Positions 1-64,000 of a DNA stretch of 64,000 bases are shown here, one piece after another. The translations under genes were made by a program, and so were the position numbers. Within the stretch, counting starts at the first letter, position 1; every line of letters starts with the position of its first letter. The DNA comes from Bacteroidia bacterium (GTDB lineage: Bacteria > Bacteroidota > Bacteroidia > Flavobacteriales > Flavobacteriaceae), in NCBI GenBank assembly GCA_030429955.1, contig JAUIGO010000006.1:1-64000 (forward strand), given 5' to 3'. The notes under the pieces were generated by a model. It did no database searches, had not been told where the DNA came from, and worked only from the letters and a program-made list of their open reading frames with translations.

Positions 1-274
1 CCAGAACGTCAGGAATTCCTCTATCTAGAAAAACAAGGTTGTCTTCTAAATCATGAGCTTCAAAAAATTGAGCTTTTCTACCATTTAATAACAGCTCACT
101 AAACAACAAAGGATCTTTCAAAAAAAGCTGATCTACACCATCTTTTCTGGCTTGCAGTGTGACCTGTCTCGAAATTTCTTCCAAACACTTAAAGTTTCTC
201 TTGGTAAGTTCATTAATTATGGATGTTTTTCCTGTTCCAGGACCTCCTGTAATGACAATTCGTTGTGTATTCAA
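1..274 (-). CDS. AAA_28-type ATP-binding protein, N-terminal part (cut by window edge)
   Basis: Only the first ~91 residues are in the window; the rest lies beyond the left edge. Seen: a Walker A P-loop GGPGTGKT at residues 10-17, then a Walker B-like strand ending in LDRGIPDV near the edge. This pattern fits small predicted ATPase/kinase proteins of the AAA_28 family common in Flavobacteria. There is no ATG; TTG at 274 is chosen because family members start just before the QRIVITGG strand. TTG at 283 is an alternative. It is divergent from the DUF493 gene, with a ~95 bp shared upstream region. The substrate is unknown. Confidence 0.75.
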   Translation of the reverse strand, partial: MNTQRIVITGGPGTGKTSIINELTKRNFKCLEEISRQVTLQARKDGVDQLFLKDPLLFSELLLNGRKAQFFEAHDLEDNLVFLDRGIPDVL

Positions 275-337
275 ACTTGGCAAGATTTTAGCTGTAAAAA
301 TCGTAATTAAAAAGGGAAATAAAAAATATACAAAATG

Positions 338-345
338 TATATTTG
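338..345 (+). promoter_or_regulatory. Candidate -7 promoter box TATATTTG for the DUF493 gene
   Basis: TATATTTG matches the Bacteroidota sigma-A -7 consensus TAnnTTTG and ends 23 bp before the ATG at 369. No convincing -33 TTG is seen at the usual 17-23 bp upstream, so this is a partial match in AT-rich DNA. Confidence 0.45.
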
Positions 346-368
346 CAAATCTTAAAAAAAGCAATGCT

Positions 369-662
369 ATGAGTGATACTCCAAATGCAGAGGAATTTTA
401 CAAAAAATTAAAAGTACAATTAGAAGAAACCAATTCATGGCCTTCTGAATATTTATATAAGTTCATTGTGTTGTCTGAAGAAGTTAAAATAAAACAAATT
501 GAAGACTTATTTGACAATACAGGAGCAGTTATAAACACTACTGAATCCAAAAACGGAAAATATACTAGTGTCTCAATAAATGTTGTTATGGAAGATCCAG
601 ATGCTGTTATAGAAATGTATATTGAAGTAACCACTAATATTGAAGGTGTTATTTCGTTATAG
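369..662 (+). CDS. DUF493 (YbeD-like) small regulatory-domain protein
   Basis: Encodes 97 residues. The sequence has the N-terminal FYKKLKVQLEE..WPSEYLYKFIV and C-terminal GKYTSVSINVVMEDPDAVIEMY pattern of the DUF493/YbeD family, small ferredoxin-like alpha/beta proteins resembling ACT-type regulatory domains. The molecular role is unsettled in the family. The ATG at 369 is chosen although the frame is open to 159. It lies just downstream of a TATATTTG box, and the longer version would read through the complement of the neighbouring ATPase. No signal peptide; cytoplasmic. Confidence 0.85.
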   Translation: MSDTPNAEEFYKKLKVQLEETNSWPSEYLYKFIVLSEEVKIKQIEDLFDNTGAVINTTESKNGKYTSVSINVVMEDPDAVIEMYIEVTTNIEGVISL

Positions 663-784
663 ATATAAGAAGAAAACGTGTTTTTCAAATTTTAACAAAA
701 GACCTTAGGCATTGTTATTTTTTTTGTATTTTGCACAAGTTAGAACACTTCAATAATTATTAATTCTACACACATTCATATATT

Positions 785-1423
785 TTGATAGACCAATTAG
801 AGTACAACACAGAGCGTGAGCATTTAATCATTCCAGAATATGGAAGGCATCTTCAAAAAATGATTAACTACGCCAAATCAAGGGAAACAAAAGAAGAACG
901 AAATAAAGTGGCAAAAGCTATTATTTCAGTTATGGGAAATTTACAACCACATTTACGTGATGTCCCAGATTTCCAACATAAGCTTTGGGATCAGTTATTT
1001 ATTATGTCTGATTTTGAACTAGATGCAGATTCACCTTATGGCATGCCATCTAAGGAAGTTTTGGAAGCGCGTCCAGAACCGTTAAAGTATCCGCAAAATC
1101 ATCCTAAATATCGTTTTTATGGTAATAACATAAAAACCATGATCGATGTTGCAAACACTTGGGAAGAAGGTGATATGAAAGAAGGCTTGGTTTACACCAT
1201 AGCTAACCACATGAAAAAATGTTTTTTAAATTGGAATAAAGACACTGTTGAAGATGATGTTATTTTTGAACATTTATTTGAACTTTCAAATGGAAAGATA
1301 AACCTAAAAAATAACGAAGAAGACTTACGGGATTCTTCAAGTTTAATGCGTTCAAAAAAGCGATCTTCTACCAATAAAAAACAAAGCAATAAAAAGAACA
1401 ATAGAGGACGAAAACGCTATTAG
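785..1423 (+). CDS. DUF4290 domain protein
   Basis: A 212-residue cytoplasmic protein of the Bacteroidota-restricted DUF4290 family. The N-terminus (LEYNTEREHLIIPEYGRHLQKMI) is highly characteristic. The last ~35 residues are very basic (SKKRSSTNKKQSNKKNNRGRKRY), suggesting nucleic-acid or ribosome contact; that is an inference. The start is TTG at 785, because the conserved domain begins immediately after it and no in-frame ATG precedes the conserved block. It lies 20 bp upstream of murA in the same direction, so co-transcription is likely. Function unknown. Confidence 0.85.
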   Translation: MIDQLEYNTEREHLIIPEYGRHLQKMINYAKSRETKEERNKVAKAIISVMGNLQPHLRDVPDFQHKLWDQLFIMSDFELDADSPYGMPSKEVLEARPEPLKYPQNHPKYRFYGNNIKTMIDVANTWEEGDMKEGLVYTIANHMKKCFLNWNKDTVEDDVIFEHLFELSNGKINLKNNEEDLRDSSSLMRSKKRSSTNKKQSNKKNNRGRKRY

Positions 1424-1443
1424 TAGTAATACAGTTTAAATTA

Positions 1444-2754
1444 ATGAGTACATTTAAAATAGAAGGAGGCCATCAACTAAAAGGAAGCATTCAACCTCAA
1501 GGTGCTAAAAATGAAGCACTGCAAATATTATGTGCAGTCCTTTTATCTCCCGAAAAAATAACCATACATAATATTCCAGATATTATTGATGTCAATAAAC
1601 TTATTTCTCTTTTAGATAAGTTAGGAGTTCGTATTGAAAAATTAGCAAAAGGATCTTATGCCTTTCAAGCAAACAACGTAAATCTTGAATACCTGGAATC
1701 TGCTGAATTTAGAGAAGATGGAAGTGGTTTGAGAGGTTCAATAATGATTGTCGGTCCTTTACTTGCTCGTTTTGGTAAAGGTTATATTCCGAAGCCTGGT
1801 GGTGATAAAATAGGACGTAGACGACTAGACACGCATTTTGAAGGCTTTATAAAGCTTGGTGCAAAATTTCGTTACAATAGAGAAGATCATTTTTATGGTG
1901 TTGAAGCTGATAAACTTAAAGGCACTTATATGTTATTGGACGAAGCTTCAGTAACTGGAACTGCCAATATTGTTATGGCTGCAGTGCTGGCAGAAGATAC
2001 AACCACAATTTACAACGCAGCTTGTGAACCTTATTTACAGCAGCTTTGTAAAATGCTTAATAGAATGGGAGCAAACATTAAAGGTGTTGGATCGAATATG
2101 CTTATTATTGAAGGTGTTGATGCTTTAGGAGGAACTGAGCATACAATGCTTCCAGATATGATTGAGATTGGAAGTTGGATTGGACTTGCTGCCATGACAA
2201 AAAGTGAGCTTACCATTAAAAATGTAAGTTGGGACGATTTAGGACAAATTCCTGATGTGTTCAGAAAACTGGGAATTACTATTGAACGACGAGGTGACGA
2301 TATTTATATTCCAGAGCATAAAAATGGCTATGAAATTCAAAACTACATAGATGGCTCAATTCTCACAGTTGCAGACGCTCCTTGGCCTGGTTTTACACCA
2401 GACCTATTAAGCATTGTATTAGTAATTGCAACACAAGCAAGAGGTAGCGTATTGGTTCATCAAAAAATGTTTGAGAGCCGATTGTTTTTTGTTGATAAGC
2501 TTATTGATATGGGTGCAAAAATTATTTTATGCGATCCACATAGAGCAACCGTTATAGGACATGATTTTGAATCTAGCTTAAAATCTACAACCATGACTTC
2601 ACCAGACATCAGAGCTGGAATTTCATTGTTAATAGCTGCTTTATCTGCAAAAGGAACTTCCACTATACATAACATTGAACAAATAGATAGAGGGTACGAA
2701 AACATTGATGAACGTTTGCGTGCTATTGGTGCAAAAATAGAAAGAGTGCAATAA
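1444..2754 (+). CDS. murA: UDP-N-acetylglucosamine 1-carboxyvinyltransferase (MurA)
   Basis: 436 residues, the normal MurA length. It catalyses enolpyruvyl transfer from PEP to UDP-GlcNAc, the first committed step of peptidoglycan synthesis, in the cytoplasm. Seen: the N-terminal GGHQLKGSIQPQGAKNEALQ segment with the substrate-binding Lys-Asn (PQGAKNEAL), and the catalytic loop PKPGGDKIGRRRLDTH. The residue equivalent to E. coli Cys115 is Asp121 (codon GAT at 1804). Asp at this position is known from fosfomycin-insensitive MurA enzymes such as that of Mycobacterium. It follows the DUF4290 gene by 20 bp. Confidence 0.97.
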   Translation: MSTFKIEGGHQLKGSIQPQGAKNEALQILCAVLLSPEKITIHNIPDIIDVNKLISLLDKLGVRIEKLAKGSYAFQANNVNLEYLESAEFREDGSGLRGSIMIVGPLLARFGKGYIPKPGGDKIGRRRLDTHFEGFIKLGAKFRYNREDHFYGVEADKLKGTYMLLDEASVTGTANIVMAAVLAEDTTTIYNAACEPYLQQLCKMLNRMGANIKGVGSNMLIIEGVDALGGTEHTMLPDMIEIGSWIGLAAMTKSELTIKNVSWDDLGQIPDVFRKLGITIERRGDDIYIPEHKNGYEIQNYIDGSILTVADAPWPGFTPDLLSIVLVIATQARGSVLVHQKMFESRLFFVDKLIDMGAKIILCDPHRATVIGHDFESSLKSTTMTSPDIRAGISLLIAALSAKGTSTIHNIEQIDRGYENIDERLRAIGAKIERVQ

Positions 2755-2857
2755 ATTTGACAGAACCTATTTCTCTATTTCTTGATTTTTAAAATGTATT
2801 GAATTATACTTTTTATTTCTATTTGGACAGAATTAATACCAACTCAAGCATTATATT

Positions 2858-3523
2858 ATGAACGTAAATATTCATCCAAGTTGGAAAACCCACTTACAGG
2901 AAGAATTTAAGAAACCTTATTTTAAGGATTTGGTAAATTTTGTAAAGCAAGAGTATAAGCAATATCAGTGTTTTCCGCCAGGAAAAGAGATATTTGCTGC
3001 TTTTGATCATTGTACATTTGACAAGTTAAAAGTGGTTATCATAGGACAAGACCCTTACCATGGAATTGGTCAAGCCAATGGGTTGTGCTTTTCAGTTCAT
3101 GATGGTATTTCACATCCTCCTTCGCTTATTAATATATTTAAAGAAATAGAGACCGACTTAGGTGTTTTATACCCTAAAAGTGGAAATTTAGAGCGTTGGG
3201 CAGATCAAGGTGTATTGCTTTTGAACGCCACTTTAACGGTTAGAGCGCATGAGGCAGGAAGCCATCAAAATAAAGGATGGGAAATATTTACAGATGCTGT
3301 GATACAATCAATTTCTAAAAATAAAAAGGGAATTGTGTTTTTACTTTGGGGAGGTTTTGCTAAAAAGAAAATTAAATTAATAGATACTAAAAACCATCAA
3401 GTTTTGTCTTCAGGGCATCCTTCTCCATTAAGTGCAAATAGAGGTTATTGGTTTGGAAATAAACACTTTAGTAAAACTAACTTCCTGTTGGAGCAAGCTG
3501 GCCAGAAATCGGTTGATTGGTAA
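2858..3523 (+). CDS. ung: Uracil-DNA glycosylase, family 1
   Basis: 221 residues, standard family 1 length. It removes uracil from DNA in base excision repair. Seen: the water-activating motif GQDPYHG at residues 63-69 (catalytic Asp65), followed by GIGQANGLCFSV; a WADQGVLLLNATLTVR block; and the leucine-loop motif HPSPLSANRGYWFGNKHFS near the C-terminus with the catalytic His. Small deviations from the usual text are Ile after GQDPYHG and Asn in QANG. It has its own start 103 bp after murA. The last 47 bp overlap a small convergent ORF. Confidence 0.97.
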   Translation: MNVNIHPSWKTHLQEEFKKPYFKDLVNFVKQEYKQYQCFPPGKEIFAAFDHCTFDKLKVVIIGQDPYHGIGQANGLCFSVHDGISHPPSLINIFKEIETDLGVLYPKSGNLERWADQGVLLLNATLTVRAHEAGSHQNKGWEIFTDAVIQSISKNKKGIVFLLWGGFAKKKIKLIDTKNHQVLSSGHPSPLSANRGYWFGNKHFSKTNFLLEQAGQKSVDW

Positions 3524-3662
3524 TAAGACTTGATGAAGCAGGCTTTACAATATAAGGTTTTGTGAATTTTTTACTTTTAACGGTTTTATTACAACTAAAC
3601 CTTAAAAGAAGGAAATTTATGCTTACCAGTACTGAAAGAATGATAGTAATTGTATAAATCAT
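3477..3662 (-). CDS. Small single-pass membrane protein, convergent with and overlapping ung
   Basis: 61 residues: an N-terminal hydrophobic helix (IYTITIILSVLVSINFLLL, residues 2-20), then FSCNKTVKSKK and a polar tail ending in QLAPTGS. The organisation (membrane anchor plus basic patch and a short polar tail) looks like a real small protein, and I recall similar short ORFs in Flavobacteriaceae, but I cannot confirm this. Its 3' end overlaps the ung 3' end by 47 bp. The overlapping part carries the distinctive C-terminal tail, so the two genes constrain each other. No clear promoter is seen in 3663-3794. Confidence 0.45.
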   Translation of the reverse strand: MIYTITIILSVLVSINFLLLRFSCNKTVKSKKFTKPYIVKPASSSLITNQPISGQLAPTGS

Positions 3663-3794
3663 ATTTTGAATTTGGGATTGATTTCTGGTGGTAAAACTAC
3701 TAATATTTTGTTAATATTCAAAAAATAAGAAAGAAAATATATAAAAAAAACAAATTCTAATTTGGTTATTATCAAATTGTTAGTGTGCAATAAA

Positions 3795-4649
3795 CTAAAT
3801 ATTCTCAACAATTTTGTTATAAGCTAACTTTTTTGAAATGATATTTAAGTGTAACAATTCTGTCTGTACTTTATTAATTGTAGCCTCGCTTATCTGGTTC
3901 TGTGACCACTCAGTAATTGCCAGCCATTGCTGTACATCTTCTAATTTTTGGTCATAACGGTTTGCTATGGTTTTGTCAATACTTGGAATGTGCTTAAAAT
4001 CGATTGTAGTGTTGTTTATTATGTTTAAAATTGTTTTTAATGTGTCCTTTTCATTATCTATAAATTCTTGTCTTACAGCAATAACAAAGCAAGGCCAAGG
4101 TGTAGGGCAATCTCCAATATGTCTAAACACACCAGAGTCAACCAACGGCTTTGTTGTGAATTTTTCCCACATAAAATAATCTGCAGTATTATTGGTCAAT
4201 GCTTTTACAGCTCCATCTAAATTTTTTATGACTTCAAAATTAAGGTCAGTTACAAGATTCCAATTATTATTTTCGGCATTTATATAAGCCATTAAATGAG
4301 AACCGGAACCATATCTGCTAATTGCTGCCCTGGAACCTTTGATATCTTTAACGGAATGAAAAGAAGAATGCTCTCCTACATGAATTCCCCATATTAAAGG
4401 TGATTTTACAAAGACTTGCACAATTTTACAATCATTACCATCAATAATATCCTTAATGATGCCTTCGGTAAGAATTACTGCTATATCTATGTCCTTATTT
4501 CTAAGTGCTTTGCACATTTGTCCTGTGCCACCATGATAATCTTTCCATCTTAGGTTTATGTCTTTCTCTTTGTATTCACCATTTTTAAGAGTTAGATACC
4601 ATGCTAAATTAAAATGCTCTGGAACACCTCCAATATTAACTTTCTTCAT
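3795..4649 (-). CDS. Periplasmic-binding-protein-like (PBP2/NMT1-type) protein without signal peptide
   Basis: 284 residues. The start KKVNIGGVPEHFNLAW, then YHGGTGQMCKALRNKDIDIAV and SRYGSGSHLMAYI, match the type 2 periplasmic-binding fold of the Ca3427-like group, related to the NMT1/ThiY and SsuA binding proteins. There is no signal peptide or lipobox, and no ABC permease or ATPase nearby. It may therefore be a cytosolic ligand-binding protein or an enzyme on the same fold. It is the last gene of a tight minus-strand operon, 4 bp after the nucleoside phosphorylase, which hints at a nucleoside- or pyrimidine-linked ligand (inference). Confidence 0.75.
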   Translation of the reverse strand: MKKVNIGGVPEHFNLAWYLTLKNGEYKEKDINLRWKDYHGGTGQMCKALRNKDIDIAVILTEGIIKDIIDGNDCKIVQVFVKSPLIWGIHVGEHSSFHSVKDIKGSRAAISRYGSGSHLMAYINAENNNWNLVTDLNFEVIKNLDGAVKALTNNTADYFMWEKFTTKPLVDSGVFRHIGDCPTPWPCFVIAVRQEFIDNEKDTLKTILNIINNTTIDFKHIPSIDKTIANRYDQKLEDVQQWLAITEWSQNQISEATINKVQTELLHLNIISKKLAYNKIVENI

Positions 4650-4653
4650 CTAT

Positions 4654-5523
4654 TTATCCTGCAAGTTTATCAAGTGTATATTTAATTAAGCGTTCAACAG
4701 TTTTTCCAGGATCATTACTGAAAGTTCCATTAGGCCTGTTTGCTATTATTGCATTAAGTGAAAGTGCATGATGCCCAAGAAGCTTAGACATTCCATAGAT
4801 AACTGAAGTTTCCATTTCAAAATTTGTAATTCTGAAACCTTTATAACTAAAGCTATCCATTTTTTCATTTAAATTATTGTCTTCTAATGGTAATCTTAAA
4901 ATACGTCCTTGAGGTCCATAAAAGCCTCCAGCTGTTGCAGTAAATCCTTTAAAAACACTAGAGCTTATGAGTTTTTCCTCTAATAACTTACTGTTTTCAA
5001 ATACAAGTGGTCTTGCTTTATTGGCATTCCAATTTGTGTACTCAATAAAGGCATTTTCAATTTCTGGATTTACAATGTCATCAATTTTATAGAAATGGAT
5101 CATACCATTGAGGTCTAGACCATGAGTACTTAAAACAAAGGCATCAACAGGAATGTCTTTTTGTAACGAACCTGAGGTGCCAACTCTAATAATATCAAGT
5201 GATGTGAGATTCTCTTTTGGTTTTCTTGTTTCTAAATCTATATTAACCAAAGCATCAAGCTCGTTCATTACAATGTCAATATTATCAGGACCTATCCCTG
5301 TTGATAGTACTGTAAGACGTTTACCTTTATAGATACCTGTATGTGTTTTAAACTCTCGCTTTTGTGTTTCAAATTCAAGAACATCAAAATGTTTAGATAT
5401 TTTTGATACACGATCTTGATCTCCAACAAGAATGATTGTATTTGCAATATGTTCTGGTTTTAGGTTAAGATGGTACAAACTGCCATCAGGATTTAAAATA
5501 AGTTCAGATTTTTTAATTGGCAT
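4654..5523 (-). CDS. Nucleoside phosphorylase (PNP/UDP family)
   Basis: 289 residues. Seen: ADGSLYHL-like start (NPDGSLYHLNLKPEHIA), the phosphate-site segment TIILVGDQDRVSKIS, GIGPDNIDIVMNEL, and IRVGTSGSLQ plus TNFEMETSVIYGMSKLLGH, where the Glu-Met-Glu signature binds the ribose. These are hallmarks of the uridine/purine phosphorylase superfamily, which splits nucleosides with phosphate to a base and ribose 1-phosphate. Base preference cannot be read reliably. Its start overlaps the 3' end of the DUF1835 gene by 11 bp, so translational coupling is likely. Cytoplasmic. Confidence 0.88.
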   Translation of the reverse strand: MPIKKSELILNPDGSLYHLNLKPEHIANTIILVGDQDRVSKISKHFDVLEFETQKREFKTHTGIYKGKRLTVLSTGIGPDNIDIVMNELDALVNIDLETRKPKENLTSLDIIRVGTSGSLQKDIPVDAFVLSTHGLDLNGMIHFYKIDDIVNPEIENAFIEYTNWNANKARPLVFENSKLLEEKLISSSVFKGFTATAGGFYGPQGRILRLPLEDNNLNEKMDSFSYKGFRITNFEMETSVIYGMSKLLGHHALSLNAIIANRPNGTFSNDPGKTVERLIKYTLDKLAG

Positions 5524-6454
5524 TGTATATTGTTTTAATGAGTTTGTTTTGTTTACTGTTGAATTGGTATTTCAATCGTTTTGCACCACCAAATTGAATA
5601 TCGTTATGTACTTCATTTGAGAAATTATGTTGGTTTAGTAGTACTTCATGCCCTTTGCGGTTTAGTTCCAAACCGTTTTCACTTTCAGTTAAAAAAATAG
5701 CCAAGTTCTTTATCATTCGCTCAATTTGAATATCGCCATAACCATAGTAGCCTTGATAATTTAATATATAACCTAACAAATGATGCTTAGATTTGATATA
5801 ATTATTTTTTACAATTTCTAAAATATGCTTTTCTAATCTACAGAGACCATTTTGCGAGTCAGGAAAACGCTTAAAGTGAGCTTTTAGGCAACTGCTCAAA
5901 TATTTAAATGAAGAATTTTGCTTTAGATATGGTTCAAGTAAATTATGATTTTCACAGCAGTATATGCTCCAAAGCGAACAAGCTAATTCAATATCTTTAT
6001 CTGTTAGTTTTATCTTATTTTTATAGTGATTAAGCAGCTGGCTTTCATTGAGTTCAGCTAAGCCTTTGAAATCAGACTTGCCTTTAATTCTTCCACTACA
6101 CACTAAATAAAGTGGAAGCTTTACTTTTTTTTGTTGAAGTAGGCTTATAACAGCTATAAGATTAATATGGCAAAACAAATCGTATTCAAACCAAAGGATA
6201 ATTTCTGAATATTTATCTGTATCATCTAAAATTTCAAGTTCTTTATGAAATGCGTATTCATCAATATCAATATCATAATACTTATTCAAAAAGGATCTTC
6301 TAATTTCAACAAATTCATGAGTGTCAATTTGTTCAGATGTAGGTCCTTCACATAGCATTTCGTGCCATGTTAAGTACGCACCTTCAATATTGAGGTCATT
6401 TAAATAACTTGTAAGGCTAGAGCCATTGGTAATATGTAATATTTGCTTTGCCAT
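5513..6454 (-). CDS. DUF1835 domain protein
   Basis: 313 residues. The N-terminal ILHITNGSSLTSYLNDLNI.GAYLTWHEMLCEGP is the DUF1835 signature. The C-terminal region has the second conserved part with GLCRLEKHIL and YYGYGDIQIERMIKNL. The family has no established biochemical role. It lies between a SUI1-like factor (2 bp upstream) and a nucleoside phosphorylase (11 bp overlap), so the four genes are probably one transcript. No signal peptide. Confidence 0.85.
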   Translation of the reverse strand: MAKQILHITNGSSLTSYLNDLNIEGAYLTWHEMLCEGPTSEQIDTHEFVEIRRSFLNKYYDIDIDEYAFHKELEILDDTDKYSEIILWFEYDLFCHINLIAVISLLQQKKVKLPLYLVCSGRIKGKSDFKGLAELNESQLLNHYKNKIKLTDKDIELACSLWSIYCCENHNLLEPYLKQNSSFKYLSSCLKAHFKRFPDSQNGLCRLEKHILEIVKNNYIKSKHHLLGYILNYQGYYGYGDIQIERMIKNLAIFLTESENGLELNRKGHEVLLNQHNFSNEVHNDIQFGGAKRLKYQFNSKQNKLIKTIYNAN

Positions 6455-6456
6455 TA

Positions 6457-6786
6457 TTAGCCACCAACGCGCTTCACATTAAATCCCTTTTCTTTTAGAA
6501 TAGTCATTATTTTATCTCTAAAATCTCCTTGAATGATTATTTTATCATCTTTAAAACTACCTCCAACACTTAACTTGGTTTTTAATTCTTTGGCAAGTTT
6601 TTTAAAATCTTCAACAGCTCCATTATAACCTTCAAGTATGGTTATGGGTTTACCTTTGCGTTTTTCATATTTACAAATGATAGGATCGTCTTGTAGCCAA
6701 ATGGAATTTTCTTTGGTTGATTCTTCTTTAGGTTCAGATACTTTATGATCAGGAAATAGGTTTTTAAGCTGTTCTTGTAAATCCAT
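6457..6786 (-). CDS. SUI1/YciH-type translation initiation factor homologue
   Basis: 109 residues. The C-terminal ~75 residues carry the eIF1/SUI1 fold pattern (RKGKPITILEGYNG, LAKELKTKLSVGGSFKDDKIIIQGDFRDKI) ending in KGFNVKRVGG. Bacterial YciH proteins act on initiation fidelity and possibly as stress-time inhibitors of translation; the role in this group is not known. It is the first gene of the operon with DUF1835, nucleoside phosphorylase and the binding protein. The upstream 6787-6869 gap is too short to show a clear promoter. Confidence 0.9.
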   Translation of the reverse strand: MDLQEQLKNLFPDHKVSEPKEESTKENSIWLQDDPIICKYEKRKGKPITILEGYNGAVEDFKKLAKELKTKLSVGGSFKDDKIIIQGDFRDKIMTILKEKGFNVKRVGG

Positions 6787-6869
6787 ATGTTTCAGTTTAT
6801 AGTATCAGTTTACAGACACAGTTAAAGATGAGTGATATACAAACTATAACTGCTACTGATTACTGAATC

Positions 6870-7820
6870 CTATTTTTTGATTAATCCTAATTCTACTAAG
6901 CGTTCATTTAAAAACTCACCAGCAGTAATATCGTCAAATTGCTTAGGATTATTTTCATCTATACAGCTATCTAACACATCTAACTTCATGCTACTGATTG
7001 GGTGCATAAAAAACGGAATCGAATAACGCGACGTTCCCCAAAGTTCTCTCGGAGGATTAATCACTTGATGTATCGTAGATTTTAATTTATTGTTGGTGTG
7101 TCTTGAAAGCATATCACCAACATTTATCATTAATTCATCAGGTTCAGCCATAGCATCAATCCATTCGCCTTTGTGGTTTTGCACTTGCAAACCACGACCT
7201 TGTGCTCCCATTAACAAAGTGATTAAGTTAATGTCACCATGAGCTGCTGCTCTTACTGCATTTTTAGGTTCATCCAGAATAGGAGGATAGTGAATTGGCC
7301 TTAAAATACTATTACCATTGTGAATGTATTGGTCAAAATACGTTTCTTCTAAACCTAAATGTAATGCTAAAGAACGAAGCACATACTTAGCCGTTTTTTC
7401 AAGCATTCTATAGGTTTCCTTTCCTATTTTATTAAAGTTTGGAAGTTCTTCTACTTCAACATTTGGAGGATATTCTGCTTCCAATTCTGGATTGTTTTCA
7501 ACATATTGACCAAAATGCCAAAATTCTTTCAAATCACCTTCTTTTTTGCCTTTCGCACTTTCTTTACCAAAAGACACGTAACCACGTTGACCTCCAATTC
7601 CAGGAATTTCATATTTGCGCTTAACCTCAACTGGTAATGAGAAAAAGTTTTTAATTTCTTTATAAAGATTATCAACTAAGGCGTCATCAAGGAAATGACC
7701 CTTTAAAGCCACAAAACCAATTTCTTCATAAGCTTTACCAATGTCATTTATGAATTGCTGCTTTTTAACTGGATCTTCAGATAAAAAATCTTTAAGATTT
7801 ACACTTGGTATTTTATTCAT
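6870..7820 (-). CDS. 2-oxoglutarate/Fe(II)-type oxygenase, isopenicillin-N-synthase-like family
   Basis: 316 residues. The N-terminal DIOX_N domain (VNLKDFL...AYEEIGFVALKGH) is followed by the double-stranded beta helix core. Iron ligands are visible: His194 and Asp196 in AAAHGDINLITLL and His251 in KSTIHQVINP. Arg265 in TSRYSIPFF would bind the co-substrate carboxylate. The substrate is unknown; similar genes in Bacteroidota are annotated only to family level. It is a separate unit 83 bp upstream (in transcription sense) of the SUI1 operon and divergent from the E1 gene. Cytoplasmic. Confidence 0.9.
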   Translation of the reverse strand: MNKIPSVNLKDFLSEDPVKKQQFINDIGKAYEEIGFVALKGHFLDDALVDNLYKEIKNFFSLPVEVKRKYEIPGIGGQRGYVSFGKESAKGKKEGDLKEFWHFGQYVENNPELEAEYPPNVEVEELPNFNKIGKETYRMLEKTAKYVLRSLALHLGLEETYFDQYIHNGNSILRPIHYPPILDEPKNAVRAAAHGDINLITLLMGAQGRGLQVQNHKGEWIDAMAEPDELMINVGDMLSRHTNNKLKSTIHQVINPPRELWGTSRYSIPFFMHPISSMKLDVLDSCIDENNPKQFDDITAGEFLNERLVELGLIKK

Positions 7821-7931
7821 TGTATTCTTTTTTTAATCATGTAGAACTACAAATATAACGAAAAATGCTACCATTCATCCATGCATAAATCATAATATGA
7901 TAAAAGTATTTAGTCTGTAACTTAATTTTGC

Positions 7932-7939
7932 TACATTTG
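7932..7939 (+). promoter_or_regulatory. -7 promoter box TACATTTG for the fused E1 gene
   Basis: TACATTTG fits TAnnTTTG and ends 18 bp before the ATG at 7958, implying a leader of roughly a dozen bases. The in-frame ATG at 7928 overlaps this box, which supports the downstream start. No clear -33 TTG is seen. Confidence 0.55.
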
Positions 7940-7957
7940 ATATACCAAAGAAAAAAC

Positions 7958-9964
7958 ATGAGCACAACGAGTAAATCAAAAGCTGAAATATCATACGACA
8001 AGAAGAGTTTAGATAAAGCCACTTTACTTAAACTTTATAAGAATATGTTGAAACCTCGAATGATTGAGGAAAAAATGCTGATTCTTTTAAGACAGGGAAA
8101 AATATCAAAATGGTTTTCTGGTATAGGTCAAGAGGCAATCTCTGTTGGCGTTACCATGGCACTTGACAAAGACGAATATATTTTACCAATGCATAGGAAT
8201 CTTGGTGTTTTCACGACTAGAGAAATTCCTTTGTTTAGACTTTTTTGCCAATGGCAAGGTAAGGCTCCAGGATTTACCAAGGGTAGAGATCGTTCTTTCC
8301 ATTTTGGAACTCAAGAATACAATATTGTTGGAATGATTTCTCATTTAGGACCACAACTTGGTGTTGCTGATGGCATTGCACTAGCAAACTTGCTTAAAAA
8401 GAACAACCAAGTAACAGCAGTGTTTACTGGCGAAGGAGGTACAAGTGAAGGTGATTTTCATGAAGCCCTTAACGTGGCTTCTGTCTGGAAACTTCCAGTA
8501 ATTTTTTGTGTTGAAAATAATGGTTATGGTCTGTCAACACCAACCTCAGAACAATATAATTGCAAACATATTGCAGATAGAGGTAAAGGGTACGGAATAG
8601 AATCTTTTATTCTTGATGGTAACAACATTATTGAGGTTTATGATAAAGTATCTAAACTGGCAGCAAGTATCAGAAAGCGTCCAAGACCAATTTTAATTGA
8701 GTTTAAAACCTTTAGAATGCGAGGTCATGAAGAAGCAAGTGGCACTAAGTATGTGCCTCAGGATTTAATGGATGCTTGGGCGAAAAAAGATCCAGTTGTA
8801 AATTTTCAATCTTATTTAAAAGATTTGGGAATTTTAAACGAAAAAACTGAGCTTGCTTTTAAAGAAGAAATCATCCATGAAATTAATGAAAATCTTGATA
8901 AAGCAGGAGCTGAACCTGCTATTGTTCCTAATTTGACTAATGAGTTAAATGATGTATATCAAGATTTTGAATATAAAGAAGTTAATCCTAAAGGTAAAAC
9001 TGAAGAGATGCGTTTTATTGATGCTATTTCATCAGGCTTAAAACAATCCATGCAACAACATAAAGATCTTGTTATAATGGGACAAGATATAGCAGATTAT
9101 GGAGGTGTTTTTAAAATTACAGAAGGTTTTGTAAAAGCTTTTGGAAAAGAACGTGTTAGAAACACACCTATTTGCGAATCAGCTATCGTTGAAGCAGGAA
9201 TGGGATTATCTATTGCTGGAATTAAAAGCGTAGTTGAAATGCAGTTTGCCGACTTTGTAACTTCAGGTTTTAATCCTGTGGTTAATTATTTGGCAAAATC
9301 CCATTACAGATGGAACCAAAATGCTGATGTAGTTGTGAGAATGCCTTGCGGAGCAGGAGTTGCTGCAGGCCCTTTTCATTCACAGACTAACGAAGCCTGG
9401 TTTACTAAAACACCTGGATTGAAAGTGGTTTATCCAGCCTTTCCAGTTGACGCCAAAGGTTTATTGGCTACAGCAATAAACGATCCGAATCCTGTGTTGT
9501 ATTTTGAGCATAAAGCCTTATACAGAAGCATTAGACAAGAAGTGCCTATTGATTATTACACCATTCCATTTGGTAAGGCGTCTTTAGTTAAAGAAGGTAA
9601 CGATATTACTATTGTGTCTTATGGTGCTGCTGTGCATTGGGCTTTAGATACTTTAGAGAAGCATCCAGAAATTAGTGCAGACTTACTTGATTTAAGAACC
9701 TTGTGTCCATTAGATACTGATGCTATTTTGCAATCCGTCAAAAAGACAGGGAAGGTTATTCTTTTGCAAGAAGACTCTCTTTTCGGAGGAATTGCTTCAG
9801 ATATTTCAGCTTTAATTATGGAAGAGTGTTTTGAAAATCTTGATGCTCCTGTAAAACGTGTTGCTAGTTTAGAAACTCCAATTCCTTTTATTGGCCAATT
9901 GGAAGAACAATACTTACCGAAACATCGTTTTGAAGAAACTTTATTGGCTTTACATAAGTATTAG
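7958..9964 (+). CDS. Fused alpha-beta E1 component of a branched-chain/2-oxoacid dehydrogenase
   Basis: 668 residues. The first half (to ~330) is an E1-alpha domain with the thiamine-diphosphate motif GEGGTSEGDF...VENNGYG at ~158-190 and the RMRGHEEASG loop. The second half (from ~345) is an E1-beta domain (MGQDIADYGGVFKITEGF, ESAIVEAGMGLSIAG, EMQFADF). Together they decarboxylate 2-oxoacids and acylate a lipoyl E2 protein. Single-chain alpha-beta fusions are common in Bacteroidota. No E2 or E3 gene is nearby. The start at 7958 is chosen over 7928 because the upstream ATG lies on the promoter box. Which 2-oxoacid is used cannot be read; branched-chain is most likely. Confidence 0.93.
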   Translation: MSTTSKSKAEISYDKKSLDKATLLKLYKNMLKPRMIEEKMLILLRQGKISKWFSGIGQEAISVGVTMALDKDEYILPMHRNLGVFTTREIPLFRLFCQWQGKAPGFTKGRDRSFHFGTQEYNIVGMISHLGPQLGVADGIALANLLKKNNQVTAVFTGEGGTSEGDFHEALNVASVWKLPVIFCVENNGYGLSTPTSEQYNCKHIADRGKGYGIESFILDGNNIIEVYDKVSKLAASIRKRPRPILIEFKTFRMRGHEEASGTKYVPQDLMDAWAKKDPVVNFQSYLKDLGILNEKTELAFKEEIIHEINENLDKAGAEPAIVPNLTNELNDVYQDFEYKEVNPKGKTEEMRFIDAISSGLKQSMQQHKDLVIMGQDIADYGGVFKITEGFVKAFGKERVRNTPICESAIVEAGMGLSIAGIKSVVEMQFADFVTSGFNPVVNYLAKSHYRWNQNADVVVRMPCGAGVAAGPFHSQTNEAWFTKTPGLKVVYPAFPVDAKGLLATAINDPNPVLYFEHKALYRSIRQEVPIDYYTIPFGKASLVKEGNDITIVSYGAAVHWALDTLEKHPEISADLLDLRTLCPLDTDAILQSVKKTGKVILLQEDSLFGGIASDISALIMEECFENLDAPVKRVASLETPIPFIGQLEEQYLPKHRFEETLLALHKY

Positions 9965-10019
9965 TATTTCTTTAACAAACTAAACCTTAATGGTTTAAAC
10001 TGAATATTTGTCAGATTTT

Positions 10020-10041
10020 CTGAAAATATTTCAGTTTTTTT
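10020..10041 (+). terminator. Probable intrinsic terminator after the E1 gene
   Basis: A short perfect hairpin CTGAAA-ATA-TTTCAG is directly followed by seven T residues, 56 bp after the E1 stop. The stem is only 6 bp and AT-rich, so strength is uncertain. Confidence 0.5.
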
Positions 10042-10103
10042 CATATGGTATTTTTTTTGTTGAATATGAATTAAATTAATGTTTAACTTAAAATTTAATA
10101 ATC

Positions 10104-10586
10104 ATGAGTGGTTTAATTCCAACAACAAAAAATGGTAATACTAAAACTGCTTCATTAGGTTTTAATATGTTACCAACGTTTCCATCTTGGATTGATGAAA
10201 TTATCAACAAGAATTTCGGAACAGAATTTATGTCAAACTTTAACACAGGTATCACTTTACCAGCAGTTAATGTTTTAGATACTGCTAATGATTACCTTGT
10301 TGAAATGGCAGTTCCTGGTTTAAAAAAATCAGACTTTAATATTAGTATTGATAACCAATTGTTATCAATATCAGCTGAAGTTAAGTCTGAATATGAAGAT
10401 GTAGATAATGAAAATTATACGCGAAGAGAATTTGGATATTCATCTTTTAAACGAACATTTACACTTCCAGAATCTGTAGAAACTGATAAAATTTCGGCTA
10501 AATACATTGATGGAATATTAAAAGTAACGCTTCCAAAACGAGAAGAAGCCAAGAAGAAACCATTAAAAAGTATCAAGGTTTCTTAA
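10104..10586 (+). CDS. Hsp20/alpha-crystallin small heat-shock protein
   Basis: 160 residues. An alpha-crystallin domain spans about residues 50-145: LPAVNVLDTANDYLVEMAVPGLKKSDF, the RREFGYSSFKRTFTLPESV strand region and the conserved IDGILKVTLPK (the usual A.GVL motif reads IDGILKVTLP). It is an ATP-independent holdase for unfolding proteins. A short phenylalanine/proline-rich N-terminal arm precedes it. Monocistronic, between two hairpin terminators. No CIRCE-like inverted repeat is seen upstream. Confidence 0.93.
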   Translation: MSGLIPTTKNGNTKTASLGFNMLPTFPSWIDEIINKNFGTEFMSNFNTGITLPAVNVLDTANDYLVEMAVPGLKKSDFNISIDNQLLSISAEVKSEYEDVDNENYTRREFGYSSFKRTFTLPESVETDKISAKYIDGILKVTLPKREEAKKKPLKSIKVS

Positions 10587-10591
10587 AACAG

Positions 10592-10618
10592 AAAAGCCAG
10601 CAAATAGCTGGCTTTTTT
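10592..10618 (+). terminator. Intrinsic terminator after hsp20
   Basis: A 10-bp perfect stem (AAAAGCCAGC / GCTGGCTTTT) with an AAATA loop, running into a T tract, 6 bp after the hsp20 stop. The reverse strand also ends in a T-rich run, so it probably also serves the convergent dipeptidase gene. Confidence 0.9.
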
Positions 10619-10638
10619 ATTTTATCAAAAGATTGGTT

Positions 10639-11937
10639 TTATTCGGCTTGTAATTTTTTTGCAACTTCTTGTACTTCATCAAGCACACGCAATAAATTAC
10701 CACTCCAAAGCATACCAATTTCGGTTTCAGTATATCCTCGTTTTACTAGCTCTAAGGTAACATTAAACGTTTCAGATGCATCGTTCCAACCTTCAACACC
10801 ACCACCACCATCAAAATCACTACTGATGCCTACGTGGTCTAATCCGATTTTTTCTACTAAATAATCAATATGATCTACAAAGTCTGAAACATTAACAGCT
10901 GGAGGAAAATCTGGCATTTTTTCAATTTCTGTATCTACAATACTCATCACTTTACTTCGGTTTTCCATAAATGCAGCTCGTTCATCTTCAGTTAATTTAC
11001 CAAAATCAGCTCTACTTGTAATCCACTTTATTCCCATAGAATCTGCAACTTTCATTTGTATTTCTCTTGATTTATCACTGCGAGCATCATTTTTTTCAGT
11101 ATTTACATAGCTTTTAAACGCTACAGTTTGTACAACACCTCCATTTTCTTTCATCCATTCTAATTGCTCATCATCTAAATTTCTACTATGATCACATAAA
11201 GCTCTAGCTGAAGAGTGAGATGCAATAATTGGAGCTTGAGTAAGTTCAATCATCTGACGCATAGCTTCTTTTGAAGGATGCGAAACATCTATCATCATTC
11301 CCCATTTATTCATTTCTTTTATCACTTCTTTACCAAAATCACTTAACCCATTATGTAGCCAAACATCATCAGCTTCTCCAGTGTTACTATCACTTAATTG
11401 ACTATGACCATTATGTGCTAAAGACATATAACGACCTCCTAAATCGTAGAATTTTTTAACGTTATTGATGTCCATTCCTATAGGATAACCATTTTCAATA
11501 CCAATCATGGCTACCTTTTTACCAGCAGCATCAATTCGTCTTACATCATCTGAAGTTGTTGCTAACTCAATTTCATCAGGAGCAATTTCTTCGACTAATC
11601 TGTGAATCGCATCAAATTTTGAAATGGCATTTTCATAAGCTTTTGCGTAACCTTCAACAGTAAGTGTATCTTGTCCTGTGTATACTATAAACCAGGCGAC
11701 ATCCAAACCTCCTTTTTTCATTTTTGGAAGGTTAACTTGGTTGTCCAATTCTTGGGTGTAATTGATGGAGTCAGTAAAATTGTTGACATTAATATCACAG
11801 TGTGTATCAAGTGTAATGACACGTTCGTGAATTTCTTTTGCTTTTGCAATAAGTTGTTCTTCAGTCATAGGCTGTTCAGCTTCTTTTTTACAAGAGGATA
11901 AAGTGAGAATTAGACATAAAAAAACAAGCTTAAACAT
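10639..11937 (-). CDS. Membrane dipeptidase (peptidase M19), lipoprotein
   Basis: 432 residues from the chosen start. The N-terminal MFKLVFLCLILTLSSC is a type II signal peptide (lipid-modified Cys16). The M19 fold shows the zinc ligands in ITLDTHCDINVN (HxD), later IDVSHPSKEAM and ASHSSARALCDHSRNLDDEQL, and the GISSDFDGGGGVEGW ending motif. M19 enzymes hydrolyse dipeptides, some with D-residues. ATG at 11982 is possible, but the ATG at 12054 lies upstream of the promoter box at 12011-12018 and is rejected. Likely outer-membrane anchored, fitting the peptide-degradation neighbourhood. Confidence 0.92.
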   Translation of the reverse strand: MFKLVFLCLILTLSSCKKEAEQPMTEEQLIAKAKEIHERVITLDTHCDINVNNFTDSINYTQELDNQVNLPKMKKGGLDVAWFIVYTGQDTLTVEGYAKAYENAISKFDAIHRLVEEIAPDEIELATTSDDVRRIDAAGKKVAMIGIENGYPIGMDINNVKKFYDLGGRYMSLAHNGHSQLSDSNTGEADDVWLHNGLSDFGKEVIKEMNKWGMMIDVSHPSKEAMRQMIELTQAPIIASHSSARALCDHSRNLDDEQLEWMKENGGVVQTVAFKSYVNTEKNDARSDKSREIQMKVADSMGIKWITSRADFGKLTEDERAAFMENRSKVMSIVDTEIEKMPDFPPAVNVSDFVDHIDYLVEKIGLDHVGISSDFDGGGGVEGWNDASETFNVTLELVKRGYTETEIGMLWSGNLLRVLDEVQEVAKKLQAE

Positions 11938-12010
11938 GTTTTTTAGTGTAAAAGCTTGTGCTACTGTAGTGTTTGAATTCATTATAATTATGATTAGTTG
12001 GTTGAATAAC

Positions 12011-12018
12011 CAAATATA
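12011..12018 (-). promoter_or_regulatory. -7 promoter box TATATTTG for the M19 dipeptidase
   Basis: On the minus strand TATATTTG matches TAnnTTTG, ~74 bp upstream of the chosen start. It is immediately preceded (12019-12032) by a run of ATT/AAT triplets, which could vary in length and so change promoter spacing. Confidence 0.5.
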
Positions 12019-12177
12019 ATAATAATAATAATTTTGCCGCCTGAAAATTAACATTCTTAAAATGTATTGTTAAATATTGTGGCTTAACACCAATGAAATT
12101 AACAAGTTATAAAGTATAATACTGATTTTTTTCCGTTTCTTTAACACACTAAAACAACAATCAAAATAAACACTTAA

Positions 12178-14340
12178 ATGAAAAAACTTTTTTTTATTCC
12201 TTTATTGCTAGCAACTATTTTTTTTGGATGTAAAACAAATGAAGAAAATAGCACACTTCAATTAGTTGAAGCGCCTGTTGCTAAAAAAATAGCAAAAGAA
12301 CTCACACTTCATGATGATACCAGAATTGATAATTATTTCTGGATGCGATTAAGTGACGATCAGAAAAATGCTGAAAATCCAGACAGTCAAACTCAAGATG
12401 TACTTGATTACTTGAATGAAGAAAACAACTATTTAGAAGAAGTTATGGGTCATACCAATGAACTTCAAGATAAGTTGTATGAAGAAATGGTTAGCAAAAT
12501 CAAAAAAGATGATCAGTCAGTACCAGTAAAAGATAATGGTTATTTATACTATACACGTTTTGAAGAAGGTGCAGACTACGCATTGTATTGTAGAAAGAAA
12601 ATAGATGGCGATGGTAAAGAAGAAATTATTTTTAATGGACCAGAAATGGCAAAGGGTTATGCTTATTATGGCATAGGAAGCCAATCTGTAAGTGAAAACA
12701 ACAAATTAATGGCTTTTGCAATAGATACTGTTTCAAGAAGGCGATACACTATTTATTTTAAAAACTTAGAAACAGGTGAGTTACTTTCAGATCAATTAAG
12801 CAACACAAGCGGCAGCGCTACATGGGCAAATGATAATAAAACAGTTTTTTACACAACTAAAGATCCAGAAACGCTAAGAGCCAACAAAATATACAAACAT
12901 GTACTTGGTACTAGTCAAGATGATGATGTACTGGTTTTTCATGAAGAAGACGAAACGTTTAATATTGGTGTTGCCAAAACGAAATCCAAAGCTTATTTGG
13001 TTATATACAGTAGTCAAACCTTGTCAACGGAGTTTCGTGTTTTGGATGCCAATACACCAAATGGCGAATGGAAAATAATTCAACCTCGTGAGAAAAACCT
13101 AGAATATACAATAGATCATTATGGTGATCATTTTTATATTAAAACCAATCTGGATGCCAAAAATTTTCGTTTGGTAAAAACACCAGTTACAGCAACTTCA
13201 AAAGAGAATTGGGTAGATGTCATTCCGCATAGAGAGGATGTTTATTTACAAGATTTCGACCTTTTTAGTAATCATCTTGTGGTTCAAGAACGTGAAAATG
13301 GACTTAGAGGTATCAGAATTATCAATTGGGATGGAGGAGAGCATCAAATGACCTTTAATGATCCTTCTTATTTAGCGTATCCTACTTCTAATTTAGATTT
13401 TGACACAAACATTTTACGTTATAATTATACATCCTTAACAACTCCAAATAGCACTTATGAGTACAATATGAACACCAAAGAACAGGTATTGTTAAAACAA
13501 GAAGAAGTGCTTGATGCTAATTTCTCACCAGATAATTATGTATCTGAACGCTTATATGCAACTGCCAGAGATGGTGTGAAAGTTCCTGTTTCGTTAGTTT
13601 ATAAAAAAGGAACACAGAAAAGTGCAGATACGCCTTTGCTTCTTTATTCTTATGGATCGTATGGTAGCAGTACAGAAGCAACCTTTAGTTCAAGCAGGTT
13701 AAGTTTGTTAGATAGAGGATTTGTTTATGCAATTGCACATATTCGTGGTGGACAAGAAATGGGAAGAGATTGGTATGAGGATGGTAAGTTGTTAAAAAAG
13801 AAAAATACATTTACGGATTTTGTTGATTCTGCTAAGTTTTTAATTGAAGAAGGCTATACAAGCAGTGATCATTTATACGCTTATGGTGGTAGTGCTGGTG
13901 GGTTATTAATGGGAGCTATTGTTAATATGAACCCAGAATTATGGAATGGCGTTATAGCTGCTGTACCTTTTGTAGATGTTGTATCTACTATGATTGATGA
14001 AACCATTCCGTTAACAACTTTTGAATGGGATGAATGGGGAGATCCAAGAAAGAAAGAGTATTATGATTATATGAAATCATATTCTCCTTATGACAATGTT
14101 GAAGCTAAAGAATATCCGAATATGTTAGTAACCACTGGTTATTGGGATAGCCAAGTACAGTATTGGGAACCAGCAAAATGGGTAGCCAAATTACGTGAAA
14201 TGAAAACGGATAACAATCTGCTTATCATGGACTGCAATATGGAAACTGGTCATGGTGGTGCTTCAGGTCGTTTTGAACGTTATAAACGAACTGCTCTTAC
14301 GTATGCCTTTCTGTTGGATTTAGAAGGAATAAAAAATTAG
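12178..14340 (+). CDS. S9A oligopeptidase B-type serine peptidase, lipoprotein
   Basis: 720 residues. Lipoprotein signal peptide MKKLFFIPLLLATIFFGC (Cys18). Residues ~40-440 form the seven-bladed propeller with FWMRLSD near its start. The C-terminal alpha/beta hydrolase domain carries the nucleophile in YGGSAGGLL (Ser572) and the terminal His region GHGGASGRFE. This text is typical of oligopeptidase B (PtrB), which cuts short peptides after basic residues. Monocistronic, ending at a strong bidirectional terminator. The lipoprotein signal suggests an envelope location rather than the cytosolic place of enterobacterial PtrB. Confidence 0.93.
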   Translation: MKKLFFIPLLLATIFFGCKTNEENSTLQLVEAPVAKKIAKELTLHDDTRIDNYFWMRLSDDQKNAENPDSQTQDVLDYLNEENNYLEEVMGHTNELQDKLYEEMVSKIKKDDQSVPVKDNGYLYYTRFEEGADYALYCRKKIDGDGKEEIIFNGPEMAKGYAYYGIGSQSVSENNKLMAFAIDTVSRRRYTIYFKNLETGELLSDQLSNTSGSATWANDNKTVFYTTKDPETLRANKIYKHVLGTSQDDDVLVFHEEDETFNIGVAKTKSKAYLVIYSSQTLSTEFRVLDANTPNGEWKIIQPREKNLEYTIDHYGDHFYIKTNLDAKNFRLVKTPVTATSKENWVDVIPHREDVYLQDFDLFSNHLVVQERENGLRGIRIINWDGGEHQMTFNDPSYLAYPTSNLDFDTNILRYNYTSLTTPNSTYEYNMNTKEQVLLKQEEVLDANFSPDNYVSERLYATARDGVKVPVSLVYKKGTQKSADTPLLLYSYGSYGSSTEATFSSSRLSLLDRGFVYAIAHIRGGQEMGRDWYEDGKLLKKKNTFTDFVDSAKFLIEEGYTSSDHLYAYGGSAGGLLMGAIVNMNPELWNGVIAAVPFVDVVSTMIDETIPLTTFEWDEWGDPRKKEYYDYMKSYSPYDNVEAKEYPNMLVTTGYWDSQVQYWEPAKWVAKLREMKTDNNLLIMDCNMETGHGGASGRFERYKRTALTYAFLLDLEGIKN

Positions 14341-14347
14341 AAAAATG

Positions 14348-14378
14348 AAAAGCCTGAATTTTAATTCAGGCTTTTTTA
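14348..14378. terminator. Bidirectional intrinsic terminator between S9A peptidase and exbD
   Basis: A 13-bp perfect inverted repeat (AAAAGCCTGAATT / AATTCAGGCTTTT) with a 2-base spacer, flanked by A- and T-runs on the two sides, between convergent genes. Confidence 0.9.
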
Positions 14379-14936
14379 TTAATCAGTACTAGCTTCAGAA
14401 ACCAAGAAAGGATAGGCGTCTCGCACTATGCTTAATTCTTCAGCAGTGAGTTCATTTGGTGTTTTACCAAATTTTTGCTGTGCATAAGTTGCTCTTAATT
14501 CATAATAAGCTTTTGTAAGTTCATCTTGAACTTGTACAAATAAATTATAATGCGTTTCATTATTTGCTTGTAACGAAATAACAGCTTTTGTTGGATTGTC
14601 AGAAGAATTTTTTAATCCACTTCCTTTACAATAATTACAGCTTTTGTCTCCATTGTTGTCTAAAAATATTTTAGAACGTTCTTTAATCTCCTCAATAGAA
14701 ACAATGTCCTCATTAACCATGATTTCTTGATTTCCATTTAAAACTATTCTAAGGATGTTCCTTTCATGGATATCTACATTACAATTTTGTCCTGGAGGAC
14801 AAAGTCTAGGTAATTTTCTGTTAATACCTTGGTCATTGGGTATCATTGCAGTGACTAGAAAAAAGATGAGCAGGAGGAAGGCAATATCTGCCATAGAACC
14901 TGCATTTACTTGAGGTGCTTGTTGTGAGCGTTTCAT
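14379..14936 (-). CDS. ExbD/TolR-family biopolymer transport protein with cysteine insert
   Basis: 185 residues. One N-terminal transmembrane helix holds the proton-path Asp (SMADIAFLLLIFFLVTAM), preceded by a short basic cytosolic tail. The periplasmic part is longer than in classical ExbD (~140 residues). It contains two cysteine pairs, CPPGQNC and CNYC, probably disulfide-forming. It should work with an ExbB-like stator to power TonB-type transport, but no exbB or tonB gene is near. It is separated from the 4-TM paralogues by a terminator, so it is transcribed alone. Confidence 0.88.
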   Translation of the reverse strand: MKRSQQAPQVNAGSMADIAFLLLIFFLVTAMIPNDQGINRKLPRLCPPGQNCNVDIHERNILRIVLNGNQEIMVNEDIVSIEEIKERSKIFLDNNGDKSCNYCKGSGLKNSSDNPTKAVISLQANNETHYNLFVQVQDELTKAYYELRATYAQQKFGKTPNELTAEELSIVRDAYPFLVSEASTD

Positions 14937-14990
14937 AATGTATTGAATTTAAAATGTTAATATTTTTAACAATCTCAAAAACAATACCAT

Positions 14991-15019
14991 AAAAAAAGCC
15001 TAAGTGTTTAACTCAGGCT
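14991..15019 (-). terminator. Intrinsic terminator after the tandem 4-TM genes
   Basis: On the minus strand a 9-bp stem (AGCCTGAGT / ACTTAGGCT, one G-U pair) with a 5-base loop is followed by seven T residues, 25 bp beyond the stop at 15044. Confidence 0.8.
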
Positions 15020-15043
15020 ATAATTTTTAAATTTAAAGAATGT

Positions 15044-15478
15044 TTAAGAAAGTACACCTTTTGCTTTTTGGTCTCTTGAGTACCATACCAAGAATAGGCA
15101 AAAAACAATAACCAAAATAGGCATTAAATAAGGCATAGATTCGCTAAATACTTCAACTGCATTGGTGCCAAACAGCCAATATAGCTGGTTTACAGTGGCA
15201 GTTACAAATGAAAGTATAAACAAAGAAACTGCTGATTTTTTACGCATTAGCATCAAGATAGTTCCTATTAATCCAGAAAATACTGCAATAGCAAATAAAG
15301 CAGTGTTCCAACTTGGCATATTTTCCATTAAAGCCAATTGAGCTTCATTTACACTAGATGTATAAGCTTCCGTTTGGTACGCTTGTATCAAATAGTTGTA
15401 AACTCCCATTGCGTTCCACAGAAGTGCAATGATTCCAATAATCCAGAAAGCAATTCCTGGTTTGTTAGTGTTTGACAT
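15044..15478 (-). CDS. Four-helix membrane protein, tandem paralogue 2
   Basis: 144 residues. Four hydrophobic helices are visible: FWIIGIIALLWNAMGVYNYL, TALFAIAVFSGLIGTILMLM, AVSLFILSFVTATVNQLYW and LMPILVIVFCLFLVWYS. A short basic C-terminal tail follows. It shares the start MSNT.KP...FWIIGI.ALLWN..GV and the overall layout with the gene 27 bp upstream, so the two arose by tandem duplication. No known function; a small inner-membrane protein. Probably one transcript with its paralogue. Confidence 0.8.
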   Translation of the reverse strand: MSNTNKPGIAFWIIGIIALLWNAMGVYNYLIQAYQTEAYTSSVNEAQLALMENMPSWNTALFAIAVFSGLIGTILMLMRKKSAVSLFILSFVTATVNQLYWLFGTNAVEVFSESMPYLMPILVIVFCLFLVWYSRDQKAKGVLS

Positions 15479-15505
15479 AGTAATTAGTTTTAGTTTGTAA
15501 ATTGA

Positions 15506-15934
15506 TTATGAAATAATTCCTGTTGATTTTTGAGCTTTAGAATACCACATTAAGAAGAAACAAATAATAATGATTACAATTGGTCCAATCATATTAGAAA
15601 CTGTCAAAGCCAAATAGTCTTGCAAAAAGAAATTATGAACTTGTTGTACGAGCACACCTAATAAAGATAGCGTAAACAACAATACTGCAATCTTTTTACG
15701 CATCAGTAATGCAACAGATCCTAATAATCCAGCAAAAACAGCTGTAGCATAAGCAGCTGTTGCCCAAGAAGGATAATTGTTAAAGAAATTTTGGTCTTCT
15801 TGTGGCAATAAAGCTAAAGCTTCATCAGTCATATAGGCTTGGGCTAAATAAGCCATAACGCCTATGATGTTCCACAAAAGTGCAAGGATTCCAATAATCC
15901 AAAACACATTTGTTGGTTTGGTTGTGTTTGACAT
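15506..15934 (-). CDS. Four-helix membrane protein, tandem paralogue 1
   Basis: 142 residues, first gene of the tandem pair. Helices: FWIIGILALLWNIIGVMAYL, AAYATAVFAGLLGSVALLM, IAVLLFTLSLLGVLVQQVH and MIGPIVIIIICFFLMWYS. The MRKK hairpin between helices 2 and 3 and the WYS..QK tail are shared with the downstream copy. Function unknown. A distant look of small sugar-permease-like membrane proteins is possible but not provable by eye. Confidence 0.8.
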   Translation of the reverse strand: MSNTTKPTNVFWIIGILALLWNIIGVMAYLAQAYMTDEALALLPQEDQNFFNNYPSWATAAYATAVFAGLLGSVALLMRKKIAVLLFTLSLLGVLVQQVHNFFLQDYLALTVSNMIGPIVIIIICFFLMWYSKAQKSTGIIS

Positions 15935-16093
15935 TGTAATTAGTGTTTAGTTAGTTAAGTTGTTTAAAAACCGCTAAGGATTTATTATACAATGTACTCA
16001 CAAAGTTCTGAAAATGCAAATATTATAGATTTACATCTGTTGCTCTTGTACATTTTTAAATAATGTTTATCTCATTTACAAATATTATTTATT

Positions 16094-16101
16094 TAGCTTT
16101 G
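16094..16101 (+). promoter_or_regulatory. -7 promoter box TAGCTTTG directly before the MFS gene
   Basis: TAGCTTTG matches TAnnTTTG and ends 9 bp before the ATG at 16111, leaving a leader of only a few bases if it is used. No -33 TTG is seen at normal spacing. Confidence 0.5.
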
Positions 16102-16110
16102 GGTCTTTAA

Positions 16111-17313
16111 ATGACTAATCAACAAACTAAACTTGGACTAAAAGAAAACGGGTGGCAATTTGCGTTACTTCTTATAGTAAATGCTTTTGTTGGTGGTATG
16201 GTTGGCTTGGAACGAACCATTTTACCTAAACTTGCAGAAGAGGAATTTCAAATTTTCTCACCTTCAATAATCTTATCTTTCATTATTGTTTTTGGTTTTA
16301 CTAAAGCCATTACTAACTATTTTACTGGGAAATTCGCCAATAGTATAGGAAGGAAAAATCTGCTCATTATTGGTTGGCTTTTTGCAATTCCTATTCCATT
16401 TATTTTAATGTATGCCAATCACTGGAATTGGGTCATTTTCGCGAACGTTTTATTAGGAATCAATCAAGGCTTAACATGGTCTAGTACTGTTGTTATGAAA
16501 ATTGACTTGGTTGGAAAGCATCAACGAGGTCTTGCCATGGGACTCAATGAATCTTTTGGTTATTTTTCAATTGCGTTGGTAGCGTTTTCTACAGGTTGGA
16601 TAGCTTCAGAATATGGTATTCGTCCATTTCCATTTTATCAAGGTATTGCCTTTGTGGTTCTTGGATTATTGTTAACTATTTTCTTTATTAAAGATACCAT
16701 TCATCATGTAAACATTGAAGAGCAGTCAAGTTCTATCAAGTTGTTGAAAAATATTTTCAAGGAAACCTCTTGGACAAACAACAACTTAGGTTCCATATCG
16801 CAAGCTGGTTTTGTTAACAATTTAAATGATGGTATGATTTGGGGCGTTTTACCAATCATATTGACAAGTAGAGCGTTTTCAATCAAAGAGGTTGCTATTA
16901 TTGTAGCTATTTATCCTGCAGTTTGGGGAATTGGTCAATTAGTAACTGGAAAACTTTCAGATTTATATGATAAAAAATTGATGCTCACTTTAGGTATGTT
17001 GTTTCAAGCTATATCACTAATTGCTATGTTTTATGCTACAACAATGACTTGGTTTATAGCTTTGGCTGTTTTACTCGGTGTTGGTACAGCTATTGTTTAC
17101 CCAACCTTTTTGTCAGCTATATCAGATTATACAAACCCTTCACAAAGAGCGCAAAGTATTGGTGTATTCCGTTTTTGGAGAGATTCAGGATATGCGTTTG
17201 GCGCTATTTGCACAATTATAATTTCCAATTTCTTTGATATCGAATTTTCTCTTGTAATCATTGGGATTTTGACTTTAATTTCTGCAATCATAATTAAAAT
17301 AAGGATGGATTAA
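16111..17313 (+). CDS. Major facilitator superfamily transporter
   Basis: 400 residues with about 12 hydrophobic helices. Seen: the MFS loop motif between helices 2 and 3 (GKFANSIGRKNLLIIGWL) and its repeat in the second half (GKLSDLYDKKLMLTLGML), separated by a polar central loop near residues 190-225. The substrate cannot be deduced. Inner membrane. The ATG at 16111 lies just after a TAGCTTTG box, so the mRNA may be nearly leaderless. Stands alone between the minus-strand pair and the helicase. Confidence 0.9.
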   Translation: MTNQQTKLGLKENGWQFALLLIVNAFVGGMVGLERTILPKLAEEEFQIFSPSIILSFIIVFGFTKAITNYFTGKFANSIGRKNLLIIGWLFAIPIPFILMYANHWNWVIFANVLLGINQGLTWSSTVVMKIDLVGKHQRGLAMGLNESFGYFSIALVAFSTGWIASEYGIRPFPFYQGIAFVVLGLLLTIFFIKDTIHHVNIEEQSSSIKLLKNIFKETSWTNNNLGSISQAGFVNNLNDGMIWGVLPIILTSRAFSIKEVAIIVAIYPAVWGIGQLVTGKLSDLYDKKLMLTLGMLFQAISLIAMFYATTMTWFIALAVLLGVGTAIVYPTFLSAISDYTNPSQRAQSIGVFRFWRDSGYAFGAICTIIISNFFDIEFSLVIIGILTLISAIIIKIRMD

Positions 17314-17376
17314 CGAATTGTAGATAACTCGTTAATATTTATCTTTAAAATCTCCAAAAAAACTCATAAAAGGATG

Positions 17377-17384
17377 TATTTTTG
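17377..17384 (+). promoter_or_regulatory. -7 promoter box TATTTTTG for the helicase gene
   Basis: TATTTTTG matches TAnnTTTG; it ends 20 bp before the ATG at 17405. No -33 TTG at 17-23 bp. Confidence 0.5.
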
Positions 17385-17404
17385 CATGTCGAAATAATTT
17401 GCGC

Positions 17405-18955
17405 ATGTCTTTAAGAGTTCAAGATTTAGAAGAAAAAACAACCGGAAAAAATTTATATAGCTACCAAAAAGGAGCTATAGATAAAATTTTTGAGCGTTTT
17501 GAGAACTCTCCAGACGATTATCACTTACTTTACCAATTGCCAACAGGAGGAGGAAAAACAGTTATTTTCTCTGAAATTGTAAGACAATATCTGAAACATC
17601 ACAAATCTCGTGTTCTGGTTTTGACACATCGTATAGAACTTTGCAAACAAACTTCGAAGATGCTTACAGAGTTTGGCGTGGTTAATAAAATTATAAACAG
17701 TAAAGCGAAACTTGATGACCAGAATGATTATAGCTGTTTTGTGGCTATGGTCGAGACGCTTAACAACCGTTTAAACGATAATGTTCTTGATATTTCAGAT
17801 ATTGGACTAGTCATCATTGACGAAGCACATTACAATTCGTTTACCAAACTTTTCAAATTCTTTCATAAGTCATTCATTCTTGGTGTTACAGCAACACCTT
17901 TAAGCTCTAATATTGAGTTGCCAATGACTGATAATTATGATGAGCTTATTGTTGGTGAATCTATTGAATCATTAATTGAAAATAAGTTTTTGGCAAAAGC
18001 CGAAACCTTTGTCTATAATGTTGGTTTAACTTCTTTAGTTGTTGGTGCCAATGGAGATTATACTGTAAAATCTTCCGAAGATTTATATACAGATAACGAC
18101 ATGCTTGGAAAATTGATGACAGCTTATGAAGAGCATTCAAAAGGCAAAAAAACACTTATTTTCAATAATGGTATAAACACCTCATTATACGTTTATGATG
18201 TGTTTAGAACTGCTGGTTTGCCTATTCGACATCTAGATAATACTCACTCTAAAAAAGAACGTGCTCAAATATTAAAATGGTTTAAAGAAACACCTGATGC
18301 GATTTTAACTTCGGTTAGTATTTTAACTACAGGTTTTGATGAGCCAACTGTGCAATCCATTATTTTGAATCGTGCGACGAAATCGCTCACTTTATATTAT
18401 CAAATGATAGGTAGAGGATCTCGTATTTTAAGTAATAAGGACACTTTCACAGTGATTGACTTAGGAAACAACTTTCATCGATTTGGACCTTGGGGAGATA
18501 ATCTGGATTGGCAACGTATTTTCAAAAATCCGAGTTATTATTTAGATGGTATTTTGAGTGACGAAGAATTAGAGAGTAATTTCCGTTATGAAATGCCTGA
18601 TGAATTAAGAGCTGAGTTTGCCAATTCTGAAGAGGTGTTTTTTGACATTAACGAAACTTACGTTAACTCCATCCGAAATGGCGAATCGTCAAAAGTGGTT
18701 TTAGAGCGTTCTATTGAGCAGCATGCCAAAATATGTATTGAGAATAGTGAAGATGTTTATGATGCTATTGACCTTGCCAAAAAGCTTGGTGATGATATTG
18801 ATTTTAGAGTACATCGCTACACCAAATGCATTTGTAAAAGCACCTTTAATTTTGTGGAATGGCTAAAAGAAGATTACCGCAAAAAATTACGTGCTTACTT
18901 AAGAAAAAACTTTGACGAAGTTTACCTTGAAGTTCATGGGAAGCCTGCGGAGTAA
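17405..18955 (+). CDS. DEAD/DEAH-box superfamily 2 helicase
   Basis: 516 residues. Walker A QLPTGGGKT (46-52 for PTGGGKT), Walker B/motif II IIDEAH (DEAH 139-142), motif III-like GVTATP, and C-terminal helicase motifs TTGFDEPTV and QMIGRGSR. The arrangement matches the type I restriction subunit/RecQ-like 'ResIII plus Helicase_C' proteins that stand alone in many Flavobacteria. A ~150-residue C-terminal extension has CICKSTFNFVEWL. No methylase or specificity gene is nearby, so a complete restriction system is not present here. ATG 17405 is preferred over the TTG at 17399. Cytoplasmic. Confidence 0.9.
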   Translation: MSLRVQDLEEKTTGKNLYSYQKGAIDKIFERFENSPDDYHLLYQLPTGGGKTVIFSEIVRQYLKHHKSRVLVLTHRIELCKQTSKMLTEFGVVNKIINSKAKLDDQNDYSCFVAMVETLNNRLNDNVLDISDIGLVIIDEAHYNSFTKLFKFFHKSFILGVTATPLSSNIELPMTDNYDELIVGESIESLIENKFLAKAETFVYNVGLTSLVVGANGDYTVKSSEDLYTDNDMLGKLMTAYEEHSKGKKTLIFNNGINTSLYVYDVFRTAGLPIRHLDNTHSKKERAQILKWFKETPDAILTSVSILTTGFDEPTVQSIILNRATKSLTLYYQMIGRGSRILSNKDTFTVIDLGNNFHRFGPWGDNLDWQRIFKNPSYYLDGILSDEELESNFRYEMPDELRAEFANSEEVFFDINETYVNSIRNGESSKVVLERSIEQHAKICIENSEDVYDAIDLAKKLGDDIDFRVHRYTKCICKSTFNFVEWLKEDYRKKLRAYLRKNFDEVYLEVHGKPAE

Positions 18956-18992
18956 TACTTTAATATTTAGTAAATAAATTTTTAGACTTGAC

Positions 18993-19817
18993 TTAGTCAA
19001 TTAACTTATCTCTATTAGCTTCAATCATTTTCGAAATTTCGAGATCCTCATTTTTAATTAGCTTCAAATAATCTGGTAGATAATTTTCAGTAATCACATC
19101 TATTACAAAGTATCTTCCATTATTATCAGTTTTAGCAATTTGAAATTTTATATGGTTCTCGTTCTGAATTTTTAAATCCTTACTTTGCTTAACAGACAAT
19201 AACTCTCCTTGCAACACAATTAGTGGTCTGTAATAGAAACCATTTATAAATTCAATCGTGTTTTTACTTTCCTTATATTCTTTCTTATGAAATTGTATAT
19301 ACTGAAATAGGGAATTTATACTATCATGTTTAATATCTGGATGTAAAGCTATCCAGCCATCATTGAACTCTTTTTGTTTTTGAGTTTTTTGAAAGCTACA
19401 ATACTGTGAAGAATAGATAAAAACATTTTCTGACTTTAAGTTACTTTGTGCTTTTGAAAGAATACTCCAAAAATTATCATTTAAAGCATTGAAGTTAAGG
19501 GCAGCTATTCTACTTGGTAGACGATCAAGATTTTCAAAAAAAGCAATGGGCTCCTTATTATTCATGCATTCAACTAGCAAAGTTGAGTTTATTAAGTCAA
19601 AATTTAAGCTTTTTTGAATTATGTCCTTGAGAGCTACTATGTCTATTTCTCTCTCAGTTTCTGTAATTATATCCTTAAATCTTGCATTGGGAATAGTTGA
19701 CCATCCATTTTTAACTAAAACCTTGTTAATTCTATCTTCAAGTAGATAACCAGAGTTTTCTAATGCCTTCTTTATTTGATTTTTTGTAATAGTCACAATT
19801 AGTTCATAATTAGTCAA
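18993..19817 (-). CDS. PD-(D/E)XK nuclease-like protein with altered catalytic core
   Basis: 274 residues, not assigned to a named family. The first ~95 residues resemble a PD-(D/E)XK endonuclease core: YLLEDRINKVLVKNGW (possible Glu27), TEREIDIVAL (Asp59) and LLVECMNNKEPIAFF. In the last motif the usual ECK reads ECM: Glu83 is present, but the Lys position is Met85 (codon confirmed at 19563-19565). The protein may bind rather than cut nucleic acid, or use another Lys such as K88. Its start overlaps the stop of the DPP IV gene by 8 bp, so it is translationally coupled to an unrelated peptidase. No signal peptide. Confidence 0.7.
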   Translation of the reverse strand: MTNYELIVTITKNQIKKALENSGYLLEDRINKVLVKNGWSTIPNARFKDIITETEREIDIVALKDIIQKSLNFDLINSTLLVECMNNKEPIAFFENLDRLPSRIAALNFNALNDNFWSILSKAQSNLKSENVFIYSSQYCSFQKTQKQKEFNDGWIALHPDIKHDSINSLFQYIQFHKKEYKESKNTIEFINGFYYRPLIVLQGELLSVKQSKDLKIQNENHIKFQIAKTDNNGRYFVIDVITENYLPDYLKLIKNEDLEISKMIEANRDKLID

Positions 19818-21894
19818 TCACCAAATGCTCAATAAAAAACTCCATCATTCTATCAGTGTCCATTGCTGTATGACCTCTGTCTGGTCCAACCTGTATCTCA
19901 AAACTTTTACCTGCATCTTGTAAGGCTTTAATGAGTTGTAAGGAGTTTGAAGGATGTACGTTGTTATCACTTGTTCCAAAATAAATCATCAATTCACCTT
20001 GTAAATCTTTAGCGTAAGTCATTAAGTTAGACGCATCATAACCAGCTTTGTTATTGGTAATAAGGTTCATGAAACGCTCTGTGTAAATGGTATCGTAATT
20101 TCTCCAATCAGTCACAGCAGAGTTAGCAACAGCAGCGTGATATACATCAGGAAAACGCAACAGACTTGTTGCAGCAGTTGTGCCTCCATAAGACGTTCCG
20201 TAAACACCAACATTATCCTTATCAAAATAAGGACGATTGTAAAGTGATTTGATGCCTTCAGCAAAATCATCCATTTCAACAATACAAAGATTTCCGTAGA
20301 GTTGGTCTAACAATTTTTTGCCACGACCTCTTACATTTCTCCCATCAATATTAGCAATTAAAAATCCGTATTCTGTTAATGAGCTTGGCAGTGTAAAGGT
20401 TTCTCTAAACGCGTTAGTTGCTGGACCACCATAATTAGCCAGAATCAAAGGATACTTTTTATTCGGATCAAAATTTGAAGGAAAATGCAACATACCATGT
20501 AATTGTGTTACACCATCAGCAGAGGTAAAAGTAAAGACTTCAACGGTTTTAAGTCCAAGTTTGTTAAACTCTGTCATATCACTTTTTACAATTTCAGCAA
20601 CTACTTTTCCTTTGGCATTGACTAGGTTAGTAAAAGGAGCAATATTGTGTGTTTGAGCAACATCAACAAAATACTTTCCATCTGGTGAAATCGTCACGCT
20701 GTGATTGTACGTTGGGTCAGTTAATCTTGTGTTTTTTGTGCCATCAAAATTCACACGATGCAATTGCATTTTCATGTGATTATCTCCACTTCTAGCTTCG
20801 TAATACAGTTGCTTCTTTTTCTCGTCAACTTTTAAAATTCTTGATACTTCAAAATTGTGATTGGTAATAGCATTTACCAAAGTACCATCCCAATTGTACA
20901 AATAGTAATTGTTAAATCCACTGCGCTCTGAAGCCCAAATAAAATGCTTGCCATCTTCCAGTACATGAATTTCAGGAGTGTTTACAGTAAAACTTGGCAA
21001 CCATTCTTCACGGACAATGGTTCTGGTTTTTCCAGTGTTTGGATCAGCGGCTTTATACTCCATAATGTCCTGCTTTCTGTTGGTTGTATGAAACAAAAAT
21101 TCTTTACCATCAGGCGTCCAATCCATACCATATAAATAAGTTCCTAAAGCACCATCATTAAATGGTTTTCCATCTCTTGTGTCTAACAAGGTGGTTTTTT
21201 TGGTTTCCAAGTCATAAACCATCACATCTACAGGCAAGTTGTCTGCACCAACTTTTGGATACGCTTCAATCTCAACAGAATCTTGAATTTTTACTTGGTC
21301 ATAAAGTACATAGTACATTTCAGCATCTTTTTCTTCAAAACGATAAAATGCAATTTTTTTACTGTCTGGAGACCACCACATGGCAGTATTTTGACCTAAT
21401 TCTTCACCATAAACCCAAGTGGCAATACCATATTTTTTCTGAGTTTCCTCGTTACCATCAGTTGTGATTGCTATTTCGTTACTTCCATCAGGATTACTGA
21501 TGTACATATTTCTATCTCTAGTAAACGCTTTTAATTTTCCATCAGGAGAATCAGCCGAAGGATATTGACGTCCTCGTTGTGGACGATTTCCAAAAAAACG
21601 TCTATTGTTAGTTTCAACAACATCTTCAACTTCTACAGTTTTTCCTGTTTTAATTGAATACTGAAAACGCTTGCCATCATGACTGTATTCAAAAGCAGAG
21701 CTGTCTTCATTCCAAGAATAGGTGCGTGGAACCATATTTACGGAGCCTCTAATTTTTGGAGACATTTCAGCATAACGCTCATAACCAGGCATTTTTTTTA
21801 GTTTGTCTTGAGCAAATGTGGAGTTAAAACCAACAAATAAGGTAATAATAACAACTGCATTAAAGGCTTTTTTTAATCTAGAAATAGTATTCAT
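19810..21894 (-). CDS. Secreted dipeptidyl peptidase IV (S9B)
   Basis: 694 residues. Signal peptide (residues ~1-28, ending in STFAQ). The propeller domain is followed by the hydrolase domain: nucleophile in GVYGTSYGGTTAA (Ser568), and catalytic His in DRGHTAMDTDRMMEF. The N-terminal domain contains WVYGEELGQNTAMWWSPDSKK, typical of DPP IV-type enzymes, with the EE pair that binds the substrate N-terminus. It releases Xaa-Pro/Ala dipeptides from exported peptides. It ends overlapping the start of the PD-(D/E)XK-like gene and is divergent from the CocE-type hydrolase. Confidence 0.94.
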   Translation of the reverse strand: MNTISRLKKAFNAVVIITLFVGFNSTFAQDKLKKMPGYERYAEMSPKIRGSVNMVPRTYSWNEDSSAFEYSHDGKRFQYSIKTGKTVEVEDVVETNNRRFFGNRPQRGRQYPSADSPDGKLKAFTRDRNMYISNPDGSNEIAITTDGNEETQKKYGIATWVYGEELGQNTAMWWSPDSKKIAFYRFEEKDAEMYYVLYDQVKIQDSVEIEAYPKVGADNLPVDVMVYDLETKKTTLLDTRDGKPFNDGALGTYLYGMDWTPDGKEFLFHTTNRKQDIMEYKAADPNTGKTRTIVREEWLPSFTVNTPEIHVLEDGKHFIWASERSGFNNYYLYNWDGTLVNAITNHNFEVSRILKVDEKKKQLYYEARSGDNHMKMQLHRVNFDGTKNTRLTDPTYNHSVTISPDGKYFVDVAQTHNIAPFTNLVNAKGKVVAEIVKSDMTEFNKLGLKTVEVFTFTSADGVTQLHGMLHFPSNFDPNKKYPLILANYGGPATNAFRETFTLPSSLTEYGFLIANIDGRNVRGRGKKLLDQLYGNLCIVEMDDFAEGIKSLYNRPYFDKDNVGVYGTSYGGTTAATSLLRFPDVYHAAVANSAVTDWRNYDTIYTERFMNLITNNKAGYDASNLMTYAKDLQGELMIYFGTSDNNVHPSNSLQLIKALQDAGKSFEIQVGPDRGHTAMDTDRMMEFFIEHLVID

Positions 21895-22113
21895 TATTAT
21901 GTGTTTTTATTGAGGTTATAAAGCTACATTTTTAATATGAGTTCATCAAGTTTTCATATTAAATGTGAATAAAAAATTAGTCATAATTTTTTAAATTCTA
22001 GATACTGAATTCTTGTATTTATTTTAAAACTGTTAAAAGTTTAAACAAAGTTTAATCTGTAAGTACATTTTCCTACCTTTAAGTCAATTATTTAACCAAC
22101 CAATATTTATATA

Positions 22114-24000
22114 ATGAAAAAGCGAGCGACTACTCTTTTAACAGCTCTTGCTTGTCTCTTTGTAAGCATTCCTGTTTTACAAGCACAAGAAGATATTTTA
22201 GAAAAACTTAATGAAATTGCCATTGTCGACCAAAAGGTCATGATGCCAATGCGTGATGGCATCAGGCTGGCAACAGATATTTACAGGCCAAAAGCTGATG
22301 GCAAATACCCAATTATTTTTTCAAGAACACCTTATAACTTTAATTCTTGGGGAGATGGTGAGCAACGATTAGGCAATGCACGACGAGCTTATGAGTATGT
22401 TAAGCAAGGCTACGTTTATGTAGTTCAAAATGAGCGAGGACGTTATTATTCTGAAGGAGAATGGGATATTCTAGGCGTGCCATTAACAGATGGTTATGAT
22501 GCTTTTGAATGGATGAAAAATCAACCTTGGTCTAATGGGAAAATAGGAACTCTTGGTTGTTCGTCAACAGCAGAATGGCAAATGGCTGTGTCTGCTTTAG
22601 ATCATCCTTCTCATGCAGCTATGGTGCCACAAGGATTTGGTGCAGGTGTTGGGAGAGTAGGAGATGTAAATGAACAAGGCAATTGGTATCGTGGAGGCGC
22701 AGAGCAGATGCTTTTCTTTTCTTGGCTTTATGGTGTTGAACATGATAAATTCAAACCAAGAATACCAAAAGGAGCAACTCAAGAAGATTTGATCAGAATT
22801 TCTCGATTTTATGATTTAGCTCCTGAGAATCCTCCAATTGATATGGCTGAAGCATTAAACCATTTACCAATTCAAGATATTTTAAAAAACATCAATGGGA
22901 AACATGAGATTTTTGATAAAATGATTCGCCGTAAGCCTAACCATCCTGATTGGTTTAAAGGCGGAATTTATCATGATGACAAAGATATAGGCACACCAAG
23001 TTTCTGGTTTGCCTCTTGGTATGATGTTTCCATTACGCCAAATATTAAGCTTTTTAATCATGCTAGAAATAACTCAAAAGATCCTTTTATTCGTGATAAT
23101 CAATATTTAGTCATTGCGCCAACTTTGCATTGTGCTTATACTAGAGCTACAGAAAATACAATTGTTGGAGAGCGAAGTGTTGGTGATGCCAGACTAAATT
23201 ACGATGAGCAAATAACCAAATGGTTTGACCTTTGGTTAAAAGGAGAGCAAAATGATTTTAAAGAAAGCACTCCAAGAGTTCAATATTACACAATGGGAAG
23301 CAACAAATGGCAAGCAGCTGAAACTTGGCCACCAGAAAACACAGAAATGGTGACCTATTATTTAAACAGTGACGGAAACGCAAACAGTCGTTTTGGTAAT
23401 GGTAAATTATCGACTACAAAACCAAGTTCTGATAACCCTGATAGTTTTACCTATGACCCTATGGCTCCAGTACCTTCTTATGGAGGCAATGTTTGTTGTA
23501 CTGGAAACGCTGTAAAAGGAGGAGCTTTTAATCAACAAGATATGGAAGCTAGGAATGATATTTTAGTGTACACTACAGATATTTTGAAAGAAGATACTGA
23601 AGTTTCTGGTTTTATTGAATCAAAACTATATGTGTCATCTGATGTGAAGGATACAGATTTCACCATAAAACTAATTGATGTATATCCAGATGGTTCAGCA
23701 TACAATTTAGATGAAACCATACAACGCGTTCGCTATCGTGAAGGTTATGACAAAGAAGTGTTTATGGAAAAAGGCAATGTTTATGAAGTAAATTTAACAC
23801 CAATGTCTACAAGTAATTTGTTTAAGAAAGGGCATCGTATTCGTGTTGAGATTTCGAGTAGTAACTTTCCGCGTTTTGCAAGAAACCTAAATACAGGAGG
23901 GAATAACTATGACGAAAAAATTGGTGTTGTTGCTCATAATAATGTGCATCACTCATCAAAACATCCTTCTCAAATTCGTATTCCTATTGCAAAAAAATAA
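22114..24000 (+). CDS. CocE/NonD (S15) hydrolase, secreted
   Basis: 628 residues. Signal peptide [25 protein letters not shown]. The N-terminal alpha/beta hydrolase ([23 protein letters not shown]) has the nucleophile in [11 protein letters not shown] (Ser150). The C-terminal X-Pro dipeptidyl-peptidase C domain (jelly roll, ~390-628) ends with [24 protein letters not shown]. Family members are acyl or X-Pro peptidases, or ester hydrolases of cocaine-esterase type; a peptidase role fits the neighbours. Divergent from DPP IV; 26 bp upstream of the VPS10/BNR gene, likely one transcript. Confidence 0.93.
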
Positions 24001-24026
24001 ATCTTAATTAGAAACAATTACCTAAT

Positions 24027-27000
24027 ATGAAAACTATTTTAAAAGTATCGTTCCTTTGGATGTTCCTTTTAGGAATGACATTCACACTTCAATCTCAAAC
24101 AATTAATGAATCTACCTTTAGAGGTTTAGAACTTAGAAACATAGGACCAGCATTGACCTCAGGACGTATTGCAGATATTGCAATACATCCAGAAAATGAA
24201 AATGTTTGGTATGTAGCAGTTGGTTCTGGAGGCGTCTGGAAAACTACAAATTCTGGCACCACTTGGAAACCAATTTTTGATAATGAAAGCTCATATTCTA
24301 TTGGAAGCATAGCAATAGATCCCTCAAACCCTCATACTATTTGGGTTGGAACAGGTGAAAATGTTGGTGGTCGTCACGTAGCTTTTGGAGATGGAATTTA
24401 TGTGAGTCATGATGATGGCAATTCATGGAAAAATATGGGACTCGCAAAATCAGAGCATCTATCAACAATTATTGTGCATCCAGAAAATTCTGATATTGTT
24501 TGGGTAGCTTCACAAGGACCGCTTTGGACAAAAGGAGGCGAAAGAGGTGTTTATAAAACAACTGATGGCGGAAAAACATGGAATCGTACACTTGGAGATA
24601 GCGAATGGATTGGTGCTACAGATATTGTGATCGACCAAAACAATCCAGATATATTATATGCCGCAACATGGCAAAGACATCGTACTGTGGCTGCATATAT
24701 GGGAGGAGGACCAGGAACAGGAATCCATAAAAGTACAGATGGTGGAGACACTTGGACAGAACTTAAAAAAGGATTGCCAGGTTCTAACCTAGGAAAAATA
24801 GGTTTGGCTATGTCTCATTTTGATTCTGATGTTATCTATGCTGCAGTTGAAACTGACAGGACTAAAGGTGGAGTTTATATGTCAACCAATAGAGGCGAGA
24901 CTTGGAACAAACAGTCTGATGCTGTATCTGGAGGAACTGGACCACATTATTATCAAGAACTTATTGCTTCTCCTCACCATGATGGCACTCTTTACTTAAT
25001 GAACAATAGTGCACTAGAGTCTAAAGATCATGGTAAAACATTTACACGAATGAGTCGTTCAAATCAACATAGTGATAGTCATGCGTTGGTATTTAAAAAA
25101 TCAGATCCTAACTACCTATTAATAGGCACTGACGGAGGACTTTATGAAAGCTTTGACCTGACAGAAAGCTGGAAATACGTTAGCAATCTTCCAATAACAC
25201 AATTCTTCAAGGTTGCTGTAGATGATAGTGAGCCTTTCTATAAAGTTTATGGAGGAACACAAGATAATGGATCACTAGGAGGCGCTTCTAGAACCGTGTT
25301 TTCAGATGGTATTAAAAATAGAGATTGGTGGAAAACTTTAGGAGCTGATGGTCATCAATCTGCGATCGAGCCAGGAAATCCTAACATCACTTATGGCGAA
25401 TTTCAGCAAGGTGCCTTATGGCGAATTGATCAAACCACCAGGGAAACAGTGTTCATTCAGCCACAAGCCAGAGAAGGTGATCCTTTTGAGCGTTTCAATT
25501 GGGATGCTCCAATTTTAGTAAGTCCTCACAATCCTACAAAACTATACTTTGCTTCTCAAAGAGTTTGGAAATCAGAAAATAGAGGAGATGCTTGGACACC
25601 AATTTCATCAGACCTTACTTTAAATCAAGACCGAATGACTTTACCTTTTTATGATGGCAAACAGCAAAGTTGGGACAATGCTTGGGACCTTAATGCTATG
25701 TCAAATTACAATACCATTACTTCTTTGGCTGAATCTCCAAAACAAGAAGGTTTAATTTATGCAGGAACAGATGATGGCTTGATTCAGGTAACTGAAAATG
25801 GAGGGACAAGCTGGACAAAATTTGCTTTAGGGAACATTAAAGGCGTACCATCAACTGCTTTTGTAAACGATGTACGTGCTGATTTGTTTGATGCCAATGT
25901 GGTGTATGCTGCTTTAGACAATCATAAATATGGTGATTACAAACCGTATTTAATAAAAAGTACAGATAAGGGAAAATCTTGGGCACTTATTAATGGCGAT
26001 TTACCAAACACCTTGTTAACATGGAGATTGGTACAAGATCATGTGAAAAAAGACTTGTTGTTCGCTGCCACAGAATATGGTGTCTATTTTACAAGAAATG
26101 GAGGTAAAAATTGGATACAGCTTAAAAGCGGTATCCCAACTATTTCAATTAGGGATATTACCATTCAAAGAAGAGAGAATGACTTAGTTGCAGCATCTTT
26201 TGGTAGAGGTATTTTTATTTTAGACGACATAACACCTATTAGGGAATTTGACAACACAATGCTTTCAAAAGATGTTACATTATTCCCAATAAAAGATGCT
26301 CTTTGGTACAGTCCAAATGAAAGAGTGGGAAGCCAAGGGGATAATGAATATGCAGCTGAAAACCCACCATTTGGGGCAGTTTTCACTTATTATATGTCGG
26401 ATAAATTGGAGTCCTTGAAAGACGAAAGAAAAACCAGGGAAAAAACAAACACAGATTTCCCAGGATGGGATGCTTTAGAGGCAGAGAACAGGCAAGAAGG
26501 TCCAGAAGTTCTATTGATTATAAAGGATGAAAATGGCAATGTGGTAAACACAGTTCAAGGAAAAAACAAAAAAGGATTTAACCGAGTTAATTGGGAACTA
26601 AACTATCCTAATAAATCAGGAGAAAGATTGCAAACACCTGGTGGAAGAGGCGGTTTTGGTAGAGGAGGCGTTATGGCAACACCTGGGGACTATACAGTCA
26701 CTATTGTTAAGCGTGTTAATGGTGTTAATACAACACTTGAAGGTCCAAAACCATTTAAGGTTGTGCCAATGTATGATGGAGCGCTTCCACGTAAATCATT
26801 TGATGAAATGGATGCATTTAGAGAGAAAGTATTTGACTTTCAGCAAGACCTTACTGCCACCAACGTTGCTCTATCAACAGCAATACAGACAATAGATGCC
26901 ATGGAAAGAGCTCTAAACAAGGCAGATAAGCCGAGTGATGATCTGTTCAAAAAAATAAACGACGTAAAAATGGCACTTTTAAATATTGATAAAGAATTAA

Positions 27001-27260
27001 ATGGAGATGATTTAAAGGATGAAATTGGAGAGCGTTCAAATCCAACAGCTAGTGAAGGGAACTCAATTGGATGGAGAGCTTTGGGTAATACTTATGGACC
27101 AACTGATGAACATCAAGAATTCCTAAAAAGAGTGCAAAGCCAATTAAATAAGGTAAAAACTAAGCTTAAGCCAATTATTAACAATACAATACCATCTATT
27201 GAAAGTGGCTTGAAAGCATCAGGCGCACCTTGGGTTGAGGGTCAAGGAATGAAAAACTAA
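24027..27260 (+). CDS. Large secreted VPS10/BNR-repeat (Asp-box propeller) protein
   Basis: 1077 residues. Signal peptide to ~residue 25 (LQSQ). Residues ~35-740 hold many Asp-box turns (TNSGTTW, HDDGNSW, TDGGKTW, STDGGDTW, TNRGETW, NGGKNW), making sialidase/sortilin-like beta propellers. A further ~330-residue region has a Gly/Arg-rich patch (GGRGGFGRGG) and a C-terminal helical segment. No sialidase Arg triad is evident, so calling it a glycosidase is unsafe. These proteins co-occur with secreted peptidases in Bacteroidota. It shares its start pattern (IGPALTSGRIADIAIHP) with the partial gene at 62832. Confidence 0.9.
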   Translation: MKTILKVSFLWMFLLGMTFTLQSQTINESTFRGLELRNIGPALTSGRIADIAIHPENENVWYVAVGSGGVWKTTNSGTTWKPIFDNESSYSIGSIAIDPSNPHTIWVGTGENVGGRHVAFGDGIYVSHDDGNSWKNMGLAKSEHLSTIIVHPENSDIVWVASQGPLWTKGGERGVYKTTDGGKTWNRTLGDSEWIGATDIVIDQNNPDILYAATWQRHRTVAAYMGGGPGTGIHKSTDGGDTWTELKKGLPGSNLGKIGLAMSHFDSDVIYAAVETDRTKGGVYMSTNRGETWNKQSDAVSGGTGPHYYQELIASPHHDGTLYLMNNSALESKDHGKTFTRMSRSNQHSDSHALVFKKSDPNYLLIGTDGGLYESFDLTESWKYVSNLPITQFFKVAVDDSEPFYKVYGGTQDNGSLGGASRTVFSDGIKNRDWWKTLGADGHQSAIEPGNPNITYGEFQQGALWRIDQTTRETVFIQPQAREGDPFERFNWDAPILVSPHNPTKLYFASQRVWKSENRGDAWTPISSDLTLNQDRMTLPFYDGKQQSWDNAWDLNAMSNYNTITSLAESPKQEGLIYAGTDDGLIQVTENGGTSWTKFALGNIKGVPSTAFVNDVRADLFDANVVYAALDNHKYGDYKPYLIKSTDKGKSWALINGDLPNTLLTWRLVQDHVKKDLLFAATEYGVYFTRNGGKNWIQLKSGIPTISIRDITIQRRENDLVAASFGRGIFILDDITPIREFDNTMLSKDVTLFPIKDALWYSPNERVGSQGDNEYAAENPPFGAVFTYYMSDKLESLKDERKTREKTNTDFPGWDALEAENRQEGPEVLLIIKDENGNVVNTVQGKNKKGFNRVNWELNYPNKSGERLQTPGGRGGFGRGGVMATPGDYTVTIVKRVNGVNTTLEGPKPFKVVPMYDGALPRKSFDEMDAFREKVFDFQQDLTATNVALSTAIQTIDAMERALNKADKPSDDLFKKINDVKMALLNIDKELNGDDLKDEIGERSNPTASEGNSIGWRALGNTYGPTDEHQEFLKRVQSQLNKVKTKLKPIINNTIPSIESGLKASGAPWVEGQGMKN

Positions 27261-27266
27261 ATATAG

Positions 27267-27274
27267 TATATTTG
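27267..27274 (+). promoter_or_regulatory. Possible -7 box TATATTTG upstream of the S9 peptidase
   Basis: TATATTTG fits TAnnTTTG. It lies directly before the terminator-like hairpin 27274-27311, 60 bp upstream of the ATG at 27335. No -33 TTG; may be chance. Confidence 0.3.
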
Positions 27275-27311
27275 GGGAGCTGCTAAACATTGATAGCGAC
27301 TCCCTTTTATT
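27274..27311 (+). terminator. Terminator-like hairpin after the VPS10/BNR gene
   Basis: The arms GGGAG.TGCTA and TAGCG.CTCCC pair as a 10-bp stem with one mismatch and one G-T pair around an ~8-base loop. TTTTATTATTTT follows. Located 14 bp after the stop at 27260. Confidence 0.65.
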
Positions 27312-27334
27312 ATTTTACAAAGTAAAACCAAGTT

Positions 27335-30148
27335 ATGAAACAAGTATTTTATGTCATTTTATTATTAATTACAGTAAACTCATTTGCTCAGAAAAAAATA
27401 TTAGACCATTCAGATTTTGATATCTGGAACACCATTCAAGGAGAAACCATTGCACCTAATGGAAAATTTGTGATGTATTCTCTTGAAAAAGGAGAAAAAG
27501 ACAATCATTTAAAAATAAAAGATAACAATGCCAATTTGGTATTTGAGCATGAACGCTCAGAACGAGGTGAATTCACTTATGATTCCAATAATGCCATTTT
27601 TGTGGTTAAAGCATGGAAAGATAGTATTGCTGAAATGAAACGCAGAAAAGTGAAAAAGGACAAAATGCCAAAAGACACTCTTGGTATTTACAATTTACAA
27701 AACAACACTTTAGATAAGATTGCCAATATTAAATCATACAAAACACCTCAAAAATGGTCAGGTTTTATAGCCTATACGTTTGAAGAAGCGCAAAAAGATA
27801 CTCCTAAAAAAACTGAAAAAGATTCTATTTCAAACGATTCCACGAAAACTGAATCTAAGTCAAAAAAGAAAGCTAAAAAGGCAAATGATAAAAATGGTTA
27901 TCCACTAGTGATTAGAAATCTTCAAAACAAGCAAGAAGACACCATTCACTTTGTGACTAATTATATTTTTGCTAAAGAAGGGAAGATGCTCTCCTTTATT
28001 ACAACTGGAGATGATGCTGATATAAAACCAGGAGTTTATGTTAAAGATTTAACCAATAGCACTACAAAACAAGTTTTTGATTCGCATGAGAAGACTAAAT
28101 ATTTTGAACTCAGCTTTAGTGATTCTGGTAAAAACTTAGGCTTTGTAGTTGATGCTGATACAACCAAAGTTTACGTGCGACCAAACAAACTATACACTTG
28201 GAATACTGCAAACAATAATGCTCAATTGGTTGTTGATGCTGAAACGGCTCCTCAAGGCTACAGAGTATCGTCTGATGGCAACGTGAGTTTCTCTAAAGAT
28301 GATTCCAAATTGTATTTCGGTTTGGCACTTCCTGCGATAGTTCAAGACACCTTATTGTTGGATGAAGAAATCGTAAACGTTGAAGTATGGACTTATGACG
28401 AACCAAGATTGTATACAGTACAGGAATTACAAGTTAAAAACGATCAGAAAAAATCGTTTCAAACCGTTTATCATTTAAACAATAAGAAGCTAATTCAAAT
28501 TGCAACTAAAGAGTATCCAGATTCAAGATTAGCAGATGAAGGTAATGGCACTTTTGCTTTAGTAAGCAATGAAGAACCTTATTTACTAGAAAGTCAGTGG
28601 ACTGGAAGGCGAGCTGAAGATTTAGCCATCGTGAATGTAAATACAGGTGCTGTAAAATCTGCATTGAAGAAAAACCTAGGAAACACACAATTAAGTCCAA
28701 AAGGCAAATATGCTTATGGTTACAATCCTGCAGATAGTACTTGGTTTACCTATAATATCAGTACATCAAAATATATCGCATTAACAAAAGATAAAGTGTT
28801 TTATGATGAGCTTAATGATTCTCCAAACTATCCAGGATCGTATGGTTCTGCTGGTTGGACAAAAGACGACAAATCCATAATCCTTTATGATCGTTATGAT
28901 ATTTGGGAATTTAACCCTGACAATGGCACAAGCACTCGACTCACTAAAGGTCGCGAAAACACAACAGAATATCGTTATGTAAGATTAGATTCAGACCAAC
29001 GTTTTATTGATACTTCTGAAAAATGGTTACTCACTACATTTAATGAAACCAGCAAAAATTCTGGTTATTTTGAGTATAACTATGGTAGCAAATCTGGCAA
29101 ACAATTGCTTGATGAGCCTTATCGCTATTCAACACCTCGTAAGGCAAAATTTAGCGATGCAGTGTTGTTTACTAGACAATCTTTTGAAGAATTTCCAAAC
29201 CTTAGAATTTCGAATTTAAGTTTTAAAAATCAAACCGTTTTAAGTGATGCCAACCCTCAACAAAAAGACTATAATTGGGGAACAGCAGAATTAGTACATT
29301 GGACATCTTTAGATGGTTTACCACTAACAGGAATGTTGATAAAACCAGAGAATTTTGATCCCAACAAAAAGTATCCAATGATCGTAAATTTCTACGAGAA
29401 AAGCTCTGATGGTTTACATTCACACAAAGCACCAAATCCTGGTCGTTCAACAATCAATTACAGTTTTTATGCAAGTAGAGGCTATGTTATTTTTAATCCA
29501 GATGTGTATTATCGTGAAGGCTATCCTGGCGAAAGCGCCTTTAATTGCGTGATTCCTGGCATTACATCTTTAATAGAAAAAGGATTTATTGACAAAGATA
29601 ATATTGGAACACAAGGTCATAGTTGGGGAGGTTATCAAATTGCTTATTTAGTGACTAAAACAGATATTTTTAAAGCTGCAGAATCTGGAGCTCCAGTGCC
29701 AAACATGATTAGTGCTTATGGTGGAATTCGTTGGTGGACAGGTTTGAGCAGACAGTTTCAGTACGAGCACACACAGAGTAGAATAGGAGGAACTCCTTGG
29801 GAATATCCACAGCGTTATGTGGAGAATTCACCAATATTTAACATCGATAAAATAAACACACCTTTATTGATAATGCACAACGATGCCGATGGTCACGTGC
29901 CATGGTACCAAGGGATTGAGTTTTTTGTAAGCTTACGTCGACTAGGAAAGCCAGCTTGGTTTTTAAATTATAATGACGAACCACATTGGCCTTTAAAAAT
30001 GCAGAATAGAAAAGATTTCAATATCAGAATGCAACAGTTTTTTGATCATTATTTAAAAGGTGATCCTAAACCAGTTTGGATGGAACGTGGTGTACCAGCT
30101 ATGGAAAAAGGAATCAATCAAGGATTAGAATTAATGGATAAAAATTAA
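27335..30148 (+). CDS. Secreted S9 family (prolyl oligopeptidase-like) peptidase, large form
   Basis: 937 residues. Signal peptide MKQVFYVILLLITVNSFAQ. A long N-terminal propeller is interrupted by a charged Lys/Ser-rich insert near residues 150-185. The C-terminal hydrolase has the nucleophile in GTQGHSWGGYQIAYL (Ser763), an Asp in HNDADGHVPW and the His in NYNDEPHWPL. The long form (~900+ residues) is a common Bacteroidota variant of S9C-type enzymes. It probably degrades peptides in the periplasm or outside. It is followed after 3 bp by the cupin gene. Confidence 0.92.
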   Translation: MKQVFYVILLLITVNSFAQKKILDHSDFDIWNTIQGETIAPNGKFVMYSLEKGEKDNHLKIKDNNANLVFEHERSERGEFTYDSNNAIFVVKAWKDSIAEMKRRKVKKDKMPKDTLGIYNLQNNTLDKIANIKSYKTPQKWSGFIAYTFEEAQKDTPKKTEKDSISNDSTKTESKSKKKAKKANDKNGYPLVIRNLQNKQEDTIHFVTNYIFAKEGKMLSFITTGDDADIKPGVYVKDLTNSTTKQVFDSHEKTKYFELSFSDSGKNLGFVVDADTTKVYVRPNKLYTWNTANNNAQLVVDAETAPQGYRVSSDGNVSFSKDDSKLYFGLALPAIVQDTLLLDEEIVNVEVWTYDEPRLYTVQELQVKNDQKKSFQTVYHLNNKKLIQIATKEYPDSRLADEGNGTFALVSNEEPYLLESQWTGRRAEDLAIVNVNTGAVKSALKKNLGNTQLSPKGKYAYGYNPADSTWFTYNISTSKYIALTKDKVFYDELNDSPNYPGSYGSAGWTKDDKSIILYDRYDIWEFNPDNGTSTRLTKGRENTTEYRYVRLDSDQRFIDTSEKWLLTTFNETSKNSGYFEYNYGSKSGKQLLDEPYRYSTPRKAKFSDAVLFTRQSFEEFPNLRISNLSFKNQTVLSDANPQQKDYNWGTAELVHWTSLDGLPLTGMLIKPENFDPNKKYPMIVNFYEKSSDGLHSHKAPNPGRSTINYSFYASRGYVIFNPDVYYREGYPGESAFNCVIPGITSLIEKGFIDKDNIGTQGHSWGGYQIAYLVTKTDIFKAAESGAPVPNMISAYGGIRWWTGLSRQFQYEHTQSRIGGTPWEYPQRYVENSPIFNIDKINTPLLIMHNDADGHVPWYQGIEFFVSLRRLGKPAWFLNYNDEPHWPLKMQNRKDFNIRMQQFFDHYLKGDPKPVWMERGVPAMEKGINQGLELMDKN

Positions 30149-30151
30149 ATC

Positions 30152-30511
30152 ATGCTAAAAAAAATAAATTGGGACGATGTTCCTGTAGAGCAAGTCACAG
30201 ATAAGATGCAACGCAAAATGATTTATGGCGACAAAGTCATGGTTGCTAGAATGAAATTTAAAGATGGATTTTTAGTACCACTTCACGAACATCATAATGA
30301 GCAAGTGACACAAGTCATTTCTGGAACCATTCGGTTTTGGTTTGGAGCCAACAAAGAACAAACTATGGACTTAGGCCCTGGAGATTCAGTGGTTATTCCA
30401 GCGCATCTACCTCATGAAGCCTTAATGATTGGTGATGTTGAAGAAATTGACACTTGGTCGCCAATTCGTGAAGATTGGCTTGATGGTACAGACGATTATT
30501 TACGTAAATAA
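30152..30511 (+). CDS. Single-domain cupin
   Basis: 119 residues. The cupin core shows the metal-site motif 1 (VPLHEHHNEQVTQVISG, His/His/Glu ligands) and motif 2 (GPGDSVVIPAHLPHEA). The ending ..EIDTWSPIREDWL resembles cupins of sugar-acid or pectin/alginate degradation loci such as KdgF-like proteins, but family-level assignment is all I can support. It starts 3 bp after the S9 peptidase and 3 bp before the first SDR gene, so the three form an operon. Confidence 0.85.
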   Translation: MLKKINWDDVPVEQVTDKMQRKMIYGDKVMVARMKFKDGFLVPLHEHHNEQVTQVISGTIRFWFGANKEQTMDLGPGDSVVIPAHLPHEALMIGDVEEIDTWSPIREDWLDGTDDYLRK

Positions 30512-30514
30512 CCA

Positions 30515-31279
30515 ATGGATTTAGGCTTAAAAAATAAAATTGCTTTTATAGCTGCTTCCAGTGATGGCTTAGGAAAAGCTGTGGCTATGGAATTGGCCAA
30601 AGAAGGAGCAACAGTCATTATAAATGGCAGAAATAAAGAGAAACTAGAGCAAACCAAACAAGAGATTGAACACCAATGCCAAACGAGTGTTCTAGCCATT
30701 TCTGGTGACTTGGCAGATGATGAGGAAAGAGCTTCTGTTTTAAAAACTATTTTCAATCATCATGATAATATTGATATTTTAATTACCAATACTGGAGGAC
30801 CACCTTCAGGGAAGTTTGAGGACTTGTCAATGGACGATTGGAATAACACCTATAAACTTCTTTTAGCAAGTACAGTGTCGTTAGTAAAGGCTGTAATTCC
30901 AGGAATGAAACAACAGCAATTTGGTAGAATCATCGCCATTACATCTCAAGCTGTAAAGCAGCCAGTTGATAATTTAATCTTATCCAATTCGGTTCGTGCT
31001 TCTGTAGCTGGTTTGATGAAAACTTTGGCAAGTGAATTAGGCGAGTACAACATTACAGTAAATAATGTCATGCCTGGATACACAAAGACCAACAGGTTAC
31101 TGTCTTTAATTGAAAGCAACCCTTCTTTTAAATCTGCTATTGATGAAATTCCTCTAAAGCGCTTTGGCAATCCTGATGAATTTGCAGCTGCAGTTACCTT
31201 TTTAGCAAGTGAACGAGCGAGCTACATCACAGGAACTTCCTTAGCTGTTGATGGAGGTTGGATTAAACATATTTTATAA
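30515..31279 (+). CDS. SDR-family oxidoreductase lacking the usual catalytic Tyr
   Basis: 254 residues. A Rossmann fold is seen: KNKIAFIAASSDGLGKAVA (the TGxxxGIG turn reads AASSDGLG) and ITNTGGPPSGKF (instead of NNAG). The catalytic Ser region is IAITSQAVKQP, but the place of the YxxxK motif reads NSVRASVAGLMK: the Tyr is not Tyr here. This variant is known as a BKR-like SDR subgroup with an imperfect tetrad. Its reaction is uncertain. It abuts the next SDR gene with no gap and follows the cupin by 3 bp. Confidence 0.87.
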   Translation: MDLGLKNKIAFIAASSDGLGKAVAMELAKEGATVIINGRNKEKLEQTKQEIEHQCQTSVLAISGDLADDEERASVLKTIFNHHDNIDILITNTGGPPSGKFEDLSMDDWNNTYKLLLASTVSLVKAVIPGMKQQQFGRIIAITSQAVKQPVDNLILSNSVRASVAGLMKTLASELGEYNITVNNVMPGYTKTNRLLSLIESNPSFKSAIDEIPLKRFGNPDEFAAAVTFLASERASYITGTSLAVDGGWIKHIL

Positions 31280-32044
31280 ATGACGCATATTGATTTAAAA
31301 CATAAAACCATTTTAATTACAGGAGCTTCTAAAGGCATTGGTCAAGGCATAGCAGATTATGCCATGCAAATGGGAGCAAAGGTAGCTGTGCATTATAATT
31401 CTGATAAGGAAGCTGCTGAAAATTTGGTCAATAAATATCCTGAAACTCAATCGAAAGTTTTTCATGCCGATTTAAGCCAAACCCAAGACGTCATCAATTT
31501 ATTTGAAAATGTTCTTAAGGAATTCGGTACGATTGACACCATTATTTTAAACGCTGGTGTGTTTCAAAAACACTCTTCTAAAAGTGACTTAGACGATTGG
31601 TTAAGTGTTTGGAAATCTACCATCGCTATTAATTTAGATTCAGTTGGCATACTTACCAAATTAGGTATTGATCATTTTAGAAAACAAAAAGGAGGTCGTT
31701 TTATTTACATTGGAAGTAGAGCAGTGTTTCGTGGCGAAACCGAAGAATATCTTGCCTATGCTGCTTCTAAAGGTGGATTAACTTCTTTAGCACGAAGTGT
31801 CGCACGTTCTTTTGGGAAAGAAAATATCAAATCGTTTGTCATTGCTCCTGGATTCACCAGAACACAAATGGCAGAATCCTTTATTGATACTTATGGTGAA
31901 GAGCGAGTTCTGAATGAGATTGCTTTAAATGAGTTGACTACACCAAATGATTTAGCGCCTTTGGTGGCTTTAATGTGCAGTGGACAAATGGACCATGCTA
32001 CAGGAGCCACAATTGATGTGAATGCTGGAAGTCATATTAGGTAA
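31280..32044 (+). CDS. SDR-family oxidoreductase (classical)
   Basis: 254 residues. Complete classical motifs: TGASKGIG cofactor site near the N-terminus, LNAGV, the catalytic Ser in YIGSRAVFRG and YAASK (Tyr and Lys). The C-terminal VNAGSHIR closes the fold. It probably uses NAD(P)H on a sugar, sugar acid or acyl substrate; the cupin and Tyr-less SDR in the same operon suggest a carbohydrate-related pathway (inference). It starts on the base after the previous stop codon, indicating coupled translation. Confidence 0.9.
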   Translation: MTHIDLKHKTILITGASKGIGQGIADYAMQMGAKVAVHYNSDKEAAENLVNKYPETQSKVFHADLSQTQDVINLFENVLKEFGTIDTIILNAGVFQKHSSKSDLDDWLSVWKSTIAINLDSVGILTKLGIDHFRKQKGGRFIYIGSRAVFRGETEEYLAYAASKGGLTSLARSVARSFGKENIKSFVIAPGFTRTQMAESFIDTYGEERVLNEIALNELTTPNDLAPLVALMCSGQMDHATGATIDVNAGSHIR

Positions 32045-32080
32045 TTTTATCAAGAGAACATTAGTTATATATGTAAGTTG

Positions 32081-32122
32081 CTATAACCATTTTATAAGTA
32101 TGTTATAACCACGCTATAACCA
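32081..32122. repeat. Three TATAACCA direct repeats upstream of the 32180 gene
   Basis: The 9-mers CTATAACCA (32081-32089), TTATAACCA (32103-32111) and CTATAACCA (32114-32122) repeat in a spacing of 22 and 11 bp, i.e. multiples of about one helical turn. That is an arrangement typical of operator sites. No regulator can be linked. Confidence 0.55.
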
Positions 32123-32179
32123 TAAGATTAATTTTTGTATATTGTTGTTACTTTGATGTTTAAATAACACTTACAACCT

Positions 32180-32929
32180 ATGGCCAAACAGAAAGGTATT
32201 ATCCCATTAACAGGTACAATTGGTGGTATCAATTTTTACTATTTGAATGGCAAACCAGTAGCCAGAAAAGCTGGAGGTGGTTTTAACGGTAAGGCTATTA
32301 AAGCTAAAGCAAGTATGCAACGAGTGCGCGAAAATGGCAGTGAGTTTGGTCACTGCTCGCGTGTGAATAAGGTTTTTAGGATGGCTTTACGTTCATTTCA
32401 TAAAGGATTTAAGTTTACTTATTTTCATAGCAGATTGATGACCTTGTTTACCCAACTTAAGGATTTGGATGCTGTGCATGAACGTGGAAATCGTGTTGTT
32501 TTTGAGAGTGTAAGTACAACGGAAGGCATTTCTTTATTAAAACAGTTTAATTATACACCTGACTGTGATGTGAGGCGTCTATTGCCTTTTGATTTTGAGA
32601 TTGACAGTAGTACTTTTGAACTGACAATTTCTCATTTTGATATTAAAAAGGTAGGGTTTATAAGTGGAGCAACACATATTGAACTGAACTATGGTGTACT
32701 TGACTTTAATTTTGAAACCCTACACAATAAATTGCATCTGGCTACACCATTAGTTCTAAATAAAAGCCTTAGTGGAACAACCATACAATTAACACCTGAT
32801 ATTTTGCCCAATGGTGTTGGCACTTTGCTTTGTGTGTTGGGTGTGCGGTTTTACCAAGAGGTGGATGGTGAGCTGTATGTGTTGAATACTAAAGAAGGTG
32901 TTGGGTTTGTGGTTTTGGAATGTTTTTAA
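32180..32929 (+). CDS. Uncharacterised protein (KQKGII...GTIGG.NFY family)
   Basis: 249 residues, no signal peptide. The start AKQKGIIPLTGTIGGINFYYLNG, then KAGGGFNGKAIKAKASMQRVRENGSEFG, is a pattern I associate with orphan proteins found in many Flavobacteriaceae, often in several copies per genome. No function is established. The C-terminal half has alternating short strands and cysteines without a recognisable motif. It has its own promoter region with TATAACCA repeats and is followed by a hairpin-rich non-coding stretch. Confidence 0.8.
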   Translation: MAKQKGIIPLTGTIGGINFYYLNGKPVARKAGGGFNGKAIKAKASMQRVRENGSEFGHCSRVNKVFRMALRSFHKGFKFTYFHSRLMTLFTQLKDLDAVHERGNRVVFESVSTTEGISLLKQFNYTPDCDVRRLLPFDFEIDSSTFELTISHFDIKKVGFISGATHIELNYGVLDFNFETLHNKLHLATPLVLNKSLSGTTIQLTPDILPNGVGTLLCVLGVRFYQEVDGELYVLNTKEGVGFVVLECF

Positions 32930-33296
32930 AGTTAAATGGTTTTGTCTCTATGATAGAGTTGGAGTATGCAAGGCTAAAAGGAGTTAGGTTTTAATTGTTT
33001 GTTCTTTTTTGCTCGTCCAAAAAAGAACTGAAAAAAGACGTCTTTCATGAGGATTTTTTGCTTTGCAAAACCGCCTCCAAAACTTCGCGGCGTTTGTAAC
33101 GCCTAGATTTCGAAGCTTTTGTTCGACTATTCTGCATAAAAGAAGTATTCCTGCTACGCAGGAATTGGTTGTGCATTCTACATCAAACTTTCGACAGGCT
33201 CAGTGTGACATCTGAGGAATGCCAAGGAAGTTTTGCTACTAACGACGTTAAAGATCTGAATAGCAATGACGTTGTGTTTAGATTAAATACAATTTC
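32930..33296. other. Non-coding stretch with a cluster of hairpins (repeat-element-like)
   Basis: No gene is supported. Between 33001 and 33165 at least five perfect inverted repeats follow each other: 33001-33028 (10-bp arms), 33034-33045 (12-bp palindrome AAAGACGTCTTT), 33056-33070 (TTTTGC/GCAAAA), 33089-33103 (GGCGTT/AACGCC) and 33147-33165 (ATTCCTG/CAGGAAT). A sequence TTTCGACAGGCTCAGTGTGAC follows at about 33188-33208, which resembles intergenic repeat text I associate with flavobacterial genomes. The whole probably is a dispersed palindromic repeat; copy number cannot be tested here. Confidence 0.6.
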
Positions 33297-33617
33297 TTGT
33301 ACAAAGTGTCGTCAGGTTTTTTAACTTTATCTGAATACGATGATTTTGCATTAGAGTATATGTCGCTTACATTTCAACATTGTAATATGGATTTTTCGCC
33401 ATTACCTATAATTACTAAAGATTCAGCTAAACATATAAAAACACCAATCAGCATTTTCGCAGCTGAAAAAGACATCCTTTTTCCTGGTAAAAAAATGATA
33501 AGACGAGCTAAAGATATTTTTCCTTCTTTAAAACATACCGTTTTACTTAACAATTCTAAACACGCTCCAACCCAAGACGATTTTAAAGTAATCGAAAATA
33601 ACATAGTTAGTGATTAG
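33297..33617 (+). pseudogene. C-terminal remnant of an alpha/beta hydrolase
   Basis: An open frame of ~106 residues aligns by pattern with only the last third of an alpha/beta hydrolase: a beta strand then the acid-loop IKTPISIFAAEKDILFPGKKM (catalytic Asp region) and HTVLLNNSKHAPTQDDFKVI (catalytic His region). The nucleophile elbow GxSxG and the N-terminal half are absent. Upstream the frame meets stop codons and the hairpin element. The gene was most likely truncated by insertion or deletion there. Confidence 0.6.
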
Positions 33618-33900
33618 GTAAGTTCTTACATATACAAATTCATTCGCAGCAGATTTATATTATTCAATTAACAGAACTATGCTAGTGGACGAGTAAATAA
33701 AATGAATAATAAGAACACGACATAGCACAGCTCTTCCAACAACTTCCACTTTATAAAAACCGAATTTTAATTTTTTAACTATCTGTTAAATCTCAGTTAA
33801 AAAAACGTTCGGATTTTTGCAAATACCTGTATTGGGTCGATTTGCCTTAGCCAAACCTCTATGTTTGCCTCATCATAATTAAATGGTTTAGTAAGACCTC
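33618..33900. other. Intergenic region before the amidohydrolase; inverted repeat and promoter
   Basis: No gene seen. It contains a 10-bp perfect inverted repeat (TTTTTTAACT 33771-33780, AGTTAAAAAA 33795-33804, 14-base loop), whose role is unknown, and a -7-like box before the next gene. Confidence 0.5.
33860..33867 (+). promoter_or_regulatory. -7 promoter box TATGTTTG for the amidohydrolase
   Basis: TATGTTTG matches TAnnTTTG, 33 bp upstream of the ATG at 33901. A TTTG at 33841-33844 is 15 bp away, a little too close for the usual -33 spacing. Confidence 0.5.
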
Positions 33901-35325
33901 ATGACAGCAAAAAAGAAACTTAAAAAGATACTTAAAACAAGCATCAAATGGATGCTTTCCATTATCGCAGTATTGCTACTTATTGTTTTATTGTCTATAC
34001 CATACGGAAAATATTCTGAAAAAGAAATGAAGCCTTTGGGTACAGAATACCAAAACATTGCTTTGCAAGGCGTGCATGTGATTAGCATGGGTAATGATTC
34101 CATAATGTACAATAAAAATATATATATAGAGCAAAACAATATTGTAGCCATTACTCCTGATACTGTGTTTAGAGGAGGGTACAATACTATAAATGCCAAA
34201 GGAAAATATGTGATGCCTGGACTTATTGATATGCATGCACATGTGTTTGACAGAACTGATTTGGCTCAGTATTTAGCCTATGGTGTTACTACGGTTAGAA
34301 ACATGATGGGATTTCCGATGCACTTACGTTGGAAACAGCAATTAGCAGAAGGGAAACTAATAGGCAGCCAACTTATTACTGCCACGCCTACACTTAATAG
34401 TGGTGATGATGCAGGTCCTTTTCATAAAACGGTTTCTGACGCCGAAGAAGCTGGTTTGGTAGTAGACAACTATATAAGTGCTGGGTATGATTTTGTAAAA
34501 GTATATGATAATATCAGCGCAACACAATTAGATGCCATTGAGCATAAAGCACAAGTAAGCGGTGTGCAAATTGCAGGTCATCCACCTCAGGTATCTTTAG
34601 AGAGGCTTTTAAGCTCCTCTATAGCATCTATAGAACACACTGAAGAATTGCTACAGTTTTTAGATGAAGAACGTACTGAAGCCAGCATTAGAGCCTTGGC
34701 AAAACAAATAAAGGCATCTGATAAAGCGGTTACTTTAAACCTAGTTGCGTTTAACAGAATATATAGAATATCTCAGGAAGGCGTGGCATATTATAACCAA
34801 TTACAAGAAGCAGATTTAAACCCAATCACAAAGTTTATAGGCACAAAACAACTGGAGGTATATACCAAGGCAGGACCTCAATATAAAGCCTATACAGAGG
34901 CTAAGTACAAGGCTATGGAAACCCTTTCGCGTGTGTTGGTAGAAGAAGGTGTAACCGTATTATTTGGTACAGATTCTGGACCAAACTTTTTGGCAGCTGG
35001 TACTTCAGTGATTGAAGAAATGCAGCTTTTAAAGGCAGCAGGTCTATCTGAATATGAAGTTTTAAAATCGGCAACTTATAGTGCAGCAGAGGAATTAGGG
35101 AAGCAAGAGTTAGGGCGAATAGAGACCAATGCTTTAGCAAATGTAATAGTGCTTAACGACAACCCATTAACAGGTTTACAAACCGTATCACATCCTTATA
35201 TGGTTTTAGCTAACAACAGGTATTATAATGAATCCGAACTTGCTGAAGTGAAACGTGTAGGAGAGGAAAAGCAAAATACCTATGCCACATTAGGCTTGTT
35301 TTTAGAGCATTTACTATTCAAATAA
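33901..35325 (+). CDS. Membrane-anchored amidohydrolase-family protein
   Basis: 474 residues. An N-terminal membrane anchor (about residues 16-35, MLSIIAVLLLIVLLSIPYG) is followed by the amidohydrolase fold. Metal ligands: MPGLIDMHAHVFDRTDLAQYL (HxH), IAGHPPQVS (His), ASIEHTEELL (His) and LFGTDSGPNFLAAG (Asp). The central Lys candidate is FVKVYDNIS. The family includes imidazolonepropionase- and prolidase-like enzymes that hydrolyse C-N bonds; the substrate is unknown. First gene of a long plus-strand run; the next gene follows after 38 bp. Confidence 0.9.
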   Translation: MTAKKKLKKILKTSIKWMLSIIAVLLLIVLLSIPYGKYSEKEMKPLGTEYQNIALQGVHVISMGNDSIMYNKNIYIEQNNIVAITPDTVFRGGYNTINAKGKYVMPGLIDMHAHVFDRTDLAQYLAYGVTTVRNMMGFPMHLRWKQQLAEGKLIGSQLITATPTLNSGDDAGPFHKTVSDAEEAGLVVDNYISAGYDFVKVYDNISATQLDAIEHKAQVSGVQIAGHPPQVSLERLLSSSIASIEHTEELLQFLDEERTEASIRALAKQIKASDKAVTLNLVAFNRIYRISQEGVAYYNQLQEADLNPITKFIGTKQLEVYTKAGPQYKAYTEAKYKAMETLSRVLVEEGVTVLFGTDSGPNFLAAGTSVIEEMQLLKAAGLSEYEVLKSATYSAAEELGKQELGRIETNALANVIVLNDNPLTGLQTVSHPYMVLANNRYYNESELAEVKRVGEEKQNTYATLGLFLEHLLFK

Positions 35326-35363
35326 TTTTTAATCATCAATCAAAAAGAACAATCAATCCAAAA

Positions 35364-37571
35364 ATGAACAATCACCCAATCCTTTATGTATTAAGCATCC
35401 TTTTATTTAGTGCTTTCACTTTATCAGCGCAGGAAATTTCAACTCGTGACACCTATAAGTATTACATACAACCTGCTAAAACACCTATTAAAATTGATGG
35501 TATAGAAGAGGCAGGCGAATGGAGCAATTATCAGCTTATTGATACCATGTACAACCATAATCCCAGTGATAAAGGGTTGGCAGCTTATCCATCTGAAATT
35601 CGATTAACCTATGATAAGGATAACTTGTACCTATTTGCAAAACATTATGATGATGGAAATAGGATTATTCAGTCCTTACAAAGAGACTCCGATAATTCAC
35701 AGTGGGAAAGTGATTCTTTTACTATAGCTATAGACCCCATTAACAAGAAGCAGAGCGGTATTATGGTTGGTGTTAACGCTGGCGGAGCAAAAGTTGATGG
35801 GAGTCTATTAGTAGAGCCAGGTAGAACCACGTATACAGATTCTTGGGATACCAGTTGGATGTCTAAAACAAAGCAGTACGATACGTATTGGATTGTAGAA
35901 ATAGCAATTCCTTTTAATAGTCTTCGCTATAATGAAGGTAACACAGAGTGGGGCATTAACTTTATTCGTGGTCATAAAACCCAAAACTTTTATTATACCT
36001 GGACACCATTCCCAATAAATTTTAACGGCATTGATGTTAATTATATGGGCACCTTAAAGTGGCCAGAAGTACCAGAGGTAAAAAACAATATTGCTTTTGT
36101 AAAGCCTTATGCAACAGTATCTTCGCTTAAAGATAATCAGTCTGAGCATCCCGATACAAAAACTAAACTAGATGCTGGAGTTGATGTGAAAATTGGCATT
36201 ACCAAATCACTAAATGCCGATATTACTTACAATCCGGATTTTTCAAATGCCGATGTAGATCAGGAAATCACCAACATTACTCGTTTTGATATTTCTTTAC
36301 CAGAACAGCGTGAGTTTTTTCTGGAAAATGCCGATATCTTCACCAACTTTGGTAGTTATTCCATCAATCCATTTTTTTCCAGACGTGTAGGACTAACCAC
36401 ACCTATTGTTTATGGTGCTAGAGTAACAGGTAATATTACAGATGATTTGCGTATTGGCGTCATGAATGTGCAAACTAAAGAAGATACTGATGTTGATGCA
36501 CAAAATAACACTGTAGCAGCCTTTAATTATAAGGTATTAGATAGATCACAGTTTAGAGGGCTTTTTGTTAATAGGCAGGAAACTGGAAATGATAACATAC
36601 ATGATTATGCCAGAAATTATGGTGCCGAGTTTACATACATCTCTAAAAAGGGCAATTTTAATAACAGTATTAAATACCATAGTAGTATAACCGATGAGGG
36701 TACCGAAGGATCATACTTTGGAATTAATGGTGGTTATGCAACAAGGCGTTTAAGAGCTGGTTGGACCTTTGATTTGCTGGATAAAGATTATCAGGCCGAT
36801 TTAGGGTTTACACCTCGCTTGTTTAATTACGATGCAGATGCTCAGGCAGTGGTTAGGCAAAGTTACATGTTTGTAAACCCTTATGTAACCTATAAGTTCT
36901 TTGCAAAAGAAGAACATAGTAAGCTTATTTTTCAAGGCTTTAGATTTTTTCACAACATTTTTTTAAACTCCAACGGAAGTCTTAATGAACGTGATAACAA
37001 TTTGGCTTATGACCTATTTTTTAAAAACACCTCTCAATTTACTGTGTTAGGAACAAATAGTGAAGTGAACCTTAATTTTGCAACCAATTTCTTAGGTAGT
37101 GAGTTTGATAATTTGCCTGTTGGAAATTACAACTTTACTACAGGAACAGTAAGTTATACCTCAGACAGAAGAAAGGTGTTTACCTACAATACCTCGGTGA
37201 CACATGGTGGTTTTTATAACGGTAAAATTACAACACTTGCTGCCTCTACAAACATAAGGTTTGGGTATTGGGCTAACTTTAATGTAGCCTATAACTATAA
37301 CAATATTAATTTACCTGATCAGTATGGTGATATAGATTTGCATCTTTTGAGGTTTAGAGGCTTGTTTAGTTTTACCAATAAGCTCTTTTTTAACAATACC
37401 ATTCAGTACAACTCTCAAAGCGAAAACTTTAGTGTGTTTTCAAGGTTGCAATGGCGTTATGCACCACTATCAGACTTATTCTTAATCTATAATCAAAATA
37501 ATAGCACTAACGGATTTGATTTAAGGAATAGGTCTATCATTCTTAAACTCACCTATCGTTTTGCGGTATAA
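35364..37571 (+). CDS. DUF5916 outer-membrane protein with CBM9-like N-terminal domain
   Basis: 735 residues. Signal peptide to LSAQ (~22). Residues ~30-220 resemble the CBM9_1 carbohydrate/heme-binding-like fold (IDGIEEAGEWSNYQ...RLTYDKDNLYLFAKHYDD). The remainder is DUF5916 (DISLPEQREFFLENADIF...NPFFSRRVG), ending in an alternating beta-barrel segment with terminal aromatic-rich strand LKLTYRFAV, typical of outer-membrane barrels. No function is established. Its end overlaps nothing; the serine protease starts 10 bp later. Confidence 0.9.
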   Translation: MNNHPILYVLSILLFSAFTLSAQEISTRDTYKYYIQPAKTPIKIDGIEEAGEWSNYQLIDTMYNHNPSDKGLAAYPSEIRLTYDKDNLYLFAKHYDDGNRIIQSLQRDSDNSQWESDSFTIAIDPINKKQSGIMVGVNAGGAKVDGSLLVEPGRTTYTDSWDTSWMSKTKQYDTYWIVEIAIPFNSLRYNEGNTEWGINFIRGHKTQNFYYTWTPFPINFNGIDVNYMGTLKWPEVPEVKNNIAFVKPYATVSSLKDNQSEHPDTKTKLDAGVDVKIGITKSLNADITYNPDFSNADVDQEITNITRFDISLPEQREFFLENADIFTNFGSYSINPFFSRRVGLTTPIVYGARVTGNITDDLRIGVMNVQTKEDTDVDAQNNTVAAFNYKVLDRSQFRGLFVNRQETGNDNIHDYARNYGAEFTYISKKGNFNNSIKYHSSITDEGTEGSYFGINGGYATRRLRAGWTFDLLDKDYQADLGFTPRLFNYDADAQAVVRQSYMFVNPYVTYKFFAKEEHSKLIFQGFRFFHNIFLNSNGSLNERDNNLAYDLFFKNTSQFTVLGTNSEVNLNFATNFLGSEFDNLPVGNYNFTTGTVSYTSDRRKVFTYNTSVTHGGFYNGKITTLAASTNIRFGYWANFNVAYNYNNINLPDQYGDIDLHLLRFRGLFSFTNKLFFNNTIQYNSQSENFSVFSRLQWRYAPLSDLFLIYNQNNSTNGFDLRNRSIILKLTYRFAV

Positions 37572-37581
37572 AGTAAATATT

Positions 37582-38280
37582 ATGATAAAAAAATCAATCA
37601 TACTTCAATTTTTAGGCATGTTTATGTGTGCAACAACCTGTATGGCACAAATAGACTCTGTGCTGGTAAGTAAGGTTACGTTTAAAGACACCAAGTTTAA
37701 TAATCTACATGCTGGAAGTGGTTTTGTGTTAGAGTATCAGAATAAGCTTTATGCAGTTACAGCTAAGCACGTTTTGTTTTTTGCAAAAACAGACCATATG
37801 AAGACAATCAGTTTTGGTGATGCTTTACAATCTTGGGAGTTTATGTCTAAAACAGGTCCAGATAAAAAAGTTACGGCTGGCAGGTTGATAAACGAAAACC
37901 CTAATGAACGTCTAGAAATGCCACCCAAAGGGGATTGGTTAATTTTTGAATTAAAAGAAGACATCCCAAAAGGTATTGCAGTGTTTAGTGTGAGAGAACA
38001 AGCCCTAAAGCCTAATGAACCTTTGTTTTTTATGGGTTATCCTTATAAAAGTGATACACCTATTAAAGTATCTGGTCAATTTTTAGGATTTACAGAGGAT
38101 CATAACCTTAGGTTAGATGTGCCTAAAGGCACTTATAATGGTTGTAGTGGAGGTCCTGTGTTTGATACCGAAGGTAAGGTTGTGGGCTTGGTCTCTATGG
38201 GATATTTTAATGCTAAAGACAACATCATGGTTTTTGAGCCAGCCTCTTTAGACTATTTCAAACACATAATAAACAATTAA
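37582..38280 (+). CDS. Secreted trypsin-like serine protease
   Basis: 232 residues from ATG 37582 (frame open from a TTG at 37561 inside the previous gene's end, rejected). Signal peptide to MAQ (~23). Chymotrypsin-fold triad visible: His63 in YAVTAKHV, Asp118 in PKGDWLIFEL and Ser189 in YNGCSGGPVFD, followed by GKVVGLVSMGYF. No PDZ domain, unlike DegP. Probably periplasmic or surface proteolysis. It starts 10 bp after the DUF5916 gene and 32 bp before the DUF2911 gene. Confidence 0.88.
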   Translation: MIKKSIILQFLGMFMCATTCMAQIDSVLVSKVTFKDTKFNNLHAGSGFVLEYQNKLYAVTAKHVLFFAKTDHMKTISFGDALQSWEFMSKTGPDKKVTAGRLINENPNERLEMPPKGDWLIFELKEDIPKGIAVFSVREQALKPNEPLFFMGYPYKSDTPIKVSGQFLGFTEDHNLRLDVPKGTYNGCSGGPVFDTEGKVVGLVSMGYFNAKDNIMVFEPASLDYFKHIINN

Positions 38281-38312
38281 TAAAAACATAAAATAACAAA
38301 CAAATTAACATC

Positions 38313-39434
38313 ATGAAACATCATCAAATTACAGTTAAAATAATGGCTTTTTTAGTATTTGGTCTAACCATGCAAAGTAGCTTATTTGCACAATTTCATA
38401 CTTTAAATATACCTCAAGTGAGTCCTAAAATTCAAGAAAGCCAAATGCTTGGAGTCACAAAAATTACGGTTGATTATAGTAGTCCTGCTTTAAATGGTAG
38501 AGATGTTTGGAACAACTCAGGTATCATTCCACAGCAAGGTAATCCTATTCCATGGAGGGCAGGTGCTAATATGGCAACCACAATAGAGTTTAGTACAGAT
38601 GTAAAAATTGAAGGTCAATTATTAAAAGCGGGGAAATATGGTTTTCATATAATTCCCAAAGACGATACCTATGAGTTGTTATTTGCGCACAATTATGACC
38701 AGTGGGGAAGTTATTATTTAGATATAGAAAACGATGTTAGTCTTCGAGTCACTGTATTACCAGAATCTTGCTCTCCATCAGAACAACTTGATTATGAGTT
38801 TTTAAATAGAACTGAAAATACATTGGTTATCGGATTGGAATGGGGAGAAAAACGAATTCCCTTTAAAGTTGAAGTGGACTTAAATGAAACCGTTGTTAAT
38901 AGTTTTAGAAAAGAACTAAGAGGTATTAACACGTATCACTGGCAGTCTTGGAATGATGCTGCTTTATGGTGCTTAGAACATAATACCAATTTAGAGGAAG
39001 CTCTGCAATGGGTTGACCGATCTATAAATGGTGGTTATGGAGGTTTTGCAGCAAATAGAAATTTAGTCAATACATCTACAAAAGTAAGATTGCTTAAAAA
39101 GCTGAATAGATTAGATAATATGAATAAAGTTATTTCTGATGCTAAAGACATACATGCTACTGCAGATGAAGCAAATGGTTTCAGTGCATTCTTATTACAG
39201 AATGGTTTTTATGAGCAAGCTCTAGGTTATTGTAATCAATTTCTTAAGAATAATGCAAAAGTTTGGTTTATGGAGCTGAATAGAGGTATTAGCCATTACT
39301 TCATAGGAAATAACAAAATGGCATTAAATGATGTAAGGAACTCATTAAAAACAGCTCCTGAACAATTTCAACCGCGGTTAAAGGAAATCATAGTGGAAAT
39401 TGAAAATAAAACTTATAAACTACCTGGAAGCTAA
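38313..39434 (+). CDS. DUF2911 protein with C-terminal TPR-like region
   Basis: 373 residues. Signal peptide to SLFAQ (~27). Residues ~35-195 are DUF2911: SPKIQESQMLGVTKITVDYSSPALNGRDVW, PWRAGANMATTIEFSTDVKIEG and KAGKYGFHIIP. The rest (~200-373) is helical with TPR-like spacing (EEALQWVDRSIN, EQALGYCNQFLKNN, MALNDVRNSLKTAPE). Family role unknown; exported. Last of four closely spaced genes starting at 33901. Confidence 0.88.
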   Translation: MKHHQITVKIMAFLVFGLTMQSSLFAQFHTLNIPQVSPKIQESQMLGVTKITVDYSSPALNGRDVWNNSGIIPQQGNPIPWRAGANMATTIEFSTDVKIEGQLLKAGKYGFHIIPKDDTYELLFAHNYDQWGSYYLDIENDVSLRVTVLPESCSPSEQLDYEFLNRTENTLVIGLEWGEKRIPFKVEVDLNETVVNSFRKELRGINTYHWQSWNDAALWCLEHNTNLEEALQWVDRSINGGYGGFAANRNLVNTSTKVRLLKKLNRLDNMNKVISDAKDIHATADEANGFSAFLLQNGFYEQALGYCNQFLKNNAKVWFMELNRGISHYFIGNNKMALNDVRNSLKTAPEQFQPRLKEIIVEIENKTYKLPGS

Positions 39435-39455
39435 GACATCAATTTATTTGAAATA

Positions 39456-39520
39456 GGGAGAGTTTAAAAGGAGTAATGGAAGTTTGATGGTTACTTCGAT
39501 TATTAAGATAAATCTCTCCC
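39456..39520. repeat. Inverted repeat with long loop between DUF2911 and PDZ-hydrolase genes
   Basis: The 7-bp arms GGGAGAG (39456-39462) and CTCTCCC (39514-39520) enclose 51 bases. The arms are unusually GC-rich for this DNA. It could act as a terminator or mRNA structure; evidence is weak. Confidence 0.3.
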
Positions 39521-39558
39521 GTTTCTACTTATAATTAACAGAGTAACAAATTAAAATT

Positions 39559-40929
39559 ATGAAAATTAAATACTTATTCTTTTTAATCGTCCTTATCGTC
39601 ACATCGACGATAACATCTCAAACCTTAAAACGTAAAGGTATGTTAGGCGTATTGATGCAAACACTAACCGATAGTATTGCAATACAGAACAATTTTAATG
39701 TTAAAACAGGCGTGCACATTACTACGGTTATGCCAAACTCAACATTCGCAAATTTAGGAGTAAAGCAAGATGATGTACTTACCAAATTAAATGGTTCATC
39801 TGTTAGTACAATTCAAGATGTTTTGGAAATTACAAGTCAGCTTTATGAAGGTGATAAAATTGAAGCAGAATATTATTCAAAAAACAAAAAAACAGAAGCG
39901 TCAACAGTATTATTAGGTAGGCCAATAGAGACTTTTGAAAATGGAATCGTCACTTATGGCGAAGTAGTTTACAAAGACAATGTATTAAGAAGTATTCTGG
40001 TTACACCTAAAAATAAGATAAAGTCTCCTGTTGTGTATTTTTTACAAGGTTATACCTGCGGAACTGTTGAAACGACTACAAATGAAAATCCTGCAAAAAA
40101 ACTAATATCAGATTGGGTTAATGCAGGTTTTGCAGTATATCGAGTAGAAAAACCTGGAGTAGGTGATAGTATGAGCAGCAAACATTGTATGCAAATAAGT
40201 TTTGATGAAGAGCTTCTTGCGTTTAAAGAAGGTTATAAAGACTTGTTGAAACAAGAAACAATTGATGCTAATAACATTTTTATGTTTGGGCATTCAATGG
40301 GAGGTGTAATAGCTCCATTATTAAACAATTTAAAACCGCCTCGAGGTATAATCACCTACGGAAGTGTAGCTCAAAATTGGTACGACTATATGGTAGAGCT
40401 GTATACCCTTCAGCCAAAGCATTTTGGTGTTTCCGACTCCCAAATTAGAGAAGACAATAAGGTGAATTTAAAGTTTAATGAAGACTTTTTAATTAATAAG
40501 CTTTCAGGCTCAGAAATTCTAGAAAACGACGTCTATGCCGATTTTTTTAGAGATAATGAAATTAATTTTAGACAAAATCAGTACATCGGTAGGCATTTCG
40601 ATTTTTGGCAAAGTTTAGCTGATATAGATATTCCAAATGCTTGGTCTAAAGTAAAGACAAATGTTTTGGCAATGCATGGTGAGTTTGATATCCAAGCGAT
40701 TAGTCCAAAAGGTGCGCAAAAAATAGCTGAGATTGTAAATGAAAATGGAGGTAAAGGCGACTTTGTTTTAGTAGCAAATGCAGATCATGGTTTTGTAAAC
40801 TTTAATACAATGCAGCATAATGTCGAGACTTTAGGAAATGGTACTTACATGTTACATGCACGTGATAATTATAGTGTCGCATTAGGAAAAGAGACCATAA
40901 AATGGATGTTATCAAAAATTGAAAACTAG
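39559..40929 (+). CDS. Secreted alpha/beta hydrolase with N-terminal PDZ domain
   Basis: 456 residues. Signal peptide (~1-21). Residues ~28-110 form a PDZ domain (MLGVLMQTLT...GVHITTVMPNSTFANLGVKQDDVLTKLNGSSVSTIQD). The hydrolase domain follows with VVYFLQGYTCGT, the nucleophile in FMFGHSMGGVIAPL (Ser246), an acid region AMHGEFDIQAIS and His in ANADHGFVNF. PDZ-hydrolase fusions suggest recognition of protein C-termini or a peptide ester/amide substrate. The next gene starts on the base after its stop. First gene of the YD-like cassette. Confidence 0.88.
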   Translation: MKIKYLFFLIVLIVTSTITSQTLKRKGMLGVLMQTLTDSIAIQNNFNVKTGVHITTVMPNSTFANLGVKQDDVLTKLNGSSVSTIQDVLEITSQLYEGDKIEAEYYSKNKKTEASTVLLGRPIETFENGIVTYGEVVYKDNVLRSILVTPKNKIKSPVVYFLQGYTCGTVETTTNENPAKKLISDWVNAGFAVYRVEKPGVGDSMSSKHCMQISFDEELLAFKEGYKDLLKQETIDANNIFMFGHSMGGVIAPLLNNLKPPRGIITYGSVAQNWYDYMVELYTLQPKHFGVSDSQIREDNKVNLKFNEDFLINKLSGSEILENDVYADFFRDNEINFRQNQYIGRHFDFWQSLADIDIPNAWSKVKTNVLAMHGEFDIQAISPKGAQKIAEIVNENGGKGDFVLVANADHGFVNFNTMQHNVETLGNGTYMLHARDNYSVALGKETIKWMLSKIEN

Positions 40930-42366
40930 ATGAAATTAAAATTAGTATTCTTCATAAGTAGTGTGTTTTTATTTAGCTCAGGAATTTCACAAGAAGTTAA
41001 TTTTCAGACAGATGAAGACTCATGGCAAGCAGATTTTAAATTTCTAAAAAAGAAAGTTGAAATATTAGCACCATCATATCAAAATCTAAAGAATAAAAAG
41101 GCATTTGATGAGATGTATGGCCTTATTAATTCTTCTCAAAACTCTGATTTTAATTTATTGAGGGAAGATTTTTACAATGGATATAATGCTTTAGAATTAC
41201 CCGGTTTACAAGTTAACTATGTAGATGTATTAAATAATATTCAAACCAAAAGCCAAATTGAGAAACAAAGCATATTTTTCTCAAGCATGAATGACAGATG
41301 GAGTGATTTAAACCCAAATATGCTTAACGAACAAGAATTGTTAGACTATAGAATCATTGGATATGAAATAAGTCTTAATCTTGAAAGAATAAGTCTAGAA
41401 AGAAAATGGGATAATTCAATAAACATTAGTAATAAAAAAAGTATTTATTCTGTCCCTTTTGGAAAAGATTGGTACACTTATCTTCTAAAAAGGTGGGTTG
41501 ACATATCTGTAAAACCAAATGAATTATTTGAGTTTGGTTTAAAAGAAATTCACAACGTTAAATTAAATATGGATAGGCTCCAACAGAAATCAGGGTTCTC
41601 TGGAGTTGATTTTGAAAAATATTTGGAGAGTGATCATTTTTTAATTCATGAGCCTAACGAAGTAAAAGAAGGTTTTACTAAGATGAAAAATATAGTAAAA
41701 GATAATGCCTCCAATATGTTTCCTTATTTGACTCAAATTCCAAATGTTAACATTGAAAAAGGTACTAATGAAGATTTGGCTCATGTACCTGCCTATTATA
41801 ATAACAATACGTTTTATTACAATTTGTTTGATGAACCATTTAATAAAAGGCAGATAGGATGGTTTTATGTACATGAGGCCATACCTGGTCATCATTATCA
41901 GTCATCTATTAATACACTTGTTAATCGTTCTGATATTCAGAATTTATTTTGGTATCCAGGTTTCGCTGAAGGTTGGGGAGCTTATGTAGAACATTTAGGT
42001 AAGGAGTTAGGTGTTTATAAAACAATATATGATGAATACGGCAAATGGGAGTGGGATTTAATTCGTTCTGTTCGTGTTTGTTTGGATATAGGAATTAATT
42101 ATAAAGGTTGGTCAGATAAAAAAGCATTGGCATTTTGGAATCAACATATTATCGATAAAGAAGAGATAGCAAAAAGAGAGATTTCTAGAATGAAACGATG
42201 GCCTGCTCAAGTAATCACTTATAAATACGGTGAAGCTGTTTTTTTAAGCCTGTTGAAGGAGGCTAAAAACAAACCTGGTTTCAATTATAAAAAGTTTCAT
42301 GAGAGGGTTTTAGAGTATGGAGACGTGCCTATAAGTTTATTGAAGTTGTATGACTTTAGTGATTAA
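40930..42366 (+). CDS. DUF885-type metalloprotein with divergent N-terminus, secreted
   Basis: 478 residues. Signal peptide to GIS (~20). The C-terminal ~250 residues hold DUF885 signatures: zinc motif HEAIPGHHYQ (His315, Glu316, His321/His322), the downstream Glu in AEGWGAYVEHLG, and RWPAQVITYKYGEAVF. The family is thought to be carboxypeptidase-like. It is shorter than typical DUF885 proteins (~550-600). Its first ~70 residues (SWQADFKFLKKKVEILAPSY) resemble the helical N-terminal segment of the S41-type protein encoded at 51335 (SQWQEDLKFLQETVHQDYPF) rather than a usual DUF885 start. Coupled to the PDZ-hydrolase gene. Confidence 0.85.
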   Translation: MKLKLVFFISSVFLFSSGISQEVNFQTDEDSWQADFKFLKKKVEILAPSYQNLKNKKAFDEMYGLINSSQNSDFNLLREDFYNGYNALELPGLQVNYVDVLNNIQTKSQIEKQSIFFSSMNDRWSDLNPNMLNEQELLDYRIIGYEISLNLERISLERKWDNSINISNKKSIYSVPFGKDWYTYLLKRWVDISVKPNELFEFGLKEIHNVKLNMDRLQQKSGFSGVDFEKYLESDHFLIHEPNEVKEGFTKMKNIVKDNASNMFPYLTQIPNVNIEKGTNEDLAHVPAYYNNNTFYYNLFDEPFNKRQIGWFYVHEAIPGHHYQSSINTLVNRSDIQNLFWYPGFAEGWGAYVEHLGKELGVYKTIYDEYGKWEWDLIRSVRVCLDIGINYKGWSDKKALAFWNQHIIDKEEIAKREISRMKRWPAQVITYKYGEAVFLSLLKEAKNKPGFNYKKFHERVLEYGDVPISLLKLYDFSD

Positions 42367-42586
42367 AAAAAAACTGTTACCAATCATTAAAAATAAGTTT
42401 AATAGTTGTCATTTATGAAATTAGAACTTTAAACTTTATGAGTAGGTATAGTTTTGAAATAGAACATGATAACTATAATCTTATAAATAACAAACATATT
42501 AAAAGGAGTCTGATATTGCAGCTTAAGTTTTTCAAGTAGTGTAAACAAGAGCTTCCTTTCAATTTCTTATAAAATTAAATTTATTA

Positions 42587-42928
42587 ATGAAAACAATTAA
42601 TCTAAAATTAATCATCGTGCTAGTAGCTATTAGTTTTAATTATTCAAATGTATATGCGCAAAAAACGGAGTATTATCGCCATTTGGTTTTTAGGGAAACA
42701 CCTTATTCAGATTTGCGCGGTATTCATCCAATTGATAAGACAACAGCAGTCAATGAAACACATTTTAGATTTGTATACGATAACCAAAACAGATTTGTTG
42801 ATGCTAAAGGTGAATTGGTTATGCCAGAAGGTGCGCCTTATGCAGCTATTGAATTTAAGTATGCCGAGGATAGTAGTATGACTGGAAGAACGTTTTACGA
42901 TGCTAATATGAAGGAAGTTGAAAGATAG
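42587..42928 (+). CDS. Short secreted YD-like protein (N-terminal module only)
   Basis: 113 residues. Signal peptide to VYAQ (~25). The mature part (EYYRHLVFRETPYSDLRGIHPI, then FRFVYDNQNRFVDAKG, FYDANMKEVE) matches the first ~90 residues of the module present in the proteins at 42964 and 48887: shared Y-Y-x-H-L-x-F-x-E-x-P-Y, G-x-x-P-I, F-x-Y-D-x-x-N-R and FYD. It is a minimal or truncated paralogue. A 220-bp gap lies upstream of it, in which I see no gene. Function unknown. Confidence 0.75.
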   Translation: MKTINLKLIIVLVAISFNYSNVYAQKTEYYRHLVFRETPYSDLRGIHPIDKTTAVNETHFRFVYDNQNRFVDAKGELVMPEGAPYAAIEFKYAEDSSMTGRTFYDANMKEVER

Positions 42929-42963
42929 CTTATATCTAAATAGAAAAATAAAATAGAATAAAC

Positions 42964-45081
42964 ATGCCAAATAAAGGAAATAGAAAAGTTGTAATATTTG
43001 CTGGAGCATTGATGATTTTATTTGCACTAATGTTCAAATTATATATTGGTACCTCAAGCACTAGTGACATAAATACTAATTTAGAGGCAGAACATTCTGT
43101 CAAAACAAACTATTACGCACATCTACCGTTCTGGGAATCTCCATATCAACCGTTTAAAGGAGCTTCTCCCATAACTAAAGCAGAAGCAGACGAACGTATT
43201 CATTTACAATTTGATTATGACAAAGACAACAGAATTGTAGCTGTACATGTTAAATTAGGCGAACATTATAAAGAATTTGAAGGCTTTTTCGGTAACCTTT
43301 ATATCAATGCACCACTAACCAAAGTATTTTATGATGAAAACGAAGAACGTCACAGTTTTTATGATCGATTTGGAAACCAAACTACTGTGCAAGGTCAAGT
43401 ATTCACCAAAGTATATGAAAAAGATGCACATGGCAGAAATATAAAACTATCGTTCTTAAACGAATCAGGTGAAACAACTGTCGATATGTTTGGAGTACAA
43501 CATTACTTCTGGCTGCATCAAGCCGATGGTAGTATTATAGAAGAACGGTTAGATGCCAAAGGAGATATAGTACCGTTACGAGGTCAATTTGAATTGTTAC
43601 GCACCAGAATGTTTTTTGATAACCAAGGGTATTTTAAAACCCTTCAGAATATTGATGATAATGGTAACATGGTAAACACTAAAAATGGTGTGGCACAATT
43701 TCATTATTATTATGATAAGCAAGGACGATTTGATCGTTGGGAAGTTTATGATGCCAGTGGAAACAAAGTAATAGGACCATCTAACACATCTGGAGAACAA
43801 AACATACATGACCAATATGATTTAAAGAATATTGTTTTTTTTGATACCAAAGGCAATCCAGCTACACATTGGTCTGGAGCGCAGATATGGCATTTTGAAG
43901 TGGATCACTTTGGTAATCGCATTGCTTTAGAATTTCAAGATGCCAATGGAAAGCCTATGAATGCCTATAACGACTATGCCAAGCGAGTTTGGGAGTGGTC
44001 CAGCGATGGGAGATTTTTATTATCTGAATCTTATTTTGATGAGAAAGGACAGCCAATAAACCATAAACTCACTGGGATTCATAAAATAATCCATTCAAGA
44101 AACAAACAAGGTGTAATAATAGGTTCAAAAAATTATGATGCTAATAATAATCTAATTGAACAAGAGAGTAAAAAACATATAACTAAATACTATTCTAATT
44201 TAGCAGGGATTATTTCCCCTAATTTGAAATACTTGGGAAGAGGAGAAATATCTCAGGAAGAAGCTAAGACATTAAAACATTATCAATTTATTTATGATGG
44301 AGACAGGCTATTGAAAATTCAATATTTTGATAAGAGCCAGCCAAATAATAATAGTTATTATGGTACACACGAGGTAAGGTATAATTATTTAGATGATAAG
44401 CTTATTAGGTCATACTACAATGCAGAAGGCAAAATGTCTACCACCTATAGACACTATTACTTAGGAATTGCTATTCATCAGGAGGTTTTTGAATTAGATA
44501 AAAACAATAACAAAATTTCTTTGGTATTGAAAGACTCTTTAAACAACCAAATTGAAAGCGGAATAGGTTCTTACTCATTTAAATTTGAAAAAATTGACGA
44601 TAACACTTTTCTTCAAAGGCAGTTCAAAAAAGATGGTAGCCCGAATGTATTAACTCCATATTTTCCTTTTTATAATTCTAAAATTTCCACAACAAAAAAA
44701 GGTCTTCTATACTCAATAACCAATGTTGATACCGAAGGAAACTTAACTATGAATGAAGAAGCAGGATACGCCTCTATAGTCTTTGATTTTGATGAATATG
44801 GTAATGAACTAGGTTGGTCTTTTAAAGATACTTCCAACAACTTATCCAATAGAAAAAATTATTTAAATATGGATTATGGTTTTGCGAAAGTGGTTTATAA
44901 ATTTAATTGGGAGAAAAAAAGTTTGGGTTTACATACAGGTTTTGAAGAGGCTTACTTTGATGAAGAAAACAAGCCTACTGAAAACGATAAAGGGATTCAT
45001 CTTATTAATTATGAATTTGATAAAAATGGAGTTCTTTTGAGATTGAAGAGATACAATTTGGATGGTATAGAAGTTAAATAA
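42964..45081 (+). CDS. Large membrane-anchored YD-like repeat protein with internal duplication
   Basis: 705 residues. A short basic cytosolic start precedes one helix (VVIFAGALMILFALMFKLYIG, ~9-29), so it is anchored rather than cleaved. Two modules follow, beginning near Tyr50 (NYYAHLPFWESPY) and near Tyr409 (KYYSNLAGI). Each has Y-D/N-G rich repeats such as YDKDNRIVA, FDNQGYF, YDKQGRFDRW, FDTKGNPA and FDEYGNELGW, resembling YD/RHS or MORN-like beta repeats. No toxin domain, ALAL/PxxxxDPxG RHS core or known enzyme site is seen. Paralogous to the 42587 and 48887 genes; 35 bp after the first. Confidence 0.75.
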   Translation: MPNKGNRKVVIFAGALMILFALMFKLYIGTSSTSDINTNLEAEHSVKTNYYAHLPFWESPYQPFKGASPITKAEADERIHLQFDYDKDNRIVAVHVKLGEHYKEFEGFFGNLYINAPLTKVFYDENEERHSFYDRFGNQTTVQGQVFTKVYEKDAHGRNIKLSFLNESGETTVDMFGVQHYFWLHQADGSIIEERLDAKGDIVPLRGQFELLRTRMFFDNQGYFKTLQNIDDNGNMVNTKNGVAQFHYYYDKQGRFDRWEVYDASGNKVIGPSNTSGEQNIHDQYDLKNIVFFDTKGNPATHWSGAQIWHFEVDHFGNRIALEFQDANGKPMNAYNDYAKRVWEWSSDGRFLLSESYFDEKGQPINHKLTGIHKIIHSRNKQGVIIGSKNYDANNNLIEQESKKHITKYYSNLAGIISPNLKYLGRGEISQEEAKTLKHYQFIYDGDRLLKIQYFDKSQPNNNSYYGTHEVRYNYLDDKLIRSYYNAEGKMSTTYRHYYLGIAIHQEVFELDKNNNKISLVLKDSLNNQIESGIGSYSFKFEKIDDNTFLQRQFKKDGSPNVLTPYFPFYNSKISTTKKGLLYSITNVDTEGNLTMNEEAGYASIVFDFDEYGNELGWSFKDTSNNLSNRKNYLNMDYGFAKVVYKFNWEKKSLGLHTGFEEAYFDEENKPTENDKGIHLINYEFDKNGVLLRLKRYNLDGIEVK

Positions 45082-45190
45082 TCGGTAAAAATATTCATAT
45101 TACGAGTAACAAGATACAGCGTAATTTCTACTGTAAATAACAATAAGTAGTCTTGATGATTAGATAAAATATAATTAAAATGAATATGAA

Positions 45191-46438
45191 ATGAATAAAT
45201 TTTTATGTGTCTGTTTTGTGGTGTTTCACACTATTATGCATGGACAAAATCTGAATTTTAACCTATCTAACACATATATAAATCCTTTTGGGAAAGATAA
45301 AGATTTGGTGAGTTTTAATCCTTTGTTTAAGCTTAATAACCAAGTTATAATCAATAAAACAGAGCGCAAATCTATTAAGCAGTTGCCAAAAGATCTTAAA
45401 GGCAAAACTTTGGCTTATGGCTTTCTGTTTTTTGAAGGGAATTTAGCTTCTGAATTTAAAAAGGAAGTTGTTTTTTTGGTAAAAGATTACACCACTTCTC
45501 AAGCAAGCCTATACATTGATAAGAATGGAAATCTGGACTTTACTGATGATGGCCTACCAATAATGTTTAATAAAGAGGAGCTTATTATATCCTTAGAGAA
45601 TGAAAACAATAAATCGTCAGCATATCATTATAAATTAGGAAAGAGTAAGATTAGTCCTGAAAATGCTAGCAGTTTAAAAAATCGCTATGCTTCGAAATAT
45701 CCAGAAGCAACTATTGTAGAAGTGAGATATTGGCTAACCAACCAAAGGTTGTCTGTTAAACTATCTAAGCACATATTGAACGACAAGCCTATAACCATTC
45801 TTTTAAATGATGCTTCGGCAGATGGTATGTATACATTTGACACCACGGATTTTAGTGACAGGATTGTGATTGTTGAAGGACACATAGATGCAAACAAAGA
45901 CTTGAGTTCTTTTTTAAGATTAGGCGAGCCTATTGATAAAAATGCTGTGTTTATATTGTATGGAAAGACCTATGGAGTTAAGCATATCAATCAAGAAGGA
46001 AGTGTTTTGGAAATTGAAGAAACCAAATTGCGAACTAGTATAAAAACTAAGGTTGGCTCTAATGTTTCAGACTTAAACATAGAATTATTAAATGGAAGCA
46101 CTATTAACCTTAATGATTTAGTAGCTAATGATAACTATCTACTGCTCGATTTTGGAGGGACTTGGTGTGGTGGTTGCATTATGCAAGAACCTACGATTAA
46201 AAAAGTATTTCAAACCAAAAAAGTAAATATAGTAGGCATTTTTGATTATGATACTAAAACATCGGTTATCAATTATGTAAAAAAACATCATATAGAATGG
46301 CCAGTGGCGTTAATGACACCTCAATTAAAAGAGATGTTTTCAGTAAATGCTTATCCAACATATATATTAATAGCACCTAATAAACAAATTGAGTTGATAG
46401 AATTTAAATCAGAAAACATACTTAAACATTTTCAGTAA
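45191..46438 (+). CDS. Secreted TlpA-like thioredoxin-fold protein with long N-terminal domain
   Basis: 415 residues. Signal peptide to MHGQ (~19). Residues ~20-290 are a domain I do not recognise; it contains YIDKNGNLDFTDDG, an EF-hand-like Asp/Asn-rich loop, and a second strand-rich part. The C-terminal ~125 residues are a TlpA/AhpC-TSA fold with the redox motif WCGGC (Cys326, Cys329) in DFGGTWCGGCIMQEPTI and the cis-Pro region NAYPTYILIAPN. It probably reduces disulfides in the periplasm, possibly in a neighbour. It sits between the YD-like gene and the AraC pair. Confidence 0.82.
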   Translation: MNKFLCVCFVVFHTIMHGQNLNFNLSNTYINPFGKDKDLVSFNPLFKLNNQVIINKTERKSIKQLPKDLKGKTLAYGFLFFEGNLASEFKKEVVFLVKDYTTSQASLYIDKNGNLDFTDDGLPIMFNKEELIISLENENNKSSAYHYKLGKSKISPENASSLKNRYASKYPEATIVEVRYWLTNQRLSVKLSKHILNDKPITILLNDASADGMYTFDTTDFSDRIVIVEGHIDANKDLSSFLRLGEPIDKNAVFILYGKTYGVKHINQEGSVLEIEETKLRTSIKTKVGSNVSDLNIELLNGSTINLNDLVANDNYLLLDFGGTWCGGCIMQEPTIKKVFQTKKVNIVGIFDYDTKTSVINYVKKHHIEWPVALMTPQLKEMFSVNAYPTYILIAPNKQIELIEFKSENILKHFQ

Positions 46439-46556
46439 AAAACATTCAATTAAATTAAAACTTATCCTTACCATTAAATTCTTTAGGTTTTATTAACAAA
46501 AAATATTTGACTTAATTACCCTTTTTTTGTGATATTGCTTCATAAATTGTTTATAG

Positions 46557-47660
46557 ATGCTTGATATCTTATACGCTATTGCAGGATTTAATTTTTTATT
46601 TCTCACATTCTTTATTTGGTATTACAAATCTAAGTTAGATAGTGCCTATTATCTGTTTTCTTATTTCTTACTGGGTAAAGGTTTGACACTAATTTCTAAC
46701 TTCATTTTTAGTTTAGAATTAAACCAGTTATCTACTGAACTAATAAATGTGGCAATCATACTTAACTCAATGCTATTTTTTTATGCGCCATTCATTTATT
46801 TTTTTAGCATGCAAATCTGCAAAGGTTTTAGTTTTAAATCTGTAAGCTATATACACTTTCTACCATTTGCAATGTTTTTAATATTAAGTATGTCTCAAGT
46901 TATAATAGGTAGTATGGATCAAAACTCTAATTTGTTTCAGACAGTTAGTTTTTTAAAAGCTAAGTTTACCTATTTATACTTTGCTCAGGTAATTGGGTAT
47001 AGTGTATTAAGTTATAAGTTATTGATTGATACTGAGAAGAAGGATAGCAAGTTTAAAGCCTCGTTTAAATGGTTTAAGACCCTTATTTTTATTTTTATTG
47101 TAGTTTGGACTTTGTTTTTAGTATCCTCTATCAGCTTCGAATTACAGCAAGTACAACTCTCTAAATATTCAGAAATACTAGGTGTTATAAGTTTGATCAT
47201 ATTGTCTAACACCACTCTTTTTGCGTTATTGAAAAATCCTCAATTATTTTATATTAACCTTACCTTAAAAATGGGGTCTGCTGAAAATAATGAGGTGATT
47301 ACCAAAGAGAATTATAAAAAACTATGTAATATGATTTTAGAAAATGGGTTGTTTAGGCAAGCAGATCTTAAAGTGTCAGATCTTTCTGCTAAAATGGGTA
47401 TTTCAACCAGAAATGTTTCTGGATTAATAAAAGCCTACCACAATGGAAATTTCTATGATTTTATCAATTCCTTTAGAATTGAAGAGGCCAAGAAAATGCT
47501 TGCAGATGAAAATAATGATATGACCATTCTCTCAATTTTATACGAATCTGGATTTAACAGCAAATCGGTTTTTAATACCACATTTAAAAAGGTTGTAGGT
47601 ATTACACCTTCTCATTTTAGGGAAAAAAACTTAGAGGTTCAATTTTATAATAATTCTTAA
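46557..47660 (+). CDS. Membrane-anchored AraC-family regulator 1
   Basis: 367 residues. The first ~230 residues contain about seven hydrophobic helices. The C-terminal ~105 residues are an AraC/XylS DNA-binding domain with two helix-turn-helix units: DLSAKMGISTRNVSGLIKAYH and the signature ILYESGFNSKSVFNTTFKKVVGITPSHFRE. Such proteins sense envelope or membrane signals and act directly on DNA. The next gene starts on the base after its stop and has the same architecture, so the pair is co-expressed and may heterodimerise. Its location between cassette genes implies local control (inference). Confidence 0.88.
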   Translation: MLDILYAIAGFNFLFLTFFIWYYKSKLDSAYYLFSYFLLGKGLTLISNFIFSLELNQLSTELINVAIILNSMLFFYAPFIYFFSMQICKGFSFKSVSYIHFLPFAMFLILSMSQVIIGSMDQNSNLFQTVSFLKAKFTYLYFAQVIGYSVLSYKLLIDTEKKDSKFKASFKWFKTLIFIFIVVWTLFLVSSISFELQQVQLSKYSEILGVISLIILSNTTLFALLKNPQLFYINLTLKMGSAENNEVITKENYKKLCNMILENGLFRQADLKVSDLSAKMGISTRNVSGLIKAYHNGNFYDFINSFRIEEAKKMLADENNDMTILSILYESGFNSKSVFNTTFKKVVGITPSHFREKNLEVQFYNNS

Positions 47661-48803
47661 ATGGAATTAAGAGGTGTTATTCTTATTGATCTTTTAGGGT
47701 TCGGAGTCGCTTTTATTGGAGTATTTATCAGCTTGTTTTTTTTAAAGAAGTCGCTCTTCAAAGAACAACGATATTTATTTCTGTATCTGTCTATACTAAG
47801 TGTTACTTTAGAGCTACTTTACAAAACACTATTGTACAGTGGTATTATTGCTTACTACCCTAGTTTATTTTTGCCCGAACACTACTTCAATTTATCAATA
47901 TACCCTTTATTTTTATTTTTTATTTGGACCTTTACCAAAAAAGAGTATAAGCTACAGAAGCTCCACCTTTTTGTACTACTTGTAGTTATTTGCTTTGGAG
48001 CTTATCCTTATTTAAAAAGCTTGTTGATTTCAACCGAATTAAAAAGCGAAATGATTGCTAAGTTTTATGAAGATACTAGACCAGGTCCATTTAATTATTG
48101 GACCACCTTAAAAACTTTTTTACAAGGCACCTTAGTACCATTGCTTTTTTTAGTGCCTATGCTATGGTCTTTCATAATCTTTAAAAGATATAACTTAAAT
48201 ATTAAAAATGCTCGATTGGTTAATTTAGTCTTAGCAACTGTTGTTATTTACTTTTGTTATAGTCAGTTTTCAAATCTTATTTACAAGGGCTTATACGCAA
48301 TGACACATTACTCAATGATAGAATGGCCAGTTGATATTGTTTTTTTATCGTCTTTATGTGTTTTATTTTGTGTGTTGGCAATGAAGGTAAATACAGGAAG
48401 CACTTTTTTCCCAGAACAGAAATATGCCACTAGTTCTATAAAAAGCAATACTTATGATGACCTTATTACAAAACTTAGAAATAATATTGAAAGTCAAAAA
48501 TTATATTTAAACGGTAAGTTTACCTTAGACGATCTGGCAAAATCAGTAAATACAAACCCTAAATATTTGTCGCAAGCTATCAATCATGGTTTGGAATTAA
48601 GTTTTGTAGACTTTATTAATAAGTATAGAGTTGAAGAAGCAAAAAAACAGTTGTTAGAAGCAGATAACAAAGTGCTAACTTTAGAAGCTATTGGCCTAAA
48701 GTCAGGGTTTAACTCTAAGTCTTCTTTTTTTAGAGCATTTAAAAAACATACCAGCCTTACACCTAAACAGTTCATAGATAATAAAACAAGTGTCAATTCT
48801 TGA
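47661..48803 (+). CDS. Membrane-anchored AraC-family regulator 2
   Basis: 380 residues. About seven N-terminal hydrophobic helices (residues ~5-240) precede a C-terminal AraC domain: TLDDLAKSVNTNPKYLSQAIN and GLKSGFNSKSSFFRAFKKHTSLTPKQF. The DNA-binding half is clearly related to that of the upstream gene (GFNSKS.F...FKK....TP), while the membrane half differs, so the two probably see different or complementary signals. The start codon touches the preceding stop codon. Confidence 0.88.
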   Translation: MELRGVILIDLLGFGVAFIGVFISLFFLKKSLFKEQRYLFLYLSILSVTLELLYKTLLYSGIIAYYPSLFLPEHYFNLSIYPLFLFFIWTFTKKEYKLQKLHLFVLLVVICFGAYPYLKSLLISTELKSEMIAKFYEDTRPGPFNYWTTLKTFLQGTLVPLLFLVPMLWSFIIFKRYNLNIKNARLVNLVLATVVIYFCYSQFSNLIYKGLYAMTHYSMIEWPVDIVFLSSLCVLFCVLAMKVNTGSTFFPEQKYATSSIKSNTYDDLITKLRNNIESQKLYLNGKFTLDDLAKSVNTNPKYLSQAINHGLELSFVDFINKYRVEEAKKQLLEADNKVLTLEAIGLKSGFNSKSSFFRAFKKHTSLTPKQFIDNKTSVNS

Positions 48804-48886
48804 ATTGCATCCTGCGAGCTTAATATTTATAGTGCTTCTTAGTCATTTCTAAAGATATTTGACAAACATTCAAATTATTATTAGAT

Positions 48887-50128
48887 ATGAAAAAATTACT
48901 GTTGCTTCTTTTTATTATTGTTGGCAAAACAAACTTTGCTTCAAATTCAAATAATACCAATAGGGTAGTTTATTATTCTACAGTTGAATTTGTTGAAACA
49001 CCACTCTCAGAAATTAAGGGAAGTATTCCATTGGCTAAAGATATAGCTATGAAACGCAACCACTATAGGTTTGAATATGATAATTTAAACAGAATAAAAA
49101 CCATTTCATTTTTTAATGGCAAGGAACCTCGACATCCAAACCACACCGCTAACCTATTTACCTTAGCTCATAAAATGGAGTTTACCTATGCAAAAAATGT
49201 TGAGAATATTACTTTTTACGATATTAAAGGCAACCCTGTTGATGTGTTGGATAATGTATATCGCTTTACTTATAAATTAAATGAGTTAGGATACCGAAGC
49301 CAGCTTAGCTTTTTTGATAAAAATAATAATCAAGTTGAAAATGGTTGGAACATATTTGAGTACAATTGGACGTATCATTCTGACGGTTCTATAATAGAAA
49401 AAAGAGTTAATAAAAATGGCGATGAGATTGCCATAAGACCAGGTTTTGAGTTTTATAGATTGCATTTGTTTTTCAATATAAAAGGACATATTGCTTTAAT
49501 GCAACAAATTGATGCAGATGGAAACATGATAGAAAATGAGTCTGGTGCAGCACAGGATAACATTACAACTAATGCCTATGGTAATTTTATGAAATGGGAA
49601 GTTTTAGATAAAAATAATAAATTAGAAAAGGGTAACGGACCAGATATTGCTATAGGGATTCAAACATTCAATGAATTTGGTTATGAGACAGGTTTAGAGC
49701 ACAGAGATGAACACAATAATTTGGTATATAGTGCTTATGGCATATGCATTAGTAAAACCAAGTTTGATGCTTTTGGAAATATTAAAGAAAGAAAGTTTTA
49801 TGGTCCAGACAGCAAACCAGCAAATCATAAACTTGCAGGTTATCATAGCCTTAAGATACAATGGGACTCAAAAGGAAATAGAAGAACTAGTTTGTCTTAT
49901 TACGGATTGATTGATGAACCTGCTTTACATAAGTCTAGAGGGTATCACAAAGTGGCTTATCAGTACACAAAGAAAGGTTTGTTGAAGCAAATACAGTATT
50001 TAGACACGAATTTGAAACCTGTTAACAGAAAAGATAATGGTGTTGCTCAGGTTGTCTATAACTATGACAAAGAAGGTAAGCTAATATCAACAGAGAGGCT
50101 TAACACTAAACATCAAAAAGTAAATTAA
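48887..50128 (+). CDS. Secreted YD-like repeat protein, single module
   Basis: 413 residues. Signal peptide to ~NFAS (residue ~19). One full module: VYYSTVEFVETPLSEIKGSIPLAK, RFEYDNLNRIKT, ENITFYDIKGNP, YHSDGSIIEKRVNKNGDEIAI, FFNIKGHIALMQQIDADGNM, and several later YD-type repeats (FDAFGNIKERKFYG, YDKEGKLIST). It aligns with the first module of the protein at 42964 (HQADGSIIEERLDAKGDIVPL, NGNM, ANHKLAGYH versus INHKLTGIH). Role unknown; surface or periplasmic binding is plausible. The serine hydrolase gene starts 2 bp after its stop. Confidence 0.75.
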   Translation: MKKLLLLLFIIVGKTNFASNSNNTNRVVYYSTVEFVETPLSEIKGSIPLAKDIAMKRNHYRFEYDNLNRIKTISFFNGKEPRHPNHTANLFTLAHKMEFTYAKNVENITFYDIKGNPVDVLDNVYRFTYKLNELGYRSQLSFFDKNNNQVENGWNIFEYNWTYHSDGSIIEKRVNKNGDEIAIRPGFEFYRLHLFFNIKGHIALMQQIDADGNMIENESGAAQDNITTNAYGNFMKWEVLDKNNKLEKGNGPDIAIGIQTFNEFGYETGLEHRDEHNNLVYSAYGICISKTKFDAFGNIKERKFYGPDSKPANHKLAGYHSLKIQWDSKGNRRTSLSYYGLIDEPALHKSRGYHKVAYQYTKKGLLKQIQYLDTNLKPVNRKDNGVAQVVYNYDKEGKLISTERLNTKHQKVN

Positions 50129-50130
50129 GA

Positions 50131-51228
50131 ATGATCAATTTAAAAATATTTCTATTTCAATGTTTTGTTCTATTTGCTTTACATGGGTTTTCACAGAACA
50201 ATAAAAAACTGCTTGGGCAAGAGCTTGACAACATGTTAAATCAATATCATAATAATGTCCAACTCAATGGGACAGTTCTGGTGGCAAAACAAGGAGAAGT
50301 ACTATATCAAAAATCATTTGGTAAAGCTGATATAAGTAAAAATATTCAAAACACTTTAGATACTAAATTCTCTATAGGTTCTTTAACTAAATCGTTTACA
50401 GCAATAGCAGTGATGCAATTGTATGAAAAAGGACTATTAAAGTTGCATGAACCTATTAAAACCTATGTGCCAGAGTTAAACACATTACTTGGAAAACTGA
50501 CGCTTCATCAACTTATGAAAAATATATCAGGCTTACCTGTGCATCTTAACAGAATTACCAACCTTGAGTATAGAGACATAACCTCTGAAGAACTTATAGC
50601 GTTGTACAATGACAAAGCTACCTTAGCCTTTGAACCAGGAACAGAATATAGTTATTCTAACCTTAATTATCAGCTGGCTTCAATTGTTGTAGAAAAAATA
50701 TCTAGGTTGTCTTTTGAGACCTATTTAAATCGATATGTTTTTAGCCCAGTTGATATGATAAATAGTGGAGTAGAAAAAACACATAATCACCCTTATGATA
50801 AAGCTAAAGGATATGATATAATTAACGGTAAGCTTGTAAAATCAGAACGGAATTATATGGCTTACGCCAAAGGAGGAGGAGATATTTATACCACAGCCAT
50901 AGATCTTTTAAAATGGGATCAAGCATTATATTCAAATAGTATAATATCAAATAATTCCAAAAATATTCTGTTTGATGGTAATCCTGATATTTATGATGGT
51001 TATGGTTACGGATTTAAAGTTAAATACTACAACAGGCATTCAGCTACTAAAGGCAAAATTGTAAGACATGGTGGTTCAATGTATGGTTATATCTGTAATA
51101 TCAATAGATATTTAGATGATCAGGTTACCATTATTATTCTTGGTAATATTAGACCCTTCCCAATAATGGAAATTAACAATACAATAGAAGATAAGCTGTA
51201 TAAATTTTGCATCTTACCTTGCAAATAG
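50131..51228 (+). CDS. Secreted serine hydrolase, class C beta-lactamase/PBP4*-like
   Basis: 365 residues. Signal peptide to GFSQ (~22). Motifs of the beta-lactamase family PF00144: SLTK (Ser84, Lys87) in FSIGSLTKSFTAIAV, the YSN motif in YSYSNLNYQLASIV, and HGG in RHGGSMYGY in place of KTG. Such proteins are mostly D-aminopeptidases, esterases or PBP-like enzymes and seldom true beta-lactamases. It starts 2 bp after the YD-like gene, so it is translationally linked to that protein and is the last gene of the cassette. Confidence 0.9.
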   Translation: MINLKIFLFQCFVLFALHGFSQNNKKLLGQELDNMLNQYHNNVQLNGTVLVAKQGEVLYQKSFGKADISKNIQNTLDTKFSIGSLTKSFTAIAVMQLYEKGLLKLHEPIKTYVPELNTLLGKLTLHQLMKNISGLPVHLNRITNLEYRDITSEELIALYNDKATLAFEPGTEYSYSNLNYQLASIVVEKISRLSFETYLNRYVFSPVDMINSGVEKTHNHPYDKAKGYDIINGKLVKSERNYMAYAKGGGDIYTTAIDLLKWDQALYSNSIISNNSKNILFDGNPDIYDGYGYGFKVKYYNRHSATKGKIVRHGGSMYGYICNINRYLDDQVTIIILGNIRPFPIMEINNTIEDKLYKFCILPCK

Positions 51229-51334
51229 ATGATGAATTAGGTGGTAAGAAGGAAGATAATTTCAATTTAAACTGTAACGTTTCCGTTAAAAAAGCATCTT
51301 ACTAGTATAACTAATCAATCAAAAATCAATCAAA

Positions 51335-52981
51335 ATGAAAAAAGTATTATTTTTCATCGCCTTTCTTATGGTGATGATGTCGTATGCCCAAAATCATCTT
51401 ACAGCTTCTCAATGGCAAGAAGACCTCAAGTTTCTTCAAGAAACCGTTCATCAGGATTATCCATTCTTATTCAAAAAAACTACTGCAAAAGAATTTGATG
51501 CTGCTGTAGAACAACTGAACTCCGAAATTCCAAACTTACAAGATCACGAAATTGTTGTTGGTATTGCACGAATTGTATCCTCGTTCAAATATGGACATAC
51601 AGACATCAGCTTCAGACAAGACCCTTTTACCTTTAGTCAGTTGCCATTTAACCTCTATCACTTTAGTGATGGTGTTTATATTCAAGGGACTCACAAAGAC
51701 TATCAAAACACATTAGGAGCAAAGGTTATTGCTGTGGAATCCACTCCAATTGCAAAAGCATTGGAAGCCATTTATCCTGTGGTTCCAGTTGAAAATGAGC
51801 AATACTTTAAGGCTTTTGGATTGAATTACTTGAAATTTCCAGAAGTGCTTCATGCTCAAAAAATCACGTCTACTTTAAAATCATCTATTGAATTGACTTT
51901 AGAAAAAGATGGTAAAACATTTAAACAAATCTTTAAAGCCTTGCCAAAAGGTGAGCGCGTTCCAGTGACTTACAACTTAGTAAAACAAGAAGGGGATTGG
52001 CTGGACGCAAGAAATCAAGATGAGACGCCTTATTACCTGAAGAATTTAGATAAAATCTATTATTACGAATATTTAGCTGATGAAAAAACGGTGTATGTAA
52101 GACATAGCCAAATACAAGATGATCCTTCAGAGGCTATTCCAGCCTTTTATAAACGTGTATTCGACTTTATTGATAGTAACGATGTAGAAAAATTGGTGAT
52201 TGATGTAAGATTGAATGGTGGAGGAAACAACTACAAAAACAAACCTATCATTACAGGCATTATTGAATCTGAAAAAATAAATAAAGTAGGAAAACTCTTT
52301 GTCATTATTGGCAGACGCACCTTTTCTGCATGTCAGAACTTGGTAAACGAAATGAGTAATTACACCAATGCCATCTTTATTGGAGAGCCAACTGCTGAGA
52401 ACATTAATTTTTATGGAGACAATAGAACCGTAACCTTGCCAAACAGTAAAATTCCAACTTATTTGTCGTTTGCTTGGTGGCAGGACAAACCGCAATGGGA
52501 AAATGCTGATTGGTTAGCACCTCACACTGCAGTAGATATGAGTTTTGAACAATACAAGACCAACCAAGATCCAGTTTTGGAAGCTGCGCTTTCTTATTCA
52601 GGAGAAGGTTATGTGCTTAATCCAATGCAGTATTTGACAGAATTATTTACAACTGGTCAGATAGAAAAGTTAAAAACAGAAGCAGCACAAATGGTTAAAG
52701 ACCCAAAATATAAGTTTTTTGACTTTGAAGGTGAAATTAATAAAGCTGGATATAATGTTCTGGGAAGTTGTCAAACCAAAGAAGCTATATTCATTTTTCA
52801 AATGGTTGCAGATTTGTTTCCGGATTCTGCCAATGCTTGGGATAGCTTGGCCGAAGCATATTTAAAAGTAGGAGATAAAGCAAAAGCATTAGAGTATTAC
52901 AATAAGGCTTTAAAGATGGATCCTAATGGAGAAACTGGGAAGCATGCTAGTGAAATGATTAAGGAAATTAATCAGAACTGA
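51335..52981 (+). CDS. Secreted S41-type peptidase-like protein with C-terminal TPR
   Basis: 548 residues. Signal peptide to SYAQ (~19). A helical N-terminal segment (QWQEDLKFLQETVHQDYPFLF) precedes an S41 core with VIDVRLNGGGNNY and GRRTFSACQNLVNEM, where the Ser is the presumed nucleophile, then IGEPTAENINFYGD. The C-terminal ~60 residues are a TPR pair (ANAWDSLAEAYLKVGDKAKALEYYNKAL). No PDZ domain is visible. Probably periplasmic or surface proteolysis. It has its own upstream gap of 106 bp. Confidence 0.87.
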   Translation: MKKVLFFIAFLMVMMSYAQNHLTASQWQEDLKFLQETVHQDYPFLFKKTTAKEFDAAVEQLNSEIPNLQDHEIVVGIARIVSSFKYGHTDISFRQDPFTFSQLPFNLYHFSDGVYIQGTHKDYQNTLGAKVIAVESTPIAKALEAIYPVVPVENEQYFKAFGLNYLKFPEVLHAQKITSTLKSSIELTLEKDGKTFKQIFKALPKGERVPVTYNLVKQEGDWLDARNQDETPYYLKNLDKIYYYEYLADEKTVYVRHSQIQDDPSEAIPAFYKRVFDFIDSNDVEKLVIDVRLNGGGNNYKNKPIITGIIESEKINKVGKLFVIIGRRTFSACQNLVNEMSNYTNAIFIGEPTAENINFYGDNRTVTLPNSKIPTYLSFAWWQDKPQWENADWLAPHTAVDMSFEQYKTNQDPVLEAALSYSGEGYVLNPMQYLTELFTTGQIEKLKTEAAQMVKDPKYKFFDFEGEINKAGYNVLGSCQTKEAIFIFQMVADLFPDSANAWDSLAEAYLKVGDKAKALEYYNKALKMDPNGETGKHASEMIKEINQN

Positions 52982-53052
52982 TTTATTAATCATTCAGATA
53001 TTTATTTAGAAAAGGAAGTATTCAATTTATGTTGGATATTATCTTTTCTTTA

Positions 53053-53084
53053 TTTGTAAAATCGTATACGATATATTATATTTG
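53053..53084 (+). promoter_or_regulatory. Full promoter (-33 TTTG, N20, -7 TATATTTG) with GntR-type operator
   Basis: TTTG at 53053-53056 and TATATTTG at 53077-53084 are separated by exactly 20 bp, an ideal Bacteroidota sigma-A spacing. The spacer holds a perfect 12-bp palindrome ATCGTATACGAT (53061-53072). Its GTATAC centre resembles operators of FadR/VanR-subfamily GntR proteins. The -7 box ends 4 bp before the ATG at 53089, suggesting a leaderless mRNA. Autorepression by the encoded GntR protein is the simplest reading. Confidence 0.75.
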
Positions 53085-53088
53085 ACAG

Positions 53089-53727
53089 ATGATAATCAAA
53101 ATTACTTTGCGAGATCAAGTCAAAAGTTTTCTTCAAGATCAAATGATGAATGGAGAATTAAGCTTTGGAGAACGAATTTCATTACCAGTTCTAGCAAAAA
53201 AACTAAATGTTAGTGTTACACCAATTCGTGAGGCTTTAACACAGCTTCAACATGCTGACATCGTTGAAGCCATACCCAACAGAGGATTCTTTTTGCCATT
53301 ACCTAATATTGAAAAGGTTTCTGAGCTGTATCCAATAATAGCCAATCTTGAATACTTAGGTGTTAGTGAGTCTACTTATTCAGAAAAAGACATTAATAGA
53401 CTTGAAGCATTATTCGAGAAGGAAAATACCTTTGACAATCCAGTGGATAGAATTCAGTCAGACATAAAGTTTCATGAATTGTTACTGAAAAATTACAAAA
53501 ACGACGCTTTGAAAAGCTTTTTATATGATTTAAAGTTACGCGTTTTTCTCTATGAATTTTATTATATGGAAGATGCCAACTTAGCACAAACATCTTCAAA
53601 TTATCATAAAAATATAATCGCTTCATTAAAAAAAGGTAATTCGTTAAAGGCAGCAGATCTTATTAAAGAGAGTTGGTTAACTAGCATTCAATTTATTCAA
53701 CAACATTTTAAACAAAAAGCATCATGA
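53089..53727 (+). CDS. GntR-family regulator (FCD/FadR subfamily)
   Basis: 212 residues. N-terminal winged helix: QVKSFLQDQMMNGELSFGERISLPVLAKKLNVSVTPIREALTQLQ and GFFLPLPN. The C-terminal part is all-helical, FCD-like (IQSDIKFHELLLKNYKNDAL and a final FQ-rich helix), where a small organic acid or similar effector binds. It overlaps the S41 lipoprotein gene by 4 bp, so both are made together, and the operator upstream of it would control both. Confidence 0.9.
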   Translation: MIIKITLRDQVKSFLQDQMMNGELSFGERISLPVLAKKLNVSVTPIREALTQLQHADIVEAIPNRGFFLPLPNIEKVSELYPIIANLEYLGVSESTYSEKDINRLEALFEKENTFDNPVDRIQSDIKFHELLLKNYKNDALKSFLYDLKLRVFLYEFYYMEDANLAQTSSNYHKNIIASLKKGNSLKAADLIKESWLTSIQFIQQHFKQKAS

Positions 53728-55163
53728 AATATTTAAAACCTATCGAATACATCGTTTTAGCTTTATTATTGACTCTTATTTCGTGTAAGGAAGAAAACAA
53801 AAATGAAGAAAAAACCTTAGATGGTTATTGGGAATCTGTAGGTTATGGAAGAATTGCTAAAGTAGAAAATGGACATTTTTCTCTATTTGATATTACAGAT
53901 ATTTCATGTTTGCAAGTATTGGATGGAGAAGTCAGTGATTTTGGAAAGAACATCACTTATGAAGGTGATACTTTAAGCATTAAAGATGGTATAAATATGT
54001 ACTATTTTAAGAGATTGGACAGCATTCCAACAATTTGCCACGAAATGGTTTCAGAAAAAAAGATGAACGATCCCGTTTATAATTTCGAAGTGCTTTCTAA
54101 TACCTTTAAAAATCATTATGCTTATTTTGAAGAACGAGGCATCAATTGGGATGCTATGTATAATAAATATAAAGCTAAGGTGACGACTGAGACAACAGAA
54201 GCTGAACTTTATAATATTATGGAAGATATGCTGGATTCCTTTAACGATGGACACATTGGGTTAAGTGCTCCAGATGATGTCGAGAAAGCTGCTGCTGAAC
54301 TTAGAAATGAAGATGCAGAATTTGTTGAAGAAAAAAGCAATGTTCAACCAAGTAAGCGATATCAAAACCATGAAGTTGCCAATGCTATTGCAGAACATTA
54401 CATCAAAGATTTAAAATCAAGACGCAATAAAATGGTGCAATGGGGAAATTTAAGTGATAAGATAGGTTATATGCAATTGAACCAAATGATGGGATTAGGT
54501 GATTATCAATTGGCAGATTCTCTATCAGGTAGAGATTATTGGCTAGCTTTCTTTGAAAAGGCAGATGAGTTGCCTACAGAAGAATTTACAAAGAAAGAAT
54601 TAGAAGGCATTAAAAATATTATGAATGAAGTGATGAATGATTTATCAGACAAAGATGCGATTATTATTGATGTTCGTTTTAATGGAGGAGGTAAGGACGA
54701 AGTAGGTTTAGAAGTACTCAGGCATTTCAATGATACAAAACGCTTGGTTTTTACCAAGAAAGCAAAACTTGGAGATGGTTATACAAAACCCATTAAAATA
54801 GAATTATTGGCTACAGATAAAGCCTTTAAAAAGCCAGTTTATTTATTGACATCAAGGGAATCTGCAAGCGCAACAGAAATCATGATATTAGCTTCTTTGT
54901 CACTTGAAAACGTCACGAGATTAGGTGGAACTTCTGAAGGTGTGTTTTCAGATATTTTTGATAGATTGCTGCCAAATGGCTGGGAATTTGGATTATCTAA
55001 CGAAGTGTATTTAGACACTAAAGGAAATAATTATGAAGGTAAAGGGATATCTCCAGACGTTGATCTTAATTATTCAACTGAAAAGCAGGAGTTCTTATCA
55101 ACCATAATGAACAATTTAAGCTCAAATGGAGATGCTACAATTGAAAAGCTCATAAATAATTAA
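53724..55163 (+). CDS. S41-family peptidase lipoprotein
   Basis: 479 residues. Lipoprotein signal peptide ending in TLISC (Cys21). A lipocalin/propeptide-like first part (DGYWESVGYGRIAKVENG) precedes an S41 domain: DMLDSFNDGHIGLSAP, IIIDVRFNGGGKDEVGLEVL and TSRESASATEIMILA with the presumed catalytic Ser. It ends with GKGISPDVDLNYS, typical for the family. No PDZ. Its start overlaps the gntR stop by 4 bp, so its production is probably regulated by that protein's ligand. Outer- or inner-membrane anchored. Confidence 0.9.
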   Translation: MKYLKPIEYIVLALLLTLISCKEENKNEEKTLDGYWESVGYGRIAKVENGHFSLFDITDISCLQVLDGEVSDFGKNITYEGDTLSIKDGINMYYFKRLDSIPTICHEMVSEKKMNDPVYNFEVLSNTFKNHYAYFEERGINWDAMYNKYKAKVTTETTEAELYNIMEDMLDSFNDGHIGLSAPDDVEKAAAELRNEDAEFVEEKSNVQPSKRYQNHEVANAIAEHYIKDLKSRRNKMVQWGNLSDKIGYMQLNQMMGLGDYQLADSLSGRDYWLAFFEKADELPTEEFTKKELEGIKNIMNEVMNDLSDKDAIIIDVRFNGGGKDEVGLEVLRHFNDTKRLVFTKKAKLGDGYTKPIKIELLATDKAFKKPVYLLTSRESASATEIMILASLSLENVTRLGGTSEGVFSDIFDRLLPNGWEFGLSNEVYLDTKGNNYEGKGISPDVDLNYSTEKQEFLSTIMNNLSSNGDATIEKLINN

Positions 55164-55173
55164 ACAACTTATT

Positions 55174-55929
55174 TTAATTTCCTCCAAACCAAGTTTTAAA
55201 AGCCGATACACGATCTCGGCTTACAATAATGTCATTGTCTGTTGATACATTTAAGATGAGCTTTAATCTACTGTTTGAATAGACAATGACATCTTTTATA
55301 GCTTCCATATTTACAATGAAGGTCCTGTTTACACGCATAAAACTGTTGGAATCTAATACTTGATCTAAGTCCTCAAGCTTATAATCCAAAATAAACTTCT
55401 TGCCTTCATTAGTGACTAAGAAAACCGTTCGGCCTTCGGCATAAAACAAAGCAGTTTCTTCAGTTTTAATGGAATGTATATGATTGCCCAATCGTACCAA
55501 AAACCTGTTCTTAAAGGCCTTGTTGCTAAAGGCTTCAGAAGCATTTTGAATGGTTTCGGTTGATAGCACAGATTTAAAATTTTTAAACTTAGTCAGCGCC
55601 TTTGAAACTTCAGTAAAGGTAATGGGTTTTAAAATATAATCAATGCTGTTGAGTTTAAAGGCATCCACAGCAAATTCATCAAATGCAGTTGTGAAAATAA
55701 TGGGTTTTTGTACTTGAACCTGGTTGAATATCTCAAAACTTAATCCATCACTCAATTGAATATCCACAAAAAGTATGTCAACCGAATTTTCATTACTTCT
55801 TAACCAATTTACAGCATCAGCAACACTAGTCAATTTGGCTACAATTGCAATGCTGTCGTCATATTTTAAAATATAACGTTCTAGCTTTTCAGCAGCTGGA
55901 AGCTCGTCTTCTATAATTAATGCATTCAT
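55174..55929 (-). CDS. LytTR-family response regulator
   Basis: 251 residues. N-terminal receiver domain: NALIIEDELPAAEKLE (acidic pocket), phospho-acceptor Asp56 in LFVDIQLSDGLS, the Thr in IIFTTAFDEFAVDAF, and Lys in DYILKPI. The C-terminal LytTR DNA-binding domain (FLVRLGNHIHSIKTEE, LEDLDQVLDSNSFMRVNRTFIVN) binds direct repeats ~21-22 bp apart in known members. It overlaps the degenerate kinase gene by 4 bp and is the last gene of a kinase operon. It convergently meets the S41 lipoprotein gene with a 10-bp gap. Confidence 0.93.
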   Translation of the reverse strand: MNALIIEDELPAAEKLERYILKYDDSIAIVAKLTSVADAVNWLRSNENSVDILFVDIQLSDGLSFEIFNQVQVQKPIIFTTAFDEFAVDAFKLNSIDYILKPITFTEVSKALTKFKNFKSVLSTETIQNASEAFSNKAFKNRFLVRLGNHIHSIKTEETALFYAEGRTVFLVTNEGKKFILDYKLEDLDQVLDSNSFMRVNRTFIVNMEAIKDVIVYSNSRLKLILNVSTDNDIIVSRDRVSAFKTWFGGN

Positions 55930-56954
55930 GAATTGTTTTTGGTTAAAAGTTTAGGAATTTTTATGGTTCTATAATTTTGCGATTCTTCAATAAGGACATT
56001 GTCTTTACTGTAAATAGCGTATCGATAATCAATATCACTCATCGCTTCCTTTTTAAAACCTGAAACGATCTTATCATTTTTTAAATAATTGAATATCAAA
56101 TGATTTTCATCTTCATCTAAATGGATACTCAAAGGTTTTTCTGAATTGTTAATGGTGCTTCTAATGATGCTTTCAACCAATGAAAGTAAACTTCCTGGTA
56201 CCACCAAAAAGCTAGAATTCACTTGATTGTTTAATATTACATTTCTGAATGGTAAGTAATTAAACAATTGTACAAGTTCATCAACTACAAGTAATTCTTC
56301 ATTAATCAAAACCAGTTGCTTACTCTTTTTTGATAAAATATAACGATACACCAATGCCATGTGGTCTATCAGGTTATCAACCTTATCGGAATGTTGCCTT
56401 ATCAATACAATCATGGCTTCAAAGCATTCAAACAAAAGCGTTGGGTTGATGCCATTTTTAAACTGCATAAAATCATCTTCAACCATTTGCTTCATTAAGT
56501 ATTCATTTTCAAGTCGCTTCGTATTGACTTTGTACAAATAATGATGGCTAATATGAAGCAAAACATAGATGATTGTAATGGTACAAAAGATACTGTTGAA
56601 CATCCATAATTCACCAGAACTAGGCGTGAAACCTAAGATGTTTTTATAATATAAATTAATGGATACAGTTACTAAAATAATACAAAGTAACATGGAGCCA
56701 ACAATTTGTATTATCAGCTTTATAAAGGAGGATAAGCTTGAAGGCAATTTGTTAAATATCCAGAGTAAAAGCCTTGAAAATTCCTGAATAACAAAGGATA
56801 AGCCAATACAAAAATAGAGTTCGTTACCTAAAAATTGATCTTGAAGTTGTTCAACTTTATTATTAATGAGTAGAATAAGTAAGTACACAACGATACCACT
56901 AAAAATAGGACTGAATAGCCTAAACAAAGGATGATGTATAAATAGCCTATTCAT
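55926..56954 (-). CDS. Degenerate membrane histidine kinase (pseudokinase, His_kinase-like)
   Basis: 342 residues. About four N-terminal helices (residues ~12-140), then a His_kinase-like region: the H-box usually NPHFLFN reads NPTLLFECF, with Thr172 (codon confirmed at 56439-56441) in place of the phosphorylated His. The N-box usually VENAIKH reads VESIIRSTINN, so the Mg-binding Asn is missing. It is therefore unlikely to autophosphorylate. It is tightly packed between the intact kinase (8-bp overlap) and LytTR regulator (4-bp overlap), which points to a regulatory partner or heterodimer subunit. Confidence 0.85.
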   Translation of the reverse strand: MNRLFIHHPLFRLFSPIFSGIVVYLLILLINNKVEQLQDQFLGNELYFCIGLSFVIQEFSRLLLWIFNKLPSSLSSFIKLIIQIVGSMLLCIILVTVSINLYYKNILGFTPSSGELWMFNSIFCTITIIYVLLHISHHYLYKVNTKRLENEYLMKQMVEDDFMQFKNGINPTLLFECFEAMIVLIRQHSDKVDNLIDHMALVYRYILSKKSKQLVLINEELLVVDELVQLFNYLPFRNVILNNQVNSSFLVVPGSLLSLVESIIRSTINNSEKPLSIHLDEDENHLIFNYLKNDKIVSGFKKEAMSDIDYRYAIYSKDNVLIEESQNYRTIKIPKLLTKNNS

Positions 56955-58002
56955 GGTTGTTAATTATTGGGATTTTTACTGTGTAATGATTGTCTTCCAA
57001 AACAGAAATCTCTTTGTTATAAAGCAGTTTAAACCTGGAATTGATATTGTTTAATCCAATATTAAAGGAACTGACTTTTTTAGGCGCTTCTGTAATATTG
57101 TTTTTAATAATAAGGTGTTCTTGGTCTTCAAAAACATCGATGATGAGCGGTTTTGCTTCTGAAGCCTGATTGTGTTTCACAGCATTTTCAACTAACATTT
57201 GTAAAGCCAATGGTGGAATTTGATGCTGTAAATTAGATTCTGAAATAGTAATGGAATAGTTTAAAACGTCACCAAATCGAGTACTTAAAAGTGATAAATA
57301 AGCTTTTACAACATCCAACTCTTCTTGAATACTTACCAGCTTTACATGATAGCTATTAAGGGTATAATGATATATTTTAGCAAGACCTCTAATATAATTT
57401 TCAGCCTGTTCAGCGTCTTTAAACGCCAAGGATGAAATGGTATTCAGGTTATTGAACAAAAAGTGGGAACTCAGTTGAGACTTTAATGCTTTAAGCTGTA
57501 ATTCATAGTGTTTGCGCTCAAATTTCACAGTTTCAATTTGAAGTTTTGAATAGGTATAGTAGGAGTAGAGTGCAAAATAAATGATGTTGTAAATAAGCAT
57601 CAAAATAAACAGGATGATGCCTAGTTTTATCAGATTGCTTTGATATAGTTCTTTTTCTAAAGTGACTTGACTTAAAAACTTTTTGTACAACAAGAACAAT
57701 CCATAAATCAATGCATAATTCGCTATGAACAAAAAAGCAATGCCACTAATGAATCTATTGACAAGCTGGGATTTCCAAGGAAGGAGTTTATCTAACTTAA
57801 CGGAACTGAAAAACGTAAGATAAGCCAATAATACGCCACCAAGTGCACTTAATACGAGTTCTAAGGTGTTGTATGCTTTACCTTCAGGGCTTATGCTTAC
57901 ACCAAAGTAATTGTAGAGCAATAGTCCTAAAAATAGACCTAAAGCTGTGATGAGCAAATGCTTTTTCACAATTGGATTATTGAGTTGGTTAGATAAAATC
58001 AT
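56947..58002 (-). CDS. Membrane sensor histidine kinase (LytS/His_kinase family)
   Basis: 351 residues. About four N-terminal helices (to ~residue 150), then the His_kinase domain: H-box LKSQLSSHFLFNNLNTIS with phospho-His180, HATPase N-box LQMLVENAVKHNQ (Asn273) and G-box NIGLNNINSRFKLLY. All catalytic elements are intact, in contrast to the next gene. It should phosphorylate the LytTR regulator. The start is just 4 bp after a 10-bp-arm inverted repeat, which would form a hairpin next to the start codon in the mRNA. Confidence 0.92.
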   Translation of the reverse strand: MILSNQLNNPIVKKHLLITALGLFLGLLLYNYFGVSISPEGKAYNTLELVLSALGGVLLAYLTFFSSVKLDKLLPWKSQLVNRFISGIAFLFIANYALIYGLFLLYKKFLSQVTLEKELYQSNLIKLGIILFILMLIYNIIYFALYSYYTYSKLQIETVKFERKHYELQLKALKSQLSSHFLFNNLNTISSLAFKDAEQAENYIRGLAKIYHYTLNSYHVKLVSIQEELDVVKAYLSLLSTRFGDVLNYSITISESNLQHQIPPLALQMLVENAVKHNQASEAKPLIIDVFEDQEHLIIKNNITEAPKKVSSFNIGLNNINSRFKLLYNKEISVLEDNHYTVKIPIINNHE

Positions 58003-58006
58003 AGAA

Positions 58007-58062
58007 CCAAGGTAATCAATCTAGACTAAACTTAAAATCTAGTACAAGACTAATTACCTTGG
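58007..58062 (-). repeat. Inverted repeat/hairpin just upstream of the kinase start codon
   Basis: Perfect 10-bp arms CCAAGGTAAT (58007-58016) and ATTACCTTGG (58053-58062) flank a 36-base loop that itself contains a CTAGA/TCTAG pairing. In the minus-strand transcript the second arm ends 4 bases before the kinase ATG. It lies between the SDHY-repeat gene and the kinase, so it may be an mRNA structure separating their expression. Confidence 0.65.
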
Positions 58063-58071
58063 AAATTTTGG

Positions 58072-59436
58072 TTAGTCTATTGCTTTAATGGCGCGACCAT
58101 AATAAGTGTCTGAGCCAATAGATTTTGCAGCCGTTCTGTAAGCAGCTTTCACGCGCTCTGATGATCGTCTTACCTTATCAGCAAAAGAAGATAAAGCTTG
58201 AGTCATATAGTGGTCAGATTGTATATGGCTTAATGAATTGAGCACAGCAATTAACTGATCCTCAGTTAAATCATGATCTCCCATTTTCTTATAAATCGTT
58301 GATGCATAATGATCAGATTGAATGCTATTCTTAACAATACCCAGCAACTTGTTTAAAGAACTTGCACTAACATCAAGTTTTTTGTCAAGCAATTCTCTTA
58401 TGACTTCAGAGATATAATGATCTGAATTGATATCGCCTAAGGTTCCTAAAAAGGCATCATAAGCGCTATTAGGCAAACCTTTGTCGTTAATCACTTTTTT
58501 AAGCACTTGAGTTTTGTAATGATCCGATTGGATATCTTTTGAAAGTGAAATGATTCTAGAAATATTCTGAGAGTTTAATTCTCTGTTATCCATAACTTCG
58601 GTTAGAATTTGAGTCATATAGTGATCGGATTTCACATCTTTTGAAATTTCCAGTAAACTCTCCATCTGGCTATCAGTGATGTTTTTATCATTAATTACTT
58701 TCTTTAAAACACTTGTTGTATAGTGATCAGACTCAATACTCTTTGCAGCACCAATATATGCTGAGATTGTTTCGCTATTTGATAAAAACGCTTTTTGATT
58801 AGACTCTAAAATGCTTGCTAAATAGTAATCAGAATCTATTTCTTTCCCAGCTACTTCAATGGTTTTGACTAATTCATCATTTGACAATTTCTTTTCTAAT
58901 AGCAACTTAAAGTAAGCAGCATTGACGTAGTCGCTTTCAATTCTTCCAATTTCTGCTAAAACGGCATTGGCGCCTCCCTTGCTGTAAAAACGATTGACAC
59001 GAGCTTCAGCTGCAAGAGTTGTATTTCTTACTACTTCTTGTAATACTTCAGCAAGCCATTCTTTGCCGTCAGGATTAAAATCTTTTTCAGAACGACCTTC
59101 GTAGTATTTTTTAATTAGGTTTCCGTTTCTGTCAGATTCAATAACAATACGTCTTTTGTTTCCAAATGAGGATCGCTCTATCTCAACAAAACCACCATTG
59201 GAAATGGCAACAATATCTTTATCGTCGTCGGATAAAGTAATGTCTCCTTCGTATTCAATTTTAAATTCTTTACCATTATTGGTAATTTGAATTTTGCCTT
59301 TGCCATCGTTGCTAATTGAGTAGTTTGATTTTGATTTTGTTCTTGATTGAGAGTGAGTGCTCGATGGAAGCACCATTAGAAATGCAAGTAATGCAATGCT
59401 AAAGATTTGATTTCGTTTGATAAATAATGTTGTCAT
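58072..59436 (-). CDS. Secreted protein with nine ~34-residue SDHY repeats
   Basis: 454 residues from ATG 59436 (the upstream ATG at 59466 overlaps the promoter box). Signal peptide ending near THSQS (~31). Residues ~37-110 are a strand-rich segment (NNGKEFKIEYEGDITLSDDD). From ~166 onward nine helical repeats each begin with I/V-x-SD-x/H-Y; the Ser residues fall at about 168, 202, 237, 270, 304, 338, 374, 407 and 442, i.e. 33-36 residues apart. This suggests an alpha-solenoid. Function unknown. It is the promoter-proximal gene of the kinase/LytTR operon. Confidence 0.85.
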   Translation of the reverse strand: MTTLFIKRNQIFSIALLAFLMVLPSSTHSQSRTKSKSNYSISNDGKGKIQITNNGKEFKIEYEGDITLSDDDKDIVAISNGGFVEIERSSFGNKRRIVIESDRNGNLIKKYYEGRSEKDFNPDGKEWLAEVLQEVVRNTTLAAEARVNRFYSKGGANAVLAEIGRIESDYVNAAYFKLLLEKKLSNDELVKTIEVAGKEIDSDYYLASILESNQKAFLSNSETISAYIGAAKSIESDHYTTSVLKKVINDKNITDSQMESLLEISKDVKSDHYMTQILTEVMDNRELNSQNISRIISLSKDIQSDHYKTQVLKKVINDKGLPNSAYDAFLGTLGDINSDHYISEVIRELLDKKLDVSASSLNKLLGIVKNSIQSDHYASTIYKKMGDHDLTEDQLIAVLNSLSHIQSDHYMTQALSSFADKVRRSSERVKAAYRTAAKSIGSDTYYGRAIKAID

Positions 59437-59463
59437 AACTGTTCGTTTATTTGATTGATAGCA

Positions 59464-59471
59464 CAAATGTA
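59464..59471 (-). promoter_or_regulatory. -7 promoter box TACATTTG of the SDHY/kinase/LytTR operon
   Basis: On the minus strand TACATTTG matches TAnnTTTG and ends 27 bp before the chosen ATG at 59436. No -33 TTG is found at normal spacing, in line with a promoter that needs an activator. Confidence 0.6.
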
Positions 59472-59500
59472 TATGACAAGCTTAGGTTTAAAAAACCCAA

Positions 59501-59532
59501 TGTAGTGAATTACACTTTTTTTGTAGTGAATT
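59501..59532. promoter_or_regulatory. Two 11-bp direct repeats 21 bp apart, probable LytTR-regulator site
   Basis: TGTAGTGAATT occurs at 59501-59511 and identically at 59522-59532, start-to-start 21 bp (about two helical turns). LytTR proteins bind two direct repeats with this type of spacing. The pair is ~30 bp upstream of the TACATTTG box, i.e. about -45 and -66 from the expected start, the normal position for an activator. The operon it precedes encodes a LytTR regulator. Confidence 0.7.
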
Positions 59533-59557
59533 GTAATTTATTGATTTTTAAAGAGAT

Positions 59558-60469
59558 TTAAAGCTCATTCTGAGTAAAAAACTCATAAATAGTTTTAGAT
59601 ATTTGTGCTAATTGGTCTGTGCCTTTGTCGAAATCTTTTAGATTTTTTGAAAGCAGCACCAAAACATACTGACGACCATCTTGAAGATAGACAATGGCTG
59701 CATCGTGATGTACTCCAGTGATACTTCCTGTTTTATGAGCAACTTCAATGGTTTCTGGTAAGTATTTAGGAATCATATCATTCCATTCTTGACGCTTTAA
59801 TATAGCTATCATAGCATTACAATCGTTCTTGGTTCCAGCTTTCCCTTCTGCAATAGCTTTCATAATAACCAATAAGTCGTTTGCAGTTGTAGAATTGCTT
59901 AAACCCAAATCGTAAGCTTTTTGATCTTCAACACCTCGTAATACTTCAATCTTATCAGCACCTAAACTTCGCATGGTTTGGTTTACTTTTTTAGCAACTA
60001 CAATTTCAATCAAAACATTGGTAGCAAGGTTGCTACTCACTGTAATCATAGGAACCATTAAATCATATAGTGTTTGTTTTGTACCAATTTTACTGTAAAT
60101 AACATCGTCGCTATCATCACCAATATCCATGCTGTAAGAACTGCCATCAACAATACTTTTAAACTCGTTGACTAAAACAATAGAATCATTAAGACTTAGC
60201 AGTCCTTCATTTTGTTGTTTATATAACTCAATCATCACTGGAACTTTCATGGTGCTTGCTGCATGAAAGTTTTCATCAGTGTTAATCATGATGGAATTTG
60301 ATTCGTTAGAGAGGTCCAATAAAGCAACAGCAATATCGCCATCAATGTCTGCTATTTGATTTTCAATTTTAGTTTTTAAGTCAGCAATAGTATGTTTTGT
60401 ATCTGTTTTACAAGAAATAAAAGTCAAAAGAACAAATAATATAATTGTGTGTTTTATAAAGTTTCGCAT
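59558..60469 (-). CDS. Class A beta-lactamase-like serine hydrolase, lipoprotein
   Basis: 303 residues. Lipoprotein signal LLTFISC (Cys20). Class A elements: STMK (Ser72, Lys75), SSN in place of SDN (Ser145, Asn147), a Glu181 spaced 36 residues after Ser145 exactly as Glu166 after Ser130, and KTG (Lys246-Gly248). Asn170 of the class A omega loop is replaced by Ala185, and ~13 residues are inserted between the first two motifs. It belongs to the beta-lactamase2 group; true beta-lactam hydrolysis is possible but unproven. Divergent from the EamA transporter across a 36-bp palindrome. Confidence 0.85.
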   Translation of the reverse strand: MRNFIKHTIILFVLLTFISCKTDTKHTIADLKTKIENQIADIDGDIAVALLDLSNESNSIMINTDENFHAASTMKVPVMIELYKQQNEGLLSLNDSIVLVNEFKSIVDGSSYSMDIGDDSDDVIYSKIGTKQTLYDLMVPMITVSSNLATNVLIEIVVAKKVNQTMRSLGADKIEVLRGVEDQKAYDLGLSNSTTANDLLVIMKAIAEGKAGTKNDCNAMIAILKRQEWNDMIPKYLPETIEVAHKTGSITGVHHDAAIVYLQDGRQYVLVLLSKNLKDFDKGTDQLAQISKTIYEFFTQNEL

Positions 60470-60505
60470 GGTTTTTATAGTTAGTTTTGAAGCACTAATT
60501 TAAGC

Positions 60506-60541
60506 ATTAATAAAAACAAAAGATAATTTGTTTTTATTAAT
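60506..60541. repeat. 15-bp-arm perfect palindrome between divergent genes
   Basis: The arm at 60506-60520 (ATTAATAAAAACAAA) and its exact complement at 60527-60541 flank a 6-base centre. The centre is 54 bp from the start of the beta-lactamase-like gene and 56 bp from the EamA start, so it is almost exactly midway. It is suited as a shared operator or as a double terminator-like hairpin. AT-rich, hence not proof of function. Confidence 0.65.
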
Positions 60542-60579
60542 ATTGAAGTGTCAAAATTTGTATTAAGCAACTTTAATTT

Positions 60580-61497
60580 ATGGACAAACAAAACAAGCTG
60601 GTTTTTATCATTTTAGCATTTTTTGCAATCTATGTGATTTGGGGTTCAACTTACATGTTCAATAAAATTGCTGTTGGTGAATTAGCTCCTTTTATGTTGG
60701 CTTCTGTGCGTTTTATAACAGCTGGTTTACTTATTTTTATTATTGCTAGTATTCTAGGCATTTCAATTAAAATTACTAAGAGGCAACTCATAAATACAAC
60801 TATTGCAGGTTTCCTCTTTTTAACATTTGGTAATGGTCTTGCGGTTTGGGCATTAAAGTATGTAGATAGTGGCTTTGCTGCCTTGGTTATTTCAGCACAA
60901 CCGCTTATGATTCTTCTGCTTATGAGAATTCATCAAGGTAAAAAAATTAAAACAATGTCAATTATTGGAGTTGTTTTAGGTGTGTTAGGTATTTATTTAT
61001 TAATAGGTCAGCAAGAAGTCTTAGCTAAGGAAAATGCAATAGTTGGTATATTAATGATAATTGCTTGTATGTTTGGCTGGGCTTATGGTAGCTTGTTTGT
61101 TGGAAAAGCAGAATTACCTCCTAACTATTTTGTAAACACAGGCTATCAAATGGTAACAGGTGGACTTATGTTGGTTTTTGTAAGCCTTATTATTGGTGAG
61201 CCATGGTCTTTACCTACAAGTTGGAGCGGTGATGTACAAATTTCAATGGTCTTGTTAATTTTATTAGGAAGTATAGTGGCTTTTACATCATTTAATTATC
61301 TGCTTAAAATTGTATCTCCAGAAAAAGTGGCTACCTCTACTTATGTAAACCCAATTGTAGCTCTGTTTTTAGGCTGGTATTTTCTGGATGAACAAATAAC
61401 ATCGCAATCTATTATTGCTGCTATTGTATTGCTCACAGGTGTTTATTTTATAAATACAAAAAAGAAACTAGTAGTGTTTTCAAGATTTAGAAGATAA
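60580..61497 (+). CDS. EamA/DMT-family transporter
   Basis: 305 residues, ten hydrophobic helices in two EamA halves. The first half starts FAIYVIWGSTYMFNKIAVGELAPFMLASVRF, the usual EamA signature. The second begins near FGWAYGSLFVGKAELPPNYFV. Family members export amino acids, nucleosides or other metabolites; the substrate is unknown. Inner membrane. Divergent from the class A-like hydrolase with a palindrome between them; the DUF2798 gene follows 23 bp later but has its own promoter-like box. Confidence 0.9.
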   Translation: MDKQNKLVFIILAFFAIYVIWGSTYMFNKIAVGELAPFMLASVRFITAGLLIFIIASILGISIKITKRQLINTTIAGFLFLTFGNGLAVWALKYVDSGFAALVISAQPLMILLLMRIHQGKKIKTMSIIGVVLGVLGIYLLIGQQEVLAKENAIVGILMIIACMFGWAYGSLFVGKAELPPNYFVNTGYQMVTGGLMLVFVSLIIGEPWSLPTSWSGDVQISMVLLILLGSIVAFTSFNYLLKIVSPEKVATSTYVNPIVALFLGWYFLDEQITSQSIIAAIVLLTGVYFINTKKKLVVFSRFRR

Positions 61498-61508
61498 TAG
61501 TAAACTGC

Positions 61509-61516
61509 TATATTTG
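61509..61516 (+). promoter_or_regulatory. -7 box TATATTTG placed 4 bp before the DUF2798 ATG
   Basis: TATATTTG matches TAnnTTTG; only CGCT separates it from the ATG at 61521. If used, transcription starts at or within the start codon. No -33 TTG is present in the 23 bp after the EamA stop. Confidence 0.45.
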
Positions 61517-61520
61517 CGCT

Positions 61521-61754
61521 ATGAAAAAAATCCCATATAAATTCAGAATGATAGTCTTTGTATTCTTCATGACTGTCTTTATTGGCTTAGCACTTTCTGG
61601 TCTTTTACTATTTAGAGAGCAAGGATTTGTCAACGGTTTTTTATCCAGCTGGATGGATCGATTTGTGACAATGTGGTTAACTGTAGTTCCAGTTGTAATT
61701 GTGGTGATTCCTTTGGTTAATTTTGTGACGAACAAGGTTGTAGAATCAAAGTAG
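61521..61754 (+). CDS. DUF2798 small membrane protein
   Basis: 77 residues with two hydrophobic helices: FRMIVFVFFMTVFIGLALSGLLLF and MWLTVVPVVIVVIPLVNFV. The start KKIPYKF and the segment GFLSSWMDRFVTMW..VVPV match DUF2798 proteins, often found next to transporters. No known function. It is either the second gene after the EamA transporter or a leaderless gene of its own. Convergent with the M23 peptidase gene, with a 15-bp gap. Confidence 0.85.
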   Translation: MKKIPYKFRMIVFVFFMTVFIGLALSGLLLFREQGFVNGFLSSWMDRFVTMWLTVVPVVIVVIPLVNFVTNKVVESK

Positions 61755-61769
61755 GAAATTCAGTCCTTT

Positions 61770-62666
61770 TTAATCTATATAAAGCTTTTGTCCAATTTTT
61801 AAAAGCGAAGTGCTCTTTATATTGTTGTTAATACAAATAGACCTAATGGACACATTGTTACGTTGTGATATTCTAGATAATGTATCACCTTTTTTAACAA
61901 CATAAATTTTCTTTTCTCTTTCTAAGCTTGCAATGGCTTCGTCTTCTGTTTGAAGCAATTCTAACTTTGTAGTTTGTTTAGAGCTATGTAAATAAGGTGT
62001 CGCCCAACGTCGTGTCACCCAAATCTCATTAGATCTAATACGATCAGAACCACTAAAATCAAACAAGTACTCAGGGTTAATCGAAACGCCTTTATAACTT
62101 GTTATCAAATGCAAATGACTGCCTCTTGCATTACCTGTCGCACCTCCTTTACCAAGTATTTGACCTCCTGAAACAGTATCATTCACTTTTACAGCAATAG
62201 ATGATAAATGCGCATAGGCTGTCTCTAAACCATTGTAATGCCTTACAATTACGAGTTTACCATGTCCAGGATTGTATTTAGCAAAACGTACAACGCCATC
62301 AAGCATAGAAACTACATCGTCTCCCTTTATTAAATCAATATCAATCCCTTGGTGTGCTCGTCTCCAACGCCAACCATATCGTGATGTCACCACTTTATCT
62401 TTCAGAATAGGCGAATTAAAAACACTGTCGTTAAATGTGATTTGAATTGGAAAAGTAACTTTTTCATCCTTATAAGGATTATAAACCTGAGTATCCCAAT
62501 GTGAAGTCATAACATCAAATGCTTCGGTTTCGACATTTTCGTTGACATTTATGTATTTTGCTAAGTCTTCAAGAGAAATTCCCAAACTATATAGAGAAGT
62601 ATTGAATTGACTGTAAGTGTTTATTGAGAAAAATAATACAACTAAAGCTGTTAGTTTTAGTTTCAT
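61770..62666 (-). CDS. M23 family peptidoglycan endopeptidase with LysM domain
   Basis: 298 residues. Signal peptide to ~NTYSQ (19). The M23 zinc site is HQGIDIDLIKGDD (HxxxD) and HLHLITSY (HxH) with the intervening YAHLSS. A C-terminal LysM domain (YVVKKGDTLSRISQRNNVSIRSICINNN...LLKIGQKLYI) binds glycan. It cuts peptidoglycan cross-bridges in the periplasm or activates amidases; both catalytic His motifs are intact. It is divergent from the VPS10/BNR gene. The minus-strand TAATTTTG box at 62670-62677 lies 3 bp before the ATG. Confidence 0.93.
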   Translation of the reverse strand: MKLKLTALVVLFFSINTYSQFNTSLYSLGISLEDLAKYINVNENVETEAFDVMTSHWDTQVYNPYKDEKVTFPIQITFNDSVFNSPILKDKVVTSRYGWRWRRAHQGIDIDLIKGDDVVSMLDGVVRFAKYNPGHGKLVIVRHYNGLETAYAHLSSIAVKVNDTVSGGQILGKGGATGNARGSHLHLITSYKGVSINPEYLFDFSGSDRIRSNEIWVTRRWATPYLHSSKQTTKLELLQTEDEAIASLEREKKIYVVKKGDTLSRISQRNNVSIRSICINNNIKSTSLLKIGQKLYID

Positions 62667-62669
62667 TTA

Positions 62670-62677
62670 CAAAATTA
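62670..62677 (-). promoter_or_regulatory. -7-like box TAATTTTG directly before the M23 peptidase ATG
   Basis: On the minus strand TAATTTTG fits TAnnTTTG, 3 bp before the ATG at 62666. Usable only with a leaderless start; a TTTG element lies 25 bp upstream, slightly too far. Confidence 0.35.
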
Positions 62678-62772
62678 TTATAGTAAGAAGGATATAGTTC
62701 TTCAAAAGATTTATTAAAGGGAGAACGAATTTATTAAAAAAAAATTATTTAGCAACTTTTGGAATTTTATAA

Positions 62773-62805
62773 TTGTTCATCACATACAAAAAAACGTTAT
62801 TTTTG
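62773..62805 (+). promoter_or_regulatory. Promoter of the second VPS10/BNR gene (TTG, N22, TATTTTTG)
   Basis: TTG at 62773-62775 and TATTTTTG at 62798-62805 are 22 bp apart, within the known Flavobacterium range. The box ends 26 bp before the ATG at 62832. Confidence 0.6.
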
Positions 62806-62831
62806 AGAGAAACAATTAAAAAAAATCAGCA

Positions 62832-64000
62832 ATGCGTGTTCTCATTTTTTTTCTAACCCTTTTTATTACGTCCCATTCTCTTTCACAAACAGACAAATCT
62901 CTTTATCAAAATTTAGAATATAGGATGATAGGACCTTTTAGGGCAGGACGAACCGTTGGAGCTGTTGGTATACCATCTCAACCAAATGTGTTCTTTGTTG
63001 GTGTAAACAATGGAGGTGTATGGAAAACAGATGATTATGGACGTACATGGAATCCTATTTTTGATGACGCTCCAACAGGCTCAATTGGCGATTTGGCTGT
63101 GTCTCCATCTAATCCAAATGTCATTTATGTTGGAACAGGTGAAGGACTCCATAGACCAGATCTTGCAGTAGGTGATGGCATGTTCAAATCTGTTGATGGT
63201 GGTAAAAGCTGGGAACATATTGGTTTAAATGATATTCAACAAGTGAGTCGTGTCATTGTACATCCTACAAATCCTGATATTGTGTTTGTAGCTGGTTTAG
63301 GACATCCTTATGGAGCTAATGAAATGAGAGGTGTATTTAAATCTACGAATGGAGGGGAAACTTGGAAAAAAACCTTGTACATTAATCATAATACTGGAGC
63401 TATTCAAGTAGAATTTGATATGAACAATCCTCAAATTCTATTTGCCAATATGTGGGAACATCAAGAAGGACCTTGGGAAAACGCAAGCTTTTCAGGTCCA
63501 AACAGTGGTTTATATAAATCGACTGATGGTGGTGAAACTTGGCGAAAAATTAAAAAAGGATTGCCAAGTTCCGAAAACGGATTGGGTAGAATAGGAATAG
63601 CACTTTCTTTAAGTAATTCAAAACGTTTGTATGCAACTGTTGATGCAAGAGAAAATGGAGGCGTTTATACTAGTGAAGATGCTGGTGAGAGTTGGAAACT
63701 TGTATCTACAGAAAGACGTCTTTGGGGAAGAGGAGGTGATTTTGCCGAAATAAAAGTGCATCCAAAAGATGAAAACACTCTCTTTGTTGGAAATGTTGCT
63801 TCCTATAAATCTGTTGATGGTGGTAAAACTTGGACATCTATAAAAGGTGCTCCAGGAGGTGATGATTATCATCGCATCTGGATTAATCCTATCAATCCTG
63901 AAATCATGTTATTTGCAGCAGATCAAGGAGCAGTTGTAACTGTAAACAGTGGTGATACTTGGAGTTCTTGGTACAATCAACCAACGGCACAATTATATCA
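62832..64000 (+). CDS. Second secreted VPS10/BNR-repeat protein, N-terminal part (cut by window edge)
   Basis: The gene runs past the right edge; 389 complete codons are visible. Signal peptide to HSLSQ (~19). Many Asp-box turns are seen: NNGGVWKTDDYGRTW, SVDGGKSWEH, STNGGETWKK, STDGGETWRK, SEDAGESW and SVDGGKTWTS, i.e. a beta propeller of sortilin/sialidase type. The start YRMIGPFRAGRTVGAVG parallels the IGPALTSGRIADIA start of the 24027 protein, so the two are paralogues. Secreted; role unknown. Confidence 0.88.
   Translation, partial: MRVLIFFLTLFITSHSLSQTDKSLYQNLEYRMIGPFRAGRTVGAVGIPSQPNVFFVGVNNGGVWKTDDYGRTWNPIFDDAPTGSIGDLAVSPSNPNVIYVGTGEGLHRPDLAVGDGMFKSVDGGKSWEHIGLNDIQQVSRVIVHPTNPDIVFVAGLGHPYGANEMRGVFKSTNGGETWKKTLYINHNTGAIQVEFDMNNPQILFANMWEHQEGPWENASFSGPNSGLYKSTDGGETWRKIKKGLPSSENGLGRIGIALSLSNSKRLYATVDARENGGVYTSEDAGESWKLVSTERRLWGRGGDFAEIKVHPKDENTLFVGNVASYKSVDGGKTWTSIKGAPGGDDYHRIWINPINPEIMLFAADQGAVVTVNSGDTWSSWYNQPTAQLY

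Follow-up and report, generated by a model that had tools for sequence, protein, structure and literature searches.

A co-inherited LytTR operon of Bacteroidota with a kinase, a pseudokinase and a predicted exported repeat protein is probably self-activating

LytS/LytTR two-component systems such as AgrCA, BtsSR and YpdAB combine a PF06580 kinase and a receiver-LytTR regulator with direct repeats of 21-bp period upstream of the promoter. The operon described here shares these traits; unlike those systems, a second, predicted-dead kinase and a repeat protein, predicted to be exported, are present in every operon examined. As far as the available part of one study goes (PMC6193735), LytTR autoactivation relies on 9-bp direct repeats, mostly 12 bp apart and tending to lie 10 bp ahead of the -35 element, and in LRS of the HdrRM type such repeats were shown to give positive autoregulation. 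Our operon resembles LRS in having paired direct repeats of matching length and spacing upstream of the promoter, whereas an LRS, in the same part of that source, consists of a LytTR protein and a membrane inhibitor; because our operon has a kinase and a regulator with a receiver domain, we do not count it among LRS. The CpxA-CpxR-CpxP system, in the portion of its description available (PMC4755656), likewise includes an exported accessory protein. Unlike it, our operon has two kinases, one predicted dead, and the likeness rests on the export-signal-like start of the repeat protein and its place in the operon. Finally, BlaI-BlaR1, the mechanism of which is described in PMC7593790 (available in part), comes close through relatives of our repeat protein: these adjoin BlaI-BlaR1 genes, two examined BlaR1 tails carry repeats of the same kind, and PF00144 genes are found among the likely outputs of our operon. 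A coevolution study of Flavobacterium johnsoniae, available in part, reports mutations that hit a LytTR gene and a kinase gene (PMC10197871). Among the literature matches listed, with most subscription journals outside the scope, no pseudokinase-LytTR system or repeat-bearing BlaR1 was named, which is weak evidence of novelty.

The window, that is, the whole analysed stretch of 64,000 nucleotides, carries the following genes:

58072 to 59436, minus strand: gene of the SDHY-repeat protein (SDHY), ATG start, 454 aa
56947 to 58002, minus strand: HK gene, encoding a PF06580 histidine kinase
55926 to 56954, minus strand: pHK gene, encoding a degenerate HK with PF06580 homology whose catalytic residues are gone
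55174 to 55929, minus strand: LytTR response regulator gene, PF00072 and PF04397, with the receiver Asp

This order, proposed in the sequence-only reading of the locus, is kept in the 19 operons compared and in five of five further ones, hence in 24/24. The four-gene unit occurs in a scattered manner among Bacteroidota. A Pfam search of this operon found neither BlaI nor an M56 protein, so that, unlike BlaI-BlaR1 systems, it is not a BlaR1-BlaI locus.

The two kinases are clearly related and differ sharply in their active sites. HK (PF06580, E 3.3e-22) has four hydrophobic segments without a large extracytoplasmic domain, and its catalytic residues His180, N-box Asn273 and G2-box Gly316 are each retained in 24 of 24 operons, as expected of a cognate kinase. 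Homologous to HK over 325 columns, pHK (PF06580, E 8.3e-7, 29.6 bits against a cut-off of 25.2) has Thr in place of His (GINPTLLFE) and has lost the N-box Asn and the G2-box Gly; the three residues are kept in 0, 2 and 1 of the 24 sequences, respectively. The second kinase had been read as degenerate from this sequence, and the absence of the phospho-acceptor His from all 24 sequences bears this out. Such homology, together with the lost catalytic residues, qualifies pHK as a predicted pseudo-histidine kinase. The HK sequences group together in all 200 bootstrap trees (100%), as do the pHK sequences; judged by eye, the two groups branch largely in parallel. Overall, sequence comparison shows pHK to be an old, retained pseudokinase.

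We suppose that HK and pHK would assemble in the membrane as a mixed complex; HK alone could be phosphorylated there, and pHK would set the activity of HK. Alternatively, pHK might not be a partner of HK and might instead serve as a membrane scaffold of its own or be a duplicate in decay. The lost active-site residues would fit this, and structural support for the partnership was not obtained, as the AF2 model of pHK (mean pLDDT 37.6) was set aside as unusable. However, the gene is intact in 24/24 operons, its products form one tree group, and the remodelled H-box (mostly GINPxLLF[ED]) is largely conserved; moreover, in 19/19 operons the HK and pHK reading frames share 4 or 8 bases. We therefore give this alternative hardly any weight and prefer the mixed complex.

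The regulator combines receiver and LytTR domains, with the receiver Asp present in 19/19 rows of the alignment (by eye). Upstream of the operon, the following candidate elements were found:

59522 to 59535, minus strand: upstream LytTR-type half-site TACAATTCACTACA, a candidate site with a counterpart in 19/19 operons
59501 to 59514, minus strand: downstream LytTR-type half-site TGTAATTCACTACA, a candidate site exactly 21 bp from the first
59490 to 59495, minus strand: T-tract at the -33 place, TTTT in 19/19 operons
59471 to 59464, minus strand: -7 box TACATTTG, 29 bp after the second half-site

The identical 11-mers TGTAGTGAATT, already noticed in the sequence-only reading, start at 59501 and 59522 with a period of 21; no other exact repeat of at least 11 bases lies at a distance of 20-23 bp within the window. 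Across the 3.09-Mb draft genome, the pair pattern has a single occurrence. The distance of about 30 bp to the box had also been estimated well, whereas the supposed lack of a -33 element gives way to the T-tract. The -7 box follows the consensus AnnTT[TC]G at equal distance in 19/19 operons, the preceding base being T or C in 18 and A in one. A longer SDHY reading frame from a TTG at 59466 was discarded because this start falls within the -7 box. The leader ATCAATCAAAAAACGAAC was likewise rejected as part of the system, with 0-2 copies per genome in eight genomes, operon-less G001 included.

Half-sites, mostly TACAATTCACTACA, lie exactly 21 bp apart upstream of 24/24 operons, including five of five that were not used for the site model; two of these five, L145 and L146, have clearly weaker sites. 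In all five, the upstream site scores above every other position of its own locus. A consensus-free comparison of 14-mers over 19 upstream regions gave a self-identity peak at 21 bp (mean 10.05 of 14), against 6.5-8.3 at other spacings of 14-40 bp and a mean of 7.56 (sd 0.20, max 8.00) in 40 shuffles at 21 bp. This peak, the uniqueness in the genome and the genome-wide behaviour of the site model (see below) rule out a chance origin.

The arrangement, with direct repeats of about 9 bp and a 12-bp spacer upstream of the promoter, strongly suggests that the regulator activates its own operon. The same proposal in the sequence-only reading stands insofar as the geometry equals that of published LytTR autoactivation; we infer the sign of the effect and the binding itself. 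One might instead suppose that the regulator represses the operon, or that other LytTR regulators serve the site and the operon is not self-wired. Paralogous systems would allow for this: in the window's genome, a paralogous LytTR system (C115, L082) has a similar, weaker 21-bp site before its first gene, so that cross-binding is possible, and in G014 (L123) a similar site precedes the first gene of a related LytTR system. Nevertheless, the half-sites lie upstream of the promoter elements and not over them, as in published LytTR autoactivation, and matches of the site model at E <= 1e-3 are confined to operon genomes and G014, despite paralogous-type kinases in 12 genomes without the operon. 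Repression or control by another regulator thus appears improbable to us, and autoactivation is kept as the preferred reading.

A survey covered 249 genomes of the family. SDHY was found in 19 of them; 18 genomes have a pHK orthologue (E <= 9.1e-79), and each of these also has SDHY (Fisher p 1.7e-26), so the genes are co-conserved. Two conditions named in the sequence-only reading as refuting it, repeats missing upstream of orthologous operons and genes that are not conserved together, thus do not apply. In G112, a 64% complete genome, an SDHY fragment has no downstream kinases. The site model matched 18/18 operon-bearing genomes versus 1/231 operon-less ones, the single exception being G014. 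A co-inherited LytTR unit, probably self-activating, is thus well supported by these comparisons.

The description of the system as "self-wired" fits the operon's own site pair and is at the same time too narrow, because the genome scan that the sequence-only reading had proposed yielded at least eight further sites elsewhere. The genes downstream of these sites encode proteins that look exported, namely five PF00144 hydrolases, two DUF5916 proteins and one S41 peptidase. From more than 100 listed matches up to E 1, we took 10 non-operon ones (E up to 0.0035) and excluded L121 and L122, which match about one half-site instead of the full model, leaving 8 of 10; L119 (E 0.0014) was retained though slightly above 1e-3. 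The scans scored the best 150 candidates per genome in this search and the best 25 in the 249-genome survey, and therefore further sites may exist. The extra targets vary from species to species. DUF5916 was rejected as a core regulon, the site being present at 2 of 25 homologues (E <= 1e-100, 19 of 23 genomes). In L146, a DUF5916 gene directly follows the operon after a 139-bp gap without a full site (by eye).

In SDHY, the nine repeats counted initially correspond to as many SDxY-type motifs, spaced by about 34 aa; the motif is variable, and in 8 of 19 relatives (L071-L075, L077-L079) SDHH is the prevailing form. The start is signal-peptide-like before Gln30, predicting export, and signal-peptide-like starts with an invariant Gln recur across alignment A3, which comprises 18 of 19 SDHY rows (L078 excluded). 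An N-terminal beta region (about 38-115), of low confidence in the AF2 model, is predicted to precede a helical-repeat solenoid with pLDDT mostly 85-96. As to a possible HEAT/ARM-type solenoid, structure searches (Foldseek, VIA) returned generic solenoids alone; there was no Pfam match at E 0.1, no NCBIfam match over the cut-off and no match in a sequence search of the PDB, and the best E in PHROGs was 0.011.

Relatives of SDHY also adjoin other signalling genes: ECF sigma factor genes in some loci, and BlaI-BlaR1 (M56 peptidase, Penicillinase_R) in L148 and L149, both from the window's phylum. Here, two BlaR1/M56 proteins carry SDHY-type repeats in the C-terminal tail, with free SDHY proteins adjoining. 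SDxY-type repeats may also follow M56 domains in Acidobacteria.

We read SDHY as the likely signal-input arm, although its sequence is compatible with a sensor as well as with an effector. The exported solenoid would inform the HK-pHK complex of an envelope condition: it could activate the complex when bound to a ligand, or it could be a CpxP-like brake until titrated away; CpxP has a feedback role in the Cpx system. HK would then phosphorylate the regulator, which would bind the repeats and activate the operon, SDHY first, creating positive feedback in the regulator and feedback through SDHY. In several species, the regulator would also induce exported serine hydrolases (beta-lactamase/PBP-like family), a DUF5916 protein of the outer-membrane type or an S41 peptidase. 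With such targets, the response would bear on the cell envelope, perhaps on damage to peptidoglycan or peptides. Taken as a whole, this scenario of a four-protein LytTR unit with an HK-pHK complex, SDHY input and positive feedback seems to us rather probable.

A different scenario makes SDHY an effector, an exported scaffold or protective protein under various envelope-stress regulators, with the kinases sensing alone. SDHY stays constant while the regulators around it change (LytTR, ECF sigma, BlaI-BlaR1), it is promoter-proximal in the LytTR operons, and where it adjoins BlaI-BlaR1 it would be a target of that system, as genes adjoining BlaI-BlaR1 commonly are. LytS-type kinases can sense within the membrane, as described for BtsS, a 7-TM pyruvate receptor, in the available part of PMC10653868, so SDHY need not be the sensor. 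However, both BlaR1 C-terminal tails, the sensing side in known BlaR1, bear SDHY-type repeats, which an effector-only role does not predict, and pHK orthologues always accompany SDHY (18/18). We consider the effector role less likely than signal input, yet a serious rival. The initial idea that an exported protein reports an envelope state may thus be kept as a hypothesis: the repeat-bearing tails speak for it, while the changing regulators fit an effector as well.

Returning to SDHY as signal input, it is tempting, though quite tentative, to suppose that SDHY-repeat proteins serve Bacteroidota as a general, exported module for signal input, connecting to three unrelated transmembrane signalling machines (LytTR kinase/pseudokinase, ECF sigma/anti-sigma and BlaR1-BlaI), possibly by pairing of like repeats (free SDHY with a BlaR1 tail), and that the module here controls an HK-pHK heterodimer responsive to cell-wall or peptide damage. 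As the repeat family occurs with three kinds of signalling systems, a function learnt in one would inform the others. The operon links LytTR signalling to BlaR1-type signalling and PF00144 hydrolases. It is also a conserved and testable example of a kinase paired with a pseudokinase in a bacterial two-component system, for which a candidate promoter site and some of the likely regulon are already available.

A search of plasmids with SDHY returned four cyanobacterial records (23-26% identity, E 5e-6 to 4e-8). The match falls within an NB-ARC protein in two of them and within a 'regulatory protein' in the other two, and we take these matches as generic repeats.

The four genes studied here form a variant of the LytTR two-component system. 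They encode an exported helical-repeat protein (SDHY), a histidine kinase (HK), a pseudokinase that has lost its catalytic residues (pHK) and a LytTR regulator. The host genome is a 3.09-Mb draft in 121 contigs. The features are as follows:

58072-59436, minus strand: SDHY protein gene, first gene of the operon
56947-58002, minus strand: HK gene, PF06580 (Pfam, E 3.3e-22)
55926-56954, minus strand: pHK gene, PF06580 (Pfam, E 8.3e-7; 29.6 bits vs. a cut-off of 25.2)
55174-55929, minus strand: LytTR regulator gene, PF00072 and PF04397 (Pfam)
59501 and 59522, minus strand: 11-mer pair, an exact repeat with a 21-bp period
59558-60469, same strand as the operon: class A beta-lactamase-like gene (PF13354), directly upstream

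SDHY had no Pfam match and gave nothing above the cut-off in NCBIfam. Its N-terminus is a signal-peptide-like stretch followed by a Gln invariant in 18/18 aligned rows, while the name-giving motif reads SDHH in 8 of 19 relatives. AF2, run with two sequences, modelled a helical-repeat solenoid (pLDDT mostly 85-96) and a poorly resolved N-terminal beta region, and comparison with solved structures returned generic solenoid matches only.

Among 249 genomes sampled from the family, 19 carried SDHY. Conservation of the unit, which the sequence-only reading had left to be checked, is seen in the pHK matches: 30 genomes had one at E <= 1e-20, and the 18 with E <= 9.1e-79, taken as orthologues, were all SDHY-positive. 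The best E-values in the remaining 12 were 3.6e-23 or weaker, mostly from frames of ~450 aa, which belong to longer kinases. G112, the remaining SDHY genome, is 64% complete; one of its contigs begins with just the C-terminal part of SDHY (L081, 2-232), and no kinase genes come after it. A set of 19 operons was composed of 17 fetched from family genomes, that of the window and L034, a Flavobacteriaceae metagenome assembly that was the sole relative from a named-genome scan (pHK 87% identical to the window's). The gene order already read from the window, SDHY-HK-pHK-regulator, recurred in 19/19 and in five more operons; the reading frames of HK and pHK share 4 or 8 bases in all 19, and the flanking genes mostly differ. 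These five (L142-L146; two from the window's family, three from two other families) came from a phylum-wide profile search of 395 genomes, where SDHY was found in 10: the window's, these five and four with other partners. The only other genome of the window's genus in the 249-genome sample lacked SDHY, indicating a patchy distribution.

The second kinase is indeed degenerate, as had been noticed. HK kept the phospho-acceptor His, the N-box Asn and the G2-box Gly in 24/24 operons each, vs. 0/24, 2/24 and 1/24 for pHK, where D, E, T, N, R, M, K or S replaces the His within still recognisable H-box surroundings (mostly GINPxLLF[ED]). The two proteins are homologous across 325 columns at 20% identity (hhalign 99.8%). 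In a 61-row tree, HK, pHK and 13 rows of other kinases each formed a single group with 100% support (200 bootstrap trees), and the branching of HK and pHK was largely parallel by eye; such a topology makes the pair look ancient and retained. Of five HKs analysed by hydropathy, four, including the window's, showed four membrane segments with 9-24 residues in the loops, and the fifth (L080) showed three segments. With loops this short, an extracytoplasmic sensor domain seems to be missing from HK. The receiver Asp of the regulator was kept in 19/19 rows (by eye).

Within the window, the identical 11-mers reported earlier are the only exact repeat of such length and spacing, and the draft genome has no other copy of the pair pattern. 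The corresponding half-sites (majority TACAATTCACTACA) lie exactly 21 bp apart before 19/19 operons and were also found before the five others, two of them weak. A consensus-free test agreed: mean best 14-mer identity was 10.05 at 21 bp vs. 6.5-8.3 at other spacings of 14-40 bp, and 40 shuffles gave 7.56 (sd 0.20, max 8.00); 21 bp ranked first in 9.3 of 19 regions (ties shared), the runner-up spacing in 2.0. The conserved elements keep a gap-free register across ~80 bp: 29 bp beyond the second half-site stands a -7 box, AnnTT[TC]G, in 19/19 (preceded by T or C in 18, by A in one), and an invariant TTTT ends 20 bp ahead of it. This tract lies at what we take to be the place of the Bacteroidota -33 element, a position that the earlier reading had as lacking one. 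With ACAATTCAC as the 9-bp core, 9 bp would separate it from the T-tract. For autoactivating LytTR proteins, PMC6193735 describes repeats of 9 bp that are mostly separated by 12 bp and tend to lie 10 bp upstream of the -35, a geometry with which the half-sites agree; PMC2766830 also gives 9-bp repeats with a 12-bp spacer.

A 45-column site model, built from sequence only, was run on the same 249 genomes under stricter filters, with 25 scored candidates per genome. At E <= 1e-3 it matched 18/18 operon genomes and 1/231 others (G014). In the five operons outside model building, the upstream site was the top-scoring position of its own locus, and these sites plus that of G014 were the top six of 128,472 positions (49.1, 46.9, 46.4, 33.1, 14.1, 13.4; next 1.8). 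The weak ones belong to L145 and L146; a [TC]AnnTTTG box stood at the expected distance in 3/5 by eye. A partial match also lies at 2791-2816 of the window (model positions 14-39, one half-site, E 0.007).

The gene behind the G014 site has weak TPR matches; after it come genes for a PF06580-2TM kinase, a 2TM protein and a regulator that shares 42% identity with the operon's. A paralogous system occurs in the window's genome (contig 115, L082, 3640-7822): a 141-aa gene, a 205-aa gene (weak TPR match), a PF06580-2TM kinase, two small genes and a LytTR-type regulator (43% identical to the operon's), with a weaker 21-bp repeat pair at -97 before the first gene. Autoregulation by 21-bp repeats may therefore be widespread among such LytTR operons; the window's operon is distinguished by its pseudokinase and SDHY.

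Across the 19 genomes, the model found at least seven further sites at E <= 1e-3, plus one at 1.4e-3; five of these eight had an operon-like -7 box at equal distance within one base. In the window's genome, one lies on contig 58 ahead of a gene for an 894-aa DUF5916/CBM9 protein, whose orthologue in G090 also carries a site; among 25 DUF5916 homologues (E <= 1e-100), only these two do. G066, G082 and G083 have six of the further sites. Five lie ahead of PF00144 genes, which come first in four cases and after a MarR gene in the other, and the sixth lies ahead of an S41 peptidase gene, although the three genomes have just 23, 44 and 38 PF00144 matches, respectively. Except for the MarR regulator, the products have exported-looking N-terminal ends (by eye). 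A DUF5916/CBM9 gene, cut at the stretch end, directly follows the operon in L146 (8866-11001, G555). Beside the operon, window positions 50131-55163 hold a PF00144 serine hydrolase, two S41 peptidases and a GntR regulator; in other genomes, sites also precede genes of the families PF00144 and S41.

The recurring partnership of SDHY with unrelated signalling systems deserves the most attention. In L147 and L150, from two genomes of another family, its gene lies downstream of an ECF-type sigma factor gene (Pfam), with two small membrane protein genes in between; in our reading, the first product resembles a zinc-finger anti-sigma factor (His/Cys motifs, no Pfam match). In L148 and L149, from two genomes of more distant groups within the phylum, the genes ahead of it are those of a Penicillinase_R and a Peptidase_M56 protein (BlaI and BlaR1). 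The SDHY profile matches the C-terminal tails of the M56 proteins (residues 534-672, E 7e-9; 480-600, E 9e-7, computed against a small set of context frames), and a repeated SSGDK/R motif is readable in both tail and free SDHY. The C-terminal side of known BlaR1 is extracellular and senses beta-lactams, according to PMC7593790. Mainly because like repeats occur on the sensing side of a receptor and on its free exported neighbour, we favour a role for SDHY in signal input. SDHY may instead be an effector, as it stays constant while the regulators around it change; the repeats shared with the BlaR1 tail speak against this. Overall, the observations of the sequence-only reading (operon order, 11-mer pair, degenerate kinase) are confirmed, and its self-activating loop is partly supported: the promoter geometry agrees with that described in PMC6193735, and input is the favoured role of SDHY, with effector as the alternative.

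The beta-lactamase-like gene is the immediate upstream neighbour of the operon in the window and also in L034 and L064; in L066 one gene lies between them. Together with the further-site targets and BlaR1 as an alternative partner, this neighbour points to a probable concern with the cell wall.

Exact copies of an 18-base leader, ATCAATCAAAAAACGAAC, number 0-2 per genome in eight genomes (reversed control 0), with and without the operon. The leader or its near variants stand immediately ahead of the SDHY start codon and those of unrelated genes, e.g., DUF5916; a variant lies at 59437-59460 of the window.
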